Shown here in pieces: positions 1 to 64,000 of a stretch of DNA of 64,000 nt. The stretch comes from Fuerstiella sp. (lineage in GTDB: Bacteria > Planctomycetota > Planctomycetia > Planctomycetales > Planctomycetaceae). Both the position numbers and the translations under genes were made by a program. The notes beneath the pieces are model-generated. The model made no database searches. It saw only the letters and a list, made by a program, of their open reading frames with translations, and had not been told where the DNA came from. The first letter of the stretch is position 1. Each line of letters begins with the position of its first letter. The stretch covers positions 310,001-374,000 of the forward strand of contig JAKVAZ010000006.1 in assembly GCA_022447225.1 (NCBI GenBank). Direction: 5' to 3'.

Positions 1-59
1 GGTTTTCCGATGTAACCGGTTGCCCCCAGGACCCCGACACCAATTCTGCTGCTGCTCAT
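1..59 (-). CDS. Gfo/Idh/MocA-type oxidoreductase, N-terminal fragment (cut by window edge)
   Basis: Only the first 19 codons are inside the window, read leftwards from an ATG at 57-59. They encode MSSSRIGVGVLGATGYIGK, the start of a Rossmann fold with a GxxGATGYIG dinucleotide-binding loop. Such a start is typical of NAD(P)-dependent Gfo/Idh/MocA dehydrogenases of planctomycetes, and two further genes of that superfamily lie divergently just to the right. ArgC-type or other Rossmann reductases are possible from so short a piece. That this is a real coding start is supported by the motif; the exact family is inference. Confidence 0.6.
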   Translation of the reverse strand, partial: MSSSRIGVGVLGATGYIGK

Positions 60-371
60 TTCTAAAATCTTTCACTTTTCGACACGACACCTGCCAACCA
101 TCCTGGACTGGTCATTTCAAAGCCGTTTCGAATCTCACCATTGATCTGACAAATCGGGATGTGAAATTGAATCCTCATCAATCGGTTTGTAACGTCATTT
201 GATGCCGTATGACAGCAACTACATCATGACGCTAAAGGCATAAATGAATCCGTTCCCATTATCCTGGCGACGGTCAGACTATGGATCTGAACAGTCTGTG
301 TTTCTCACCGGATCGTATCGTTGAAGCAGGACCTTTACTGTTCCTGATACCGGACACAAGGACAAAGACGA
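60..371. other. Divergent intergenic spacer
   Basis: 312 bases between two divergently oriented oxidoreductase genes, so it should hold promoters for both directions. I see no convincing coding frame, repeat or RNA gene. A purine-rich AAGGA stretch near 357-361 is the likely ribosome-binding site for the GTG start at 372. Confidence 0.5.
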
Positions 372-1184
372 GTGAGCAGTGGAATAAAACTGGCGATCAA
401 CGTATCGCCTGACCTCACCCCCCGCTGTCGGACGCTGGCAATTCGTTCCTGTGCCGTCCGGCTTGTGGATGATATCGATCACTGTTCGGCAGTGCTTACA
501 GATGACTCTGAGATCGCGGCATCAGCTCTGGATGCGGGCACCTCTGTTCTCGTGCTGAATCCGTTTGGTCTGTCGGAGGATATCTGTCAGCGGGTCGACA
601 ACTTAAATGCCTGCATGCCTGCTCATACCCGGCGATTTCAACCATCGGTGGTGCAGGTAAAGCACGCTCTGGACTCGGGCAGACTGGGTGATGCGGGACT
701 GCTGCGAATTCACTGCTGGAATCCGGACGCTGAGAACACGGAACTTTTCACCGGTGAAGTTGATCTGGCCGTCTGGATGTTTGGTTGTATGCCGAACAAC
801 GTTTATTCCGTGCACAGACCCGGATATCGACAGGTTCATCTGGGATTTGACAGCGGAGGGATGGCGATTATTGATTTTGATTCGACCAACCCGGGTGACA
901 ATGATTATTACTCCCTGTCAATGATCGGTTCTGCAGGCGCTGCCTATGCTGATGATCACCATAATGCGAACCTGCTGATGGACGACAGTGGAACAAAGAC
1001 TTTACTGACATCACAGTATGATGCCGCGTTCGCCGCCATGATCGATCATTTTGCACGGTCTGCCGGTGACGGCAAACAGTTCCCGGTGAACTGGCGTGAC
1101 ACAATAAAGGCGAACCATCTGGCCGGTCAGGCTGCCCGGTCTGCTGAACAACAGAATGTCGTTGCGGGAGAATGCAATGTCTGA
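372..1184 (+). CDS. Degenerate Gfo/Idh/MocA-like protein lacking the cofactor loop
   Basis: 270 residues from a GTG start. The middle and C-terminal parts resemble Gfo/Idh/MocA oxidoreductases: an ALDAG-x-VLVLNPF segment in the place of the usual 'ALEAGKHVLCEKP' region, a central beta-sheet region, and a closing VNWRDTIKANHLAGQA helix like the family's C-terminal helix. The N terminus is short and shows no GxGxxG loop, and the usual EKP lysine is absent (LNPFG instead), so NAD-dependent catalysis is doubtful. Usual family length is 330-400. It overlaps the next gene by 8 bases, which implies translational coupling. It may be a non-catalytic partner of the downstream oxidoreductase; that role is inference. 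Confidence 0.7.
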   Translation: MSSGIKLAINVSPDLTPRCRTLAIRSCAVRLVDDIDHCSAVLTDDSEIAASALDAGTSVLVLNPFGLSEDICQRVDNLNACMPAHTRRFQPSVVQVKHALDSGRLGDAGLLRIHCWNPDAENTELFTGEVDLAVWMFGCMPNNVYSVHRPGYRQVHLGFDSGGMAIIDFDSTNPGDNDYYSLSMIGSAGAAYADDHHNANLLMDDSGTKTLLTSQYDAAFAAMIDHFARSAGDGKQFPVNWRDTIKANHLAGQAARSAEQQNVVAGECNV

Positions 1185-2277
1185 GAAACGATTTAAGGCT
1201 CTGGTATTGAGCGTCGTCAAGCACAGCTATGTCGCCCTGGCTGTCGATGCACATCCCCGGTTTGATCTGGTAGCCGTCTGTGATGATCCGCACGAACCGG
1301 ACTGGGTCCATAAACGGAATCAGGAATTTGCTGACCGTTTCGAGATCCCCTACATCCGTAATCCGGAACAGGCTGTGAAAGATTTCAGTCCGGATCTGGC
1401 GGTCGTAAGTTCGCAGGCCGAGCGTCATTGTGACCTGTCCGTACGCGCCGCTGAAGCGGGACTACATGTCGTGGTAGACAAACCTCTGTCGACAACGCTG
1501 AGTGAATGCGATCGATTGGTTCGAGCTGTCGAATCGGCCGGCGTGCGCTGCCTGGTCTGGAATCGCAATTTCCTTCCCGCCCTCTGTCAGGCAACCCAGG
1601 CACTGAAAGACGGTGCCATCGGAGACCTTCGGGCAATCCACTGTGATTTTTACTTTTCCAAGGACGCAGGCCCGCCTAAAGGCACACGGCAACCCGGCGA
1701 CCCTCCGATCAACTGGCTTCAGCGCCAGATTGACGCGCATGCTGATGGATCTGACGGCGGAGTGGGCATGGAAGCAATGGGTGAACTGCAGATCGAAGGC
1801 ATTTATCCGCTGGCATACATACGAATGCTGACTGGTGGCGTGGTGAAACGCGTTTTTGCGAGGACAGCTGCTCATTTTCACCAGGCCAATCTGGACAATG
1901 ACGTTGACGATCTGGCCACCGTCACACTGGAAATGGAAAACGGAATCGTCGGCTCACTTTGTATTGGACGGATTGGAGCAGCCAGCCATCCCGATCTCGG
2001 TGAGATTAAACTTCATCTGCTGGGAACCGCAGGAGCGATGGTCGTAAGTGAGTCACGCCCTGAGGTCGCCGTGCACTATCGTGGACAGCCAGCAAATGAG
2101 TTTCGTCATATTCGCGTTGCTGATGACAACAATTACCTGTTGATGGAAAATTTTGCCCAGGCAATTGACCACGGAACGAACACGATTCTGGATGCACAGG
2201 GCGGTCGTGATATTTGTGCCACCGTCGAAGCATGCGTGCGATCGGGAAAAACCGGACAGCTGGAAACCGTGTGTTAG
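1177..2277 (+). CDS. Gfo/Idh/MocA family oxidoreductase
   Basis: 366 residues, taking the ATG at 1177 (GGGAG ribosome-binding site about seven bases upstream) rather than the in-frame ATG at 1156. Predicted NAD(P)-dependent dehydrogenase acting on a sugar or cyclitol. Visible features are an N-terminal Rossmann domain (KALVLSVVKHSYVALAVDAH, with the glycine loop largely replaced), the lysine motif HVVVDKPLSTT matching the conserved EKP lysine, and a C-terminal sheet domain ending in CATVEACVRSGKTG. The modified glycine loop is unusual and resembles a planctomycete subgroup of this superfamily. It is translationally coupled to the truncated paralogue before it, so the two may act together. The substrate cannot be told from sequence. 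Confidence 0.85.
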   Translation: MSEKRFKALVLSVVKHSYVALAVDAHPRFDLVAVCDDPHEPDWVHKRNQEFADRFEIPYIRNPEQAVKDFSPDLAVVSSQAERHCDLSVRAAEAGLHVVVDKPLSTTLSECDRLVRAVESAGVRCLVWNRNFLPALCQATQALKDGAIGDLRAIHCDFYFSKDAGPPKGTRQPGDPPINWLQRQIDAHADGSDGGVGMEAMGELQIEGIYPLAYIRMLTGGVVKRVFARTAAHFHQANLDNDVDDLATVTLEMENGIVGSLCIGRIGAASHPDLGEIKLHLLGTAGAMVVSESRPEVAVHYRGQPANEFRHIRVADDNNYLLMENFAQAIDHGTNTILDAQGGRDICATVEACVRSGKTGQLETVC

Positions 2278-3430
2278 AATCGTTGCATGTCGGAACTCAC
2301 CATTTCCCATGTGCATCAGGAGCGATCCCGGGAAAGTTTCCGGTTGTCTGCGAATGCACCGTGTGTTTGCACTCACGTGTGTAACAAAACACGGATACCC
2401 CGTAGTGTACAACTGCCATTCGACACCTGCGGAATACGGGGGCACATGGCTCTCGTGATCACCAGGTAAATTCTTATCGAGCACTCGTCTATGCACTGTC
2501 GTGGACACTACTCAGCAATTTGCAAAAACTATTTTTTGAGCGTTGTAATTTACGGATTTTCTGGAGGCACAGTTCCAGGTCCCGACAGATGGCAGTCGTC
2601 ACTCCGTTGATCCGAATAAGACCTTGAGCGCGCATCAGTCGATCGATCAAAGCTGTCCCCCAGTCGAATCCGTCCATCTTTGCGATCAATTCCTCGGTCA
2701 GCTGCTGGATATCCGTTCGGTGGTGACAGCGTGTGCTGCCGCTTCGTCGACACAGGTGGAGGTCGTAACTCAGTTTTCTCAGGGTTGCACCAAACTCGTT
2801 GTCATGGTGGTATTCAGAGAAGATCATCGACGGCACTGATGATTCGAACATTTGTCGTCCCTCTCGGCAAACGAAACATCTGAACCGGACACGTCACCAC
2901 AACACAGTACTGCTATGGGAAGAGATCTCCTGTTGGAATTGCAGTCGCACTGAAAACAGGTTCAGCTTTCTAGTGTTCACCGCTGATTCCGGTTTGGCCG
3001 GCAACGTCCGGTCAACCGATCATGAAACATCAGGCAGATCCGGTTGTTCAGCAACTGACAGCAAAGAACAACGCCGGATTTTGCTCTCCCGCTGATTTGG
3101 TGTGAATCCGGGATTTATCCCGCCTGTGGAACCACGACACATGGTCGGACTGATTTTCTCAAGGTTTTCTGGCGTACTGTCTGCAAGTTTCGTAACACGA
3201 ATCCGGTTGTTAACAGGTTCGCAGCAATCCGTCTGAAACACCAAAACACAAAGTGCAACGGCAGACTAACAGCATGCGTAACAACTGTCTCACCATCGGT
3301 CAGGACTGGACCGTGTGTCAGGTTTGATCGGCAGTATTCATCATGACTGCAACGGGTATACGAAAACATCAGGATGAAGGTCCGGTGCGACTCAAACAAC
3401 CTGCCGTCGGCGAAGCAGCTTCCCCATACG
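2278..3430. other. 1.15-kb convergent spacer
   Basis: Spacer between the rightward oxidoreductase gene and the leftward DUF1501 gene. It contains one possible small leftward gene (2489-2851, listed separately) and a GC-rich hairpin near 2995-3016 with an 8-bp stem (TTGGCCGG with CCGGTCAA, one G-T pair). The hairpin has no T-tract, so it is not a typical terminator. I recognise nothing else in it. Confidence 0.5.
2489..2851 (-). CDS. Hypothetical small protein
   Basis: An open frame of 120 codons with a plausible purine-rich ribosome-binding site (GAGAGGGA) about ten bases before the ATG. The C-terminal half looks protein-like: a predicted helical stretch around ELIAKMDGFDWGTALIDRLM, then basic helices ending in QKIRKLQRS. 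The N-terminal half is rich in His, Arg and Ser and less convincing. I recognise no family. It lies alone in a long spacer between convergent genes. It could be a lineage-specific gene, a remnant, or chance. Confidence 0.35.
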   Translation of the reverse strand: MFESSVPSMIFSEYHHDNEFGATLRKLSYDLHLCRRSGSTRCHHRTDIQQLTEELIAKMDGFDWGTALIDRLMRAQGLIRINGVTTAICRDLELCLQKIRKLQRSKNSFCKLLSSVHDSA

Positions 3431-4933
3431 TTACGAAACAACGGGTGGTCGCCTGAGAATGTCACTCACGATTCGTGATTTCCGACCGTTCGTAATCTCT
3501 TTGACCTGACCGTTGTGAACATAGTAAAGCTGCTCGGGATCGATTCCAAACAAATGCAGGAGCGTCGCCTGATAGTCGTTCGGTGTCACCGTGTCGACAA
3601 CAGCACGGTGTCCGAAGTCATCAGTTTCCCCGTAGGTCACTCCACCTTTGAATCCACCACCAGCAACCCACATGCTGAAGCCCTGACCGTTGTGGTCCCG
3701 TCCGGCTTTCGCCGGATCGCCGTGATTCTCTGTGACAGGCAGTCGCCCGATCTCTCCCCCCCAGTGAACGACGGTGCTGTCGAGCATTCCTCGCTGTTTC
3801 AGATCCTTCACCAGAGCTGATGATGGCTGGTCGGTCTTACGACAAGCGGCAGGAAGATTTTTGCGAATATTCGTATGACTGTCCCAGGGCTGGCCTTTGT
3901 GAAACAGCTGTATGAACCGAACACCACGCTCAACCAGACGACGTGCGAGCAGACAGCGCGTGCCATAATCTCGTGTGGTGTCATTGTCCAGACCATACAA
4001 CCGCTGAGTGGCCTTCGTTTCCTTTGAAACATCCAGAGCTTCGGATGCGGCAGACTGCATACGAGCCGCAAGTTCGTAGCTGGCAATTCTGGCTTCGAGG
4101 TCTGATTCTCCAGGATGCTGTTCAAGGTGTCGTCGGTTTAATGTGCTCAGCAGTGCCAGATTTTGCTGCTGCAGAGTTCCACGCAGATGAGCCGGCGCAT
4201 CAAGATTATGGATTCGCGGTTCTGTGGGTCTCAGAACCGTTCCCTGAAACAGCGGAGGCATGAATCCGTTGGACCAGTTATGAACACCGTCAACGGGAAG
4301 CCCCCCCGGATCCGTTAAAACCATGTAAGCCGGAAGGTTCCGACTGGCTGTCCCCAGTCCGTAAACCAGCCATGAACCGACCGTTGGACGACCGGTAACA
4401 CCTGGAATGCCACCATGAAAATATCGAATGGACACTTCGTGGCCATTTGCTCCCGTGTGCATCGAACGAATCAGCGTAATCTCATCTACGATTTCCGCCG
4501 TGTGAGGCAACAACTCGGACAACTCGGTACCACACTCTCCACACGGACGAAATCTCCACGGAGTTCCCATCAGGGTTTTGGTGGCTCGGTTGATGAAGCT
4601 GAACTTCACATCATCCTTGAATTCTGTTCCGTGGTATCGGGTAAGCTCGGGCTTGGGATCTGTCAGATCCATGTGCGAGGGACCGCCATGCTGAAACAGT
4701 GATATCATTGCCGTCGCCTGGGCCTCGAAGTGAGGCTGCTTCCTGTTCAGGTCGAAGTGCAACGGATTCTTTAAGATATTCTTTGGCGTTGCCAGGAGCC
4801 TGTCCTGACTGAGTAGCGTTGCCAGCGCCACGCTTCCAAGGCCCATAGCGTTCTCGGCCAGAAACGCGCGCCGCGACCGAATGGGCGGAACGGTCAGGGT
4901 TGAATGATCGTTTGAGCACTGAGTATCGGTCAT
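3431..4933 (-). CDS. DUF1501 domain protein with Tat signal
   Basis: 500 residues. DUF1501 proteins have an alkaline-phosphatase/sulfatase-like fold and are very abundant in planctomycetes, usually paired with a DUF1549/DUF1553 protein; their biochemical role is unsettled. Visible features are an N-terminal twin-arginine signal (SRRAFLAENAMGLGS), the FQHGGPSHMDLTDPKP motif, LIRSMHTGANGHE, and a C-terminal VHWGGEIGRLP followed by GRDHNGQGFSMWVAGGG, all typical. The Tat signal predicts export after folding. The partner gene lies 200 bases upstream on the same strand, so the two are likely one transcription unit. Confidence 0.93.
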   Translation of the reverse strand: MTDTQCSNDHSTLTVPPIRSRRAFLAENAMGLGSVALATLLSQDRLLATPKNILKNPLHFDLNRKQPHFEAQATAMISLFQHGGPSHMDLTDPKPELTRYHGTEFKDDVKFSFINRATKTLMGTPWRFRPCGECGTELSELLPHTAEIVDEITLIRSMHTGANGHEVSIRYFHGGIPGVTGRPTVGSWLVYGLGTASRNLPAYMVLTDPGGLPVDGVHNWSNGFMPPLFQGTVLRPTEPRIHNLDAPAHLRGTLQQQNLALLSTLNRRHLEQHPGESDLEARIASYELAARMQSAASEALDVSKETKATQRLYGLDNDTTRDYGTRCLLARRLVERGVRFIQLFHKGQPWDSHTNIRKNLPAACRKTDQPSSALVKDLKQRGMLDSTVVHWGGEIGRLPVTENHGDPAKAGRDHNGQGFSMWVAGGGFKGGVTYGETDDFGHRAVVDTVTPNDYQATLLHLFGIDPEQLYYVHNGQVKEITNGRKSRIVSDILRRPPVVS

Positions 4934-5133
4934 TGTCCCGTCATTCCTGACTGATTATCTACAAGTCAGCCTATCAGACCATGCGAACTGATGCTTCCCG
5001 TCACGCCGGGACTTCACTGATCGTTCTGATCAACTGACTCAACGTGAATAGTTCTTCTTACAACAGAAGTCTCGTTGAGTCACTATTATCGGATGGCACA
5101 CCTCAACTGAACGTTGTGGTGTGGGTTACCTCG

Positions 5134-7683
5134 TCAATCCACATACAGAAATTCATTAGACGTCAGCAGAACCTGGCACAAATCTGCCAGGGCCTGCTGA
5201 TCCGGAGTTACGTTTTCCGGAAGTTTGGTTTCTTCAGCTGTGATTGCCGCCAGCTGTTCATTGATGAATCTAATGCTGATTTCTTTCTCTACATCGGTCG
5301 GCGGTCGACAAAGAGCAAGCTGCCAGGCGTTCGCCACTCGTTGTTCCAGCGTCATGACCTCCGCGGTCGCCACCGTGGCCAGATCTGCAGCCTGCGACAG
5401 CACGAACCCCCCATTCATCAGCATCAGGGACTGTGTCGCCACCGTCGAAGACTGACGCCGGTCACAATTCGTGACCATAACCGGTGCATCAAACGCCTTC
5501 ATCAATGCCACCGGTCGGGTTCGACGCTGCTGAATATAAATACTCCGACGCTTTTGCGTGTCATCCACCACAACCTGTCCGGTATCGTCTTCCCGGACCG
5601 GAATTGGTTTGCCAAACAGTTCCCGGTTGAGTTGTTCGGACGCCGACAGCATTCGGTCTCGCAGTATCTCCGCCTCCAGCCGTATCAACGATTTTCGCCA
5701 GTAGTACCTGTTGTCGGGGTCGATTTGATTGAACTCTTCGGAACGCGCCGATGTCTGGAGATATGCGGTCGATGTCATAATAATTCTGTGCAGATGGCTC
5801 AGTTTCCAGCCGTTTTCCATGAATTCCGCGGCGAGCCAGTCCAGCAGCACGGGGTGACTTGGCTGAGTTCCCAGGCGACCAAAATCCGCAGGTGTTTCTA
5901 CGATTCCCCGACCAAAATGATGCAACCAGACCCGATTCACAATCGTTCTCGCGACCAGAGGATGGCGGCCACTTGTGAGCCATTTCGAGAACGCCAGTCG
6001 ACGTCCACTTGTCGACAATTCCGGATCATTGGAACTAAAGAACGGTCGATCATTTTCCGGAGCAGCAACTGTCAGTGAGGCAGGTGCCACCTCAAACTTT
6101 GGCTGACGGTGATCACCGCGATGGAACAGTCTTGTCTCCGGAATATGTCCGGACGGCTCAACCAATGCACGGACGTACTCGTGCGGTGGCTTCTTCGCAC
6201 GAATTTCACTGATTTTTTCGTCGATCTTCTTGATTTCGTCGGCCGCCGCCTGGTTGTACTGATAGAGATTTCCCGGAGTGATATTCGTACTCGGGTATTT
6301 CTTCAGCAGTGCCATCTGCTCGGGAGTACGAATGTCACCTGACGTCTCATAGGCTGATCGAAGCTGAGTTTGGAGTGGTTCGTCATACTTTGACAGTTCC
6401 TTCGTGAGGGCCTCCTCCATAAATTTCCGTTGCTTTGCAGCGCGTTCGTCGGTGACCTTCGCTGCTTCCTTCTCAATCTCCGCTGACTTCTCATGGTCTT
6501 CTTTTGTGTATAACGAAACCCGACGTTCCTCCGGTGTCTTCCAAGCCTGCCAGTCAATCGCAGGTTCGAGCGTGGCACGCAAAGCATAGTAGTCCGTTTG
6601 GGGGATCGGGTCATAGCGATGGTCATGACACTGGGCGCATGCAACGCTCAATCCCATCAGTGATGTCGTCACGATTTTGATCGTGTCTGTCATAACCTGG
6701 TTGCGACCGTTCGGATTGTTGTTTCCACTACCGGTTCCATCTGCGGCGGTGCGCAGGAACCCTGTCGCAATCAATAACTCAATCTGTTCTTCGGTATAAT
6801 CTCCGTTCTTTGGTCCGGCCAACTCGTCCCCGGCCAACTGTTCGACAATGAACTGATCGAACGGTTTGTCCTGATTGAAAGAACGAATCACGTAATCCCG
6901 ATATCGCCACGCCCAGGGACGATCTGCATCGGCCCCGGCCCCTTCGGAATCAGCATAACCGGCGACATCCAGCCAGTGTCGCCCCCATCGTTCACCGTAA
7001 TGGGGTGAACGAAGAAGACGCTCGATCAGTCGTTCCCAGGAACCAGGCGCCACATCGGACAGAAATTCATCCGCTTCCTGATCAGACGGCGGAAGTCCGA
7101 TCAGATCAAAGTAAGCCCGCAACATCAGTGTTCTTCTGTCAGCGTCCGACGAAAACTGCAGTTCGTGAGGCTGCATCACCGCAAGCAGCAAAGCGTCAAT
7201 CGGAGTGCGCACCCGACTTGTCTCATCATGTGCAGGAACCTCCGGTCGCTCAATCGGCCGAAAGGACCAAAAGGATCGTTCTTCCGGAGTAATCCCCAGG
7301 CCGGGACCAATCGCTTCAGGTTCGAGCCTCGCGGTTTTTGCTCCGGCTGCCACCCATTGTTCCAGCAGAGTCAGCTCTTCAACGCTGACTTTGGACTCAC
7401 CAGGAGGCATTTCACCGTCACGAATGCGCTGAATCAACAGGCTGTGATCGGGATCGCCAGTCACAATTGCGGGTCCGGATTCGCCACCGCGGATCATGAA
7501 GCGGACAAGCCGCAGGTCAAGTTCGGCTTCCTTTTCCTGTTCAGCACCATGACAGTCAAAACAATGTTGACGAAAGATGGGCCGAATGTGCTGTTCATAA
7601 GTAAGGTTGTCAGCGGCGCGTCCGGGCAACACGTTGACCAGGAAAACCGATAACAGTGTCAGCACAGCCGAAAAACATCGCAT
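5134..7683 (-). CDS. Planctomycete cytochrome C/DUF1549/DUF1553 protein
   Basis: 849 residues with a Sec signal peptide (about 1-23). Domain order: planctomycete cytochrome domain with a CFDCHG haem c site at residues 41-46 and a GEMPP segment as distal region; DUF1549 (about 160-370) with RSPHYGERWGRHWLDVAGYA and a second CAQCH site; a coiled segment rich in Glu and Lys; DUF1553 (about 560-820) with VNRVWLHHFGRGIVETPADF. The length is normal for the family. It is exported and probably takes part in periplasmic electron transfer or polymer degradation together with the DUF1501 partner downstream; the substrate is unknown. The C-terminal ending LLTSNEFLYVD is characteristic. Confidence 0.93.
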   Translation of the reverse strand: MRCFSAVLTLLSVFLVNVLPGRAADNLTYEQHIRPIFRQHCFDCHGAEQEKEAELDLRLVRFMIRGGESGPAIVTGDPDHSLLIQRIRDGEMPPGESKVSVEELTLLEQWVAAGAKTARLEPEAIGPGLGITPEERSFWSFRPIERPEVPAHDETSRVRTPIDALLLAVMQPHELQFSSDADRRTLMLRAYFDLIGLPPSDQEADEFLSDVAPGSWERLIERLLRSPHYGERWGRHWLDVAGYADSEGAGADADRPWAWRYRDYVIRSFNQDKPFDQFIVEQLAGDELAGPKNGDYTEEQIELLIATGFLRTAADGTGSGNNNPNGRNQVMTDTIKIVTTSLMGLSVACAQCHDHRYDPIPQTDYYALRATLEPAIDWQAWKTPEERRVSLYTKEDHEKSAEIEKEAAKVTDERAAKQRKFMEEALTKELSKYDEPLQTQLRSAYETSGDIRTPEQMALLKKYPSTNITPGNLYQYNQAAADEIKKIDEKISEIRAKKPPHEYVRALVEPSGHIPETRLFHRGDHRQPKFEVAPASLTVAAPENDRPFFSSNDPELSTSGRRLAFSKWLTSGRHPLVARTIVNRVWLHHFGRGIVETPADFGRLGTQPSHPVLLDWLAAEFMENGWKLSHLHRIIMTSTAYLQTSARSEEFNQIDPDNRYYWRKSLIRLEAEILRDRMLSASEQLNRELFGKPIPVREDDTGQVVVDDTQKRRSIYIQQRRTRPVALMKAFDAPVMVTNCDRRQSSTVATQSLMLMNGGFVLSQAADLATVATAEVMTLEQRVANAWQLALCRPPTDVEKEISIRFINEQLAAITAEETKLPENVTPDQQALADLCQVLLTSNEFLYVD

Positions 7684-8164
7684 GGAAGGCAGTCTGCGAC
7701 AGCGGAAGAACGATTACAAGGAGATTGTCTCCTAGTGTGCATTGTCCACGATGGTTATCACCGATGCAAGAAGCGGATCAGATGATAAAATATGGCAACA
7801 TTGTTCGCGCAAAGTAATCCGGTCGAACGTGCAGCAACAGACCCGACATCCTCTGCCCAAACTGCCAAGTCTGATTCCGGTGACCGCCGATCATTCCGCA
7901 TCACCTGAATTCATAAGGGGGACCGGGCAAACACGCACTGACGAGGTCCGATGAACTGAACTCACCAGTTGCACACTCATCGGTCCCGGTACCTGTCCCT
8001 TTTGTTGAAGAGCGCGCCGGGTTGGCCCCACAAAACAATGCCGGTCCGACAAACAGGTCAGATCACATAAGGCACGAATTCTCAAAATCCGTGCCGAAGA
8101 AACTCGCGACAGACCGGTTGGTACGGCGGACACCATGAATGGATCAGGGGCGTAACATTCTGAG
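7684..8164. other. Spacer with an imperfect long hairpin
   Basis: 481 bases without a convincing gene. At 7945-7986 there is an imperfect inverted repeat: a 9-base arm at each end with one T-T mismatch, then an inner AACT/AGTT pair. It sits about 180 bases downstream of the tRNA-Ser gene in the tRNA's direction of transcription but lacks a T-tract on either strand. Its function is unknown. Confidence 0.4.
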
Positions 8165-8253
8165 CGGAGAGAGCGGGATTCGAACCCGCGGTCCCCGTTT
8201 CCAGGGACACATCATTAGCAATGATGCGCATTCGGCCACTCTGCCATCTCTCC
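8165..8253 (-). tRNA. tRNA-Ser(GCU)
   Basis: An 89-base serine tRNA. The acceptor stem is GGAGAGA paired with TCTCTCC, the discriminator is G, and no CCA is encoded. The anticodon arm is CATCA-TT-GCT-AA-TGATG, giving anticodon GCU, which reads AGC and AGU codons. A long class II variable arm (TCCC...GGGGA region) and a standard T arm GCGGGTTCGAATCCCGC are present. The fold is complete. It stands alone and is transcribed leftwards, like its upstream neighbour. Confidence 0.97.
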
Positions 8254-8587
8254 GGTACACCCAAGCCGCTCAGCAGCAACACTATAATCGGATCGGCCGG
8301 CGACGCAAGTTCAGCCGGTTTGTGCAGGAATCACAATGGTTTTCATATCTGCCCTGTCTTCGATCGCACATTTTGGAACATCTGTGCTGAACGGCGGGGA
8401 TCCTGTCGATCCGTTGACGACAGAGTTCTCTGAAACGGTCACAGGATGTGAACACCCTGACCATGGAACAACTCCAACATCGGAGGATCGGATCAACCGT
8501 GAAATCTTTAACCATTCAGTCTCTGCAGCAGCAATTTCTGATTTCCCTGAACACTCACTGATCGCTTTGCCTGAAACTCACGCGATC
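8254..8587. other. Spacer between tRNA-Ser and TPR gene
   Basis: 334 bases. Open frames here are short or run into the antisense of the neighbouring TPR repeats, and I do not believe them. No repeat or terminator recognised. Confidence 0.4.
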
Positions 8588-10423
8588 TCAAAACCGATCC
8601 TTGTTCCGAACCAGTCGAACATTCTGCAGTTCCGTACTCACATCGGGATCATCCGGCAGGAGCATCTGTGCCCGCTGAAGGTGCATGGTCCCCTCATCAA
8701 TCATTCCCTCTCCAACAAGTGCTTTGCCCAGGTTTAAGTGTGCCCTGCCCTTGTTAGGATTGATTTCCACCGCCTGACGCAAATGGGTGATTGCCTGATC
8801 CAGCTTCCCCTGAGCCGCAAGCATCGTCCCAAGAATCAAATGTCCCTGGCCGTCGGACGCATTTAATTTCAGGGCCTGTTTCAAATGGCTGATCCCCTGA
8901 CTGTTATTGCCCTGCCTCAGCAGCGCCGTACCCAGGATCCGGTGGGCGGCCGCATCTGTCTCATCAATCTGTAACGCTTTCCGCGAGTGGTCGATAGCCG
9001 CAACGATTTCGCCCTGCTGAAGTTGCTGATTTCCCAGGTTGCACTGAGCGGGCCCATAGGACGGATCGATTTCCACCGACTGTTTGAAGTAGCTAAGTGC
9101 CTGTCCTGGCTGAGATAACTCAAGATAAGCCATTCCAAGATTGTTGTGTTCTTCAGCAGTAACGGGATCGAATTTGTAGGCGTTTCTTAAGTAGGCCCAC
9201 TCGCTCCTGAAGCTAAACGGCTGGTCAAGTTCCGGGTACTGCCGGTGGAGGGCAATGTACTTTGCACGCAACTCGCTCATCGGGAAAGAAACACGAATAT
9301 CGGCATGGGGCAGTGGATCCACGAAATCCGGATTTGGCATTTTCAGCGAAGGCAGGATCGAAAAGATTAAGGCCGCATAACAGCACATCGATCCGGCCCA
9401 TACATAGCGGGCCATCGACATCCAGCTTCTGCTTATCCAGCCCTGCACCCGCGCACCAAAGGTATCAAAAGGCATGACCATCAAATTCATAAGCGGAACC
9501 GCCAGAATTTTGTCGAAGTACGACGGTTGTCGCAAGAAACGTAACACAAAAAACGTGCAGAGGATGACACCGCCGTAAGCCAGTCCGAACGAAAACTTAC
9601 CGATCTTCGTACGCGGAGTGGTCGAGGGATCAGTGATCAGTAATGTCAGCCCCAGAAACACGGATGCATCAAAAGGCGTAATTACCACGCTGCTGCCGTA
9701 GATCAGGCCGGAGACGACAACCATGCCGTACAGACCGAGAACGGCTCCAAATGTGACCAGCGTTGTCGAGAACAGAAACTGCACGACTAGGCCAAGCAGA
9801 AAAATGATCTCATAAAAGTTGGCCGGCAGATAGAATGACCAGATGAGGTCGAGGCCAAAAGTCTTATCAACTGAGTCAGTGGCCAACAGTCCGACTGAAA
9901 GTAACGACAGTGAAAAGGCCGAGGGGTTGATAATGTGCGTGGGTTTGCCGTTGCGCTTCCACGTTACAAATTCCTTACCCAAATACGTCAGTGCCAGCAG
10001 TAAGAACTGGAAGATAAAGAAGTCCGGCTTGAACCACATAAACAGATTGATGCTCAACACAACAGGCAGGGGGCCGAACCCCAGATTCCACACTTTGCCA
10101 CGCGACCAGGAGAGCAGCATTTCAAACAGGTAAGCAAACACTATCTGAAACGCAATCAGAACCGCGTAACTCCGTACTTCGTGCCAGTGCAGGCCCCAAT
10201 ACAGGTAAAGGCATGTTTGCAGAGAGGCCTGGATGTAGTGAGGCCGGCGGATACTCACTCGGACCTTAAAGGGACGTTCCCGATGGCGAAAACACCACCA
10301 AAGTACAACCTGCCAGATCGCCAACCCGATAAACACGCTCAGCAGAGTAGTGGTTAACGGACCTTGATCGCCAATTGAGGGCAGCCAGTCAGGCAAGGAG
10401 ACCATCAGCGAAGAGAATTGCAT
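8588..10423 (-). CDS. RnfD/NqrB-like membrane protein fused to TPR repeats
   Basis: 611 residues if the ATG at 10421-10423 is used; an in-frame ATG lies 41 codons upstream at 10546 and its extension looks non-coding. The N-terminal 370 residues contain about nine hydrophobic helices and segments like the RnfD/NqrB family: THIINPSAFSLSLLS and a LGLTLLITDPSTTPRT loop resembling the conserved 'TDP' region of those electron-transport subunits. The covalent FMN motif SGAT is not obvious. After a short periplasm-like linker, about five TPR units follow, with NLGMAYLELSQPGQALSYFK and LGTALLRQGNNSQGISHLKQ as typical copies. A membrane redox or scaffold role is inference; no other Rnf or Nqr subunit is nearby. 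Confidence 0.8.
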   Translation of the reverse strand: MQFSSLMVSLPDWLPSIGDQGPLTTTLLSVFIGLAIWQVVLWWCFRHRERPFKVRVSIRRPHYIQASLQTCLYLYWGLHWHEVRSYAVLIAFQIVFAYLFEMLLSWSRGKVWNLGFGPLPVVLSINLFMWFKPDFFIFQFLLLALTYLGKEFVTWKRNGKPTHIINPSAFSLSLLSVGLLATDSVDKTFGLDLIWSFYLPANFYEIIFLLGLVVQFLFSTTLVTFGAVLGLYGMVVVSGLIYGSSVVITPFDASVFLGLTLLITDPSTTPRTKIGKFSFGLAYGGVILCTFFVLRFLRQPSYFDKILAVPLMNLMVMPFDTFGARVQGWISRSWMSMARYVWAGSMCCYAALIFSILPSLKMPNPDFVDPLPHADIRVSFPMSELRAKYIALHRQYPELDQPFSFRSEWAYLRNAYKFDPVTAEEHNNLGMAYLELSQPGQALSYFKQSVEIDPSYGPAQCNLGNQQLQQGEIVAAIDHSRKALQIDETDAAAHRILGTALLRQGNNSQGISHLKQALKLNASDGQGHLILGTMLAAQGKLDQAITHLRQAVEINPNKGRAHLNLGKALVGEGMIDEGTMHLQRAQMLLPDDPDVSTELQNVRLVRNKDRF

Positions 10424-10884
10424 TTCCAGTTTACGCCTCACTGTTTCCAAACCGGGGCAGGTACGACCTGCGACCGAAGAATGCGGCCATGTCATTCCTC
10501 CCAAAACGGCACAGGAGCAGCTGCAAATTACGCCACACAGGAGCAATCAGGCATCAGTCAAAACTCCCGGAAAACCGTAGCATCACATACGCTCGGCTGA
10601 GCACTCAGAAGCAAACAAACTTGCTGAAATTTTCTCACCGAGCCACATTGGCACACAAACAGACCTCGAAGTGCATTTTACTCAGGGAAACAAACGGAAA
10701 CCCCCAAGTCAATTCGCGGGCGTCGATACGACGCAAAGCCAGTACCTGCTTCGAGTAATGTGCATTTGTTATTTAATTATTTTATCAGGCGAATGAAACG
10801 AAATCAATCAGTGGCTCGGCGTCTCTGACCGACAGAGAACCAAGACAATACAGGAGCCAGGTCTGCCGCAGAGAAGTCTGGTCG
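10424..10884. other. Spacer, partly AT-rich
   Basis: 461 bases upstream of the RnfD-TPR gene. It contains an AT-rich patch at about 10765-10800 that could hold promoter elements, but I cannot assign any. No convincing gene. Confidence 0.4.
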
Positions 10885-11091
10885 TCACCGAAGACGTCTT
10901 ATTCTTCCAGCCGCAATATCCCTGTTTACACCGTATGAGTTCATGTCGTTACCATTGTGGTGCACTGTCCGGTTCATCTTCAAACAGGCAAATTTGACAC
11001 AAACCATTGAACCGGGAGCGAGTGATCGTGCCTGTTCAGCGTGCGCAACCGCCCTCTCAACCTGTAATCGGGTAACGGAACCGATTTCCAT
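10885..11091 (-). CDS. Hypothetical small protein downstream of acpS
   Basis: 68 codons starting five bases after the acpS stop, in the same direction, so it could be the last cistron of that unit. The N-terminal half (EIGSVTRLQVERAVAHAEQA) looks like an amphipathic helix; the rest is unremarkable. I see no clear ribosome-binding site and recognise no family. Its position is the main support. Confidence 0.3.
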   Translation of the reverse strand: MEIGSVTRLQVERAVAHAEQARSLAPGSMVCVKFACLKMNRTVHHNGNDMNSYGVNRDIAAGRIRRLR

Positions 11092-11096
11092 TGGTG

Positions 11097-11471
11097 TTAC
11101 AGACCGATTGCTGTCGCTGTGGCATAAAGCTTGGCGTGTGAGATGCTGACCAGGATCCGTTGAATCTGCTGCTGTACCGCATTCCGGGCAGCCTGACCGG
11201 ACAACTCGATGGCAGGCTGGCCGGTGTGAAGCGACAGAACCTCTATATCGTGAAAAGTAATCCCTCTGACGAACCCGGTTCCCAGCACTTTCACCACCGC
11301 TTCTTTTGCAGCCCAGCGACCGGCAAATCGGACTGACGAATCTTTATATTTACAGGCAAATTCGATTTCCGCCGGGGTAAAACAACGCTGCAAAAACGAA
11401 TCTCCGTGCCGATCAATCATCCTGCGGATCCGCTCGATCTCTACGATATCCGTGCCAATGCCTCTGATCAT
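11097..11471 (-). CDS. acpS: Holo-[acyl-carrier-protein] synthase
   Basis: 124 residues, the normal length. AcpS transfers the 4'-phosphopantetheine arm from CoA to a serine of apo-acyl carrier protein in the cytoplasm, activating it for fatty-acid synthesis. Visible motifs are GTDIVEIERI with the metal-binding Asp8, RFAGRWAAKEAVVKVLGTG with Glu57, and the closing VSISHAKLYATATAIGL strand. Start ATG at 11469-11471 gives the canonical MIRGIGTDIVEIERI. The following ORF begins five bases after its stop. Confidence 0.97.
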   Translation of the reverse strand: MIRGIGTDIVEIERIRRMIDRHGDSFLQRCFTPAEIEFACKYKDSSVRFAGRWAAKEAVVKVLGTGFVRGITFHDIEVLSLHTGQPAIELSGQAARNAVQQQIQRILVSISHAKLYATATAIGL

Positions 11472-11716
11472 TTGATGGCTGTCTCCTGCATTGCAATCTC
11501 TTTCTCCTGTCCCACACAGCGGAGTCAGACACTCAGGTTAACAGGACACCCCGGTGTGGTAGCAACCGCAACACAGACCGGCACGAGCCGCATAAAGCGG
11601 TGTTTGCGGGCTGATTCGCACAACGGAGCTTCTGGTTTGTACTTACTTTCCGGACTGGCACGACTAATTCAGCACACCGGTAGACGCGCATTCGGAATCG
11701 TAAATCGGATTTCACA

Positions 11717-12943
11717 TCAGGCACCATACTTGTCCAGTCGCCCAGCATGGGCCAGTGCATGCAGCATCAAATACTTCGATTCAAACTGTCCAAGTTCACC
11801 CGCTCGACAAACCGATTCACCAAACGATTCGGATCCGTCATATCGACAGTTGTCAGCAACAAGTAACGTTGGAACGGCATGTCCACTGTGAGACTTCATT
11901 TTAGCCGGAGTACTATGATCACCGGTTAGAATGAATACATCTGGATTCAGTGCCGTCATCGCGGGGATCGCCGCATCCAGATCTTCAATCCGCTGTACCT
12001 TGCCATCAAAATCCCCGTCCTCACCGGTACTGTCCGTGTACTTGAAATGCACAAAGAAAAAATCGTAGGCGTCCCAGTATCTTTCCAGACAGTTCATCTG
12101 GTCGGCAAGCGTATTTCCTGCATCCAGCACATCCATGCCGACCAGTCTCGCAAGTCCCCGATACATGGGATACACGGCAATCGCTGCTGCCCGGGTCCCG
12201 TAAACTTCTTCAAACGTTGGTATCGGCGGCTTCTTCGCAATACCTCGCATCGTAAGCAGATTCGCCGGTGCGTCGTCTTTGAGGATATCAGCAGCCCGAT
12301 CCAGAAAATCCTTACAAATCCGGGCAGTCTTCACTGAGGCATCATCGTTTCCGTGAGGTGAAATCGGCGCAACGCCTGTCTGTTGCGGGTCAGTGTCGTC
12401 AACGTCACCGCCGAGTCCGGATGCCCGGAACACCACCACAAGTCGATATTCTTTAACGTGACGTACGAACACTTCCACACCAGGAATCTGAATCCTGTCC
12501 AGCTTCTCACAAAGCCGGGCACCAGTGGCACTGTCAATTCTCCCTGCACGTCGATCGGTAATGATCCCGTCGTCGTCAACCGTGCAAAAGTTACCTCGAA
12601 TTGCGACATCGTCAGAACCAAGGTCAAAGTCGATTCCCAAACCTTCCAGTACACCGCGGCCAATTTCATATATCAGCGGATCGTAACCAAACAGACCCAG
12701 ATGTCCGGGACCGCTTCCTGGAGCAATCCCAGGCAGAACAGGAACACTCAGCCCCGTAACACCATGACGTGCCAATGCATCCATGTTGGGAGTACGAGCG
12801 GTCTCAAGTTCGGTTTTTCCGCCAGGCTGCATTGGCAGTCCCCCCAGCCCATCGCTTACGCACAGAACGATCCGGGTGTCATTTTGACGGTGCAGGTTTC
12901 GGGTCAGTCGATGAATATCAGTCATGTCAATCTGGCAACTCAT
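11717..12943 (-). CDS. apgM: Archaeal-type cofactor-independent phosphoglycerate mutase
   Basis: 408 residues. It interconverts 3- and 2-phosphoglycerate in glycolysis and gluconeogenesis without 2,3-bisphosphoglycerate. It belongs to the aPGAM branch of the alkaline phosphatase superfamily rather than the longer bacterial GpmI. Motifs visible: LCVSDGLGGLP metal-binding start, ARTPNMDALARHG, the APGSGPGHLGLFGYDP nucleophile region, AIRGNFCTVDDDG, and ILTGDHSTPA with SHSGHAVPTL near the C terminus. The N-terminal 20 residues before NDTRIVLCV may be an overextension; no better start is obvious. Confidence 0.93.
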   Translation of the reverse strand: MSCQIDMTDIHRLTRNLHRQNDTRIVLCVSDGLGGLPMQPGGKTELETARTPNMDALARHGVTGLSVPVLPGIAPGSGPGHLGLFGYDPLIYEIGRGVLEGLGIDFDLGSDDVAIRGNFCTVDDDGIITDRRAGRIDSATGARLCEKLDRIQIPGVEVFVRHVKEYRLVVVFRASGLGGDVDDTDPQQTGVAPISPHGNDDASVKTARICKDFLDRAADILKDDAPANLLTMRGIAKKPPIPTFEEVYGTRAAAIAVYPMYRGLARLVGMDVLDAGNTLADQMNCLERYWDAYDFFFVHFKYTDSTGEDGDFDGKVQRIEDLDAAIPAMTALNPDVFILTGDHSTPAKMKSHSGHAVPTLLVADNCRYDGSESFGESVCRAGELGQFESKYLMLHALAHAGRLDKYGA

Positions 12944-13529
12944 GGAGTGAAACCGAGAGCCATTTATTTCATGGCATTTGAAACGGACGGCAGGTGCCGC
13001 TGTCCTCGAAATGTACCAAATTCCCGCTTTAGCACAGACTGATACTGAATCAGGAGTACCGAATTCTGCTGATCGGACAGGACTGAAAACCTTTTATTTT
13101 CTGTACAGAAGGCATTTCCCTCTAACCACAGATGAAAAGATTCGTACACCGTCTCGTTTTTCTGCTTCGTGGCAGACACCGACTACCGACAAAAAGGGGA
13201 CACTTAAGACCTATAAGAAATACAGGAGTAATAAAACACTAAAAAAACATAGGCAATCTTGTCCATCAACTCGGATTCAGAGAGTTCAACAGTCGGAATC
13301 CCGCGATTTCATCAAAGAAGTACTCGAAGTGGTACGGAATCGCGGTAAATTCGGTGTGTGAAATTCGTCTGATTTATTAATCAGTAACTGTAAGTATCCT
13401 GAACAACAGATCTGGTTTCTTCGAGTTCGATTTCTGCCTCTCAAATCCGGGTTGTGGCATGTTTGCTCACCGGACGGCAGAAGGGCTGTCGGAACCCGAA
13501 CTCCTGGTTCATTCAACGGAGTCTGAACT
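12944..13529. other. Divergent spacer with a perfect inverted repeat
   Basis: 586 bases between the leftward mutase gene and the rightward DUF309 gene, with an AT-rich stretch around 13200-13250. At 13301-13345 two 8-base arms (CCGCGATT and AATCGCGG) form a perfect inverted repeat with an inner GTAC/GTAC pair. It lacks a T-tract. No gene recognised. Confidence 0.45.
13301..13345. repeat. Inverted repeat, unknown role
   Basis: Arms CCGCGATT (13301-13308) and AATCGCGG (13338-13345) match perfectly; GTAC at 13320-13323 and 13332-13335 can extend the stem internally. It lies about 185 bases before the DUF309 start. It could be a regulator site or an RNA hairpin in the leader. Confidence 0.5.
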
Positions 13530-14132
13530 ATGATTAAGGCTGATGAGGAATTTTCCCGTCTGCTGCCCGCGATCACCCCTCCTGATTACGCCTTCTACCC
13601 TGGATCCGGTCTTCCTCATCCGATTCGCGATCCCAAGGGCCATAGCTACGGACGTAAACACACTCTGGGCAGTGGTCCAAAGGCACTTTGCAACGAAACG
13701 TGGGCCGACAACCGAAATTTTCTGCTGGCCATCGACTTTTTCAACATGGGTTTTTACTGGGAAGCTCACGAAGAGTGGGAGCGTTTATGGCGAGTTTCCG
13801 GAGCCGACACAACGGTTGGTCGTTTCCTGAAAGGACTCATCAAATTGTCAGCAGCCGGCGTGAAAGTTCGTGAGCGCAGTATTCACGGTGTTCGACGCCA
13901 TGCAGCCTCAGCTGGTGAGATGTTTGCGGATGTGGCGGCCGAAGCCGACATGGACGCGTACTGCGGACTTGAGTTTACACGACTGCAGTTTGCAGCAGAT
14001 CGCGCAGCTCAGCTGGCTTATAAAACTGAGCACACTCCCGGGGCCCCGGTACGCGTGTTCCCATTCCTGCTGGAACCTCAGATGGAAGAAGCTGAAAATC
14101 CGGGTAAACCGGGGGCAGTCAGTCAACTGTAG
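13530..14132 (+). CDS. DUF309 domain protein
   Basis: 200 residues. The DUF309 helical domain is recognised by [18 protein letters not shown] (about 70-87) followed by a helix with [19 protein letters not shown]. The conserved His-Glu-Glu in WEAHEEWE suggests a metal- or substrate-binding helical bundle, but the function of the family is not known. The N-terminal 65 residues, rich in Pro and Gly ([14 protein letters not shown]), are longer than in minimal family members. A good rho-independent terminator follows, so it is likely monocistronic. Confidence 0.85.
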
Positions 14133-14187
14133 GTTGCCCCGCCGGGAATCCCGGTTCTTAGGCGGCTTCTACTCGAAATCCAGGACA

Positions 14188-14216
14188 ACTCGCGGTACTC
14201 TGCCGCGAGTTTTCTT
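14188..14216 (+). terminator. Rho-independent terminator after DUF309 gene
   Basis: Perfect 8-bp stem ACTCGCGG / CCGCGAGT with a seven-base loop, followed by TTTCTT. It lies 56 bases after the DUF309 stop codon and before purD. Confidence 0.8.
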
Positions 14217-14321
14217 GTGCGCTGAAACCTTGGTCAGTGATCGAATTTCCTTCCATCGAACACGAGAAACCCCCGAAGTGTTTCTGATCACGCAAGTCTC
14301 ACAGCAATGGAGTTTATCGGA

Positions 14322-15599
14322 ATGAAGATTCTTGTGGTCGGGAGTGGAGGACGTGAACACGCACTGGTGTGGAAGCTGTCAAATTCAGCTCACGTCGAAA
14401 AGGTTTACTGTGCACCGGGAAATGCCGGTACCGCGTCAGATGGCGAAAACGTACCAATTCCGGCGACGGATATCGGAAAGCTTCGAACATTCGCCAAAGA
14501 AAATAACGTCGATTTAACCGTGGTTGGACCGGAAGTACCGCTCGTTAACGGCATCGTCGACGATTTCCAGTCCGCCGGTCTGAGGATTTTCGGACCGTCA
14601 CAAAAAGCAGCTCAGCTAGAAGGCAGCAAAGTCTTCGCCAAGGACATCATGCAGCGGGCAGGAATTCCGACGGCCGCCTATCGAGCATTTTCCGGAGTAG
14701 AAGAAGCTGCGACCTGGATCGACTCGCAGGAAGAAGGACCACTGGTGGTAAAGGCGGATGGACTAGCAGCAGGTAAAGGCGTTGTGATGTGCAACAGCCG
14801 ACGTGAGGCCACAGCTGCGGCCACGGAAATGCTCCAACACGGTCAGTTCGGTGACGCCGGTCGCGAGATTATTGTCGAAGAACAGCTTGTCGGTCATGAA
14901 ACCAGTATTCTGGCGATTGTCGACCGTGATACGATCATTCCGCTGGCCACTTCACAGGACCACAAGCGCGCCCTCGATGGTGATCAGGGACCCAATACCG
15001 GAGGCATGGGTGCGTACAGCCCGGCTCCGATGGTGACGGAAAAAATCATGGACGAAATCGTCAGCAGGATTCTTGTCCCCACTGTTCATGAAATGAAGGT
15101 TCAGGATTGTCCCTTTTCGGGGATTCTGTATGCCGGTTTAATGCTGACAAAGCAGGGACCCAGGGTACTTGAATTCAATGTCCGATTTGGTGACCCCGAA
15201 GCTCAGCCCGTACTCATGAGGCTCAGGTCTGATCTGGCTCAGGTCCTGTCACTCGCCGCTGACGGGCGTCTTGCAGAAATGGAATCACTGGAGTGGGATC
15301 CGCGCCCCGCTGTGTGCGTTGTCATGGCTTCCCACGGATACCCTGGCGATTATGAAAAGGGTCATCTGGTCAGTGGAATTCACGAAGCGGATCAAATGCC
15401 GAATACCAGAGTGTTCCACGCCGGAACAACCAAGAAAGCGGAGACAGTCCTCAACTCGGGTGGCAGAGTCCTGGGAATCACAGCCATGGGGGACAACATC
15501 CAGGATGCGAAAGCAACGGCGTATGCTGCCACAGAAAAGATCCACTGGGACGGTTGTTGGAAACGCAGCGATATCTCTGACAAATTCTTTCAAGCATAG
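14322..15599 (+). CDS. purD: Phosphoribosylamine-glycine ligase
   Basis: 425 residues from the ATG at 14322; an in-frame ATG five codons upstream is also possible. PurD joins glycine to 5-phosphoribosylamine with ATP, the second step of purine synthesis, in the cytoplasm. Motifs: MKILVVGSGGREHALVWKL at the N terminus, the ATP-grasp segment VKADGLAAGKGVVMC (about 145-160), GPNTGGMGAYSPAPM, and the metal/ATP site EFNVRFGDPEAQPVL (about 283-297). Length matches the family (420-430). It is flanked by the upstream terminator and a weak downstream hairpin, so it is probably transcribed alone. Confidence 0.97.
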   Translation: MKILVVGSGGREHALVWKLSNSAHVEKVYCAPGNAGTASDGENVPIPATDIGKLRTFAKENNVDLTVVGPEVPLVNGIVDDFQSAGLRIFGPSQKAAQLEGSKVFAKDIMQRAGIPTAAYRAFSGVEEAATWIDSQEEGPLVVKADGLAAGKGVVMCNSRREATAAATEMLQHGQFGDAGREIIVEEQLVGHETSILAIVDRDTIIPLATSQDHKRALDGDQGPNTGGMGAYSPAPMVTEKIMDEIVSRILVPTVHEMKVQDCPFSGILYAGLMLTKQGPRVLEFNVRFGDPEAQPVLMRLRSDLAQVLSLAADGRLAEMESLEWDPRPAVCVVMASHGYPGDYEKGHLVSGIHEADQMPNTRVFHAGTTKKAETVLNSGGRVLGITAMGDNIQDAKATAYAATEKIHWDGCWKRSDISDKFFQA

Positions 15600-15622
15600 T
15601 CCGCAGACTGATACGGACTTTC
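15598..15622 (+). terminator. Weak hairpin at the end of purD
   Basis: AGTCCG (15598-15603) and CGGACT (15614-15619) form a 6-bp stem that overlaps the purD stop codon, followed by only a short T run. It may be a weak terminator. Confidence 0.35.
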
Positions 15623-15995
15623 ACCACAGATACGCTCAAGGCGTTTATTGTCTGACAAGCCGCTTTGACAACTGTCGGGCTGTGTCCGATTTTGAACGAT
15701 CCGGATATTGCGGATTCACCCGCTGCCGAACTCAGTACACGTCAACGCACACTGTTCGGTAGCTCTTTCTTTTACCGTTAGGTCAAGTTCAGTTATTTTT
15801 TAACCGGTGCGCTAAAACTTTCAGATTCTGCGATCAACTGCTCCGGTAAACAACTCCATCACACAGGACTGATCACCGCATGTGTGATCATCGGTCCAGG
15901 CAACATTTTGACTAATTCAAAATGGGAGAAAACCAACAGCACTCGATGCTCTTGGCCGTAGTGATCTCCATCACATTCATGCTGTCGTACGCTGC
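15623..15995. other. Convergent spacer purD / lptD-like
   Basis: About 370 bases between convergent genes. No convincing gene, repeat or second terminator was found. Confidence 0.4.
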
Positions 15996-18900
15996 CTACG
16001 GTGACTGCAGTCCCATCAGGTAACTAAGATTTGTGGGTGACGGCGGGCCCAGTCGTGGTTCCAGAGAAAAGGCAATGCCCACGTTATCTTTGCTCGTGTC
16101 AATTCCGAAGCCCATGTGAAACACAAAGTCCAGTCCAACTCTGCTCAGCGTCACCGATGAACCGCGGGATTCGTCCTGCCCCACGTCGTAGGCAACCGCT
16201 GCCGTGGAAATCCATTTCGGACTGATCTGATAGCTGTAGCTGGCCGTGATAATTTCACTGACCAGGAAGTTCCGGGCTTCCACATGACGGTACGCGAGAT
16301 AGACACTGCCGCGCGTGCTTCGCTGGTTAAGCAGACCAACGTTCCAGTAACTCTGCCGATTGGCGAAGAAATCCCGGACACCATCAGCCAAAAAGCTGGT
16401 TCGGTCGTTGAGATTCCAGCGATAGTTACCAAACAGCAGACCAAAATCTTCCCCGAAATTATCTGTACCGGCGTCTGGAAAATACGAAACTCCGGATTCC
16501 CAAATCATCCAGTCACGAATCCCGGGATTGTGCTCCGGGCCCACTTTTGTCTGCAGCCGATTACGCCAGCGCAGCCGGACAACCTGCTGATCTTCCACCA
16601 GTTCATGATAAGGAGCACTGACCCATAACCCGGCACCATTGCGAATAGCATAAAAACGGGGATCAAACTGAGCCGGGACCAGTCCCGGATAGATCTGCAG
16701 TACAGCTCGGTTGCGCAGTCGTTCCTGTGAGTTTTCATCAATCTCATTGTATTGAGCGATCTGTCCCAGATTCTGCGACGCATCGGTATAGGAATACTCA
16801 AGGATATTTTCACTCCTGTGCGCAAGCCCGTTTAAATTGAAGAGCTGACTTTGCACAAACGGCATCACCCTGGCTGCAGCAAGTGTTGCTCTGATTCCGA
16901 CGTTTCCGGTTAGTCGGCCGATGTCACCAGCGACAAGACCTTCGTTCCAGAACGCAGCTTCTCCCATGGCCCACGGATTGAAGTTCACCGGGCCAAGCAT
17001 GAATGGAACATCGACCCGATGTCTTGACATGGCAACGATTCCATCGGCGTCTCGTACATAAGGAGTGCCAAGCAGTGTTGGTGAAAACGGATCCGCGGGG
17101 TCGTCAGGCAGGTTCGTTGGATCCAAATGGGCGTAACCGGCACTGCTGTGGGAACTCCAGTAGGCCCGATCATTCAGGAACGGAACCGAGAAGCTATAGA
17201 TATCACCGCGCGGCAGCCACTCCGTCGTTGTTTCAAATGGATTCAGTCTTGGACGAATGAACATACCGGCACTGAAGTGCCCGGTGTCCTGCCGAATCCC
17301 GGCAATCGTTTCGACATCTTTACCTTCGTCGAATTCGACCTCACTGAACTGCTCCAGATAGTTGCGATCGGACAGGAATCCGATTTCACCGAACAAAGTG
17401 ACTCCGCCGCTGGTCTGCTGCCGGTGCCTCAGAATGATTTGACCTCGATTCTGATCCCCGGGCGTCAGATTGCGTCGGTCCAGGCCCAGGACGTCCCGAC
17501 CATCATCTCTCTGGTAGACAGCTTTGCCTTCTCCTGCAACCTGTTCCATACGATTCAGAAAGTCGTATCTCCACTGAGTCCCGACTGCCGGACCGCGTTT
17601 ACTGTAGTAGTCAGCCAGCAAATCCCATTCCGCCCCTGTCGGAACGGTAAACGGAAAAATCTTTGTAAGGTCCCACACCGTGTTTACCTGGAAACCGAAT
17701 ATACGATCCTGTCTTGCAGAAGCACGACGAATCGGAATACCTGGATCCTCAGCAGGAAAACTGAGTCGGGGAACGGAAAGCAGCGGAGTATCACCAACAA
17801 TCAACTTTGAATTCTCTACCGTTGCCCAAAGCGGCGGATCGGAACCGGATTGTCCCGTAACCGAATTGAATCCGGTCCATGGTGTTTGAGGTCCCGGACT
17901 CACAAAAATATTTTCTGACTGAAGTCGATATCCCGGTTTCCCGTACGGACTGGTGGTGGTCCACGCGTTTTGCGCGTGAAATCGATCGGCCGCAAGCTGC
18001 CGCAACCGTTCAGCATGGATTCGGATTTGTTGTCCGCTGTCTGCGACAACTGCCCGCAGTTCTGCATCCAGGGCAAGAATTCGTCCGCTGGCTGCATCAT
18101 AGAATGCCCGTGACGCCTCAATCGTGCCCCGGCTGTGCCGGACCACGATATTTCCTTCCAGATACACCTGGAATCGAGTGTCCGCCGTCTGAATCAGTGG
18201 CAGACCATTATTCAGGTCTCCCTCATTCGAAGGCGGCTTCTCCATCCAGATCACCACCCGGTCGGCCGAAAGATCGACCACCGTGTACACAGGTTGCCCG
18301 TCAATCGTAATCTGCGACCCCTCACACAGCACATTGACCCCCCCGGTGATCACGTAAATATTCTCCGGCGGGATACTGCCGGATTCCACCACCTGAACAT
18401 CAAACGGCTGACTGGACCTGCGCCGAATCTGAATACGTCGCGTTGGCGTCGACGAAATGGTCGGCTTATCACTACCCGACAGTGAAAAAGGATCCTCTGC
18501 AAAAGCAAATTGGACATCTCTGCTTTCACTGCGTTCATGAGGAAACGCCATTGGCCGGGCCCAGTCCAGTACTGCGTCCTGTTTCTTCTGCGTGTAGCGG
18601 TCCCGAACCTGTGAACCAAGAGCATGAACAGACTGCAGCCTAATCGTACGTTCCGAGGCATAGCTCCGGCGACCGCAATGTTCCAGCACCCCCCGGACAG
18701 CTCGGGATTCTCTGGCTACGACACGTGCATCTGTTACACCGTCCGGTGTGATCTGCACGAAAACCACGATCGTCTGTCCCTGCAGCCGCAATTGTCCCTG
18801 AGTTAATACAGCACCACCGAGAAACGAATGCGCAGTGATTCCGTCTCCACAATCGTAAATATGCTCAATCGGCCCCTCGACCTGAATTGGCTGCTGAATG

Positions 18901-19010
18901 TCATTATCCAGGACGACGATATCTTCCTGCGCGCGCAATGCGGCACAAGTCAACATGACCGTAGTCAGCAGACCCAACAGGCGAAGCCAGGGGCGCAGGA
19001 GAGATGACAT
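15996..19010 (-). CDS. LptD-like outer-membrane assembly protein
   Basis: 1004 residues from the ATG at 19008-19010, which places a Sec signal peptide (LLRPWLRLLGLLTTVMLTCA) at the N terminus; the longer open frame upstream is not needed. It resembles the LptD/OstA family, which inserts lipopolysaccharide into the outer membrane. An N-terminal OstA-like beta region occupies about 40-400, with VYLEGNIVVRHSRGTIEASR as a typical LptA/OstA strand. A long C-terminal region (about 450-1004) alternates aromatic and polar residues as in a beta-barrel and ends in LSYLMGLQSP. No LptE or other Lpt gene is adjacent. The lipid substrate in this lineage is not shown by the sequence. Confidence 0.75.
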   Translation of the reverse strand: MSSLLRPWLRLLGLLTTVMLTCAALRAQEDIVVLDNDIQQPIQVEGPIEHIYDCGDGITAHSFLGGAVLTQGQLRLQGQTIVVFVQITPDGVTDARVVARESRAVRGVLEHCGRRSYASERTIRLQSVHALGSQVRDRYTQKKQDAVLDWARPMAFPHERSESRDVQFAFAEDPFSLSGSDKPTISSTPTRRIQIRRRSSQPFDVQVVESGSIPPENIYVITGGVNVLCEGSQITIDGQPVYTVVDLSADRVVIWMEKPPSNEGDLNNGLPLIQTADTRFQVYLEGNIVVRHSRGTIEASRAFYDAASGRILALDAELRAVVADSGQQIRIHAERLRQLAADRFHAQNAWTTTSPYGKPGYRLQSENIFVSPGPQTPWTGFNSVTGQSGSDPPLWATVENSKLIVGDTPLLSVPRLSFPAEDPGIPIRRASARQDRIFGFQVNTVWDLTKIFPFTVPTGAEWDLLADYYSKRGPAVGTQWRYDFLNRMEQVAGEGKAVYQRDDGRDVLGLDRRNLTPGDQNRGQIILRHRQQTSGGVTLFGEIGFLSDRNYLEQFSEVEFDEGKDVETIAGIRQDTGHFSAGMFIRPRLNPFETTTEWLPRGDIYSFSVPFLNDRAYWSSHSSAGYAHLDPTNLPDDPADPFSPTLLGTPYVRDADGIVAMSRHRVDVPFMLGPVNFNPWAMGEAAFWNEGLVAGDIGRLTGNVGIRATLAAARVMPFVQSQLFNLNGLAHRSENILEYSYTDASQNLGQIAQYNEIDENSQERLRNRAVLQIYPGLVPAQFDPRFYAIRNGAGLWVSAPYHELVEDQQVVRLRWRNRLQTKVGPEHNPGIRDWMIWESGVSYFPDAGTDNFGEDFGLLFGNYRWNLNDRTSFLADGVRDFFANRQSYWNVGLLNQRSTRGSVYLAYRHVEARNFLVSEIITASYSYQISPKWISTAAVAYDVGQDESRGSSVTLSRVGLDFVFHMGFGIDTSKDNVGIAFSLEPRLGPPSPTNLSYLMGLQSP

Positions 19011-19318
19011 TCGAAAGAAAGTACACAACACGGCAACGCGGCGTTGTGAACGGAGAGATTGGGAACGAGACAAAGAATGAGGGCCGCAGCCCGCAGGAAT
19101 CACGAGCGGAAAGAAAACCCGCCACTCCATCGGAACGGAGCCAACTAACACAAACCGGAGAATCGGACCGAACCACTGTAAATATACGGCCTATTCAAAA
19201 CTTCGGTCAATAGCGACCGTGCCGGCATAAGTGGCTTAAGTCATTGCCTGTATAAGGTTTAATTCCAGTGTGCATATGCCCGGTGGACAACGCTCTGTTC
19301 GGCAGAAATCACCGGAAT
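19011..19318. other. Upstream region of lptD-like gene
   Basis: About 310 bases between the lptD-like start and the terminator of the neighbouring unit; it should hold the lptD-like promoter. An AT-rich part near 19180-19265 is a candidate, but I cannot define the elements. Confidence 0.35.
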
Positions 19319-19351
19319 TAAAAAAGCCCGACAGACTGACCTGACGGGCTT
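19319..19351 (-). terminator. Rho-independent terminator of the 532-residue secreted protein gene
   Basis: On the leftward strand AAGCCCG pairs with CGGGCTT (19345-19351 and 19324-19330), followed by TTTTT. It sits 44 bases after the stop of the leftward gene ending at 19395. Confidence 0.85.
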
Positions 19352-19394
19352 GATTGTGCTCGCGGCGGTTACAGCGAACGGGTGTTTTGTTTGC

Positions 19395-20993
19395 TTACGG
19401 CTGCAAAGGACTTTCAAGTTCATAGAGATACGCATTAATGTCCCGTGCCAAAACTCCGATGTGCCCGCGATCGTCCGTACGACATCTTGTCAGGTACCTG
19501 TAGACGTCCGACCACGCGGAGTTCAGGTCCGTCGCCTCACGTCGAAGCTCAGCCAGCGTCGGTCGACTTTGCAGCAACCGATGCATGCGTCGACACCCCT
19601 GTACAAATCGATCCATTGATTTAAGGGCGTCTGCCCGATAGGACTCACGGTCACGTTCCAACCAGTTATTAACATCGAATTTCAGATGATCGGCAAAATT
19701 CTCCAGTGCCGCCGCCGTCCTGATCAGACGTCGCGTATCAATCGTGGCAATAGTCCCGGATATATTCAACTCCGCACGCAACGAAGCGATGCTTGATTCG
19801 ATTTCCTGCAGGACCACTTTTCCGGCTGAACTCCGGAGTGCAGAGAAAGAACGAATGAACGCGTTACCGTATTCTTCCACGTAACCATAGTTATCAAGAA
19901 GTGTTACGTCGTCATCATTGTTGTCAATGCTCTGTTTGAAGTGCTGTACCGTGCCATAGAAGTCATGCGCGGTTTCCAGAATGGATTCCACATTTTTCAG
20001 GTGAACGACAAGTTTCAGAGGAGTCCTCGTAAAGAACTCATCAACACTGGAAATCAGTGAATTCGCGAGCTGATGCAGGTGTTCCCGACTCGTGGACTTG
20101 TCGAGCCAAAGCAGGTCATGAATCCTGCTGTCTACATCGGAAATACGTCGCGTACTGCGACGAACGTACCTGTTATCGATCTCTCTAAGATCTCGCAGCA
20201 GAGATTCCCACTGTGTCGAGAATCGTTTGTATTCACGGACAATCTGATCATACCCCTCACCATCAAGAACGAGGTCTTCCATGTAACGGGACTGTTGGCC
20301 AAGTTTTCTGGTCACGTAAATTACTTCACTGGAACGGTCATTACTTCGGGGGTCCAACTGCAGCTCATCGAGAAGATTTTCCAGCATCGACTCCAGACCC
20401 GCAAACTGCGTGACAAGAGCTCGCCGATCCACCGGAGACGACAGTTTGAACATCTCCTCCATGGAACGTTCGATCCGATCGATACGGTCGACGATATCCA
20501 GAGTCTTGCGACTTATGCGAGGTGACTGGCCAAGCTGATGCGACAGGAGACGCCAGTCTGTGTTCAGCTTCTGAATTCCTGGAAACAAACGACTCAGATC
20601 TTCGGCGTTTTCCAAATCCTCCACGGCATACGACGCAATCCCTCTTAACTTGGCCACATCACGCAGGCTGCGTTGAAGTTCCGGATTACGGGACGCATCG
20701 CTGCGCAGCGAATTGTAAAGAATCCGAGCCTCGGCAACGGCTTCTTTGAGCAGATTAGTCAGCGAGCGTTTATTAATCCGGGACAGGTCGATCGGTGGCT
20801 GGGTACTGAAACCACTGTTTCGCAAATCGTCCAACCCGGGATCCCGACGGCCGGAATCACCGAGAACATCTTCAAAATTCCTTTCCAGAGCACTCAATCG
20901 GGTTCGTTGACCGACCGCAGAAGTCATCAGAGACAGCGATACGACCCCCGCAACGACTGAACGGGCCCGGAAACCTAATCGACTGACCTGCAT
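19395..20993 (-). CDS. Secreted helical protein of unknown function
   Basis: 532 residues from the ATG at 20991-20993, chosen because AAAGGA stands at the right distance and it opens a Sec signal peptide (SVVAGVVSLSLMTSAVGQ). The mature part is almost entirely predicted helix with regularly spaced Leu, Arg, Asp and Glu, for example LTNLLKEAVAEARILYNSLR and SSIASLRAELNISGTI, suggesting a long helical bundle or coiled coil in the periplasm. I recognise no domain. It has its own terminator, and the next gene upstream (rsmG) ends about 290 bases away. A structural or envelope role is inference. Confidence 0.8.
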   Translation of the reverse strand: MQVSRLGFRARSVVAGVVSLSLMTSAVGQRTRLSALERNFEDVLGDSGRRDPGLDDLRNSGFSTQPPIDLSRINKRSLTNLLKEAVAEARILYNSLRSDASRNPELQRSLRDVAKLRGIASYAVEDLENAEDLSRLFPGIQKLNTDWRLLSHQLGQSPRISRKTLDIVDRIDRIERSMEEMFKLSSPVDRRALVTQFAGLESMLENLLDELQLDPRSNDRSSEVIYVTRKLGQQSRYMEDLVLDGEGYDQIVREYKRFSTQWESLLRDLREIDNRYVRRSTRRISDVDSRIHDLLWLDKSTSREHLHQLANSLISSVDEFFTRTPLKLVVHLKNVESILETAHDFYGTVQHFKQSIDNNDDDVTLLDNYGYVEEYGNAFIRSFSALRSSAGKVVLQEIESSIASLRAELNISGTIATIDTRRLIRTAAALENFADHLKFDVNNWLERDRESYRADALKSMDRFVQGCRRMHRLLQSRPTLAELRREATDLNSAWSDVYRYLTRCRTDDRGHIGVLARDINAYLYELESPLQP

Positions 20994-21282
20994 TTTGGAT
21001 TCCTTTCCAGATGACACCGAATCACGGCGACCTTTGTCTTCCACGAAGAGAGTCCGGCCAGGGGGAACATTCCTGGACGGCAATATCAAATGGCCACACA
21101 GGCGAAAGTTTAGGAGAAATTCACATTTCACCGAAACAGGAGTTTTTCAGGATGGCGGAACAGGATCTGCAAACGTTTTTTCAGGAAAAACGTGAGGTTC
21201 AGAAGATAATTCCGGCAGAAAATACCGGAAACGGAGGAAACAAACCGGCTTTGAAACCTCTTCACTGTTTCTCGCAGATTGG

Positions 21283-21921
21283 CTACCGGATCCGAACCTC
21301 CAAAACAACACTGCTGCCTGTTCGCCCTGGCGTTGTGTATTCAGCGACCACCTGGATCTCATCGGCAGCAAGTAATCCTGCCTGCGACGCCTCGTCATAC
21401 TCGCGGGCCCAGTTCGGCCCCTTAACCAGCAAAATTCGGCCAATACGATTTCGGTGAGGACGAAACCATCGGATCAATTTTTGCAGAGGAGCCACTGCTC
21501 GCGCGGTGATGGTATCAAAGGAATGACTGAACAGAACGTGTTCAGCTCGTTCCGCAAATATGTCAATCGGCAGCCTCAACTGAGCGACTATTTCTCGCAA
21601 AGCATTCGCTTTTTTCTGAGTACTTTCGCACAGAGAAACCACGATGCCTGGATTCAGGATGGCCAGCACGATACCTGGCACTCCTCCGCCTGCTCCGACA
21701 TCCAGAACCGATTCCCCGGACTGCAGGTGCGTCTCCAGCTGCTGACTGTCATTCAGATCTCGTGTCACGAATGCTTCAAAATTCGTGTGTCGAGTCAGAT
21801 TAAGCCGACTGTTCCAGCTCCACAGGGACTGACAGTACTGTTGCAAAAGCAATTGCCGGTCGTCGGTCATCACAACTGAATGGGCAAACAGCACATCCTT
21901 CAGCGTATCAGGATCACTCAC
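21283..21921 (-). CDS. rsmG: 16S rRNA (guanine-N7)-methyltransferase
   Basis: 212 residues from a GTG at 21919-21921 that overlaps the upstream stop as GTGA; the frame stays open further upstream but would run deep into the neighbouring gene. RsmG methylates G527 of 16S rRNA with S-adenosylmethionine. Motifs: WSWNSRLNLTRHTNFEAFV, the SAM-binding loop SVLDVGAGGGVPGIVLAI, and FDTITARAVAPLQKL. Length is normal for the family (about 205-240). The 4-base overlap couples it to the sugar-isomerase-like gene before it, a pairing with no clear functional link. Confidence 0.93.
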   Translation of the reverse strand: MSDPDTLKDVLFAHSVVMTDDRQLLLQQYCQSLWSWNSRLNLTRHTNFEAFVTRDLNDSQQLETHLQSGESVLDVGAGGGVPGIVLAILNPGIVVSLCESTQKKANALREIVAQLRLPIDIFAERAEHVLFSHSFDTITARAVAPLQKLIRWFRPHRNRIGRILLVKGPNWAREYDEASQAGLLAADEIQVVAEYTTPGRTGSSVVLEVRIR

Positions 21922-22841
21922 GCGTCCAGTAACCCGAAGACCTGATCCATTTGTGAGGAAATTTTTCTCAGCCGGACGGGATCGCCTTTGCCAACTTCGG
22001 CAGCCGCCCATCCCGTAAAGTTAATTTCCAACAGGGCCTTTCGAACATCACCCCAGTCAAGATCCCCCTGGCCGATGTCGGCAAACCTGTCCTCGACCCG
22101 TGAAAACCCCTTGAGATCCAGCTTAACAATGCGTTTTCCCAGCTGCCGGATCCAGTCTCCCATGCTGCCGTATTTCCAGTGATTGCCAATATCAAACTGC
22201 ATTCCAACCCATGGTGAATTCAGCTCATCAATGAATTCAACATACTTTGCCGCCGTTTGGTTACAATCGCCCGCGTGGTCATACATAAAGTGGTTCCAGA
22301 CGTTCTCAATTGCAATGAACACTCCCAGTTCCGCTGCCAGTGGAATGGCCTGGGAGATGTTGTCAACACCTCGTTTCCATATATCTGCTTGTGAACCGTC
22401 TTTGCCGTGTCCGGCAACCAGCAGCACAGTGTTGCCACCGACCAGGTGAGTCTCTTCCAGCGAACGTTTAAGGGCTTCCAAAGCTTTTCTTCGCACGTCC
22501 GATGACGGATCTGTATGACGCACAACCCAGTGATTGGATATTACAGCTCCATCAACAGGCAATCCGCTTTTTTTAATCGCTTCATTTGCTGCGGACACAT
22601 CAAGCCCAGGCGTTTCGATTTCCACTCCGTGAAATCCAGCTTCTTTTGCAGCAGAGAACCTATCTGTCAATTGTCCCGGAACATCGATCATTCCGATCTT
22701 AAGTGTTTTGTAGAGGCGACCTTTGAGAGACGTTGGAGACGATAATTGAGTGGCGGATGCTGACGGCAGCAATAATGAACCGGCAACAAGACCACCAGCT
22801 GTACCAACCGATTGCTGAATAAACATTCTGCGAGTAGTCAT
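21918..22841 (-). CDS. Sugar phosphate isomerase/epimerase-like TIM barrel, Tat-exported
   Basis: 307 residues from the ATG at 22839-22841; an ATG five codons upstream (22856) is also possible. The N terminus carries a twin-arginine signal (MTTRRMFIQQSVGTAGG). The rest is an AP-endonuclease-2 type TIM barrel: AAKEAGFHGVEIETPG, GVFIAIENVWNHFMYD, VGMQFDIGNHWKYG, and IVKLDLKGF followed by GQGDLDWGDVRKAL. Glu, Asp, His and Glu metal ligands of the xylose-isomerase-like family can be placed in these segments. Export of such enzymes is common in planctomycetes, where they are thought to process sugars; the substrate is unknown. It overlaps rsmG by four bases. Confidence 0.87.
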   Translation of the reverse strand: MTTRRMFIQQSVGTAGGLVAGSLLLPSASATQLSSPTSLKGRLYKTLKIGMIDVPGQLTDRFSAAKEAGFHGVEIETPGLDVSAANEAIKKSGLPVDGAVISNHWVVRHTDPSSDVRRKALEALKRSLEETHLVGGNTVLLVAGHGKDGSQADIWKRGVDNISQAIPLAAELGVFIAIENVWNHFMYDHAGDCNQTAAKYVEFIDELNSPWVGMQFDIGNHWKYGSMGDWIRQLGKRIVKLDLKGFSRVEDRFADIGQGDLDWGDVRKALLEINFTGWAAAEVGKGDPVRLRKISSQMDQVFGLLDA

Positions 22842-22957
22842 CGGATCGATCCGCATTCAAAGGCAGCAAATGAACAGCAGCCATAGATCGTAGTTTTATG
22901 ACAGTGCGGTTAAAAGAGGATTCTGATATTCCGGAGTGAGGAACATTGCGGCAAAAA

Positions 22958-23701
22958 TCAATTTTCAACCTGTTGCAGTTGTCTGAGCAGCTCCGCAAAT
23001 CTGCGTACACGCGACATTGACACAGTTTTGCCGCGGCGACCGCCGTCACAGACAGCTCCTCGAACAGCAACAATATCCGGATCATATGAAAGAATCTGCG
23101 GCAACACTGCAGTACTAATCTGACCGGCCAGCGCAAGCTTCATCCCCAAGTCTCTTGTACGAAGTCGGATTCTGTCGAGGGCTGGCTGGGATAACCAGTC
23201 CAGCAGATTTGTTCCATCTTTCTTAAACGTGTCGATCAGCAGGAAGGGACAACCTATCCGATGCCCTTCTTCGAGCACGTCCGTCACAGATGGCGAATTT
23301 GACCTCAGTTGATCAGCATAGGCGACGGCAACCCACTGCATTCCGGAATGACAAAGAACGGTCTTCTCCCGATACCGACACCATGTGTCCTGCCAGCCAG
23401 TGTGAAGTGATAACAGACCCGACAGGCCGGATTTGACCAGCCTCAGATGTGACACGGCACGCAGATCGACTGTGTTCGAATCAGTCGATTCCGCAACTTC
23501 ACCCAGCGCTGCTGAGATCATCGTATCCGAAGACCTCGCGTGGATCTTATCCGTAATATCTTCAATCACGCATAAAGAAGCCAAACCCAGGGGACCATTG
23601 GCCGGTTCCTTGATATCGATGATGTCAGCACCACCATCAAAGGCGGCAAGAGCTTCCTTTGAATTGCGGACAGACACAAGCAGTTTTGCCGACCTATGCA
23701 T
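22958..23701 (-). CDS. mfnB: (5-formylfuran-3-yl)methyl phosphate synthase
   Basis: 247 residues from the ATG at 23699-23701. MfnB (DUF556) condenses two glyceraldehyde-3-phosphate molecules to the furan precursor of methanofuran, the C1 carrier used with tetrahydromethanopterin in methanogens, methylotrophs and many planctomycetes. Motifs: KLLVSVRNSKEALAAFDGG, the Schiff-base lysine in ADIIDIKEPANGPLG, and LIDTFKKDGTNLLDW with the second catalytic lysine. Length (about 235-250) fits. The flanking genes (a sugar isomerase and a Lys-rich protein) are not C1 genes, so the rest of the pathway must be elsewhere. A longer upstream open frame adds 23 unconvincing residues. Confidence 0.9.
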   Translation of the reverse strand: MHRSAKLLVSVRNSKEALAAFDGGADIIDIKEPANGPLGLASLCVIEDITDKIHARSSDTMISAALGEVAESTDSNTVDLRAVSHLRLVKSGLSGLLSLHTGWQDTWCRYREKTVLCHSGMQWVAVAYADQLRSNSPSVTDVLEEGHRIGCPFLLIDTFKKDGTNLLDWLSQPALDRIRLRTRDLGMKLALAGQISTAVLPQILSYDPDIVAVRGAVCDGGRRGKTVSMSRVRRFAELLRQLQQVEN

Positions 23702-23882
23702 GTTTTGCTCGTCAGCTGCGCACCGGTAAATTCTTTCCAATGCGAAACTTACGCTGTGTTGCAGCAACAAACGCAGGCTGGTCGACCGGACGATCTTCGA
23801 AAAGGCCTGTCAGAAGCTCCTGCTCCCACGGTTCCCGATCACTCTGAATCAAAACCACAGTCTGCAGAAGACCGTCCGTAAC

Positions 23883-24323
23883 TCATTCGCCCTCTTCTGC
23901 CTCTCCCGCGTCTTCTGCATCTTCGTCAGGTGTTGCGGTCGACTTCTTCGGCGACTTCTTCGACGCTGATTTCGGCGCGACAGGAACCTCTTCTGTTATC
24001 GGGTTACCTTCAGAATCCAGAGGCTCTTTAATCGGCTGGATAAAGTAGCGACGTTTTCCTTTAGCCAACAATTGTCCAAGCTTTTCGTCCGCCTTTTCCC
24101 GCTCGTGGTACAGGTAGCGTCCCTCTTCACGCATGGTACTGCTGTAAACAACCCACACAAGACGCCTGCGAGGAACCACATCCTTCGATCGGCGAACACG
24201 GGAGGTAGCTTTCTTACGTGTCGCTTTCTTCTTAGTGGCCGTTTTTTTTCGTTTTGGAGTCTTTTTTTCGGTGGTCTCCGCGGCCTCGACTTCTCGCCGC
24301 ATACTGAGTCGGCTTTTGGCCAT
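23883..24323 (-). CDS. Lys/Arg-rich conserved protein
   Basis: 146 residues from the ATG at 24321-24323. The N-terminal third is very basic, with runs such as KKTPKRKKTATKKKATRKK that resemble histone H1 tails. A compact central part (RRRLVWVVYSSTMREEGRYL, then YHEREKADEKLGQLLAKGK and RRYFIQPIKEPL) looks like a small alpha/beta fold. The C terminus turns acidic (EDAEDAGEAEEGE). The basic-core-acidic layout suggests nucleic-acid or ribosome association. I do not recognise a named family and infer no more. It lies upstream of mfnB in the same direction, with about 180 bases between. Confidence 0.75.
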   Translation of the reverse strand: MAKSRLSMRREVEAAETTEKKTPKRKKTATKKKATRKKATSRVRRSKDVVPRRRLVWVVYSSTMREEGRYLYHEREKADEKLGQLLAKGKRRYFIQPIKEPLDSEGNPITEEVPVAPKSASKKSPKKSTATPDEDAEDAGEAEEGE

Positions 24324-24539
24324 GTCTGTCGTGTCTCCGTGAGGCCGAAGCCCCTTATGTGTTGCCGAAGTGACTCGTCCCGGCCTGGTAGCCAAAGCAC
24401 TACAACGTGGATGCCTTTTTGACGATCTGTAGGCTCAGGCTAACATAAGTAAACGTCCAAATCCAGTTGTTGACGAGCATGCCGAATTCAGGAATGGCCC
24501 GTTTCCTGAGCACTCCGCAATCGGAACAGGCCGGAACCC

Positions 24540-25100
24540 CTCAGAATCCACTGGAATTTTGAGGGTTTCTTTCTTTGGGCTGTCGCCTGTGGAACCCTGT
24601 TCCGACGTGTACCGTGCCCGAAATCTTACGGGTTTTTCGCTGGTACACCGGGGGTGTTCTGACGGAGTCCGCAGAGCCTGCTAACAAGCCAGTACGAAGA
24701 TCAGCTTCCACTGAACTGTCGGGCATTCGTGGAGGATTTTCAGCGAGTCCGCTTCGTTCAGGAAGAATTGCCACTCCGGATTGCTGGGCGCCACGCGGCA
24801 GTTCTTCATGTCCGGGAATGGGTTCTCCGGCAACAGTTTGTGCCGCACTGCCGCGCAGAAGAAATGCTTCGCCCGACCGCAGTCTCGCCGCATAGTGCTT
24901 TCCCCAGGTCGCTGCTGCATCCAGACTGGCCCCTGGTCGGTATTACCGGCTGTGATGCTGTCGAATTGCCGGTGATGGCCAACGTGCCGTCCGTCGCCAC
25001 AGAATGGCCTCACGCGCACAAGCCGTGCCGGATTTTCTGCGAGAGGCCGACCCATCATTCCCATAACCTGTTGCTGCACCCGTGAGTTCATTCGATCCAT
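24540..25100 (-). pseudogene. Tyrosine recombinase (integrase) remnant
   Basis: Read leftwards, the segment encodes TMRRDCGRAKHFFCAAVRHK, LLPENPFPDMKNCRV, PEWQFFLNEADSLKILHECP and TVQWKLIFVLAC, then a TAG (24681-24683), then QALRTPSEH in the same frame. This matches from memory the core-binding and early catalytic region of the tyrosine recombinases common in planctomycetes (pattern 'WRLIFALARYGGLR-PSE'), in which the Arg of the LR pair is the first catalytic residue. The stop falls inside that box. After PSEH the similarity fades, and the HxxR and Tyr boxes are not found. The N-terminal part before 'RRDCGRAK' is also scrambled. It is therefore a dead copy. No flanking repeats were recognised. 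Confidence 0.65.
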
Positions 25101-25127
25101 TCGAGTCCACTGCGGGGTATTGAGGCG

Positions 25128-27515
25128 CTACGGATCCACCTGAACCGGGTTCCTCCCGAGGTCCAGTGTCTCTAACGTCGCTGATCCGCGTGGATCGACT
25201 GTCGATTGCACCGGAACGGTTTCAGATTGCTTGATACCGGGCCCGAAGCGAAGGTATTCACCGTCATCATTGACCGAAACAAGGTCGGCAGCCGGAGGAA
25301 CTGGTTTGAGCCGAGGCACCGATGACAACAACTCAGGAATGATGCCGGCAGCATCATCCACGTGGTCAATACTGTCAGAGTGTCCTTGCAGAGATTCGGC
25401 TTTCCCACGCCGCACACTGGTTTTTTCGCCCGCTGCCACCAGCGTTACTCCGCCGGCACCAACGTGATGATCAGCAGTCGAGTCGTCGGACTGAAGGTCT
25501 GGACTCCTGAGCTTCCTCGCGATATCTGTGGAATTTGGTCCAAAGACTTCTAAACCAGCGGTTATGACAGGTTTCTGTTCGGACATGATTCCGCCGGCGT
25601 GACGAACCTCCTGTACCGGACGAGGGACGCGATTCCGGTATTGTTGTGCCGTCTGCTGACGCAGGCTCAACGCATGATCAGATTTTCGGGACGTGCTGTC
25701 GCGAGCCAGCATATTATCCGCAACCTGCTGACGGAACAGACTGCGGATACTGACTGTTCGTTGCCCCTCCTCCGGAATTGAAATATCGTCAACCACCCAG
25801 CGGTCGTGCTCCTGAATCAGGTGAACCTCCGCGGTATCCGCTGAGGCCAGTCCCATATGAACGGTTGCTCGTTCTTCTGTGACCCGGGTGGACCTCAACG
25901 CAGTGTCCAGACGGCTGACCAGATGGACGTTGTCCGGCGGCAGACTGGAAAAATGGTTCAGTACCAGTCGGTTGAACCGAATAGAACAGGCTTCCTTCAG
26001 TGCCGTCAAATCGTTCGCTCGCCAGGCCGCAGTAAATTCAGCAACCGGAACCTGCAGTGCACACTGCACTCGCAATGACAGCATCTGATCCTGAGTATCT
26101 GTAAAGTGGAAATCATCGACTGCAAGACGACCCAGCTGATCCAGCATGCGGCAGTGGGCCTGGAGGCCGTCTGAAGTCAGGAACGTCAACTCTGTGCGAT
26201 TCCCGCGAACATTGCTGTCTTTCAATACCATGTCACTGAGCTGTGTCAAAGGGAGAGTCATTCGACCGATGAGTTCCGGAGACATTCGGTCCCAGACAGC
26301 GTCATTGAACTCCCGAGTAGATAGCTGCTTCAACATGCGGATGTCACGTTTCTGCATTGCAGTCACAAAGAGTGATGCACGGGCTGGTGCAGTAAACACA
26401 GAGCTGAGTGTCCGTTCGTTGCGACGACTCCTGTCGTTAAGAATCACATTATCAACCAGAAACCGGCGAGATTCACGGCTACTGATCACGGGTTTGCCGG
26501 CTGACCGACCAGGATCGACCAGGTCAAACCGAACGATTTCACTTTCTGTCGGAACGATGATCGCCACTCGACCGGAAAAAGCACGGATACTGAGTTCTTT
26601 CGGAGCGATGTCCGGGGACGGAAGTGACACCAGATCCAGGTCTGCAAATTGCAGTGTTGCCCCGTAAAACTGTGGTGTGGAATATTCCTGCAGCCTCTGT
26701 CTACTTTCTGACGCAAAAGCACTCAGAAAACTTCCCAGGCTGGCGACGGCATCAGCCTGTCGACGCACGGATCCCGGATGTCCGGAATCACTGCGGCTGT
26801 GGATTTCGATATCATCCATTAACCAGCGATTATCAACCTGAACTGCACTGACCAGCAGGTACCCCCTGCGTACGGGAATACGGACAACAGCAGCTTTTTT
26901 GTTCAATTGTGCTTCCGGCTTTCGTGCCAGAGCCGGGTCATAGTTGACAGCGATACCGTTGGTAATCAGCGGCAGCCAGGACTCGGGAACAGAACGTATT
27001 GAAGCCGCCATTGCGGGTGACGAATTGCTGAGTATGTGACTTCGTTCCAATGTCGACCATGCATCCAGGTATTCGCGAACACTGAACACCAGATCCAGAA
27101 CCTGACTGGTCGGCCACGTCACACTGGAACGTACCTTCTTCCACTTCTTTTGCTGGCGGACAACCACGTCATTGACAGACCATCGCTGATTTTCGGTATC
27201 CCGAGTCAGTTCGAACTTGTATTTATCACCGGATTCGTCGCGCACGACCACACTTCGACTGTCGTCAGTCGGTTCTGCAATGTCCAGGATCTCCACCTCA
27301 CCTTTGGGCAGTTTGACAATATTCAGATCCCGGAACGTATCGCCTGAAAGCCGGACTTTTCGCTGAAAATCATCTGAAACCACACGACGCATTGCGGGAA
27401 CGTTTTCTTCCTCGAGCGCGGTTACAAAATCGCTGATCACTCGCTCTTCAAGGAGCGAAGTCGCGCATCCGGACAGTGCAGTCAGAGTCGTAAGAACGAG
27501 CAGAATAGGTTTCAT
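25128..27515 (-). CDS. Lipoprotein built of about five NTF2-like repeats
   Basis: 795 residues. The N terminus is a lipoprotein signal (MKPILLVLTTLTALSGCATS) with the lipobox LSGC. The body appears to consist of about five modules of about 115 residues. Each ends in a related motif: QRWSVNDVVV, NRWLMDDIEI, RRFLVDNVIL, GRLAVDDFHF and DRWVVDDISI. The modules also share starts like 'DFVTALEEENVPAMRRVVSD' (residues in short helices before the sheet). This pattern resembles SnoaL/NTF2-like cone folds that often bind small molecules, but the fold call is inference. The last 170 residues are polar and probably disordered. It is anchored in the periplasm or outer membrane. No partner is evident next to it. 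Confidence 0.8.
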   Translation of the reverse strand: MKPILLVLTTLTALSGCATSLLEERVISDFVTALEEENVPAMRRVVSDDFQRKVRLSGDTFRDLNIVKLPKGEVEILDIAEPTDDSRSVVVRDESGDKYKFELTRDTENQRWSVNDVVVRQQKKWKKVRSSVTWPTSQVLDLVFSVREYLDAWSTLERSHILSNSSPAMAASIRSVPESWLPLITNGIAVNYDPALARKPEAQLNKKAAVVRIPVRRGYLLVSAVQVDNRWLMDDIEIHSRSDSGHPGSVRRQADAVASLGSFLSAFASESRQRLQEYSTPQFYGATLQFADLDLVSLPSPDIAPKELSIRAFSGRVAIIVPTESEIVRFDLVDPGRSAGKPVISSRESRRFLVDNVILNDRSRRNERTLSSVFTAPARASLFVTAMQKRDIRMLKQLSTREFNDAVWDRMSPELIGRMTLPLTQLSDMVLKDSNVRGNRTELTFLTSDGLQAHCRMLDQLGRLAVDDFHFTDTQDQMLSLRVQCALQVPVAEFTAAWRANDLTALKEACSIRFNRLVLNHFSSLPPDNVHLVSRLDTALRSTRVTEERATVHMGLASADTAEVHLIQEHDRWVVDDISIPEEGQRTVSIRSLFRQQVADNMLARDSTSRKSDHALSLRQQTAQQYRNRVPRPVQEVRHAGGIMSEQKPVITAGLEVFGPNSTDIARKLRSPDLQSDDSTADHHVGAGGVTLVAAGEKTSVRRGKAESLQGHSDSIDHVDDAAGIIPELLSSVPRLKPVPPAADLVSVNDDGEYLRFGPGIKQSETVPVQSTVDPRGSATLETLDLGRNPVQVDP

Positions 27516-27924
27516 GATGAAAACCAGACGGAGAAAATCGATTCACGTCATCATGTCTGCGGAAGTGAATTCCGACACGAAGGCCGTCTGAATCGGAGTC
27601 GAGCAAACGCGGAGACCGGCCGGTTGCCGCATGAGGTTCCTAGTTCTCCCAAATCGACGCTGCTACCGTCAACTGCTGAATGAGGGTGCCGGAACAGCAA
27701 CAGACAGCCGGCCGGATTCAAATACCGCCTGTCGGCATGAATTGCCGGTTCCTTCCAGGTTCGACCTGTCCGAATTCACTCAGAGACCACGTATTCCGGC
27801 AAAGATCGCCACTAATACCGATTGGCCATCCGTCGTGAGTTATTCATCTGAAAGCCACACTTCACAGAACGGCGTCTGTTACACTGACACACTCTCAAAA
27901 CTCAACTTCACTGGAGATCATGTG
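27516..27924. other. Divergent promoter region
   Basis: 409 bases between the leftward lipoprotein gene and the rightward PQQ-repeat gene. An open frame continues upstream of the PQQ gene start to 27631, but its composition is not protein-like. No repeat or RNA gene was seen. Confidence 0.4.
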
Positions 27925-29214
27925 ATGAGGGTTCCCATCACATCTGTTTTGATTTTTCTGACATCCGGCGCCATTGCCGATGACTGGCCACAATGGGGCG
28001 GTCCGCAGCGCGATGGTGTCTGGAGGGAAACAGGAATCGTCGACAGGCTTCCGGAGGAAGAGGTCCTCCCCAGAAAGTGGTCCGTGCCGGTGGGCGAAGG
28101 TTACTCCGGACCTGCTGTTGCCAGAGGACGAGTCTTTCTCACCGATCGACAGGCAGAACAGGGCCACGAGAGAATCCTGTGCCTGGATGCACACGACGGC
28201 GCGGAACTCTGGCAGCATTCTTATGCGGCGCGATATACCATCAGCTACCCGGCGGGCCCCCGGGCAACTCCGGTAATCGACGACGGGCGTGTGTTCACAC
28301 TTGGCGCTGTCGGTGATCTGTTCTGTTTCAGTGCTGTCAGCGGAAAAATCATGTGGACAAAGAATTTTCCGAAAGATTTTGGCACGGTGCTGCCGGTGTG
28401 GGGGATGGCAGCCGCTCCTCTGGTGGACGGTGATCATCTGATTACGCTGGTCGGAGGCACCAACGGGGGACTTGTGATCTGCCTTGATAAGGCGACCGGA
28501 CAAGAAATCTGGCGGGCGCTCGATGATCCTGCCATTGGTTACTGTCCGCCAATGATTTTTGAATTCAGCGGCAGACGTCAACTGATCATCTGGCACCCGA
28601 CGGCTGTCACCGCACTGGATCCTGACGATGGATCTGTGATTTGGGAGATTCCATGGTCAATCCAGGCCGGACTCTGTATTGCAGCTCCACGAAAAATCGG
28701 CGAACAACTTTTTTTGACCGCATTTTATAACGGACCGATGATGCTGAACGTCTCAGTCGGTTCTGCCGCTGTAGCGTGGAAGGGAACAAGCAACAGTGAA
28801 ATCGAAACCGACGGTCTGCATTCAATCATGCCCACTCCGTGGGTGGACCAGGAGAATATTTTTGGAGTCTGCAGTTACGGTCAGCTTCGATGTCTGGAAA
28901 CGCTGACCGGGAAACGTCGCTGGGAGAGTCGCAAGGCGACAGGATCCGGTCGCTGGTGGAATGCATTCATTATTCGTCATCAGGATCGTTTCTTCATTCA
29001 CAATGAACAGGGCGACCTGATTATCGCGTATCTTTCTGCCGACGGATACCAGGAGGTCAGTCGATCCCGACTGGTGGCTCCCACGAGAAAAGTGCAGCGA
29101 CGCATGACAGTCTGGTCACATCCTGCATTTGCTCAGAAAAGTGTCTTCGCCCGCAATGATCGGGAGCTCGTCCGTGTTGATTTGTCGGATTCTGACACCA
29201 CTGGCGTACAGTAG
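27925..29214 (+). CDS. PQQ-like beta-propeller repeat protein, secreted
   Basis: 429 residues from the ATG at 27925, supported by GGAG eight bases upstream and a Sec signal (VPITSVLIFLTSGAIA). The mature part begins DDWPQWGGPQRDGVW, the characteristic start of planctomycete PQQ-like propeller proteins, and has blades such as GRVFTLGAVGDLFCFSAVSG, TGQEIWRALDD and ETLTGKRRWESRKATGSG. It is probably a periplasmic eight-bladed propeller. The family includes BamB-like scaffolds and quinoprotein dehydrogenases. I see no calcium/PQQ catalytic signature, so a binding role is as likely as an enzymatic one. Confidence 0.88.
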   Translation: MRVPITSVLIFLTSGAIADDWPQWGGPQRDGVWRETGIVDRLPEEEVLPRKWSVPVGEGYSGPAVARGRVFLTDRQAEQGHERILCLDAHDGAELWQHSYAARYTISYPAGPRATPVIDDGRVFTLGAVGDLFCFSAVSGKIMWTKNFPKDFGTVLPVWGMAAAPLVDGDHLITLVGGTNGGLVICLDKATGQEIWRALDDPAIGYCPPMIFEFSGRRQLIIWHPTAVTALDPDDGSVIWEIPWSIQAGLCIAAPRKIGEQLFLTAFYNGPMMLNVSVGSAAVAWKGTSNSEIETDGLHSIMPTPWVDQENIFGVCSYGQLRCLETLTGKRRWESRKATGSGRWWNAFIIRHQDRFFIHNEQGDLIIAYLSADGYQEVSRSRLVAPTRKVQRRMTVWSHPAFAQKSVFARNDRELVRVDLSDSDTTGVQ

Positions 29215-29377
29215 ACCGGCACAATGCTGAGCGCCGTTAAAAACCTGACACAGTTCACATTCCCGTCCTGACAGGATTACGGCGAACGCGGTACGTGCCC
29301 TCGCAAATCATTCCACAAACCGGATTCTTCACGATCCGTGATGACAACTGGATTTACAAACAGCAGAGAGATTTGGT

Positions 29378-30418
29378 TTAACCGTTTTTCGATGACTGCG
29401 CCGGTTTAGAGAAAATCATTCGCCCTGCACTGCTCTGCAGCACCCGGGTAACGACTGTGCTGACTTCCTTACCGATCAAACCGGATGCCCCCTCACACAC
29501 AACCATTGTGCCGTCATCTAGATATCCAACCCCCTGCCCGTGTCCTTCACCCTCCCGCATAACCTGAATGCGAAGATGTTCACCCGGCAGAAACTGAGGT
29601 CTCAGCGCATTGGCCACGTCATTCAGATTGATCACTGTGATGTTCTGAACGCTGGCCACTTTATTCAGATTAAAGTCATTAGTGACTACACCGGCTCGCT
29701 GAGATTTCGCGAGTTCGATCAGCTTTTGATCGACGGACAATCCTCGAAGTTCACCAGGATTTGTCTCGTGAACACGAACGTCCACATGCGGACTCTGCTG
29801 CAGACTCGCCAGCACCTCCAGCCCGCGGCGTCCCCGAATGCGACGGTTTTTGTCATTGCTGTCGGCAATATCCTGGACTTCAGCCAGTATGAAGTCCGGT
29901 ACCAGCATCTGTGATTCCAGAATCTGAGTCTCCACAACATCCAAAATTCTGCCGTCAATCAGCGAACTACTGTCTATCAAAAGCGAACGACTGCTTTTGA
30001 GGTCTCGCGCGAATTCCACATACGGAATAACGAATCGAAAATCGTCACGTGTCTGCAGCAGTAACGACACACACAGATACGGCAGCACCAGCAGAATAAC
30101 CATCACCGTTGTGCCACGATACGGACTACCTTCGGGAATAATCAGAAGCAGCGCCTGATTCGTGACATAGGCAAGCAGAATCCCAATCAGCAGACCAAAG
30201 TATGTTGCCGAAATCAAATCGATCCGCTTACGTCGAATCAATACATCTGCAACAGTGACCAGTTGTGTGATTGCCAAAAGTACCAGCGCTGCAATCCGCG
30301 GATGTTTGTCAATCGAACTCGGCAGGACAAGCTGCGTCGAATCAATAGAAGCGAAGTACCCTGCAATCGCCCCGGTGCATACAAAAAAGTATGCTATGCG
30401 CAGAATCTTAAGCAGCAT
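29378..30418 (-). CDS. Membrane PIN-TRAM domain protein (YacL-like)
   Basis: 346 residues. Four hydrophobic helices lie in the first 130 residues. A PIN nuclease-type domain follows (about 145-265): LLIDSSSLIDGRILDVVE, LVPDFILAEVQDIADS and GVVTNDFNLNKVAS carry the acidic residues expected for metal binding. A TRAM RNA-binding domain (about 275-330) with PGEHLRIQVMREGEGHGQG closes the protein. This architecture is the YacL/PIN-TRAM family, probably a membrane-anchored RNase or RNA-binding factor. The start ATG gives the natural first helix. The gene appears monocistronic. Confidence 0.92.
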   Translation of the reverse strand: MLLKILRIAYFFVCTGAIAGYFASIDSTQLVLPSSIDKHPRIAALVLLAITQLVTVADVLIRRKRIDLISATYFGLLIGILLAYVTNQALLLIIPEGSPYRGTTVMVILLVLPYLCVSLLLQTRDDFRFVIPYVEFARDLKSSRSLLIDSSSLIDGRILDVVETQILESQMLVPDFILAEVQDIADSNDKNRRIRGRRGLEVLASLQQSPHVDVRVHETNPGELRGLSVDQKLIELAKSQRAGVVTNDFNLNKVASVQNITVINLNDVANALRPQFLPGEHLRIQVMREGEGHGQGVGYLDDGTMVVCEGASGLIGKEVSTVVTRVLQSSAGRMIFSKPAQSSKNG

Positions 30419-30919
30419 GACAGAGTAGTGTGGGGATATGGAAGTAAGGACACACAGGCTAACAGCACAGTCTAGTATTCTTACAAGTCTGGCGACGAAG
30501 GCAACCAGCGGAGGAGTTCAATCGGAAATCAGCTGCAGCTCTGATCCCCCTGCATACCGCGTGTTTTCATCGCGCAATAAAAAAGAACGATGACGGGCCG
30601 CCAGGAAAGAGGCTTCGTCACCGTTCTTAATTTTTGACCGACAGTTCCACCCATGCTGATCATCGGTGGAACCCTGACAGACTCTTCATCTGTCGGTGTG
30701 TTCCCCCGCGAGGATTCCTCACGTTCCTCATCCAGCGTCTGGGCGGAAGATTCCGCCTTAACTTCGAACTTCAACTGAAACAGATCGCTACATCAAAATC
30801 CTAACTCGCATCAGTTATTAGTTTTGACAGCCGATCCAGGCAAATCCACGACAATCTGCCCGGTCATCTCCCGGCCGAAGTTCGTCAGAATGACTGCGAA
30901 ACCTCACGCCGCATTCACA
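30419..30919. other. Spacer downstream of the Cys-rich gene
   Basis: 501 bases containing the terminator described at 30577-30628. A short leftward open frame (30529-30774) spans the terminator and is rejected. Nothing else recognised. Confidence 0.45.
30577..30628 (-). terminator. Rho-independent terminator, probably of the Cys-rich gene
   Basis: On the leftward strand AAGAACG-x-TGACG pairs with CGTCA-x-CGTTCTT (12 pairs, one mismatch), with a long loop, followed by TTTTT. On the rightward strand the second arm is followed by AATTTTT, so it may work in both directions. It lies about 290 bases after the stop of the Cys-rich gene. Confidence 0.75.
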
Positions 30920-31540
30920 TTAGTTGCAGGGAGCACAGCAGCTCGGAGCAACAGGAGCACAGCAGGTCGGCTCTGCAGGAGCACAGCAGGTCGGCTCTGC
31001 AGGAGCACAGCAGGTCGGCTCTGCAGGAGCACAACAGGTCGGCTCGCAGCACGGTGCAGGTTCACTGCATCCACCACAGCTGCTGTCACCGAACAGCTTA
31101 GGCATTCTGATTTTAGGCAGTCTGAACTTGGGCAATTTGAACCCGCTGAACAAGCCCTTCTTTGGAGTGCAGCAACCTTCATCACTGCAGGGAGCAGGTG
31201 CACTGCAGCTCGGCTCACACGGTGCAGGCGCACAGCAGCTCGGCTCACACGCTGCAGGTGCACAGCAGGTCGGCTCACACGCTGCAGGTGCACAGCAGGT
31301 CGGCTCACACGGTGCAGGTGCAGGAGCACAACAGGTGGGCTCTGCAGGAGCACAGCAGGTCGGCTCGCAGGCAGCCGGTGCACAACAGGTCGGCTCTGCA
31401 GGAGCACAGCATGTTGGTTCTGGAGAACAATCGCTGCCACAGCCATTGCTCTTGCTTCCGAACAGACCAAACAGGCCTGCATCAGCGCTGCTTGACATGG
31501 TCAACACGACCATCGCAGCTGTCAAAGTAATCCCTTTCAT
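30920..31540 (-). CDS. Secreted Cys-rich CCAPA-repeat protein
   Basis: 206 residues with a Sec signal ([21 protein letters not shown]) and a strong AGGAG ribosome-binding site ten bases before the ATG. The mature protein holds about 40 cysteines, mostly in repeats of the type EPTCCAPA, in two blocks. A basic linker ([20 protein letters not shown]) joins them. At DNA level the repeats are 24-base units, near-identical at 30955-31045, which leave all reading frames open. The protein is exported; the paired cysteines could bind metal or form disulphide cross-links in the cell envelope. Cys-rich wall proteins are known in planctomycetes, but I know no assigned function for this type. Confidence 0.85.
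30950..31050. repeat. 24-base tandem repeats in the Cys-rich gene
   Basis: About four nearly identical copies of a 24-base unit (core AGCACAGCAGGTCGGCTCTGC) encode the EPTCCAPA repeats of the leftward gene. A second, more diverged block lies at about 31185-31420. Confidence 0.85.
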
Positions 31541-31965
31541 TGTTTCACTTCTCCTAACAACAGTGAGGGAACCGAGGATTGCGAAGATCAGAGAAACTCT
31601 CTGACCTCACATCCAGAAATTGGGTAACACTGGTGCTGTATTTCGGTCGAATCGGAAAGCTTGATTTACGCAAATGGCAACGATTGCCGGTGCCGTGGCC
31701 AACTGGACAGGACTGTTACGTTTGCAACGATTATCCGGTACTTCGCAGGGTATACAGGTCCTGTCCGCGGCCGTTTACCTGCCAAATATCTCAAACAGAC
31801 TTTGATAACCCGGCATTGGAATGCCGGGTCAAAGGTGGCAGCATCACCGCCCGACATTTATGATGTTGCCTCCGGAAAGTTTTGCACCGGTTATGCTCTC
31901 TGCACCGGTCACAACCTTCCCGGGCAAACGGCGCGACACCACATTATCATCTGGCTTTTCTTCCC
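31541..31965. other. Divergent spacer with strong hairpin
   Basis: 425 bases between the leftward Cys-rich gene and the rightward cyclase gene. It contains the hairpin at 31801-31833 and probably the promoters of both genes. An open frame reaches upstream of the cyclase start but is not protein-like. Confidence 0.4.
31801..31833. repeat. Strong inverted repeat upstream of the cyclase gene
   Basis: CCCGGCAT (31809-31816) and ATGCCGGG (31821-31828) form a perfect 8-bp stem closed by a TGGA tetraloop; TTTGA and TCAAA extend it past a three-base bulge. No T-tract follows on either strand. It is a candidate cis element in the leader of the cyclase gene. Confidence 0.6.
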
Positions 31966-33144
31966 ATGCCTGCCCCTGCATTTTCCGACGATGTCACGTT
32001 CTCCGTCAAATTCACTCACCGTTTGAAAATGACAGCAGACGTCTTTGGGACGGATGAATATGCACTGACAGCATTACTTGAGAAAACTGAGGAAAGAATT
32101 CCGCAGGTTCAGTTCTGGATTGATGAGCAGGTCTCATGTGCCAATCCGCAGCTGGCTCAGCGTATTCATGCATTCTGTCGCCGGCATTCACATCAGCTGG
32201 ATCTGGCCGGAAACCTTCAGACTGTTCCCGGAGGTGAAGACGTCAAAAACGATGTCCATGTGATCGAACGAATGCTCAATTGTTTCAATCACGCTGATCT
32301 CGACCGAAGAAGTTATGTCGTGGTGATTGGGGGAGGTGCTGTCCTCGACGCCGTTGGATTTGCGGCGGCGATCGCACATCGGGGAATTCGACTCATTCGG
32401 CTGCCAACGACCACACTGGCCCAGGCAGATTCGGGAATCGGCGTTAAAAATAGTATTAATCTGTTCAAAAAAAAGAACTGGGTCGGCACGTTTGCTGTGC
32501 CTTGGGGAGTGATCAACGACAAAACCCTGTTAAGCACACTCAGTGACCGTGACTTCGCATGTGGTTTCGCTGAGGCCGTCAAGGTTGCACTTCTCAAAGA
32601 TGCAGAATTTTTTCGTGATATTTGTGTGTCTGCTGAAGCAATCAGACAACGCGACAGTGCCTGCTGGTCTATTATCGCAGACTCCGCACGCTGGCATCTG
32701 AATCACATCACCCGCGGCGGGGACCCGTTCGAGATGATGGAAGCCAGACCGCTCGACTTTGGTCACTGGTCTGCACACAGGCTTGAGGCAATGACCAGCT
32801 TCGACCTGCGTCATGGTGAAGCGGTGGCTGTTGGAGTTGCCATTGACTGTGTTTATTCGTCTTTGGCTCACGGACTCCCCGCTACGGATGCCGATGCCGT
32901 CATCAACTGCCTGGACCAACTGGGTTTATTGATCGCGCACCGGGCGCTGAATGATACCGAACAACTGTTTAAGGGCCTGGAAGAATTTCGCCAGCATCTT
33001 GGCGGGCGGCTGACGGTGACAATGCTGCAAGGTGTCGGTAAGCCTGTCGATGTCCACGAGATCAATCACGGTCTGATGCGACAGGCAATTGAGACCGTCG
33101 TCGCACGAGTGACTGATTCAGGACGAAATAAACACGTCCGATAA
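31966..33144 (+). CDS. EboD-like sugar phosphate cyclase (3-dehydroquinate synthase family)
   Basis: 392 residues from the ATG at 31966; no strong ribosome-binding site decides the start. The protein has the 3-dehydroquinate synthase fold: [19 protein letters not shown] binds [22 protein letters not shown] follows, and the zinc ligands are in [28 protein letters not shown] and [12 protein letters not shown]. The segment [19 protein letters not shown] fits the EboD branch better than the AroB housekeeping type. In other bacteria EboD belongs to the ebo cluster linked to export of an unknown prenylated compound. No other ebo gene is adjacent. Assignment as EboD-like is from memory of the motif; the product is unknown. 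Confidence 0.8.
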
Positions 33145-34187
33145 ATCCACGACTCAGAAATGAACAGGACACAGCCGGGAAGCGGACAGAATGTCCGTCA
33201 ATCGCGTCGAATCATCTGACAGGACAGCGCCGCGTAGTCACTCACGTTCGCACGGACAGCCAGAAACGGGATCTGCCATTTAGCAGCAAACGACACGTCA
33301 CACACAGCCACCGGCAGTCTGTCATGCTCACCATTATCGGAGTGGCCCGAAACACCTGACAACAGTCACGATAACCAATGTCGGGCCTGTCCGCTGACGA
33401 CAGTGTGCATCCTCAGAACTTCCAGGTACTGGTACAAGCTGGTTCCTTTACTCAGTTTTACTCCGCCGAAATGTTAAAATACTCGGCTTCCGCCGAGTCC
33501 GATGCAGACAGGAGTCACTCCGCAGCACATGGTCGTCACATGGCAGCGCCAGGCCGGTGGTTCCTCGGGCCTTCCATCAAGAAAAATGGAAGGCAAATCG
33601 ACAACCGCTATCGCATCGTTAACACCTTATGTCAACGTCGCCTGGTACAGAAAAGAGCAGACAGAATCAGCAGTCCACTCACGAAAACAAACTTAATTAC
33701 TATTTCATACGAATGGACCGGAATTCAGGAAGTTCATCTGGCCAATTTTGTGTGGCCGACCACGACGCAACCGCTCTGATGAATACACCGGTCAATATCA
33801 CAACCGGAAGGATTACGGCTCCGAGTGCCTGCAGGTATGTCCATTGCGTCCACCGGATGTCTTTATGTTTTTCTCCGATCAGCATGTGCGGTGTTACCTG
33901 TTGACTTATGAGTTATTGACTGGTCCCACAGTCCAATACGCCGAACAATATCTGTGACCTGTGATGAAATCCTGCCGTTTGCTCAGGTTGTCCGGAGACC
34001 GATTGCCCCCGGCACAGACGGGTAATCGGAAACATCAGGAGCAGCTATCATCCGGCAGCCCGGATCTCACCGATCGGTCATGAATTCAGCGAACCACAAT
34101 TGATCAACAGGGACAACTCCGGTTGCGCGACTGAACAATGCCGGCAGCACATACACCATGACACCAATGCGGTTCGTATCGAAGGCC
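33145..34187. other. 1-kb spacer
   Basis: About 1040 bases with one possible small membrane protein gene (33700-33885). A perfect 8-bp inverted repeat (CCTTCCAT and ATGGAAGG) lies at 33573-33596 without a T-tract. Other open frames look like chance. Confidence 0.4.
33700..33885 (-). CDS. Possible small single-helix membrane protein
   Basis: 61 codons read leftwards: a short polar start (MLIGEKHKDIRWTQWTY), one hydrophobic helix (LGAVILPVVILTGVFIRAV) and a short polar tail. The layout is protein-like, but the ribosome-binding site is weak and I recognise no family. It stands alone in a long spacer. Confidence 0.35.
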   Translation of the reverse strand: MLIGEKHKDIRWTQWTYLQALGAVILPVVILTGVFIRAVASWSATQNWPDELPEFRSIRMK

Positions 34188-34763
34188 TCAGCGGGGCTTC
34201 GGCTGGCCCGGAAGACGTCGTTGTTTTTCTTCGTACGGTTGCTGGCGGAGGATGATGTGAAAACCATACTGGGTTTCTACAGGATCACTCACCTCACCAA
34301 TTTTTAGTGTGAGTAGCGCGTTATTGAAAGGTTTGACCATAGCCCCGGGAAGAAACACCCCCAGATCTCCACCCTTTTCACTACTGGGCCCCTCCGAATA
34401 TTCACGGGCCAGATTAGCGAAGTTGGTGCCGGTCTCCTTTGCTTTGACGGCAATTTCCTGAGCCAGCTTCAGCGCCTCCTCCTTCGTTCGGGTAATTCCA
34501 GAACCACTACCTGTCGCACTCCTGTGCATGATCAGAATATGGGACGCCGACAGCTTGGATTCGGCAGGCTGGGCGGAATCGGCAGGCTGGCCGCGTTCAA
34601 GCGACTCCATTACCTCCTCCGACTGAGTTGGCGGAATAGGCGGCAACTCACGCAGCACGGAGAGTGTCGATACCTCATTATCGTTTTGACCAAAATTGCC
34701 GCAACCACAGCAGACAGAGATTGCAGCAGCAGTGAACAGGAGAAAGGGTTGTCTAATGGACAT
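34188..34763 (-). CDS. Parvulin-type peptidyl-prolyl isomerase, secreted or lipoprotein
   Basis: 191 residues from the ATG at 34761-34763 with AAGGTG upstream. The N terminus is a hydrophobic signal ending in a cysteine cluster (AAAISVCCGCG) that probably serves as a lipobox. A PpiC/parvulin domain occupies about 80-180: ASHILIMHR at its start, FANLAREYSEGPSSEKGGDL in the middle and VETQYGFHIILR at the end, all canonical. It should catalyse cis-trans isomerisation of prolyl bonds or act as a chaperone for exported proteins, as do PrsA and SurA. The linker before the domain is Pro/Glu-rich. Confidence 0.92.
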   Translation of the reverse strand: MSIRQPFLLFTAAAISVCCGCGNFGQNDNEVSTLSVLRELPPIPPTQSEEVMESLERGQPADSAQPAESKLSASHILIMHRSATGSGSGITRTKEEALKLAQEIAVKAKETGTNFANLAREYSEGPSSEKGGDLGVFLPGAMVKPFNNALLTLKIGEVSDPVETQYGFHIILRQQPYEEKQRRLPGQPKPR

Positions 34764-35146
34764 AAAATCACCTTGTGAACACATACACAACACTTAACGT
34801 CGCATCCGACTGTCTCCGTCAGAGACAATGGTGCCCAAAGCTATTCTTGTTGGCAAATCAGTTCCGCTCAAGCCAAAGAGTGTGGGACCGAGTCACATTA
34901 TTCAAATCATTGTGCTGAATCATCTACAGCAGACAGAACATGACATTCAGTTGAATGAATCACACTATTCACCCATCACTGGTTTGCTGCGGACAGAATC
35001 CTCAAACAAAACTGCAACGCTTCGTTGTTTTGTGCAGTAATCAATATAATTTCCAGACGAAAATACGGGCCGCTGCGATGAACTCTGGACTTCTGTGAGG
35101 TGGCAGCCCGAATCAGCAATTTTGCCGTTGAACCGGAAAATCTGAA
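34764..35146. other. Divergent spacer
   Basis: 383 bases between the leftward isomerase gene and the rightward hydrolase gene. It is AT-rich in its middle part (about 34890-35050). An open frame of 70 codons is not convincing. Confidence 0.4.
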
Positions 35147-37156
35147 ATGAACCTAAATCGCTGGCAGATACTGCTGTTGATCCTGAACGCCGTTCATTCA
35201 GCTTCTGCGGCGTCAGCGGGTGACCTCAGTGTGAAAAACGCTTTGGGTCAGCGGATCATCGATCCGCGGCTGCCGCTGGCTGAAGTCCAGGCCTACACAC
35301 AGTCCCGAATTCTGCCCATGCCGAAACTGACAACAGTCACCGACTGGGAAGCTTACGCGGGTCAGGTTCGTCAGGAAGTACTGAACAAAGTTGTCTTTCG
35401 CGGTGCCGCTCAGGCATGGCGATCCATCCCTCTGAATGTGGAATGGCTGGACACAATCGATGGAGGGAAAGGCTATCACATTCAGAAACTAAGGTATGAA
35501 ATCCTGCCGGGGATGTGGATTCCGGCCTTGCTGTATGAACCTGATCATCTCACGGGAAAGGACCCCGTGGTGTTGAACGTCAATGGTCATGAACGTTCCG
35601 ACGGTAAAGCAGTCGACTACAAACAGCTTCGGTGTATCAATCTGGCAAAACGCGGCATGATTGCTCTGAACGTCGAGTGGCTGGGCACGGGACAGCTGAA
35701 CACCCCTGGCTTTAACCACTACCGCATGAATCAGCTCAATCTATGCGGAACAAGTGGACTGGCTCCGTTTTATCTTTCGATGAGTCACGGCCTGCAGATA
35801 CTGCTTCAGCACCACAGTGCCGACCCCGGACGTGTTGCAGTCACCGGCCTGTCCGGAGGCGGATGGCAGACTATTTTCATATCGTCAATTGATGAACGCG
35901 TCACATTTTGCAATCCGGTTGCCGGCTACTCCAGCTTCCGAACACGCAGCCGATTCCTTTCGGATCTGGGTGACTCGGAACAAACTCCGTGTGACCTTGC
36001 TTCAATTACTGACTACCCGCAGTTGACGGCCATGCTGGCCCCGAGACCGGTATTGCTGACAAACAATGCTGAAGACAACTGCTGTTTTAAAGCTGAACAC
36101 GCTCTGCCGCCTCTGCTGGAAGCCGCCAAACCTTTATATCAGTTGTACGGCAGGCCCTCCCACCTGCGATACCATATCAATCACGACCCCGGAACACACA
36201 ATTTCGGTCTCGACAATCGCCAGCAACTGTACACAGCACTTGGAGACTTTTTTTATCCGGATCTTCCGCAATTCAAGCGATCGGAAATTCCCGCCCGCGA
36301 CGAAATCAAGACCAGTTCAGAACTGTTTGTTGAACTTCCGTCAGACAATCTGGACTTCAACAGCCTGGCCCTCCGGATTGCCAAACGGCATCAGCGCAGC
36401 CTGCCGCACAATTCTCAGGACCTGGCAAGCTGGCAGGAGAAACAGCGGAAAAAGCTGTCGGAACTGGTCCGGGCACACAACTATCAGACAGTTGCGATCG
36501 ACCAGTCATCACACTCAGATACAGCCCGATCCGTAACGTGGCGATGGCTCCGCATCGATGGAAACTGGACGGTCCCCTCAGTGGAACTCAGCACACCACA
36601 GACCGACCCGACAAAGCTGGCAATTGTCATTTCGGATCAGGGACGAGCGACAGCGACACCCAAAACATCCGTGCTCCTTTCAGCGGGATATCGGGTGCTG
36701 GCACTGGATCCGTTTTATTTTGGTGAATCCAGGATTTCCGAACGCGACTTTCTGTATGCGATTCTCGTTTCCAGTCTGGGTGACCGGCCCCTTGGCATTC
36801 AGGCCAGCCAGATTCGCAGTGTCGCGCGATGGGCAAAGGAGGAACAGGGTATTAACCGGATCAGACTCATCGCTGACGGCCCCCGGACCTCCCTGATCGC
36901 CATGGTCGCCGCCGCACTGTCTGCAGATGAAATTGACATGGTCGAAACCACCGATTCGCTGGGAAGTCTGCGGGAGCTCATTGAACAGAACAGGGGCATG
37001 AACGAAGTGCCGGAGTCGCTGTGTTTCGGGCTTCTTGAATACTTCGATATCGTACAACTCGCAGCACTGGTGATTCCGCGAAAAATACAGTTCCACGGTG
37101 TCTCTGAAACAATTCACCGGAAAGTTCGTCCGGTCCTTGCCCGACTGCAAAACTAA
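35147..37156 (+). CDS. Secreted alpha/beta hydrolase (acetyl xylan esterase-like)
   Basis: 669 residues with a Sec signal (WQILLLILNAVHSASA). The alpha/beta-hydrolase core lies at about 130-390: PVVLNVNGHERSDGK, the nucleophile elbow VAVTGLSGGGWQT with Ser in GLSGG, and a later DPGTHNFG that may supply the catalytic His. The second half (about 410-669) is less conserved but includes a second hydrolase-like stretch with VLLSAGYRVLALDPFYFGES. The family contains planctomycete acetyl xylan esterases and dipeptidyl-peptidase-like enzymes, consistent with breakdown of esterified polysaccharides. The specific substrate is not visible. It is nearly twice the length of a single-domain esterase. Confidence 0.85.
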   Translation: MNLNRWQILLLILNAVHSASAASAGDLSVKNALGQRIIDPRLPLAEVQAYTQSRILPMPKLTTVTDWEAYAGQVRQEVLNKVVFRGAAQAWRSIPLNVEWLDTIDGGKGYHIQKLRYEILPGMWIPALLYEPDHLTGKDPVVLNVNGHERSDGKAVDYKQLRCINLAKRGMIALNVEWLGTGQLNTPGFNHYRMNQLNLCGTSGLAPFYLSMSHGLQILLQHHSADPGRVAVTGLSGGGWQTIFISSIDERVTFCNPVAGYSSFRTRSRFLSDLGDSEQTPCDLASITDYPQLTAMLAPRPVLLTNNAEDNCCFKAEHALPPLLEAAKPLYQLYGRPSHLRYHINHDPGTHNFGLDNRQQLYTALGDFFYPDLPQFKRSEIPARDEIKTSSELFVELPSDNLDFNSLALRIAKRHQRSLPHNSQDLASWQEKQRKKLSELVRAHNYQTVAIDQSSHSDTARSVTWRWLRIDGNWTVPSVELSTPQTDPTKLAIVISDQGRATATPKTSVLLSAGYRVLALDPFYFGESRISERDFLYAILVSSLGDRPLGIQASQIRSVARWAKEEQGINRIRLIADGPRTSLIAMVAAALSADEIDMVETTDSLGSLRELIEQNRGMNEVPESLCFGLLEYFDIVQLAALVIPRKIQFHGVSETIHRKVRPVLARLQN

Positions 37157-37222
37157 TCATCCGATTCGATTGTCACACAATGTTACTCCGGCTGAGAATG
37201 CTGGTACAATTGGAGTCACACC

Positions 37223-38341
37223 TTGACTGCCGAAACAACGTTCTCGTGGCGATTTCAATTGAGATTTTTCAGCAGGGTCCGACCAGTGAAAACAGTCCTT
37301 CACAATGATCGTAAACACCGCAGCCTCGGCGTACGGTGCACCTCTATCTCCGCGTATCTGTTTCGGCTGTTTGTCGGTTGTGCAGTCATCTGTACCGTCC
37401 GGTTCGTCCCGTCTGTTACACTGGCGGATGACACGGACATACCAGTAACAACCTCAGTCATTGAACCGGCCGATGTCTTCGTACATATCAAACTGGTGAA
37501 CAAAGAACTCGAACATCTGCGGTTCGTAATGGGACGCCCCAAAAATGACCAGCCTGAACTGGACGTCACCAACGCAGCGCCCCGGGAAGTTTTTTTTCAG
37601 GCACTGACACTGTTTCGTAAAGCAGACAGACTGAGCTTCGAATACACACGTCAATACGGTGAAGAACCGGAAATTCCATCAGAAAACATCGAAACGGCCA
37701 CCGTGTTCAATACAGTCGATGCAGCGCTCGAACGACTTCGCAGCGTCAAACAGCGACTGGGAATTTCCTACAGGGCCACACCATCGTCACCAGCCCCCTC
37801 ACACACCCCCACACATGTCTTCCGTGAAATTGTGCAGGCCAACCGACAGTTGAATCTCCTGCTGGACAGACAGTTTTCACCTGCCGATGTCTATCAGCAG
37901 GTCACCGCCGCAGTTGGTTATGCCTCACAGGTACTGGCTCAGTTTCCTGAGGCAACTCGTCTACCCGCCGTGCCCAAATTCATTCCGGGAAAACAACCAA
38001 CTGACGTGTATCAGCGTCTGACCGTGTGTCTGGAACGCGTTCGACGAATCAGTGAAATATCGGGGCAAAACATGCTGACACTCACTGTCACTGAAGAACA
38101 GTGGGCAGTCGCTACATCAAGCGACGTTTACGACGTGGCTTCCCTGCTGGTTTCGGAACTGGCCTTTCTGCACTCACAGCTGCCAAATGCGAAAATGCCC
38201 CGTCGAGTCGTCCATCCGGGACGTCGCTTTCCGTCCCACGTGTATCAGCGTGCAGGTCTTCTGGAACGACAGCTGATGGAGTTGGAACATTGCGTCACCG
38301 CACAGCCGGACTGGCTGCAGTCGGACAGCACAGAACCATGA
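37223..38341 (+). CDS. Secreted repeat protein with 'xxxVY' helical motifs
   Basis: 372 residues from a TTG; GTG at 37286 is an alternative start. A hydrophobic segment (YLFRLFVGCAVICTVRF) ending before LADDTD acts as a signal peptide or anchor. The mature part carries about seven copies of a short helical motif: PADVFVHIKLVNKELEHL, PREVFFQALTLFRKADRL, PTHVFREIVQANRQLNLL, PADVYQQVTAAVGYASQV, PTDVYQRLTVCLERVRRI, SSDVYDVASLLVSELAFL and PSHVYQRAGLLERQLMEL. I know no named family. The stop overlaps the start of the hybrid histidine kinase (ATGA), so both are translated from one message. A role as periplasmic input partner for the kinase is inference. Confidence 0.8.
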   Translation: MTAETTFSWRFQLRFFSRVRPVKTVLHNDRKHRSLGVRCTSISAYLFRLFVGCAVICTVRFVPSVTLADDTDIPVTTSVIEPADVFVHIKLVNKELEHLRFVMGRPKNDQPELDVTNAAPREVFFQALTLFRKADRLSFEYTRQYGEEPEIPSENIETATVFNTVDAALERLRSVKQRLGISYRATPSSPAPSHTPTHVFREIVQANRQLNLLLDRQFSPADVYQQVTAAVGYASQVLAQFPEATRLPAVPKFIPGKQPTDVYQRLTVCLERVRRISEISGQNMLTLTVTEEQWAVATSSDVYDVASLLVSELAFLHSQLPNAKMPRRVVHPGRRFPSHVYQRAGLLERQLMELEHCVTAQPDWLQSDSTEP

Positions 38342-41300
38342 ACTCTTCGTTCCGGAAAATTTCGCGGCGACAGCCGGATGAGATTGGCGGTCAGCCTCGC
38401 GACTCGCTCTTCTCCCTCCTGCTGCAGTCACATTTGTTCATAGCAGCACTCGGACTGTTTGTGTTGCTGGCAATGCTGGGAATCACAGTTTGGTTCCGCG
38501 CAAACACAATTCGTCTGGCAGAATTGAGGGGCCCAACAGCACAAACGTCAGCAAGAGCACTGGCTGGAGTGGAACGGTCGCTGGCGTCGTTGCGCGGCTG
38601 GATTTTGGTCGGCGACGAGTCACTGCGTGAAGGACGGCAAAGAGCATGGGATGAGGACATCGAACCGGCGATCGAAGAATTACAGCAGCTGAATCGATAC
38701 TGGGTTCGTTCCAGGGACCGCGATCATCTGGCAGAGATCATTGTAACACTCCGAGATTTGAAGGAAGCCCAGTGGTGGATTGAAGACACCGCCCGCCGGC
38801 CGGGCAATGAGCCGGCCCGTGTGATCCTCGACCTGGACGTTCGCGGGCCTGCGGAAGACATCTTCACAGCAATCACGGGCATGATCGATCTGGAAAAAGA
38901 CCTGGACCATGAGCCAGGTCGCAAAAAATTGCTGGGACTTTTCGCAGATCTGCGTGCCGGAATTACCTATTCGGAAATCAGACTTAGCCGGTATGTTGCA
39001 TCCGGGGAAGAAGGAGAGATTGACATTTTTCGGCAACGGTTGCAGGCAGTGAATCGACATCGAACCGGTGTCGATTCACGTATCGAACTGCTGACCGCAG
39101 ACCAGCGTGAGTTGTGGATGCTGGTCACCGATGAACTGCCGGCGTTTGGACAACTTGCTGAAAATGTTATTACCGCCAGGTTGGCGGCAGACCACAACGT
39201 GGCCAACTATTTGCTAAAAACAGATGCCATTCCGCTGGCTGAGCACGTAACGAGTCTGCTTCGCGATCTGTCTGCAGACCAGAAACGGCTGATGCAACAG
39301 GATGCGTCTCTGGTAATCAAAATATTAAACTGGACGATCGGGACAGGAGTTGCGATGGTAGCGGCATTGGCACTGGCAGCGTTCTTCGTCTCCGACTACA
39401 GCGCTCGCCGACTGTCTGAACCGATCGTCCGTCTGGCACATGCCAGTACTGATCTGGCTGAAGGACGGCTGCGTGATGACATCCTGATTCGCGGCAACAA
39501 TGAACTCGCGTACCTGACCTCGTCATTTAATTCCATGCGTCGACGCGTGGAGAAAAACGTACAGGCAGCAAAGGATTCTGAAAAAAGGATGCGAATCGTA
39601 TTCGATTCGGCAGCGAACGGAATGCTGCTTGTCGATGACGGCGGCCGCATCATTATGGCCAATTCACAGATCGAATCGCTGTTTGGACACCCGGAACACC
39701 AGTTGATCGGCCAGTCAGTTGACCGCCTGGTTCCGGACCGAATGCAGAGTGAGCACCCGGTACTTCCGTCAGCCTGGTTTACTGAACCAATATCCGGAAG
39801 GATCGGCATGGGACGCGATCTCACGGGTGTTCATCGTGACGGACATAACATTGAAGTCGAAGTCGAACTGAGGCCCGTGCAGACTGATCAAGGTACATTT
39901 GGCCTGGCATCGGTGATCGACATCACGGAACGCAAACAATACGAACAGCAGTTGATCGACGCACTTAACGCGGCAGAAACAGCCAACCAGGCCAAAAGTT
40001 CGTTTCTGGCGAACATGAGCCACGAGATTCGTACGCCCATGAATGGCATCATCGGGATGGCTGATTTGCTGTCGACAACACGGATTGACGAAAAGCAAAG
40101 AGAGTTTCTTGGAACTCTCCATGATTCAGCTCAGGCTCTGCTGCGGTTACTGAACGATATTCTGGACCTATCCCGAATCGAATCCGGCCGGCTGCAGTCG
40201 GACAACGATGATTTTTCAGTTTCGGACTGTGTGATCCGAGCCATACGAACAGTACTGCCGGTTGCCGATCAAAAAAATCTCGAATTGAACTGCCGGATCT
40301 CACCTCAGGTTCCGCAGTGGTTGTGGGGAGACTCCGGTCGATTGCGTCAGATCCTCGTGAACCTGGTTGATAACGCCGTAAAGTTCACGCTTCACGGAGA
40401 AGTGTTTGTTGACGTCGAACTGGATTTGTTAACCCGCACCAATGCCACTGCCGATTCACCGCGGCCGGAACGTGATGATCCACAGGACGATTCCGTCCGA
40501 CTTCGTATTTCCGTTCGTGACACCGGCATCGGAATTCCGCGGGACAAGCATGAAACGATTTTCAATGCCTTTGAGCAGGCTGAAGCTTCGACGACTCGAC
40601 GCTTCGGAGGCTCCGGTCTTGGTTTGTCGATTTCCAGACAGCTTGTAGCAATGATGAATGGCGAAATCGAACTCGAAAGTGAACCCGGCGTCGGAACAAC
40701 CTTCTACTTCACCGGCGAATTCAAACAGGGAAAGGAGTCTCCCCAAAAGACGACACCGGATCTCTCGTGTCTCAGCAGTCTGCCGGTACTGGTTGTGGAT
40801 GGTAATCAGACCCGTCGCAGAATTCTGGAGGAACTGCTGCTCCACTGGAAGATGGTTCCCACTCTTGCGGCCGACGTCCGGTCCGGCATCGATGCTTTTT
40901 CTCACGCCGCCTCCGCCGGCCGGCCGTTTCAGCTGATGCTGCTGGATCATAACATGCCGGAGATGACAGGACCGGACCTGAAGGATCATCTTCAGTCCGA
41001 CCGGGACAACTGTGTGCTGTTCATACTTTCGTCATCAAGGCATCCCGATGAGCTCGGAGAACTTCAGCACGATATCTGCCGAGTGATGAGCAGGCCGCTT
41101 CTGTCTTCCGATCTGCTTGAGAAGCTCCTTCGGCAGTTCGGCCGGCCAGGCGACACAGAATCCGTCTCTGTCGACAGTGAATCAGATTCAGACAACCAGT
41201 CCGCGAACTCCGACAGAGATGGCTGCACAGTTCTGCTGGTCGAAGACAATCATGTCAACCAGATCGTTGCCCGCGGACTTCTGGAGCTTGCGAACCACAA

Positions 41301-42057
41301 AGTCGTTGTTACAGAAAACGGTCAGCAGGCACTCGACGCACTAAAACGACAGTCATTTGACGTGGTACTGATGGACATGCAAATGCCAGTGATGGACGGG
41401 CGCGAAGCCATCCGCAGAATCCGCAACCACGAACACAAAACCGGCCGACACCAGATCATCGTGGCACTCACCGCGGAAGCCATGAGTCACGACCGGGAAA
41501 GCTGCATAGCGTCCGGCGCCGATGACTATTTGTCAAAACCACTGACCGCCGAACAACTCCACGCAGCAATCGATCGTCTGCAGCACTCGAATGGTCCTTC
41601 AGTACCGGAAAATCAAAGTCCCGAAGTGCAATCACGGGCTCGCACTCATTCCGACTCTGTCGACGACTCTTCTGTCGAAACGGCATCGCCGGATAAAGAA
41701 TTGATACATCACACTGAAATCATCGACTGGGACAACGCAGCAAAAAACATTCCCGGCGGGAATCGGGCTATCGCATCCCTGGCTGCCGTCTTCCGTAAAG
41801 AATGCCAAGGACTTTTGGCTGAAATGAACGCCGGCCTGGCGTCTAAGGATGTCCCGGCCGTGACACACGGAGCCCACACTCTGAAGAGTTCTGCCGGTTG
41901 GTTCGGCGCCGCGGCCGTTGTGGAACTGTCAGCTACCATCGAAAAACTCGGGCGTGAGGACCGTCTTTCGGAACTGGAGACTCCGCTGGGTGAACTCAGT
42001 GAGTGCGTCGAACTCATGCAGAACGCTCTGGACGAATTCATTCAGCAAAACAGTTAA
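38338..42057 (+). CDS. Hybrid sensor histidine kinase with two receivers and HPt
   Basis: 1239 residues from the ATG at 38338, which overlaps the preceding stop as ATGA. Domain order: transmembrane helix (about 29-53), extracytoplasmic helical sensor (about 55-325), second helix (about 330-352), HAMP, PAS (about 420-535), HisKA with [15 protein letters not shown] (phosphorylated His562), HATPase with [20 protein letters not shown] and [10 protein letters not shown], first receiver (Asp870 in [11 protein letters not shown]), second receiver (Asp1013 in [13 protein letters not shown]), and HPt with [11 protein letters not shown] (His1180). The first receiver has Arg instead of the conserved Lys (CRVMSRPL) and may not be phosphorylated normally. 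The relay His-Asp-His ends in an HPt, so a separate regulator elsewhere must receive the phosphate. Confidence 0.95.
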
Positions 42058-42064
42058 TCGCAGA

Positions 42065-43027
42065 TCACATCAGCCAGCGTTGAACGTAACCAGGCTGTTC
42101 CGGATTACCGGTCAGTTCCAACACCGAATCACTCAGCTCAGACAGGGCTCTCAAAATGTGTGGCGGCAGCCGACTCACAGGATGCACACTCGTTTCTTGA
42201 ATGAATTTCCAGATGGTGTTCCAGCAGGCAATGGATTCCGCCTGCAGCAGTACACGTTCCGCTGGAGTTCTGAACAGTATTCCGGTCAGGCTGTCAACGA
42301 CCGAATTCAGCGGCACCTGTAAACAGTCACATACATCAAGTGCCTTCAGAAAACCAAAGACCAGCAGCAGACGGGACGAACGAAGTTTGACGTTCAATGC
42401 CAGTGATTTTGCAGAGTCATTCGTATCCGTCCAGCACGTACGAGACCTCAGGCTGCGCCAATAGCGGTGGACGTCCTGCCACAACCAGTGAAACGGTCCG
42501 GCCTCTTCAAACATCAGTGCGACCCGTGTCTCTGAATACCAGACAAGGATGTCCTTCTGAAGTTCGAGAAATCGAGACTCAGAGAAGACCGGCTGAGCGT
42601 CCATGAGCAACTGGATCCGGTGTCCAAACGTAATAAGGCTTTCATCAATGCGACCTTTGCTCGCCGGATCAACAAGATCATTCCAGCGTGCGCACACCGA
42701 GAACACTCCGCCGGCTTTGGGACGCGCTGCGCCAAGAACATCCAGTCGATCCCAAACCAAAGCGACCGCGTCCGCGGCTTCGGTGTCTGTTATATTCCTG
42801 TGACGATCGTCCGCCACAATGATCAAATCAATATCAGAAGCAGAATGAGCTTCCATCCGGGCCAGTGATCCGGACACTGCCACGCAGGCTGCGAAATCCG
42901 GCAGACACTGATGGATTACTTCCTGTATTTGATCATATCGATCGGCAGAGTAACTCCAGGCGGACGCAAGTTCAGGAGCAGCAGACACATCAAATTCGGG
43001 CTGCCGTTGATTTGGTCGCTGCATCAT
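42065..43027 (-). CDS. Nucleotidyltransferase-fold protein
   Basis: 320 residues. Residues about 50-72 hold the polymerase-beta-type motif VSGSLARMEAHSASDIDLII, with the GS and DxD residues that bind nucleotide and metal. After it come ADAVALVWDRLDVLGAARPK and a helical C-terminal domain (about 170-310), as in two-domain nucleotidyltransferases of the DUF294/GlnE type. It may transfer a nucleotide to a protein or small molecule; the substrate is unknown. It converges on the histidine kinase gene, with only seven bases between the stops. Confidence 0.8.
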   Translation of the reverse strand: MMQRPNQRQPEFDVSAAPELASAWSYSADRYDQIQEVIHQCLPDFAACVAVSGSLARMEAHSASDIDLIIVADDRHRNITDTEAADAVALVWDRLDVLGAARPKAGGVFSVCARWNDLVDPASKGRIDESLITFGHRIQLLMDAQPVFSESRFLELQKDILVWYSETRVALMFEEAGPFHWLWQDVHRYWRSLRSRTCWTDTNDSAKSLALNVKLRSSRLLLVFGFLKALDVCDCLQVPLNSVVDSLTGILFRTPAERVLLQAESIACWNTIWKFIQETSVHPVSRLPPHILRALSELSDSVLELTGNPEQPGYVQRWLM

Positions 43028-43414
43028 GTCTCACACAAACTTATCGTTTCCGCCGGTCTGTTTGCGGAATGCACGTGGTTGAACACTAGTCGGAACACAT
43101 CGCGACATCCAGCAAGGATTCCTAACTCACAGAGTGACCGTTTCCGGGGTGAGAGTCCGTGTAACGACGGTTGAACAGACGATGCTGAGCAGGTTCAGTC
43201 ATCACGCGGCATGTCAGAAATACAAAAGCCAAAGAATCCGTGGGGTACCGGGATTCATCATTCCGTCGGATTCGCTCACTGGCAGCCCCCATCCCTGACT
43301 GATAACATCGGCAGTTCACCGGACATGTGCCATCAGACTCACCGGATTGCCTCAGCCAAACAACCATCTGCCCCACAACTCTTCGGGACCGATTTCACCT
43401 GAAAGCCACCAGCT
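43028..43414. other. Divergent spacer before the transport operon
   Basis: 387 bases between the nucleotidyltransferase gene and the TAXI receptor gene, presumably with the operon's promoter. No repeat, riboswitch or gene recognised. Confidence 0.4.
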
Positions 43415-44560
43415 ATGCCTGCTCAATTCGGCCGAACTGCGTTTAGGTCGCAGTTCCTGATTTGTTCAATAAGTCTCAGCCTGCTGATCACTGCAGGATG
43501 CGACAGCGGGGGATCCGGAACCGGCGGTGATTCCGGTGGCAGCCAGAGTCCGGACAGCGGAACGTCGATCAGCTTTGTCAGTATTGGAACTGCCCCCCAA
43601 GGTGGAGTGTTCTACACCGTGGGAGCTGCAGTGGGAGATGTACTCGCTCAACACAAGGCGGACACCGGCTGGCGAGGAGTGACGGCCGAATCTACCGGTG
43701 GAACCCTGGAAAACCTGCGATTGCTGGATTCAGGCGACATTCAGATTGGCATGGCCAATTCCACGATTACGTATTTCGCTGTTAAAGGAGAAGGCGGTTT
43801 TGAGAAGCCACACGATGTCAAATCCGTCATGACTTTGTTTCCGCTGATTGCAACATTCGTAACCAAAGAAGACTCAGGCATCAGAACCATCGAAGACCTC
43901 AAAGGCAAACGTGTCGTCGTGGGCCCTGAAGGCGCAGGTTTTGAATACTTCATTCGGCCCATTCTGAAAGCACACGGCCTGACCTATGAGGACTTTGACG
44001 AAAGAACTGCCAACATGGCACAGTCTGTGGGTTTCCTGCAGGACGGCTCGGTGGACGCCACGTTCATCGGCGGCGGTCTGAAGGCACCGGCCATAACGAA
44101 TGCCGACTCCACCATGGATATCTTTTTGGTGCCATATGGTGAGGAACAACGGCAAACACTGGTGGAGAATCTGCCGTCTTTCAGTAAAGCCACAATCCCT
44201 GCCAAAACATACCGTACCCATACAGAAGCGTTCGAGGGCCTGAACGTTGGGTCAGCACATCTGATTGTCCGAGGCGATGCAGATGAAGACTTCGTTTACA
44301 GCATCACCAAAATCATTTGGGAAAACCGGGCAACCATTGCCGAAAAACACGCGGCCGCACGGGCAATTCGTGAAAAGAACGTTGTTCGTGAAACCGGCAC
44401 AGCGTTCCATCCCGGAGCTGTCCGCTACTACCGTGAAGCCGGCATCTGGCCGGATGCTGATGCAGCTTCGGACGACACTACGGATTCCGAAGCTGCTGCT
44501 GACGAGTCTGGTGATCAAAATTCAGACAATCCCGTTAAAACGGACGATCAGGGATCCTGA
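43415..44560 (+). CDS. TAXI family TRAP transporter solute receptor (lipoprotein)
   Basis: 381 residues. The N terminus has a lipoprotein signal (FLICSISLSLLITAGCDSG, lipobox ITAGC) and then a Gly/Ser linker. The substrate-binding TAXI domain follows: SFVSIGTAPQGGVFYTVG, GDIQIGMANSTITYF, RVVVGPEGAGFEYFIRP and VDATFIGGGLKAPAI. TAXI receptors deliver organic anions or amino acids to a fused TRAP permease using the sodium gradient. Its C-terminal 40 residues are acidic and disordered. The permease gene starts two bases after its stop, so they form an operon. The substrate is unknown. Confidence 0.93.
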   Translation: MPAQFGRTAFRSQFLICSISLSLLITAGCDSGGSGTGGDSGGSQSPDSGTSISFVSIGTAPQGGVFYTVGAAVGDVLAQHKADTGWRGVTAESTGGTLENLRLLDSGDIQIGMANSTITYFAVKGEGGFEKPHDVKSVMTLFPLIATFVTKEDSGIRTIEDLKGKRVVVGPEGAGFEYFIRPILKAHGLTYEDFDERTANMAQSVGFLQDGSVDATFIGGGLKAPAITNADSTMDIFLVPYGEEQRQTLVENLPSFSKATIPAKTYRTHTEAFEGLNVGSAHLIVRGDADEDFVYSITKIIWENRATIAEKHAAARAIREKNVVRETGTAFHPGAVRYYREAGIWPDADAASDDTTDSEAAADESGDQNSDNPVKTDDQGS

Positions 44561-44562
44561 GA

Positions 44563-46716
44563 ATGATCGATCGGGTTCGTCAATTTCTTGTCGGCGTGCT
44601 CAGCGTCGCAATCTCGGTGTTCACCATCTACGAAGTGAACTACGGAGCCCTTTCACCGCTCTCCCGACTGTCGGTCTTCTGTCTGCTCGGTTCAGCGTTA
44701 TGCTTCCTGATGTATCCGATTCACAGGAAGCTCGGTGGAGTCAAAGCTCTGCGCGTTGTGGACGTTCTTCTGGCAGCCGCAATTGTCAGCTGCTGCGGTT
44801 ACCTGATTTACCAGGGCAATACACTGGCTGCACGAGCCGGTAAATTTAACGAAACCGATTTTGCGGTTGCGATTGCCGGAACGCTGCTCATCCTGGAAGC
44901 CACACGTCGATCGATTGGCTGGGCTTTGCCGATCCTGGCCGGATCTTTCCTGACATACGCGCTGTACGGTTCGAGTATGCCGGACTGGCTGTTTCCACAC
45001 CGCGGTTATTCCGTGGAACGCATCGCTGCACAGTGCTTCCTGCGAACCGAAGGCGTGTTCTCAATCGCAATGAGCGTGATGTTTACGTACGTGTTTCTGT
45101 TTGTGGTATTCGGTGCTTTTCTTGAAATCAGTGGTGCAACACAGTTCATCGTCGATTTTGCCAAACGGATATTCGGTCGAAGCCCAGGTGGCCCGGCCAA
45201 AGTCGCGGTTCTGGCCAGCGGATTAATGGGATCACTGTCGGGAAGTGCTGTGGCCAACGCAGTCACAACCGGTACGTTTACAATCCCGATGATGCGCAGC
45301 GCCGGATTCAAACCTCATATTGCCGGCGGAATCACGGCCGCAGCAGCTTCAGGTGGAGCCCTTGTTCCTCCGGTGATGGGTGCCGGGGCCTATATGATGC
45401 TGGAACTGATTGACGACGTGACGTTCGTGCAGATCGCCAGAGCCGCGCTGGTCCCTGCAATTCTGTACTATCTGTCAATTCTGCTGTTCGTACACTTCTT
45501 CTCGCGTCGAGTCGGAGCAGATGCACCGACCGAGTCGCCTGCAGATTCCGTTTCACTGTTTCAATACAACGGACTGGTGTTCTTTGGAGCACTCGGGGCA
45601 CTGATCACGTTTCTGTTCTTTAAGACGCCGTTTCGAGCCGTCACGTATTCGCTGCAGCTGATTCTGGTGCTCACGATTCTGAGCCCCCGCATGGCGGTTT
45701 CCATCACCAATCGCGTGGTTGCCCTGATGGTGTTTGCCGGTGTCACCGGAACCGTGGCGTATTGCCGGGCAAATTGGAACCAACTGGTCAACACAGAAGC
45801 CGGCTGGGCACAAACAGTCGCCACAGTTCTTAGGCCGGATGATCGACTGGTCCTTTCCGATTTTGATACCTGGGCAGATGCTGCCATTCCCGGCATGCTG
45901 CTCGTACTGCTCATCGGTCTGCTTAATGTTCAGTGGCGTCCCATGATTATGGACGCATTCAGTCGTTCTGCTCGCGGAGGTGTTTCACTGGTTTCCGCCA
46001 GTGCCTGTGTGGGCGTGGTGATTGGTGTGGTTTCACTGACGGGTGTTGGCACCGCCTTTCCAAATGCGATCATCCCCCTGGCTGAACGAAGTCTGTTCCT
46101 GGCCCTGCTGGCGATCATGGGCTGTTCGATCGTCCTGGGAATGGGTCTGCCGTCGGCCGTGTGTTATCTGCTGATGGCAACGCTGATCGGCCCGGTCCTT
46201 AATAAACTGGGAGTACCGCCCCTGGCCGCACATCTGTTTATATTTTACTTCGGCATGATGTCCATGGTAACGCCCCCGGTCGCACTGGCCGCGTACGCCA
46301 GCGCCGGTATTGCCGAATCAAGAATCATGCCCACGGCGTTTGCAGGATTTCGATTTGCCCTGGTTGGATTTACTCTTCCATTCATGTTTGTCTATCGACC
46401 GGAACTGCTGCTGATGAACCCGGAAGGGGGGCCCGCTGCATTGATGCCCGCGATCATGCAAATCTCAATGGCTGCTGTCGGCATTGTCGCACTGTCTGTC
46501 GGTCTCGCCGGCTATTTTTTCTGCCGCACCGGCATTTTGCTGAGAACCCTGATTCTGATCGCCGCCGCCATGTTGCTCACACCTGACGTAACGATCGGGG
46601 AAATCAATCTGGGTATGGCCACCAACGTAACGGCATTGACACTGTTTGTGTTTGTCACCGGACTTAATTTCATGCAGTCACGATCACCTTCCACAGCAGA
46701 ACAGACCGGCAAATGA
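44563..46716 (+). CDS. TRAP transporter fused permease (DctQM type)
   Basis: 717 residues, mostly hydrophobic, as in TAXI-type fused permeases. About four N-terminal helices correspond to DctQ and about 14 to DctM. Typical segments are GSLSGSAVANAVTTGTFTIP, GGALVPPVMGAGAYMMLE, LGMGLPSAVCYLLMATLIGP and FYFGMMSMVTPPVALAAYA. It imports the solute bound by the TAXI receptor upstream. An unusual insertion of about 90 residues with two helices (about 370-460) separates the DctM halves. The next gene overlaps it as ATGA. Confidence 0.93.
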   Translation: MIDRVRQFLVGVLSVAISVFTIYEVNYGALSPLSRLSVFCLLGSALCFLMYPIHRKLGGVKALRVVDVLLAAAIVSCCGYLIYQGNTLAARAGKFNETDFAVAIAGTLLILEATRRSIGWALPILAGSFLTYALYGSSMPDWLFPHRGYSVERIAAQCFLRTEGVFSIAMSVMFTYVFLFVVFGAFLEISGATQFIVDFAKRIFGRSPGGPAKVAVLASGLMGSLSGSAVANAVTTGTFTIPMMRSAGFKPHIAGGITAAAASGGALVPPVMGAGAYMMLELIDDVTFVQIARAALVPAILYYLSILLFVHFFSRRVGADAPTESPADSVSLFQYNGLVFFGALGALITFLFFKTPFRAVTYSLQLILVLTILSPRMAVSITNRVVALMVFAGVTGTVAYCRANWNQLVNTEAGWAQTVATVLRPDDRLVLSDFDTWADAAIPGMLLVLLIGLLNVQWRPMIMDAFSRSARGGVSLVSASACVGVVIGVVSLTGVGTAFPNAIIPLAERSLFLALLAIMGCSIVLGMGLPSAVCYLLMATLIGPVLNKLGVPPLAAHLFIFYFGMMSMVTPPVALAAYASAGIAESRIMPTAFAGFRFALVGFTLPFMFVYRPELLLMNPEGGPAALMPAIMQISMAAVGIVALSVGLAGYFFCRTGILLRTLILIAAAMLLTPDVTIGEINLGMATNVTALTLFVFVTGLNFMQSRSPSTAEQTGK

Positions 46717-46943
46717 ATGTCAGATACGTCATCTGGCTGTTGATCCTGCTGCTGGTGATTCTGCATCAGGATCTTTGGCTGTGGTCCGACGGTCGACTGA
46801 TCATGGGATTCCTGCCGGCCGGTCTGGCCTATCACATCGGACTAACGATCGCTGCCGCCGTAACCTGGTGGCTGGCCACAAAGCTCGTCTGGCCGGCCGA
46901 TGATGTCACGCCCGACCCCGATTCGGGAGGATCCGAATCTTGA
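46713..46943 (+). CDS. DUF3311-like small membrane protein
   Basis: 76 residues with two hydrophobic helices (VIWLLILLLVILHQDLWLW and AYHIGLTIAAAVTWWLATK) and an acidic tail. Such proteins are often found directly upstream of sodium:solute symporters and are thought to be accessory subunits; DUF3311 is my best guess for family. It overlaps both the TRAP permease (4 bases) and the symporter (4 bases), so its translation is coupled to both. Confidence 0.75.
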   Translation: MNVRYVIWLLILLLVILHQDLWLWSDGRLIMGFLPAGLAYHIGLTIAAAVTWWLATKLVWPADDVTPDPDSGGSES

Positions 46944-48475
46944 TCCAACTGGCCATCATAGCCGGATACTTTATTCTGCTGATCGCTGTCGGAATCCTGT
47001 CCAGCCGGCTGTTTCGAGGCACCAGTCAGGATTACATGCTGGCCAGTCATTCGATCGGCCCTTTCCTGCTGTTGATGTCGCTGTTCGGCACAACAATGAC
47101 CGCCTTCGCCCTGGTGGGTTCAACCGGCAAGGCCTACCAGATCGGAATCGGAGTGTATGGACTCATGGCCTCTTCCAGTGCCATTGTCCATTCACTGTGT
47201 TTCTTTTTAATCGGGATTCCCATGTGGAAACTGGGACGCCAACACGGATACACCACACAAATTCAGTTCTTTCGGGATCGCCTTGAATGTAATCACATCG
47301 GCCTGTTGCTGTTCCCAATTCTGGTGGGGCTGATCATCCCCTACCTGTTGATCGGCGTCCTAGGTGGTGGAACGGTTATTCAAAAAGTCACAGTCGGTGC
47401 CTTTCCCGGTTCCTTCGCAGAATTCAACGGGGGAGTGCCGCCGTGGCTCGGATCCCTGGTGATCTGCATGATCGTGCTGGCCTACGTGTTCGCAGGGGGC
47501 ATGCGCGGAACCGCATGGGCCAACGCATTCCAAACGTCCGTATTCATCATTCTGGGTGTCGTCACGTTTCTGATAATCGCCGGCCGTATCGGAGGACAGG
47601 ACAGTCTGCTGGGCAGTCTTCAGGCAGCGACTCAGAACGTTCAGCAGCGGCACCCGGAAATGCTCACCCGTGATAAACTGCCACCGGCTTTGTTCTTCAG
47701 TTTCATGCTGGTGCCACTGTCTGCTGGTATGTTTCCTCACCTGTTTCAGCACTGGCTCACTGCCAAAAATGTCGACAGCTTCCGACTGCCGATCGTGGTA
47801 CATCCGATCTTCATCATGCTGGTCTGGGCTCCCTGTGTGCTGGTCGGAATCTGGGCCACGTCAGCAACAGTCGGAGACGAACTGCTGATTCCGGAGGGAA
47901 CCAGTCCGAATGCAGTGCTGGCAATGATGGTGACCAGACTATCCGGACCTGTGCTGTCCGGACTGCTGACAGCCGGCATTCTGGCTGCAATCATGTCATC
48001 GCTCGACAGTCAATTTTTGTGTGTTGGTACGATGTTTACCAAGGACATCGTTGAACACTACGCCGGCCGCGACCGATTCACCGATCGGCAGATCGTCGTG
48101 ATTGCACGAGGCTTCGTGGTGGCGGTCGTGGCAGTCACCTATGTTCTGAGTCTGCTGGAACCGCGCGCAGTCTTTGAACTTGGCACCTGGTGTTTCAGTG
48201 GATTTTCGGCACTGGTCCCGTTGGCAATTGCCGCTATCTACTGGAAACGACTGACGGCCGCCGGCGCCTGCGCCTCCGTCGTCGCAGCGGCGACGACCTG
48301 GATCTACTTTTTTGTGCAGTCGGACTTTGCGATGAATCCCAGGTACTCGTTTTTCGGAATGCTGCCCTGTGTCGGCATGGTTGCCGTGTCTGTTTCAGTA
48401 TTGGTTCTTGTGTCACTGCTGACGCGACCTCCAGGGGAACAGTCACTACAACGATTCTTTCCTCCCTCCGAGTGA
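46940..48475 (+). CDS. Sodium:solute symporter (SSS family)
   Basis: 511 residues from a TTG that overlaps the preceding stop as TTGA. About 13 transmembrane helices. Family features: GTTMTAFALVGSTGKAYQIG, YVFAGGMRGTAWANAFQ and TAGILAAIMSSLDSQFLC, whose Ser residues belong to the sodium site of SSS carriers. It should couple sodium entry to uptake of a solute such as a carboxylate, sugar or amino acid. It is the last gene of the operon, 21 bases before a terminator. Pairing of an SSS carrier with a TAXI-TRAP system in one operon is unusual. Confidence 0.92.
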   Translation: MIQLAIIAGYFILLIAVGILSSRLFRGTSQDYMLASHSIGPFLLLMSLFGTTMTAFALVGSTGKAYQIGIGVYGLMASSSAIVHSLCFFLIGIPMWKLGRQHGYTTQIQFFRDRLECNHIGLLLFPILVGLIIPYLLIGVLGGGTVIQKVTVGAFPGSFAEFNGGVPPWLGSLVICMIVLAYVFAGGMRGTAWANAFQTSVFIILGVVTFLIIAGRIGGQDSLLGSLQAATQNVQQRHPEMLTRDKLPPALFFSFMLVPLSAGMFPHLFQHWLTAKNVDSFRLPIVVHPIFIMLVWAPCVLVGIWATSATVGDELLIPEGTSPNAVLAMMVTRLSGPVLSGLLTAGILAAIMSSLDSQFLCVGTMFTKDIVEHYAGRDRFTDRQIVVIARGFVVAVVAVTYVLSLLEPRAVFELGTWCFSGFSALVPLAIAAIYWKRLTAAGACASVVAAATTWIYFFVQSDFAMNPRYSFFGMLPCVGMVAVSVSVLVLVSLLTRPPGEQSLQRFFPPSE

Positions 48476-48997
48476 TTCAATTTCTTCTGTTTCTTGCCCT
48501 GCGGTGCAGGGTTTTCTGCAGCCTGTCACCGGTGACTGTAATCGGCAACCATTGCCTCGCGTCAAAAGCAGTCGAAATACCGGTCTTCCACACGAGACAA
48601 CCATTCAGGCATCAACGTCTACTGATATTCTGAAGGTGATTCCCTCTCCTCTCCGTTTTGACTGCCGGACTTGACGCTCAGGTTACTTCCGACAGGCCAA
48701 TCATCAGGTTCCTCAGACAGAATCGATGACGTTTGTAGTGAACAAATTCATCGGCACCGTTCGTATTTTCCGCAATCGCGAAGTGATCTTGCATGTCGAA
48801 CGATGAAAGCGGAAAATGTCGGCCACCAGCCACTCCAGGGAGCGAAATCGCCATTAGTCCGTGGATCGATCGTGCGGCGACAAAACTCTCACTTTCTGTG
48901 AAAATGATTGCAGCAAGGCGTACTGACAAACGATACAGTTGTGTTTGCAGGCGGTAAGAAGTACCAACTCTTCTTTTTTCCTTCCAGGAGGTTTTTA
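48476..48997. other. Spacer before the HMA lipoprotein gene
   Basis: 522 bases with the operon terminator at its left end (48497-48516) and the ribosome-binding site of the next gene at its right end. A leftward open frame of 83 codons is not convincing. No other structure seen. Confidence 0.4.
48497..48516 (+). terminator. Rho-independent terminator of the transport operon
   Basis: CCCTGC and GCAGGG form a perfect 6-bp stem with a three-base loop, followed by TTTTCT, 21 bases after the symporter stop. Confidence 0.8.
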
Positions 48998-49369
48998 ATG
49001 CGTTCGACGACGGTTGCTATGGCGTTGGCTGTGTTTGCACTGATTGGTTGCGGCGACAGTGCCGACAATCCAGCAAGTGCTGACCACAATGCCGTCAGTC
49101 CAGCGACTGACAACGTTAATCCCTCTGACACTGAGCAAATGACAGAAGGAATACAGTTGGTCACACTCAGATTGCCGGGAATGACCTGAAGGGGCTGCGA
49201 GGCCTCAGTTCGAGGCGCTTTATCCAACGTTGCTGGCTTGACAGAACTGAAGACAGATATTCCGAGTCGTTTTTGCAGTTTCCAGGTCAGTAAAGACTTC
49301 GACTTTAAGGAGAAATTAACCGAACTGGCTGCCAGTAATTCACACATCGAAGGATTCGAAATCCAGTAA
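48998..49369 (+). CDS. HMA-domain lipoprotein with in-frame TGA at the first metal Cys (candidate selenoprotein)
   Basis: 123 residues if TGA at 49187-49189 is read through. AGGAGG stands six bases before the ATG. The start is a lipoprotein signal (VAMALAVFALIGCGDS, lipobox LIGC) and a polar linker. A heavy-metal-associated domain then runs from about residue 53: LVTLRLPGMT, TGA at residue 64, RGC at 65-67, ASVRGALSNVAGLTELKTD, and FDFKEKLTELAAS to the stop TAA. HMA domains have GMTCxxC, so TGA replaces exactly the first metal-binding cysteine, giving UxxC if recoded as selenocysteine. A small hairpin lies 17 bases beyond the TGA, and a strong terminator lies 31 bases after the TAA. Alternatives: a nonsense mutation or sequence error. 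A termination product would be 63 residues without a metal site. Confidence 0.75.
49190..49218 (+). promoter_or_regulatory. Candidate bacterial SECIS hairpin
   Basis: GCCTC (49202-49206) pairs with GAGGC (49212-49216) around loop AGTTC; alternatively CCTC/GAGG with a lower GCG/CGC stem and a bulge. The loop starts 17 bases after the TGA and has G as its second base and GU in the loop, features expected of bacterial SECIS elements that bind SelB. The stem is short, so this is suggestive only. Confidence 0.4.
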
Positions 49370-49400
49370 TTTCGTTTCTCGGCTGAAATATCGACACCCG

Positions 49401-49430
49401 AGGGCACGTGACGACACGTGCCCTTTTGTT
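49401..49430 (+). terminator. Rho-independent terminator of the HMA gene
   Basis: Perfect 10-bp stem AGGGCACGTG / CACGTGCCCT with loop ACGA, followed by TTTGTT. It lies 31 bases after the TAA at 49367-49369, so the mRNA includes the part beyond the in-frame TGA. Confidence 0.93.
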
Positions 49431-49633
49431 TGCGCTGGTCAGTCGGTCAGCAGCCGATATGGACAACATGTATTCCTCAGGCGAAATACCGGATACTGTT
49501 GTTGAGCCTGCCGATTTGGGAGCGACGAGCAAACTTCCTCGCTACCGGAAAGAAATACAAACGCCTTCACATGGTTGCAAAATGGCACCAATGGAATGAC
49601 TCGCAGATAAGATCACTGGACAGGACAGCCGAC

Positions 49634-50821
49634 ATGCACCGGAGAAGATTTTTCGAAAGAACCTTGCAGGTGACAGGCGGAATGGGCTGCCTGCCTTCAG
49701 GATTGTGTGCCGCCAGACAGACGCAATCACCGGAATCAACAACTTCGACGCCGGACAGAACCGCGGACAGCAGACAAGGTCAGTCGATGAACCGTAATTC
49801 GGCGGTCGTGGATGCTTATTCTGCCTGTGTCAAATTGACGGATCTGGAACGGGCCAACATCAATGTGGTGATCCAGGCCGTCACCTCCGAAGAACTCCTG
49901 GTACAGATTCCTCCCAATGCGGATTCAGCCGCTCCGCCACCGGGTGTCGACATCTGGGAAAACGTGTTCACCGGTGAGGACGTCGTCAAACGAATCCGAC
50001 AGTCGATCGACCGGCAGCTGGAAGATATTGAAGCTTCCACAGACCGCATCGCACTGGCCCTGACCGTTGAAGAGGCAGTGCAGATTGTGCAGGAAGGAAA
50101 AATCGCTCTGTTCCTGATGCTCAAAAGCGGATGGATCAACCACGATCTGGAAGTCCTGCGCATGTATTATCGTCTGGGAATCCGTGTGATGGCCCTGTGC
50201 CACCTGGCGTCATTTGCCTGGTCGGACTCCAGTGCCGAGCTAAAAGAACGTCCCGGTCTTTCGGAATTCGGCCGTGACGTGGTCCGCGAATGCAATCAAC
50301 TGGGAATCCTGATTGATGTGTCACACGCATCGGATGCAACGTTTTGGCATACGCTGGAAACCACTCAAATGCCGATCATTTCTTCCCATTCCCGCTGTCG
50401 AGCACTGTCAAACAGCATGCGGGATTTGAGCGATGATATGCTGGTAGCCATCTCACGAAACGGCGGTGTCGCAGGAATTCTAGCGGCAACTCCCCGGACA
50501 AATACTGAGCGGACAAACGCCCGACTCCAACGTGACCGTGCGCTGGCGAATCGTTTCTCAGACCCGTTCGAACTGGCCGCCGCCAAACGGCAAGATGCGA
50601 TTGTCTGGTCAACGAAACTGAATCTTCGCCACATTGACTACGCCGTCAAAATGGCGGGCATCAATCACGTCGCCGTTGCTTCACACTGCCAGAGTGTTCC
50701 ACAATGGCAGGAATTTTCTGACGTGCTTGTCCGTCACGGCTACAGTCCGGACGAGGCCGACAGAATTCTGGGAGGAAATGTGCTGCGTGTGCTGGAACAG
50801 GGCAACGGCCAGGCGGACTAA
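49634..50821 (+). CDS. M19 membrane dipeptidase-like protein, Tat-exported
   Basis: 395 residues from the ATG at 49634, which opens an RRRFFERTLQVTGGMG twin-arginine-like signal; the frame is open upstream but not protein-like there. M19 dipeptidases are zinc peptidases with a TIM barrel. Family features: LGIRVMALCHLASFAWSDSS, GLSEFGRDVVRECNQLG, ILIDVSHASDATF with the zinc His, and PIISSHSRCRAL with the next His. The N-terminal HxD pair that normally follows 'VDGHND' is replaced (VVDAYSACV), so one zinc site may be missing or altered. It may cleave D- or L-dipeptides in the periplasm, or be inactive. It follows the HMA gene's terminator and is a separate unit. Confidence 0.85.
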   Translation: MHRRRFFERTLQVTGGMGCLPSGLCAARQTQSPESTTSTPDRTADSRQGQSMNRNSAVVDAYSACVKLTDLERANINVVIQAVTSEELLVQIPPNADSAAPPPGVDIWENVFTGEDVVKRIRQSIDRQLEDIEASTDRIALALTVEEAVQIVQEGKIALFLMLKSGWINHDLEVLRMYYRLGIRVMALCHLASFAWSDSSAELKERPGLSEFGRDVVRECNQLGILIDVSHASDATFWHTLETTQMPIISSHSRCRALSNSMRDLSDDMLVAISRNGGVAGILAATPRTNTERTNARLQRDRALANRFSDPFELAAAKRQDAIVWSTKLNLRHIDYAVKMAGINHVAVASHCQSVPQWQEFSDVLVRHGYSPDEADRILGGNVLRVLEQGNGQAD

Positions 50822-50944
50822 CGCACTTCGCGTTCATCGTTCTTCCGGGTGTGTTGTTTGTTTTCTCCGTATCGTTGCTCAACAACCGTGTCTCGCGTCA
50901 CAGGACACGGTGCCTTTCGCTGATTCATCGCCGCAAGTTCCCGG

Positions 50945-52426
50945 CTACATATAAAGTTCGGTAACCGGCGACCCCAGATAGACGGGATAGGGACGTCCGG
51001 TCATATCGTGGTAGATGCTGTCCTGAGGAATCCCCAGAGCATCGAAAATTGTTGCTGCAACGTCCTCCGGCGTCCTGGGACATTCGTGAGGATATCCACC
51101 AATGCGGTCTGAGGAACCAACAATGTTTCCACCGGTGACCCCACCTCCTGCAAACAGGATGGTCTGCAGTGCCCCCCAGTGGTCACGACCTGGCCGGCGT
51201 CCCGGCTGAGGTGATGAAATCCGCGGCGTCCGACCAAACTCTCCACACATCACCACCAGCGTTTCATCCAGCAGCCCGCGCTGCTGCAGATCCTCCAGAA
51301 ACGACGAAACGGCAAGATCCATCGGTGGCAGCAGCGATTCTTTCAGCAGCGGAAACGCACGGCGGTGCAGGTCCCAGGTTCCGTTCCGCCCCAGGGAAAC
51401 CTGAATCATGTTGACACCCGCCTCCAGCAGGTGTCGGGTCAGCAGCAGAGACCAGCCAAACTTGTTGTGACCATACCGATCCTGCCGTTTGTCCTGTTCC
51501 GTGAAACCATTCAGCGCCTTCTGAACCCGGGAGGACGTCACCATCGACGCGGCTCGGGCTCGAAACGAATCGTGAGTCCGGGCATCGGGACCAGGCACCG
51601 GTCGGACCCTGCAACGTTCCAGCGAATCCAGAAGCGACAGCCGTTGATCCAGTCGGACTCGGTCCGCCCCCTGTGGAACATTCAGTGACGTGGCGGCGAA
51701 CACCGGACCAGGAACCGTATGATTGTGCTGCAGTCCGAAAGCGAACACGGCATCGTCATCACCGTCGTCAAAACAGTTCGGACACGCTCCCCAGCCCAGA
51801 CACCTGGATGCAGCCTGCACCAGCCAGGGATCGTGCTGCCGCCCCAGCCTGCCCCCCTGCTGACCTGGAACCGTCTGCCCGGTGCCGCTGCCGCGCCCGA
51901 CGTACTCAGGCAGCACAGCTGATCCCGGCAGTTGTTCGGCTCCCGGTCGAAAGTATCCTGCCAAAGAAGCAATCCCGGGAGCATCACCTGTATCCGGTTC
52001 TTTGGTTTCGGGGGTGAGCGCCGGAACCCGTGTGTCGCCGGAGGTCATGATCGTGGTGCCGGCGATATGATCATTGCTGTGGTGATGAACAGATCGCAAC
52101 AGTGCGATTTTTCCGGCCTGTTTTGCCAGCAACGGCAGGTGCTCGCAAAACAGCATTCCTGGCACGGCCGTTTCAATGGCGTTGAACTCTCCCCGGACCT
52201 CAGCTGTGGCCATCGGTTTGGGATCGAATGTTTCGTGCTGTGGAGGTCCGCCGGGCAGAAAGATGTAGACCACCTTCTTCGCGGGGGGAAGCATCATTGT
52301 GTCTGAAACGGTACGAGCCCTGGCAACATTCTGTGCATTGAGGCCCAGCAGTCCGATCGCCCCGCTTTGGATCATCTCCCGACGGTGGACCCGCGGATGT
52401 GGCAGGGTGGAACGAGTTGTGCTCAT
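50945..52426 (-). CDS. DUF1501 domain protein with Tat signal
   Basis: 493 residues from the ATG at 52424-52426, with GGAG seven bases upstream; the frame is open 23 codons further. The N terminus has a Tat-type signal (RVHRREMIQSGAIGLLGLNA). DUF1501 motifs: KVVYIFLPGGPPQHETFDPK, LLRSVHHHSNDHIAGTT, GLLDETLVVMCGEFGRTPRI and GRDHWGALQTILFAGGG. Unlike the copy at 3431-4933, no cytochrome-DUF1549 partner is adjacent. The function is not known for the family; location is periplasmic. Confidence 0.92.
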   Translation of the reverse strand: MSTTRSTLPHPRVHRREMIQSGAIGLLGLNAQNVARARTVSDTMMLPPAKKVVYIFLPGGPPQHETFDPKPMATAEVRGEFNAIETAVPGMLFCEHLPLLAKQAGKIALLRSVHHHSNDHIAGTTIMTSGDTRVPALTPETKEPDTGDAPGIASLAGYFRPGAEQLPGSAVLPEYVGRGSGTGQTVPGQQGGRLGRQHDPWLVQAASRCLGWGACPNCFDDGDDDAVFAFGLQHNHTVPGPVFAATSLNVPQGADRVRLDQRLSLLDSLERCRVRPVPGPDARTHDSFRARAASMVTSSRVQKALNGFTEQDKRQDRYGHNKFGWSLLLTRHLLEAGVNMIQVSLGRNGTWDLHRRAFPLLKESLLPPMDLAVSSFLEDLQQRGLLDETLVVMCGEFGRTPRISSPQPGRRPGRDHWGALQTILFAGGGVTGGNIVGSSDRIGGYPHECPRTPEDVAATIFDALGIPQDSIYHDMTGRPYPVYLGSPVTELYM

Positions 52427-52749
52427 GAGAGATCTCCAGCGCTGCTGCAGTGAATCCCGCACGGTCGGTGTTCGGAACGACGATGGCAGATTCACTCGAA
52501 TCGTTCAGAACGCGTACCATCAGTCTAACATTTCGACACCGAATTGCGTCTCTCGTTTTGACAAAACCCGGATGACTATTGACAATTGAAGTCAGGAACG
52601 GGCGCAATATGACAGGTATCTGTCCATTTCCGGCCCAGGGGTCGTGTGGACAGGTCGGGACTAACATGGCACACTCAGACTTCACGGTGGGTCCACCGCT
52701 GCAGCACAGATTCAATCACTGCTGACCAGACCGTATACGGGGTTGCACG

Positions 52750-53067
52750 ATGACCGATCACGAAGCAATTCAGGGCAACTGGATTTCGGTCGCACCGAGC
52801 AGGCCCGGCTACGAAATCCCCATTCGTGCTGAACAGATGGGGTCCAAGCTCAAATACCGGCTGCAGACGGACAGCGATCCCAAACGAATTTTCATCGAAC
52901 ATGGCGATGCGGGCAATCGAACACATTCGTCTGCCCGCGGAGTCTACGAATTATCCGGTGACCGGCTGACCGTGCGATGGACGTATCTGGACGAGACATT
53001 GCCGGAGTCGGTCAACGCCGACGGCACTTCAGGTTCAGTCCTGCATCTCCGCCGTGTCATTCGATAA
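52750..53067 (+). CDS. TIGR03067-like domain protein
   Basis: 105 residues. It starts like the planctomycete TIGR03067 domain (EAIQGNWISVAPSR at the beginning, then GVYELSGDRLTVRW and a C-terminal strand VLHLRRVIR). This small beta-rich domain is abundant in planctomycetes, usually as a standalone or fused module of unknown function. No signal peptide is visible, so it may be cytoplasmic. It converges on the beta-helix gene and overlaps its end by 11 bases. Confidence 0.78.
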   Translation: MTDHEAIQGNWISVAPSRPGYEIPIRAEQMGSKLKYRLQTDSDPKRIFIEHGDAGNRTHSSARGVYELSGDRLTVRWTYLDETLPESVNADGTSGSVLHLRRVIR

Positions 53068-54322
53068 GAGCGGTTGAGCCGGGGGCGCTGCGGTGGCGTG
53101 CCGGCGGCGGGACTTCCAGATTGTCTGTGACAATGCCGCTCAGCGATGCCCGTGAAACCGGTTCCTTTCCGGCATCTTCGATCACATTGTCGGCAAACAG
53201 AACGTGCCGACTGGGTCGTTTCACTGTAACCGCCGGAGTGGTGAGACCGGCAAATACGTTACCTGATACTGTCACACTGCTGGTCCCTTCCAGCACCAGG
53301 CCACTGGCAGGTTCCTGGTTCTTATAATGTCGCTTCCCCTGCGCACCCAGGAAGCTGTTGGAAAAGTTATTTCCCGTAACCGTGATTCGCCCACTCAATG
53401 GTCCGATGTGAAGTGCATCTTTCTTCACCAGCGTAAAAGTATTGCCGCTCACGGAACAACCGTGAGCGTCTCGTAAATCGACTCCGCCACCCGCATTGTG
53501 GGCAACAACATTCGCGCTGACGGTAATTCCGTAACAGTCCCGGTCCAGTACGACAGCAGTCCCCTGGCATTCTTCAATCATATTGCCGGACAGCACCGAT
53601 CCGTAGGTATACTCAATCACAACACCATCACCGAGATGGTCATCGAGGTTGTTGCCCGTCATGCAAAGATTAAAGCTGTCCAGACATTTCACCGCGTCCT
53701 GATTTTCCTCAAACTGGTTCGCCGACACCACGATGTCGTGGCAGCGTGTGAGGTACAGACCGGTACCTTTGTTGTAGGTCACCAGTGAGTTGCAGACGCG
53801 GGGGTCTTCGTAGGCATGATCCAGATGAATGCCGTCTCCTCCGTTTCCGGTCACGGTGACCCCGTTGATGTAAAGCTCGTTGACATCAGTCGCCATGATC
53901 CCGTGTCCGCTGTGTTCGTTTCCTGACACGCGAAAATCTGCCAGAGTCACCCGCCACTGGAGCTCATCGGAATCGGGCCGGTCTGACGGAGGTCTCAGAA
54001 TCAGCGCTGGTGTTCCTTCCGTGCTGATGTTTTTGATATGACTGGCAGTGCCGCTTCCCTGAATCAGAACGTCATCTCGTGTGATAACAACTGGTTCAGT
54101 GATCTCAAACGTTCCCGCCGGCAGCAGGATCTTACCCCCCTCTATCGGCAGGGAGTCGACAGCTGCCTGCAAACTGTCGTACCGGTCCGCCCGGATTGTG
54201 GACCACGCCCCGGGAAGTCGGATGACCTCGGATTCGTGTGCTGGTTCCTGCAACACAGTGACTGCTGCGAAAACAACGCTGCAGACTGCTGAACCGGTGA
54301 AAAATACGGGCGTATGGTTCAT
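53057..54322 (-). CDS. Secreted right-handed beta-helix repeat protein
   Basis: 421 residues from the ATG at 54320-54322, with GAGG a few bases upstream and a Sec signal (TGSAVCSVVFAAVTVL). The body has the repeating pattern of parallel beta-helix proteins (pectate-lyase-like, NosD-like): TVTGNGGDGIHLDHAYED, GTGLYLTRCHDIVVSANQFE, GDGVVIEYTYGSVLSGNMIE, and ISGNTF/VSGNVF turns with Asn and Gly at the coil corners. Such proteins cut or bind polysaccharides. No catalytic residues can be named. It follows the sugar-dehydrogenase fusion gene by about 108 bases in the same direction, so both may be cotranscribed. Confidence 0.88.
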   Translation of the reverse strand: MNHTPVFFTGSAVCSVVFAAVTVLQEPAHESEVIRLPGAWSTIRADRYDSLQAAVDSLPIEGGKILLPAGTFEITEPVVITRDDVLIQGSGTASHIKNISTEGTPALILRPPSDRPDSDELQWRVTLADFRVSGNEHSGHGIMATDVNELYINGVTVTGNGGDGIHLDHAYEDPRVCNSLVTYNKGTGLYLTRCHDIVVSANQFEENQDAVKCLDSFNLCMTGNNLDDHLGDGVVIEYTYGSVLSGNMIEECQGTAVVLDRDCYGITVSANVVAHNAGGGVDLRDAHGCSVSGNTFTLVKKDALHIGPLSGRITVTGNNFSNSFLGAQGKRHYKNQEPASGLVLEGTSSVTVSGNVFAGLTTPAVTVKRPSRHVLFADNVIEDAGKEPVSRASLSGIVTDNLEVPPPARHRSAPGSTALIE

Positions 54323-54429
54323 GGTGTCCTCAAAGCAAAGTTGAAGAACGGAACAATCGTCAGAGAGTTGACGGGAACATGGAAGGCATCGAACAGAAAA
54401 ACACGTTGGTACGTGACGTGACGGTCGAG

Positions 54430-56637
54430 TCACTCATCGACAGGCAGTTCCCGAATCCAGCGTTCCAGCAGGGAGACCGCGACGTGATCAACCCGATTTG
54501 TCGCAAGTTGCGGCATACGTCCTCTGCCGGTAGTGGACATACGATGCAGGACAAGTGACCGTTCGGGAGCCCCCGGGACAATGATGGCTGCATCGTCAAC
54601 ACCCAGAGTTTCGTGCTGTGGACGAACATTGAGTGTGTTTGTTTCAGTTAACGGCAGCCCGGCCAGCAGTTTGAAGCTGGAGTTGCCTCCCCCCTTGTAT
54701 CGGTGGCAGTGAGCGCAATTGGCGTGCAGATAGGATCTCGCCCGTTTGGCAATTGAGATACTTTCATCCTCAATCGGCCACAGTCGCGGAAGATCGCCCG
54801 GTGACTCGGGTAGTGGTTCGGCAAACAGTCCGTGGGCCTGAAATCTGTCCAGTTGATTGGAGCTCTGATTTTCAGCATCTTTCTGTGAACCCTCATCTAA
54901 ATTGATCTGCGCTGTGTTGATGCCAATCACTCGATACGTACCGTTATGGCAAAGTCGGCAGTCAGCCCGGCTGGGAAAATACCAGGACTGCGTCCGTGTG
55001 TGGTCCGGATCACCGGCGCTGCGAATCGTCAATGTTCGTTCAAGTGGCCCAGGTCCCAGAAGTTCAGCATCCGTCTGTTCGTTATTCCAAAGATAGGTAT
55101 AGCCGGCCCAGTTCTTCCCCTGAAGCGTGAGAATTCGTGTCTCCAGCCGCCGGCTGCTCTCAGGATTGCCCTCCTCCATTTCCAGAGAAAACGTCTTCAC
55201 TAAAACCGTTTTGTCGGGAAACGTCCAGGCGGAATCACGTTCAAAGGTTATGGTGCTGTGGTCAGGCAGGGCCAGCAGTCTGTCCTTGTCCGCACCGTCG
55301 GACCACAGCGGCACATTCACCGAATACGGGACGACTCCCGGGGCCGGCTGGTGATCGGCGACAGATGCAAACAGCCCGGTCTCGCTGAGCATGCGGGGAA
55401 ACGAATGTGGTTGTCCGACCGATTTGGTCGGCGACAGTTCGTAGATTCGTCCGTCTTCGTACGTCAGCAGATACAGTTCTCCATCGTGATCTTCTGCAAA
55501 ACCGGCGATGTCGAAATCGGTCTGCGCCAGAGACCTCCGTGTGGGTGTCGGTTTTTCTTCAGTGTTGAGTCCCCAGACCCGGCCGGTTTCGTAATCCGCA
55601 AATATGTACTGTCCGTAAAGATCAGGATTGCGCCGACCACGGTAAACAAATCCGCCGGTGACAGAACGTCCTTCATGGTGCTGGTAGGCATGGACCGGGG
55701 GGATGATTGGAGTCGGCCCCTGTTGGCGATTGGGACGAAACTTCTGAGGTCCCTCCATAATACTCCAGCCATAGTTTCCTCCTCGTTCAACCCGGTAGAC
55801 CATCTCCCACAACTGCTGGCCGACATCACCGACCCACAGTTCGCCGGTTTCCCGATCGAAACTGAATTTCCAGGGCTGTCGAAGACCGTAAGCCCAGATT
55901 TCCGGACGCGCTCCGACGGTATGCCGGAACGGGTTGTCTTCCGGAATCGCATACGACATTGCTGAGTGGGTACCATCGATGTCGATGCGAAGAATTGATG
56001 CCAAAAAATCACCCAGATACTGGCCGGTGTTATGTTTGTCATTGGCATTACCGCCATCACCGGCGCCGATGTACAGAAAACCGTCCGGACCAAACTTCAG
56101 GCAGCCGCCGTTGTGTCCACTGGAAGGAAATTCCAGAACGATGTGTTCGCTGTCCGGATCGATCACGAACGGTGGCTCGGAACTCGTCTGAAATCGGGCA
56201 ACGCGTGTCCGCGACGGTTCTGGTTTTTGTTCGGTCATGAACAAATAAACGAACCGGTTTTCAACAAAATCCGGGTGAAAGGCGATTCCATAAATCTCAC
56301 GTCCGGAATCGAAAATCAGATCGGCCGTGCCGGTATTTCGGTCGGAGGGCAGTGACCAGGCTTGTCCCCCGCGTGACCCCACAAACAGACGGTCGGTTCC
56401 AGGTGCCGCGGTCACCACCGTGGGTTGACTGAACTGCAGATTCGGAAAAGCAGACTTCAACTCGTAGGGAGGTGCCGGATCCGGAGACCCGACCACCCGC
56501 GAAGATGTCCAGGGGACTCTACCTGCTGGCGAGGAACCCGCTACATCATTTCCCTGCACGACTCCCAAAAACACAAACACTGCGATTGCGCCCCCGAAAG
56601 CAGACTTCACTCCCGCTAGACAATGATTCCGGTTCAT
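54430..56637 (-). CDS. PQQ-type sugar dehydrogenase fused to di-haem cytochrome domain
   Basis: 735 residues from the ATG at 56635-56637, with a signal peptide (FGGAIAVFVFLGVVQG). Residues about 60-400 form a glucose/sorbosone dehydrogenase-type propeller: YGIAFHPDFVENRFVYLFM, HNGGCLKFGPDGFLYIGAGD, EIWAYGLRQPWKFSFD and GNYGWSIMEGP. The C-terminal part (about 420-735) has two haem c sites (CRLCH and CAHCH) in a SO2930-like cytochrome domain. It could oxidise a sugar in the periplasm and pass electrons through its own haems to the respiratory chain. The PQQ or other cofactor and the sugar are not shown by sequence. Confidence 0.88.
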   Translation of the reverse strand: MNRNHCLAGVKSAFGGAIAVFVFLGVVQGNDVAGSSPAGRVPWTSSRVVGSPDPAPPYELKSAFPNLQFSQPTVVTAAPGTDRLFVGSRGGQAWSLPSDRNTGTADLIFDSGREIYGIAFHPDFVENRFVYLFMTEQKPEPSRTRVARFQTSSEPPFVIDPDSEHIVLEFPSSGHNGGCLKFGPDGFLYIGAGDGGNANDKHNTGQYLGDFLASILRIDIDGTHSAMSYAIPEDNPFRHTVGARPEIWAYGLRQPWKFSFDRETGELWVGDVGQQLWEMVYRVERGGNYGWSIMEGPQKFRPNRQQGPTPIIPPVHAYQHHEGRSVTGGFVYRGRRNPDLYGQYIFADYETGRVWGLNTEEKPTPTRRSLAQTDFDIAGFAEDHDGELYLLTYEDGRIYELSPTKSVGQPHSFPRMLSETGLFASVADHQPAPGVVPYSVNVPLWSDGADKDRLLALPDHSTITFERDSAWTFPDKTVLVKTFSLEMEEGNPESSRRLETRILTLQGKNWAGYTYLWNNEQTDAELLGPGPLERTLTIRSAGDPDHTRTQSWYFPSRADCRLCHNGTYRVIGINTAQINLDEGSQKDAENQSSNQLDRFQAHGLFAEPLPESPGDLPRLWPIEDESISIAKRARSYLHANCAHCHRYKGGGNSSFKLLAGLPLTETNTLNVRPQHETLGVDDAAIIVPGAPERSLVLHRMSTTGRGRMPQLATNRVDHVAVSLLERWIRELPVDE

Positions 56638-57225
56638 GATCAGTCTTTCGTATCGCACAATTTTCCTGGCAGCCATTCAGAAGCGGAGTCCACAGTTCGT
56701 CGTGCGAGTTTGTGAATTTTGCGTGCGTGTTCGCAGCAACCATCAAAGTCCGGCCATACCCAAAGGCGTCCGCCCGAATCAGGTTGCCACCATGTCGTCA
56801 GAATGGTACTGGTGAATTCCCGTCGGCTGTTATCATACCGATCGTCCGACGGATCTGTCAGCCAGCAGGTCGGAGAACCGGAAATCGCACGACATACCAG
56901 GCGAAGTCATCTTCCGGCCCCGGACCTGTGAACCGCGGACCGTACGACATCACATGGTTCAAGGGGTTGATCCTGAGATTCGTGTCTCTGTCCCTGAATA
57001 GCATTGTCAACTGAAAGAACCACCCGATCATGTCGATCGTCTCCGGATGCTGATAAACTTACGGTTTGGTTTCGTCCGTCTCACATCGATGGCCTTATGT
57101 CTGTTCGTCGGTTTTGTCAGTACGGGCGACATTGTTCGAGAACCTTCGGGGCAAACGCGAAGAACGTCCTGAGTATGCCTGCCAATCCTGATCCACAGTG
57201 AGACTCATCGTTCAGACAGGAACCA
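56638..57225. other. Divergent spacer
   Basis: 588 bases between the leftward dehydrogenase gene and the rightward DinB gene. Open frames on both strands are short and look like chance. No terminator or repeat recognised. Confidence 0.4.
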
Positions 57226-57702
57226 ATGGACATCGACTTGTTGCTTACTGAGTATTCCGCCGGCCCGGCTGTTCTGAGACGAACGCTGGAAAACATTAAG
57301 GACTCGGAACTGGATCGACTGCCTGATGCCGACACATGGTCGATCCGACAGGTGATCTGTCATCTGGCTGATACCGAGATCGTTTACGCCGATCGAATCA
57401 AGCGTGTACTGGTTGAAGACAATCCGACTCTCTTTGCATGGTCTCCGAACAAATCGGTACGAGATGAATACTGTCGCAACCGCGATGTCGGTGATGAACT
57501 GGCCGTGATCACAACGACCCGCTGCCACATCGCCGGTATCCTGAGACATCAGGAAGTGGAGTGCTGGCAGAGAACGGCGGTCCACAGTCAGGATGGCCCG
57601 ATGACCCTTGAGACGCTGCTGGAACGGATCACGGAACACATTCCCCACCACGTCCGGTTTATTGAACAGAAGCACGCCGCAATTCGAACAGGTTGCGCGT
57701 GA
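57226..57702 (+). CDS. DinB/DfsB family protein
   Basis: 158 residues, the normal length, with AGGA five bases before the ATG. The DinB four-helix bundle shows as TWSIRQVICHLADTEIVYAD with the first metal His in CHLADTE, and as ITEHIPHHVRFIEQ with the last His pair. Family members are metal-dependent thiol transferases (bacillithiol or mycothiol) or hydrolases, often stress related. It stands alone. The N-terminal part matches from the first residues (MDIDLLLTEYSAGPAVLRR). Confidence 0.92.
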   Translation: MDIDLLLTEYSAGPAVLRRTLENIKDSELDRLPDADTWSIRQVICHLADTEIVYADRIKRVLVEDNPTLFAWSPNKSVRDEYCRNRDVGDELAVITTTRCHIAGILRHQEVECWQRTAVHSQDGPMTLETLLERITEHIPHHVRFIEQKHAAIRTGCA

Positions 57703-58389
57703 CATTCAGACTGATCAGATGCAGTTAGATTTTCAATCACAACAAAAGCGGCATAAACGAAGTCACTAACGGTTTCCCGGTCCGATGCTGTCGTCCGAAT
57801 ATTTTCGTACGCACGTTGAAGTGCAGTTTGAATATTCTCCCGAACAAGCCATCAGTGGCAGATATCTGAATGAGTATCTCGGCACCACCGGGATCATCCC
57901 CGCTGTTCCACGGCTACGCAGAAAACAGCCCTGAACAAATGAACTCGTGCTCACCTGGGTGCGACGCCCTTGCCATCGATCACTAACTAACAGCTAATAA
58001 ACCCCAAGCATTTATTATCTATTTTTTCATAATTACCCAAGCCTGCCAAAACCAATTTGTCAGCCATTTACCTAAAATACACTACTCCGCATATGTACTT
58101 TCTACATCTCCCGTTCTGACTCTCGGGATCAATGATCACGAACGAAGCATAACGTCATACTACTGTCTGAAAGTTCAACATCGATTAGAGAATCGGTTCG
58201 GAATGCCTACTTGTATTTGAGAGTTCGCTTGAGGCGGATCCTCTGTCTGTCAATCAAAAATCAACAACGCATATCCATTCGCATATTAATACTAAATGCG
58301 TCTGGAGACTGAATGACACGACTCAACTTTGGACGGATCCCAAGTAAGAGGTTGCTTCTTACATTCAGTTAGTGCAGGAGGTAGTTTTG
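57703..58389. other. AT-rich upstream region of the multicopper oxidase
   Basis: 687 bases. From about 57980 to 58370 the sequence is markedly richer in A and T than its surroundings and probably holds the promoter of the oxidase gene. A 49-codon rightward frame (57785-57934) and a 62-codon leftward frame in the same place are both too short to accept. AGGAGG ending at 58381 is the oxidase ribosome-binding site. Confidence 0.45.
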
Positions 58390-60129
58390 ATGTCTTCAGA
58401 AAATAAACTTGATCGGCGATCAATTCTTCTCGGGGGTGTCAGTGCTGCTGCAGGAGCAGGAGCACTTTCTCAAATCTCACGGGCAGACAAAGGACGCAGA
58501 AAAGGCCGCAAATCGAAAAAGCGTAACCGGCGTCGTGATAAGCGAGATGGACGGGACGTGACTCCTCTGCGTTTCAAGAAATTCTCGGTTTTGATGCCGG
58601 TTCCTCCTGTCAAGCAACCGGTGAGCATTGGGAGCCCTCCATTTGAGGTCGGTAATGTTTTCCACGGTGTCGCACCGGAGTATTTCACTCGCAGGGGCCA
58701 GGAACATCCGGATATACCCCTGTTTAAGAGGTTTCCTGATAAATATTACGAGATGAGAGTCAGGGAATCGCACGCAGAAATTATTCCCGGAGTTTCCACG
58801 CCAATCCTGGGTTATGACGGGCAATTTCCTGGCCCAACCTTTGAGGCCTACGTCGGTCAGCCCGTAATCGTTCGAACTCATAACGATTCGGATCATTTGC
58901 CTCTCTCCACTCACCTGCATGGCGGTCACACTCCGGCCCACAGTGACGGATTCCCGAATTTCTATATCCTGCCGTTTGAAGCGAGAGACTACTTTTATCC
59001 AAATTGTCTTCCTCTTCGAAACGGCGAACCGGATTTTACTCACGCACCGTCGACTCTTTGGTATCACGATCATGCCATGGACATCGCTGCCGAGACCGTC
59101 AATCTCGGTCTCGCCGGATTCTATCTTTTGTTCGACGAACTCGAGCTCGATTTGATCGCCAGAAACGTGCTGCCTGCGAGGAAATACGACATTCCTGTTG
59201 CCATTCAGGATCGTCGATTCAACTCCGACGGCACATTCTTCTTCGATCCACTCGACCATAACGGTTCGATTGGCGACATCTACGTTATCAATGGCAAAGC
59301 CTTTCCGACATTCCCCGTTGAACGTCGCAAGTACCGCTTTCGGTTCCTCAACGGCTGTAATGCCAGACACATGGAACTGCGTCTGAGCACAGAAGAAGCG
59401 TTTCTGGGAATAGGAGCCGATACCCATCTGCATGATCAGGCGATTGAAAGAGAAACACTTTTGATGGCTCCGGGCAAACGTGCGGATGTGGTGATCGATT
59501 TTTCCGATGCTCCGTCGGAACTGTACCTGGAAAATATTCTGGTACAGGAGGATGGACGCGGTCCAAAAGGAAAGCTGTTCGATCGCGACACCGAGATTCC
59601 GGGAACGCAAATTCTTAAATTCGAGGTGCAGGACGGACCTCGCGAGCGTGACAGCGCTACCATCACGGAAGGAAGCGCTCTGCGTCCTTTCATCCCCATG
59701 AACCCTGACGAAGTCGTGGCCACCCGAGTGTTTGAATTCGAGCGACGGAAGGGCGCATGGCAGATCAACCACCAGTTCTTTGATGAAAATTTGTCCAACG
59801 CAATCCCCAAACTCGGAACAACCGAACGGTGGATTCTGAAAAACGGAGGCGGTGGATGGTGGCATCCAATCCACATCCATCTGGAGTCTCACCAACTGGT
59901 AAAGATCGAGGGCAGAACACCCCCTCGAAGCGAACAGAACCTGATCGACCTAACGATGCTCGGTCCCGGGACGGAAGCCGAAATCTTAATGAAATTTCGC
60001 ACCTTCCAAGGTCCTTTCGTGTTCCATTGCCATACGATCGAGCACGAAGATATGCGAATGATGTTTGTTCTCGACCCCAAAGTGGACGGACCGTCATCGA
60101 ACGAGCCCATCACTCGTGTCTTCCCGTAA
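58390..60129 (+). CDS. Multicopper oxidase, Tat-exported
   Basis: 579 residues from the ATG at 58390 (AGGAGG eight bases upstream). A Tat signal (LDRRSILLGGVSAAAGAGAL) is followed by a very basic linker (RRKGRKSKKRNRRRDKR). All four copper motifs of a laccase-like oxidase (CotA, bilirubin oxidase, SufI group) are present: HLHGG (His175, His177), WYHDHAMD (His226, His228), HPIHIH (His492-His497), and HCHTIEHEDMRMM (His546, Cys547, His548, His552, axial Met557). It should oxidise substrates with oxygen reduced to water in the periplasm. A SCO copper chaperone gene follows 27 bases later, so they are probably one unit. The substrate is unknown. Confidence 0.95.
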   Translation: MSSENKLDRRSILLGGVSAAAGAGALSQISRADKGRRKGRKSKKRNRRRDKRDGRDVTPLRFKKFSVLMPVPPVKQPVSIGSPPFEVGNVFHGVAPEYFTRRGQEHPDIPLFKRFPDKYYEMRVRESHAEIIPGVSTPILGYDGQFPGPTFEAYVGQPVIVRTHNDSDHLPLSTHLHGGHTPAHSDGFPNFYILPFEARDYFYPNCLPLRNGEPDFTHAPSTLWYHDHAMDIAAETVNLGLAGFYLLFDELELDLIARNVLPARKYDIPVAIQDRRFNSDGTFFFDPLDHNGSIGDIYVINGKAFPTFPVERRKYRFRFLNGCNARHMELRLSTEEAFLGIGADTHLHDQAIERETLLMAPGKRADVVIDFSDAPSELYLENILVQEDGRGPKGKLFDRDTEIPGTQILKFEVQDGPRERDSATITEGSALRPFIPMNPDEVVATRVFEFERRKGAWQINHQFFDENLSNAIPKLGTTERWILKNGGGGWWHPIHIHLESHQLVKIEGRTPPRSEQNLIDLTMLGPGTEAEILMKFRTFQGPFVFHCHTIEHEDMRMMFVLDPKVDGPSSNEPITRVFP

Positions 60130-60156
60130 ATCCATTGGCTTCAAAACTGACGTTGC

Positions 60157-60909
60157 ATGATGACTCTTAAAGCAAAATGGCTGCGGCGACTGAGCGCACC
60201 GGCTTTCGTCACCTGCGGAACCGTGATCTTCTTCGTATCAAGTCAGCCGGAACCGAGCCCGGGCTCACAGAACACAGCCCCTGAAACATTCCAGGAAACT
60301 AAGGACCTTTCAAAGACTGGTGATCATCTGCCTTCCACTCGCTATCCAACTGTAACGGGGTCGAGAGTTTCTGACAAATTCGGTGACTTCGAACTGGTGG
60401 ACCAATCGGGAACGAAAGTGAGTTTTTATTCAGATCTTGTGATGGATCGCTGTGTCTGCATTGTCTTTTTCTACACGCGTTGCGAGGGAAGCTGTCCCAC
60501 AACAATGCTGACACTCAAACGTCTTAGGCATGATCTGTCGCTCACCTTCGGAGAAGAAGAACTGGTTTTCATCGCGCTCACGCTCGAACCTGAAGTCGAT
60601 ACTCCGGAGGAGCTACAGGCGTATATGCAGCGTTACAAAATCAAACCCGAAAAGAACCAGGCAGACTGGGTGTTCGCAACCGGCGATTTTGAGGATATCG
60701 AGGTACTGCGACGATCCCTGGGAATCTACGATCTCGATCCGATTATCGACGCAGATAAGACCGAGCACGCATCGATTGTGACGTTCGGAAATGATCGTCT
60801 GGACCGATGGGCCGCCCTTCCGGCGGATATGGATTATGAACAGTTGCGTACGGCGACGACCCGTATCATGGGCAATTCCCGGTCTCAGGCATTCCCCGAT
60901 CTTCATTGA
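60157..60909 (+). CDS. SCO1/SenC family copper chaperone
   Basis: 250 residues. An N-terminal hydrophobic segment (APAFVTCGTVIFFVSS) anchors or exports it. The SCO thioredoxin-like fold starts with KFGDFELVDQSGTKVSFYSD. The copper ligands are in TRCEGSCPTTMLTLKRLRH (Cys109, Cys113, CxxxC) and the later His204 in TEHASIVTFG. SCO proteins deliver copper to cytochrome oxidase; here the neighbouring multicopper oxidase may be the recipient, as inferred from proximity only. Length and motif spacing are normal. Confidence 0.93.
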   Translation: MMTLKAKWLRRLSAPAFVTCGTVIFFVSSQPEPSPGSQNTAPETFQETKDLSKTGDHLPSTRYPTVTGSRVSDKFGDFELVDQSGTKVSFYSDLVMDRCVCIVFFYTRCEGSCPTTMLTLKRLRHDLSLTFGEEELVFIALTLEPEVDTPEELQAYMQRYKIKPEKNQADWVFATGDFEDIEVLRRSLGIYDLDPIIDADKTEHASIVTFGNDRLDRWAALPADMDYEQLRTATTRIMGNSRSQAFPDLH

Positions 60910-61355
60910 GAATCAGCCTCTTCAATGAAGCGATTGAAGTAGACGGTCTGCCGGTATTAGCAGCACCGCTAATCTCAGGTCGTCGGTCATACTTCTGAAT
61001 GATAACGCAGACATGGTTTTAAAAAAAACCTGGACTGCGACCGTTAGAGGCATCCAACAACAAGTTTGCCAACGTTATTCGATCACACTGGGTGCCGCTG
61101 GGTAAAGACCGACTACGACGGCGTTCATTCAACTAACTCATGTGAAACAGACGAGCCAGGATAAGGATATCGTCTTGTTTCACGCCTCCGTTGCCGCCGC
61201 AGGGACGTAACGATAACCTTCGCATGCTTCTATTCCACGATCGTTGGTACTGCAGCAAACCCGTGTATGATCGTTGGAACACCGTATTCAGCTGCACGAG
61301 GAATTTCAGCAGCTGATTTTCCCCGGTTTTCTCTGCGTTTTCCGGATGTCCGAAT
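60910..61355. other. Spacer
   Basis: 446 bases. A weak imperfect hairpin lies near 61006-61040 (CGCAG/CTGCG outer arms, GGTTTT/AAAACC inner arms). No gene, promoter or terminator could be assigned. Confidence 0.4.
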
Positions 61356-62201
61356 ATGAAGGGTCCATCGCTTCACCACGAACTCAAGGTGATGCGTATC
61401 TGGAAATGTCCAGACTGCGGCAGGAACACGCGCACCGGAGGTAAAGTGACCACACAAAGATGCGAATGCAGTGGTCAGCCGCATATGAAATATTCAGATG
61501 CGGCACCGTTGTCAGCGCCGGACGTTTCCTCCTTCGTAACATATCTGTCACCGGAATTTCAGGAAGAAAACGACGACGGAACCGATCTTCCACTTCCGAA
61601 TATCGCCGATTTGGTTTCACCTGCTACCGAACCACGCGGCCGACGAAGCCGGTCAGGAAAACCTCTGCGTGACACGGTGGCCAATGCGGATCCGGATGCT
61701 GCCGATCAGGTAACCATTGACGGACCGGACAACTCTGAACCTGACACCGCGATTGAGTCCACAACTTCGCCCCTGGTCACTGCTGAACAAGAAATGTCAT
61801 CTGCTGACACTGCTGCAGAGCCAACACCTTCCGGAAAACGCAGACCCCGGAGGAGACGTCGAGGAGGTCGCGGGTCGGGGCAGCAGAAATCGGACAAATG
61901 TTCCACAAACAAACCCGACCGACAGCCCGCAGCAGCGACTCAGTCCACAGCGGACATATCAGACACTCCATCATCCGAGCCTGCTGAATCCGGACATTCC
62001 GCAGAGACACAAACATCACGGCCGATTTCCGAGGCTGCCCAAGGCGAAGATGCTGTAACCGGTTCGACAGAACTCGACGAAGGAAAGTCATCCCCGCGCA
62101 GACGACGTCGCCGCCGCGGGCCGCGAAAGAAAAAGAAACCAAACTCCGGTAACGACAGCGGAGGTGTCGAATCGTCGCGACCGAACGGATCAAACTCATG
62201 A
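61356..62201 (+). CDS. Zinc-ribbon protein with Arg/Lys-rich disordered tail
   Basis: 281 residues from 61356; an ATG at 61392 would start directly at MRIWKCPDCG. A small zinc-ribbon-like motif is near the N terminus: CPDC then CEC about 14 residues later (Cys18, 21, 36, 38). The rest is low complexity, rich in Ser, Thr, Asp, Glu and Pro, with two basic clusters (GKRRPRRRRRGGRGSG and SPRRRRRRRGPRKKKK). The overall layout recalls RNA- or ribosome-associated proteins, but no family is recognised. Its stop overlaps the aminopeptidase start by four bases (ATGA), so the two are cotranslated. Confidence 0.75.
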   Translation: MKGPSLHHELKVMRIWKCPDCGRNTRTGGKVTTQRCECSGQPHMKYSDAAPLSAPDVSSFVTYLSPEFQEENDDGTDLPLPNIADLVSPATEPRGRRSRSGKPLRDTVANADPDAADQVTIDGPDNSEPDTAIESTTSPLVTAEQEMSSADTAAEPTPSGKRRPRRRRRGGRGSGQQKSDKCSTNKPDRQPAAATQSTADISDTPSSEPAESGHSAETQTSRPISEAAQGEDAVTGSTELDEGKSSPRRRRRRRGPRKKKKPNSGNDSGGVESSRPNGSNS

Positions 62202-63703
62202 TCAGAATCACGACCGATTCTGCGGTTACCCTCGATCTCGACTGGCTGCTGCTTGTGAGTGCCGAGCATGAGTCACTGCCTGCTGATCTCAATCAGACAA
62301 ATCGGCAGCTGAACGGAAAGCTTGCCTGTATTTGGAACAGAAAGGAGTTTGCCGGCAACTATTGCAGAACACTCAGCCTGCGGCAGCTGTCAGAAATCAC
62401 TCCTGTCAATCTGTTGCTGACCGGTGTGGGTCCAACAGACGAATTGAGTGCAGAACGGCTGCGTCGCTCACTGATCACGAGCCTGCGAAAAATCAACGAA
62501 CAACCAGACCTCCGAATCGGTGTCAGGTTTGCAGACCACCTGACCACCGCCTGGTCCGCAACAACACTCACAGAATTAGTCGCAGACTGTGTGACCGTGG
62601 CCGCCGTGGATGCAGGAATCCACAAGCAAAAGCCCTCACGATTCGATTTTACCGACGTACAAATCGCGGTCGATCAGCCACCGACAAATATTGATGACTA
62701 TATCGAGTCCGGAAGAATAATTGGCAGCGCGGTTGCCCGGACCCGCTGCATGGTCAATTGTTCGCCGTCTCACATGACCCCTGAACGTATGGTTGAGGAA
62801 GCCGGCCAGCTGGCTGAGCAACGTGATCTCGAATTTCAGGTGTTGGGTGCTGCAGATCTTACCCGGGAAAACATGAATGCCATGCTGGCCGTGGCGCAGG
62901 GCAGTCACCGTACTCCGTCGCTGGTGCGGCTGTCATGGCGCGGCAATCCGGACTGCACCGACGAAATTGCATTAGCCGGTAAAGGTGTCACTTTCGACAG
63001 CGGCGGACTTTCGATTAAGCCAGCTGAATCTATGGTTGCCATGAAGTCCGATATGGCTGGCGCGGCTACGGTCATGGAAGCCGTCGGGGCAGCTGCGTCT
63101 CTCAGACTTCCCGTGAATGTCACCGCCTGGCTCGGACTCGTCGAGAATATGATCAGCGGTCAGTCTTACCGACCGGGCGACGTCATCACGGCCCGAACCG
63201 GCACGACGATAGAAGTTCAAAACACGGATGCTGAAGGACGACTAGTCCTTGCGGATGTGCTGGCGTACGCGATTGACCACGGTACCACGCATCTCATCGA
63301 TCTGGCAACGCTGACGGGTGCCTGCGTTGTTGCTCTCGGCAAAGAAATCACCGGATTGTTTGCCGGATGTGAAGAATTGTCCGGAAGAATTCAGCAGGCG
63401 GCTTCTAATACCGGTGAAAACGTATGGCCGATGCCAATGCACGCGCATTTCGATGAATTACTGAAAAGCGATGTTGCAGATTGCCGAAACATCGGTCCAC
63501 GCTGGGGCGGTGCAGTCACGGCAGCCTGTTTTCTTCGCAAATTCGTGGGAACCACCCCCTGGGTCCATCTGGACATCGCTGGTCCGTCCTGGGCAGATAC
63601 TTCCACAGACTGGCGTGATTCAGGCGGGACGGGGGCAATGGTAAGAACACTTATCCGGCTACTCCGTCAGTGGCCGGTTGAGAGCCCTCCGGGGCGTTGT
63701 TGA
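62198..63703 (+). CDS. pepA: Leucyl aminopeptidase (M17)
   Basis: 501 residues starting at an ATG that overlaps the preceding stop. M17 aminopeptidases remove N-terminal residues in the cytoplasm as a hexamer with two metal ions. The C-terminal catalytic half has the canonical segments: ALAGKGVTFDSGGLSIKP with the catalytic Lys and Asp, MKSDMAGAATV, VENMISGQSYRPGDV, and NTDAEGRLVLADVLAYA with Asp and Glu ligands. The N-terminal half (about 1-160) is the variable macro-like domain. Length is normal. It is coupled to the zinc-ribbon protein upstream and followed by pgi 34 bases later. Confidence 0.96.
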   Translation: MIRITTDSAVTLDLDWLLLVSAEHESLPADLNQTNRQLNGKLACIWNRKEFAGNYCRTLSLRQLSEITPVNLLLTGVGPTDELSAERLRRSLITSLRKINEQPDLRIGVRFADHLTTAWSATTLTELVADCVTVAAVDAGIHKQKPSRFDFTDVQIAVDQPPTNIDDYIESGRIIGSAVARTRCMVNCSPSHMTPERMVEEAGQLAEQRDLEFQVLGAADLTRENMNAMLAVAQGSHRTPSLVRLSWRGNPDCTDEIALAGKGVTFDSGGLSIKPAESMVAMKSDMAGAATVMEAVGAAASLRLPVNVTAWLGLVENMISGQSYRPGDVITARTGTTIEVQNTDAEGRLVLADVLAYAIDHGTTHLIDLATLTGACVVALGKEITGLFAGCEELSGRIQQAASNTGENVWPMPMHAHFDELLKSDVADCRNIGPRWGGAVTAACFLRKFVGTTPWVHLDIAGPSWADTSTDWRDSGGTGAMVRTLIRLLRQWPVESPPGRC

Positions 63704-63737
63704 CCGTCGCCTGTATTCAGATTTTGAAAGGATTCCA

Positions 63738-64000
63738 TTGACGAATCTCGTCACTTACGACCCTTCTGCCGCCTTGGCAATCATACCGGACAATCGTTTT
63801 GCAGGGTTAGCCGGTGCACTTGAAGCCGCACGTAACGAGGTTCTGGCAGACGTTGAACTGTTCAAATCAGGCGAATCCGTGCCCAATGATAAACAGCCTC
63901 TTGACGCCGGATTTGTTTCCTGGCCGGAAGATCTGCTGCACGACATGAATCAGAACGGAGCAGACAGTCTGATTGCCCGGATCGAACGATGTGCCGAGCG
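63738..64000 (+). CDS. pgi: Glucose-6-phosphate isomerase, N-terminal part (cut by window edge)
   Basis: 87 codons are visible, starting at TTG (63738) with AAAGGA five bases upstream. They encode LVTYDPSAALAIIPDN, LEAARNEVLADVELFKSG, NDKQPLDAGFVSWPEDLLHD and DSLIARIERCAE, matching the N-terminal region of planctomycete glucose-6-phosphate isomerase (from memory of the family: 'KQPLDAGF' followed by a LLG-ARIL helix). The enzyme interconverts glucose- and fructose-6-phosphate in glycolysis. The catalytic part is outside the window, so the call rests on the N terminus only. Confidence 0.6.
   Translation, partial: MTNLVTYDPSAALAIIPDNRFAGLAGALEAARNEVLADVELFKSGESVPNDKQPLDAGFVSWPEDLLHDMNQNGADSLIARIERCAE

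Follow-up and report, generated by a model that had tools for sequence, protein, structure and literature searches.

The window, by which we mean the whole stretch of 64,000 nucleotides that was analysed, contains on its forward strand a gene for a 123-residue lipoprotein that is predicted to be a selenoprotein (Table 1). Its frame runs from the lipobox through a low-complexity linker to the motif LPGMT-UGA-RGC, in which the UGA replaces the first Cys of GMTCxxC, the motif of heavy-metal-associated (HMA) domains. A plain open reading frame call stops at this UGA, and the functional domain is thereby missed. The in-frame TGA, Cys67 and the final TAA described by an earlier sequence-only reading are all present, and the HMA pattern that it saw in the read-through frame passed the Pfam threshold (HMA, PF00403: 27.0 bits against a gathering value of 24.8, computed with Sec entered as Cys). 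The same reading had placed a perfect 10-bp terminator behind the gene; a hairpin does stand there, but it scored 11 pairs rather than ten and is unremarkable by count, with one site against a mean of 1.0 in shuffles.

Table 1. Features of the predicted selenoprotein gene, in positions of the window
Feature	Position	Strand	Remark
Selenoprotein gene (predicted), HMA-domain lipoprotein, 123 residues, Sec at 64	48998..49369	+	ATG 48998, TAA 49367-49369
Ribosome-binding site AGGAGG, 6 nt 5' of the ATG	48986..48991	+	Read off the sequence
Lipobox LIGC, Cys18 the predicted lipidated residue	49040..49051	+	Cys in 25/25 aligned relatives
HMA-type ferredoxin-like domain, residues 52-122	49151..49363	+	Pfam, PDB profiles, low-confidence single-sequence model, Foldseek
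Predicted Sec codon (UGA, codon 64), in place of the first Cys of the metal-binding CxxC	49187..49189	+	
Cys67, second position of the UxxC motif	49196..49198	+	Cys in 25/25 aligned relatives
Upper stem-loop of a bacterial SECIS-type element, GCCTC-AGTTC-GAGGC	49202..49216	+	Loop 17 nt past the UGA; criteria of PMC13188914 (available part)
Cys93	49274..49276	+	In 15/17 group-A relatives
His116, alpha2-beta4 loop, proposed third ligand	49343..49345	+	In 17/17 group-A relatives
Terminator-like hairpin, 11 pairs, T-rich tail	49400..49425	+	

The source genome (5.43 Mb in 33 contigs, 97% complete) was searched for the machinery that decodes UGA as Sec, the absence of which had been named beforehand as grounds against the Sec reading, yet selA, selB, selC and selD were all found. 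The tRNA-Sec gene lies on contig C8, with 70.8 bits against a gathering value of 47, and ARAGORN calls it SeC with the anticodon tca. On contig C1, selA (418.9 bits), selB (347.7 bits including its in-frame neighbour, cut-off 242) and selD (227.2 bits, cut-off 125) stand together within about 5.3 kb. A reading of the UGA as Trp or another standard amino acid, by way of a recoded genome or a suppressor tRNA, has a negligible probability, as two programs identify the UCA-anticodon tRNA that was found as tRNA-Sec, TGA also serves as the stop of nine of the 25 family genes described below, the counterpart residue is Cys, and the motif co-occurs with SelA.

With the protein as query at E 1e-3 or better, 40 of 170 genomes of the order were matched, and an internal in-frame TGA was found within the match of 28 of them and of none of the other 12. 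The DNA of all 28 was read, and in every case the TGA falls on the CxxC motif, at the first Cys in 27 and at the second in one weakly matched genome (G018); G017, among the 27, carries UPAGU with two TGAs. The CxxU variant of G018 lies at locus L053 (2024-2206), where Cys comes first and TGA second in the HMA motif. Five of the 12 TGA-less genomes were also read. Four of them (G003, G004, G007 and G026) have Cys at the motif, and the match in G062 is a resemblance of signal peptide and linker in an unrelated protein, so that the 12 are not all HMA relatives.

SelA, searched in the same 170 genomes at E 1e-20, was detected in 71 of them, comprising all 28 TGA genomes, none of the 12 TGA-less genomes and 43 of the 130 without a match. 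The contrast of 28/28 with 0/12 gives a Fisher p of 1.8e-10, which ignores relatedness and is therefore optimistic; counted by genus, SelA is present in all 12 genera with TGA and in 20 of the 46 others (Fisher p 2.6e-4). Under stricter filters, tRNA-Sec was found in 21 of the 28 TGA genomes and in none of the 12 TGA-less ones. One genome of the window's own genus, G099, has SelA and tRNA-Sec and gave no family match in either the order search or the phylum profile.

An alignment of 25 relatives was built from rows picked for TGA at the motif, by a motif search that required Met before and Cys after the TGA, so its Sec column is invariant by construction. The other invariant columns are Gly17, Cys18, Pro60, Met62, Cys67, Val71, Leu75 and Gly80. 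The GMT metal loop is retained, with Met in 25 and Thr in 24 of the 25 rows; residues 19-50 form a poorly conserved linker, and the conserved domain surrounds and follows the UGA. The nine genes of this alignment whose own stop is TGA, besides the Sec TGA, are L021, L025, L027, L029, L030, L031, L040, L041 and L046. When homologues were aligned, conserved homologous sequence persisted past the TGA, and the Sec column held Cys in genomes without SelA, for example G003 and G004, as well as in a paralogue of G113 and in a CPFGC paralogue of the source genome itself. The latter, a Cys-type lipoprotein, was located at L100 (G000:C10:107357-107746).

That the TGA is an artefact of sequencing, or a Cys codon recently lost to a nonsense mutation, is plausible only when the window is viewed alone, and the probability of this has become vanishingly small, since TGA stands at the motif in 12 genera of the order and the downstream sequence is conserved. 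Since independent genomes carry TGA at this same codon, the mis-sequenced or mutated Cys codon that the sequence-only reading had still allowed for is for practical purposes excluded. The machinery genes are present, the TGA recurs and the sequence beyond it is related in close homologues; none of the three findings that could have overturned the Sec reading came true. That the TGA at 49187-49189 encodes selenocysteine is very well supported by this comparative evidence, which likewise supports the conservation, the machinery and the SECIS-type element.

The region past the TGA bears the mark of purifying selection, as judged from the coding sequences compared. Between the window and a genome of the same genus (G100), the 59 codons past the UGA gave a dN of 0.142 and a dS of 0.408. 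Within genus g48, ten sequences were taken and the 21 of 45 pairs of equal length were compared, of which 19 showed a dN/dS of 0.06-0.26; the remaining two close pairs gave 0.41 and 0.55, at a dS of 0.15 and 0.10, respectively. The g48 pairs differ at 0-1 codons in the first ten after the UGA against 10-31 in the remaining 52-53, and with these first ten codons nearly unchanged, synonymous sites too hardly vary at the position of the hairpin.

The hairpin itself had been described as starting 17 bases after the TGA with the apical loop AGTTC. The loop is indeed present (49207-49211), although it is the loop alone that begins 17 nt after the TGA, and the 5-bp stem GCCTC/GAGGC starts earlier, at 12 nt. 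According to the available part of PMC13188914, the bacterial SECIS model has a loop of 3-9 nt, a stem of 4-16 bp, G within the first two loop positions, a spacing of 16-37 nt and a minimum free energy of at most -7.5 kcal/mol. The window agrees with all of these: its loop AGUUC has 5 nt, the stem 5 bp and the spacing is 17 nt, and the 48 nt from the UGA have an energy of -12.6. For these 48 nt the window shows a folding energy within the ordinary range (z +1.2; the mean z over 40 Sec genes is -1.0); whole-stretch energy is weak evidence for a SECIS element and was replaced by a positional hairpin test and by pair counts.

The hairpin test covered 40 Sec genes, ten of them near-identical genes of g48, and excluded 29 later-read loci together with L053, L078 and L090. 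Under a strict rule, namely a G[GT] loop at 16-24 nt, chosen after the sequences had been seen, stems of at least 4, 5 and 6 bp occurred in 31, 25 and 23 of the 40 Sec genes against 9.6, 3.2 and 1.1 expected from synonymous shuffles, and in 6, 1 and 1 of 26 Cys homologues. Nine of the 40 Sec genes had no hairpin under this rule, and 12 distinct stem-loops of at least 5 bp were counted among the 40. A wider rule (a spacing of 16-37 nt, with G at either of the first two positions of the loop) gave 35, 29 and 25 of 40 Sec genes and 15, 7 and 3 of 26 Cys homologues for the same stem lengths, a smaller contrast. The lone 7-bp hairpin among the Cys homologues belongs to G344 (L071), which has TGT where its congeners G472 (L085) and G303 (L092) have TGA, with the same hairpin, and with SelA and tRNA-Sec present in the genome. 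Judged from these sequences, G344 compared with G303 and G472 appears to be a Sec/Cys exchange caught early.

Pairing was also counted over six pairs in 17 sequences of the window's subfamily (group A), 13 of them distinct. The cells of these pairs were 97.4% paired, the covariation score was 0.359, and 11 cells were changed on both sides against a shuffle mean of 4.1; each of these values was reached by none of 500 shuffles. Two pairs vary on both sides, one from U-A to C-G and G-C and the other from G-C to U-A and U-G. The number of pairs changed on both sides (two) and that of further pair types (four) were not above the shuffles, being reached by 313 and 176 of 500, respectively. The outermost of the six pairs is missing in the window and in G100, and RNAalifold independently predicts the same stem.

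As for the domain that follows the linker, PDB profiles matched chains of Cu-ATPase and MerP. A single-sequence model, which is weak (pLDDT 64.6), gives the order beta-alpha-beta-beta-alpha-beta over residues 52-122, and Foldseek places Atx1 (3k7r) and MerP (1afi) as its top two hits, followed by aspartokinase ACT domains among others. With VIA-align the top rows were other ferredoxin-like folds (Z 7.8-9.0), and no HMA protein was among the 50 rows. The assignment to HMA is one made by sequence profiles. In group A, Asn114 and His116 are found in 17 of 17 rows, and the eight rows of groups B and C have neither His nor Cys at the His116 and Cys93 columns. The same low-confidence model places His116 between helix 2 and strand 4. 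His61 of Atx1 presumably aligns with His116 and sits near the metal. In the zinc form of cyanobacterial Atx1, this His61 is seen at the interface of the dimer (PMC3763678, available part). Because His116 is invariant in group A and comparable with His61 of Atx1, a soft-metal site of Sec, Cys and His is suggested for this group by analogy.

On these grounds we consider it highly probable that the gene encodes a selenoprotein, with UGA decoded as Sec. As our best guess, the product would be a chaperone or a sink anchored in a membrane and would handle a soft metal, possibly Cu(I). SelB and tRNA-Sec would decode the UGA at codon 64, aided by the hairpin directly 3' of it, and the product would be exported, cleaved and lipidated at Cys18. 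The linker of about 35 residues may then act as a membrane tether with the HMA domain at its end, where Sec64 and Cys67 would make up the loop that binds the metal. For group A, a third ligand may come from the invariant His located between alpha2 and beta4. The bound metal would most likely be soft and thiophilic, with Cu(I) the leading candidate and Hg(II) or Ag(I) as alternatives, and the role that of an extracytoplasmic chaperone or sink. Lipidation, metal binding, the identity of the metal and the partner are what we infer here.

Partial termination occurs at Sec codons, and a truncated form would keep the lipobox. The gene could accordingly be imagined as a selenium-sensitive switch, in which some ribosomes stop at residue 63, short of the metal loop, and full-length protein appears only under ample selenium. 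However, with residues 19-50 poorly conserved and the conserved domain lying around and after the UGA, such truncation would be a side effect rather than a function, and we regard the switch as improbable.

To examine the breadth of the family, a profile of the 25-row alignment was run over 392 genomes of the phylum at E 1e-6, and 201 of them were matched. The fetched loci were read together with 31 further loci of the listed TGA matches; in two of these 31 (G346 and G258) the TGA is merely the stop. Among the matches listed, a Sec motif was confirmed in at least 39 sampled genomes from 16 families. SelA was detected in 38 of these 39, and in 246 of the 392 overall; the remaining Sec-motif genome, G420, gave no SelA match but has tRNA-Sec. 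The Sec motifs found across the phylum are UxxC, UxxxC, UxxU and UxxxU. Outside the order, a lipobox-like pattern stands upstream in 37 of 44 Sec frames and not in the other seven, which include a MerT-like protein of G457. At five loci of family f27 (L070, L081, L082, L086 and L091), the gene of a lipoprotein with the motif DUGQU, which has two in-frame TGAs, immediately precedes that of a second HMA protein, whose motifs are CDGC, CTHC, CDGC, CGNC and UENC, respectively. Of a different build is L103 (G170), where a MerT-like protein ends in an HMA domain carrying UPQSC and lies beside a frame with an ATUMAU motif.

Taken more broadly, the family might belong to a large superfamily of Sec-HMA proteins, lipoproteins for the most part, that act outside the cytoplasm. 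Their metal loops would have one or two Sec residues (UxxC, UxxxC, UxxU, UxxxU or CxxU), one lineage would have a tandem pair, and together they would amount to a selenium-based relay for soft metals at the cell surface; in it, the window's subfamily would use a Sec/Cys/His site, and Sec would be a ligand for trafficking and not a catalytic redox residue. We put this forward as a tentative reading, possible but less likely than not. Somewhat doubtful, in our opinion, is a redox selenoprotein, in which UxxC would cycle as a selenenylsulfide on the HMA scaffold, in thiol-disulfide exchange or in the reduction of peroxide or metal, with metal binding secondary. Many uncharacterised selenoproteins resemble thiol oxidoreductases or carry UxxC or CxxU, and the majority are probably redox proteins (PMC13188914, available part); the UxxU and UxxxU relatives fit such a role as well. 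On the other hand, the domain is HMA, the Met and Thr of the GMT loop are retained, and no redox gene is a constant neighbour at the 17 loci compared.

Sec in HMA-type proteins is already known, from NF041115, NF045683, MerP and a cation ATPase. NF041115 (UxxU_metal_bind) is alike in having an HMA-like loop with Sec for Cys, and it matches all 25 aligned members at E 1e-3; Table 1 of PMC13188914, a source available in part, lists it as 'Metal-binding protein (putative mercuric reductase)' with UxxU. As a member of this model, the window protein was rejected, with 24.5 bits against a cut-off of 95 and one Sec instead of two. The HMA-type part of NF045683, a MerT/CopZ fusion-like heavy metal transport selenoprotein, is weakly matched by the window protein; membership was again rejected, at 15.9 bits against a cut-off of 375, with a match that covers positions 157-200 of 235, and the MerT-like part belongs to NF045683 alone. 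MerP (TIGR02052) is likewise a small extracytoplasmic HMA protein, from which the window protein differs by its predicted lipid anchor and long linker; here the score was 27.8 bits against a cut-off of 92.55, no mer genes were found among the four neighbours scanned, and membership was not accepted. A Sec-containing 'Mercuric transport protein MerP' and a cation ATPase appear in the available part of an ocean metagenome list (PMC2398784), and the Table 1 mentioned above also gives a 'Cation-transporting ATPase E1-E2' selenoprotein with UxxC. The latter shares UxxC in a metal-transport protein, but is a P-type ATPase, as opposed to the stand-alone 123-residue lipoprotein described here. With Atx1-like copper chaperones the HMA profile and the His column fit; the model is of low confidence, and VIA-align is not decisive. 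Cyanobacterial Atx1 (ScAtx1) is, unlike the window protein, cytosolic, with CxxC, no Sec and no lipid anchor.

In sum of the models, the window protein lies below the cut-offs of all NCBIfam models that it matched. Ten further Sec proteins that were scanned were above none of the NCBIfam cut-offs, and the two of them with DUGQU matched no NCBIfam model at 1e-5. Nor is an HMA lipoprotein among the 119 families and subfamilies tabulated in a 2026 review (PMC13188914), and the word lipoprotein is absent from the paper, as far as its available part goes. No description of this lipoprotein family was found in the literature on selenoproteins, in the parts accessible and leaving aside supplementary listings (e.g. 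S9 of PMC4807772, on planctomycete selenoproteins). From sequence comparison, this points to a so far uncatalogued family of Sec-bearing HMA lipoproteins resembling copper chaperones.

The gene neighbourhoods were compared at 17 loci, and no neighbour was common to all when a conserved operon partner was sought. In the window, the neighbours are an NMT1_3 receptor, DctM, an SSF symporter and an M19 dipeptidase, with no metal genes, and this arrangement recurs only in G100 among the 17. Of the ten g48 genomes with a family gene, seven have an SBP56 gene. In six of these (G104, G105, G110, G111, G112 and G113) it follows the family gene at a distance of 0.4-1.0 kb on the same strand, and in G106 the two genes are on different contigs. 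The SBP56 reading frame of G112 has a Pfam match. Loci with SBP56 downstream include L056, L057 and L058, and the contigs concerned G105:C492, G111:C66 and G113:C453. SBP56 was found in 11 of the 170 genomes, and each of the 11 has SelA, which overall is present in 71. In Hyphomicrobium, SBP56 is a methanethiol oxidase that depends on Cu and has a predicted periplasmic location, and in many bacteria its gene is found clustered with one for a putative copper chaperone (PMC5739008, available part). The adjacency of SBP56 hints at copper for genus g48 only; the hint is inapplicable to the window itself because its source genome has no SBP56, and an SBP56 link for the window protein was dropped. 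Elsewhere, ArsA and a low-molecular-weight phosphatase-type gene lie near the family gene of G059, and CbiQ lies upstream in G049.

Across the phylum, ordinary calling of open reading frames would likewise truncate Sec-HMA genes, in at least 39 of the genomes sampled. Should Sec prove to be a metal ligand, the 123-residue protein would be a tractable system for comparing selenium with sulfur in metal trafficking, with the natural Cys homologues as controls, including that of G344, which has TGT and has kept the hairpin. The contig search also gave one locus in a Paenibacillus stretch.
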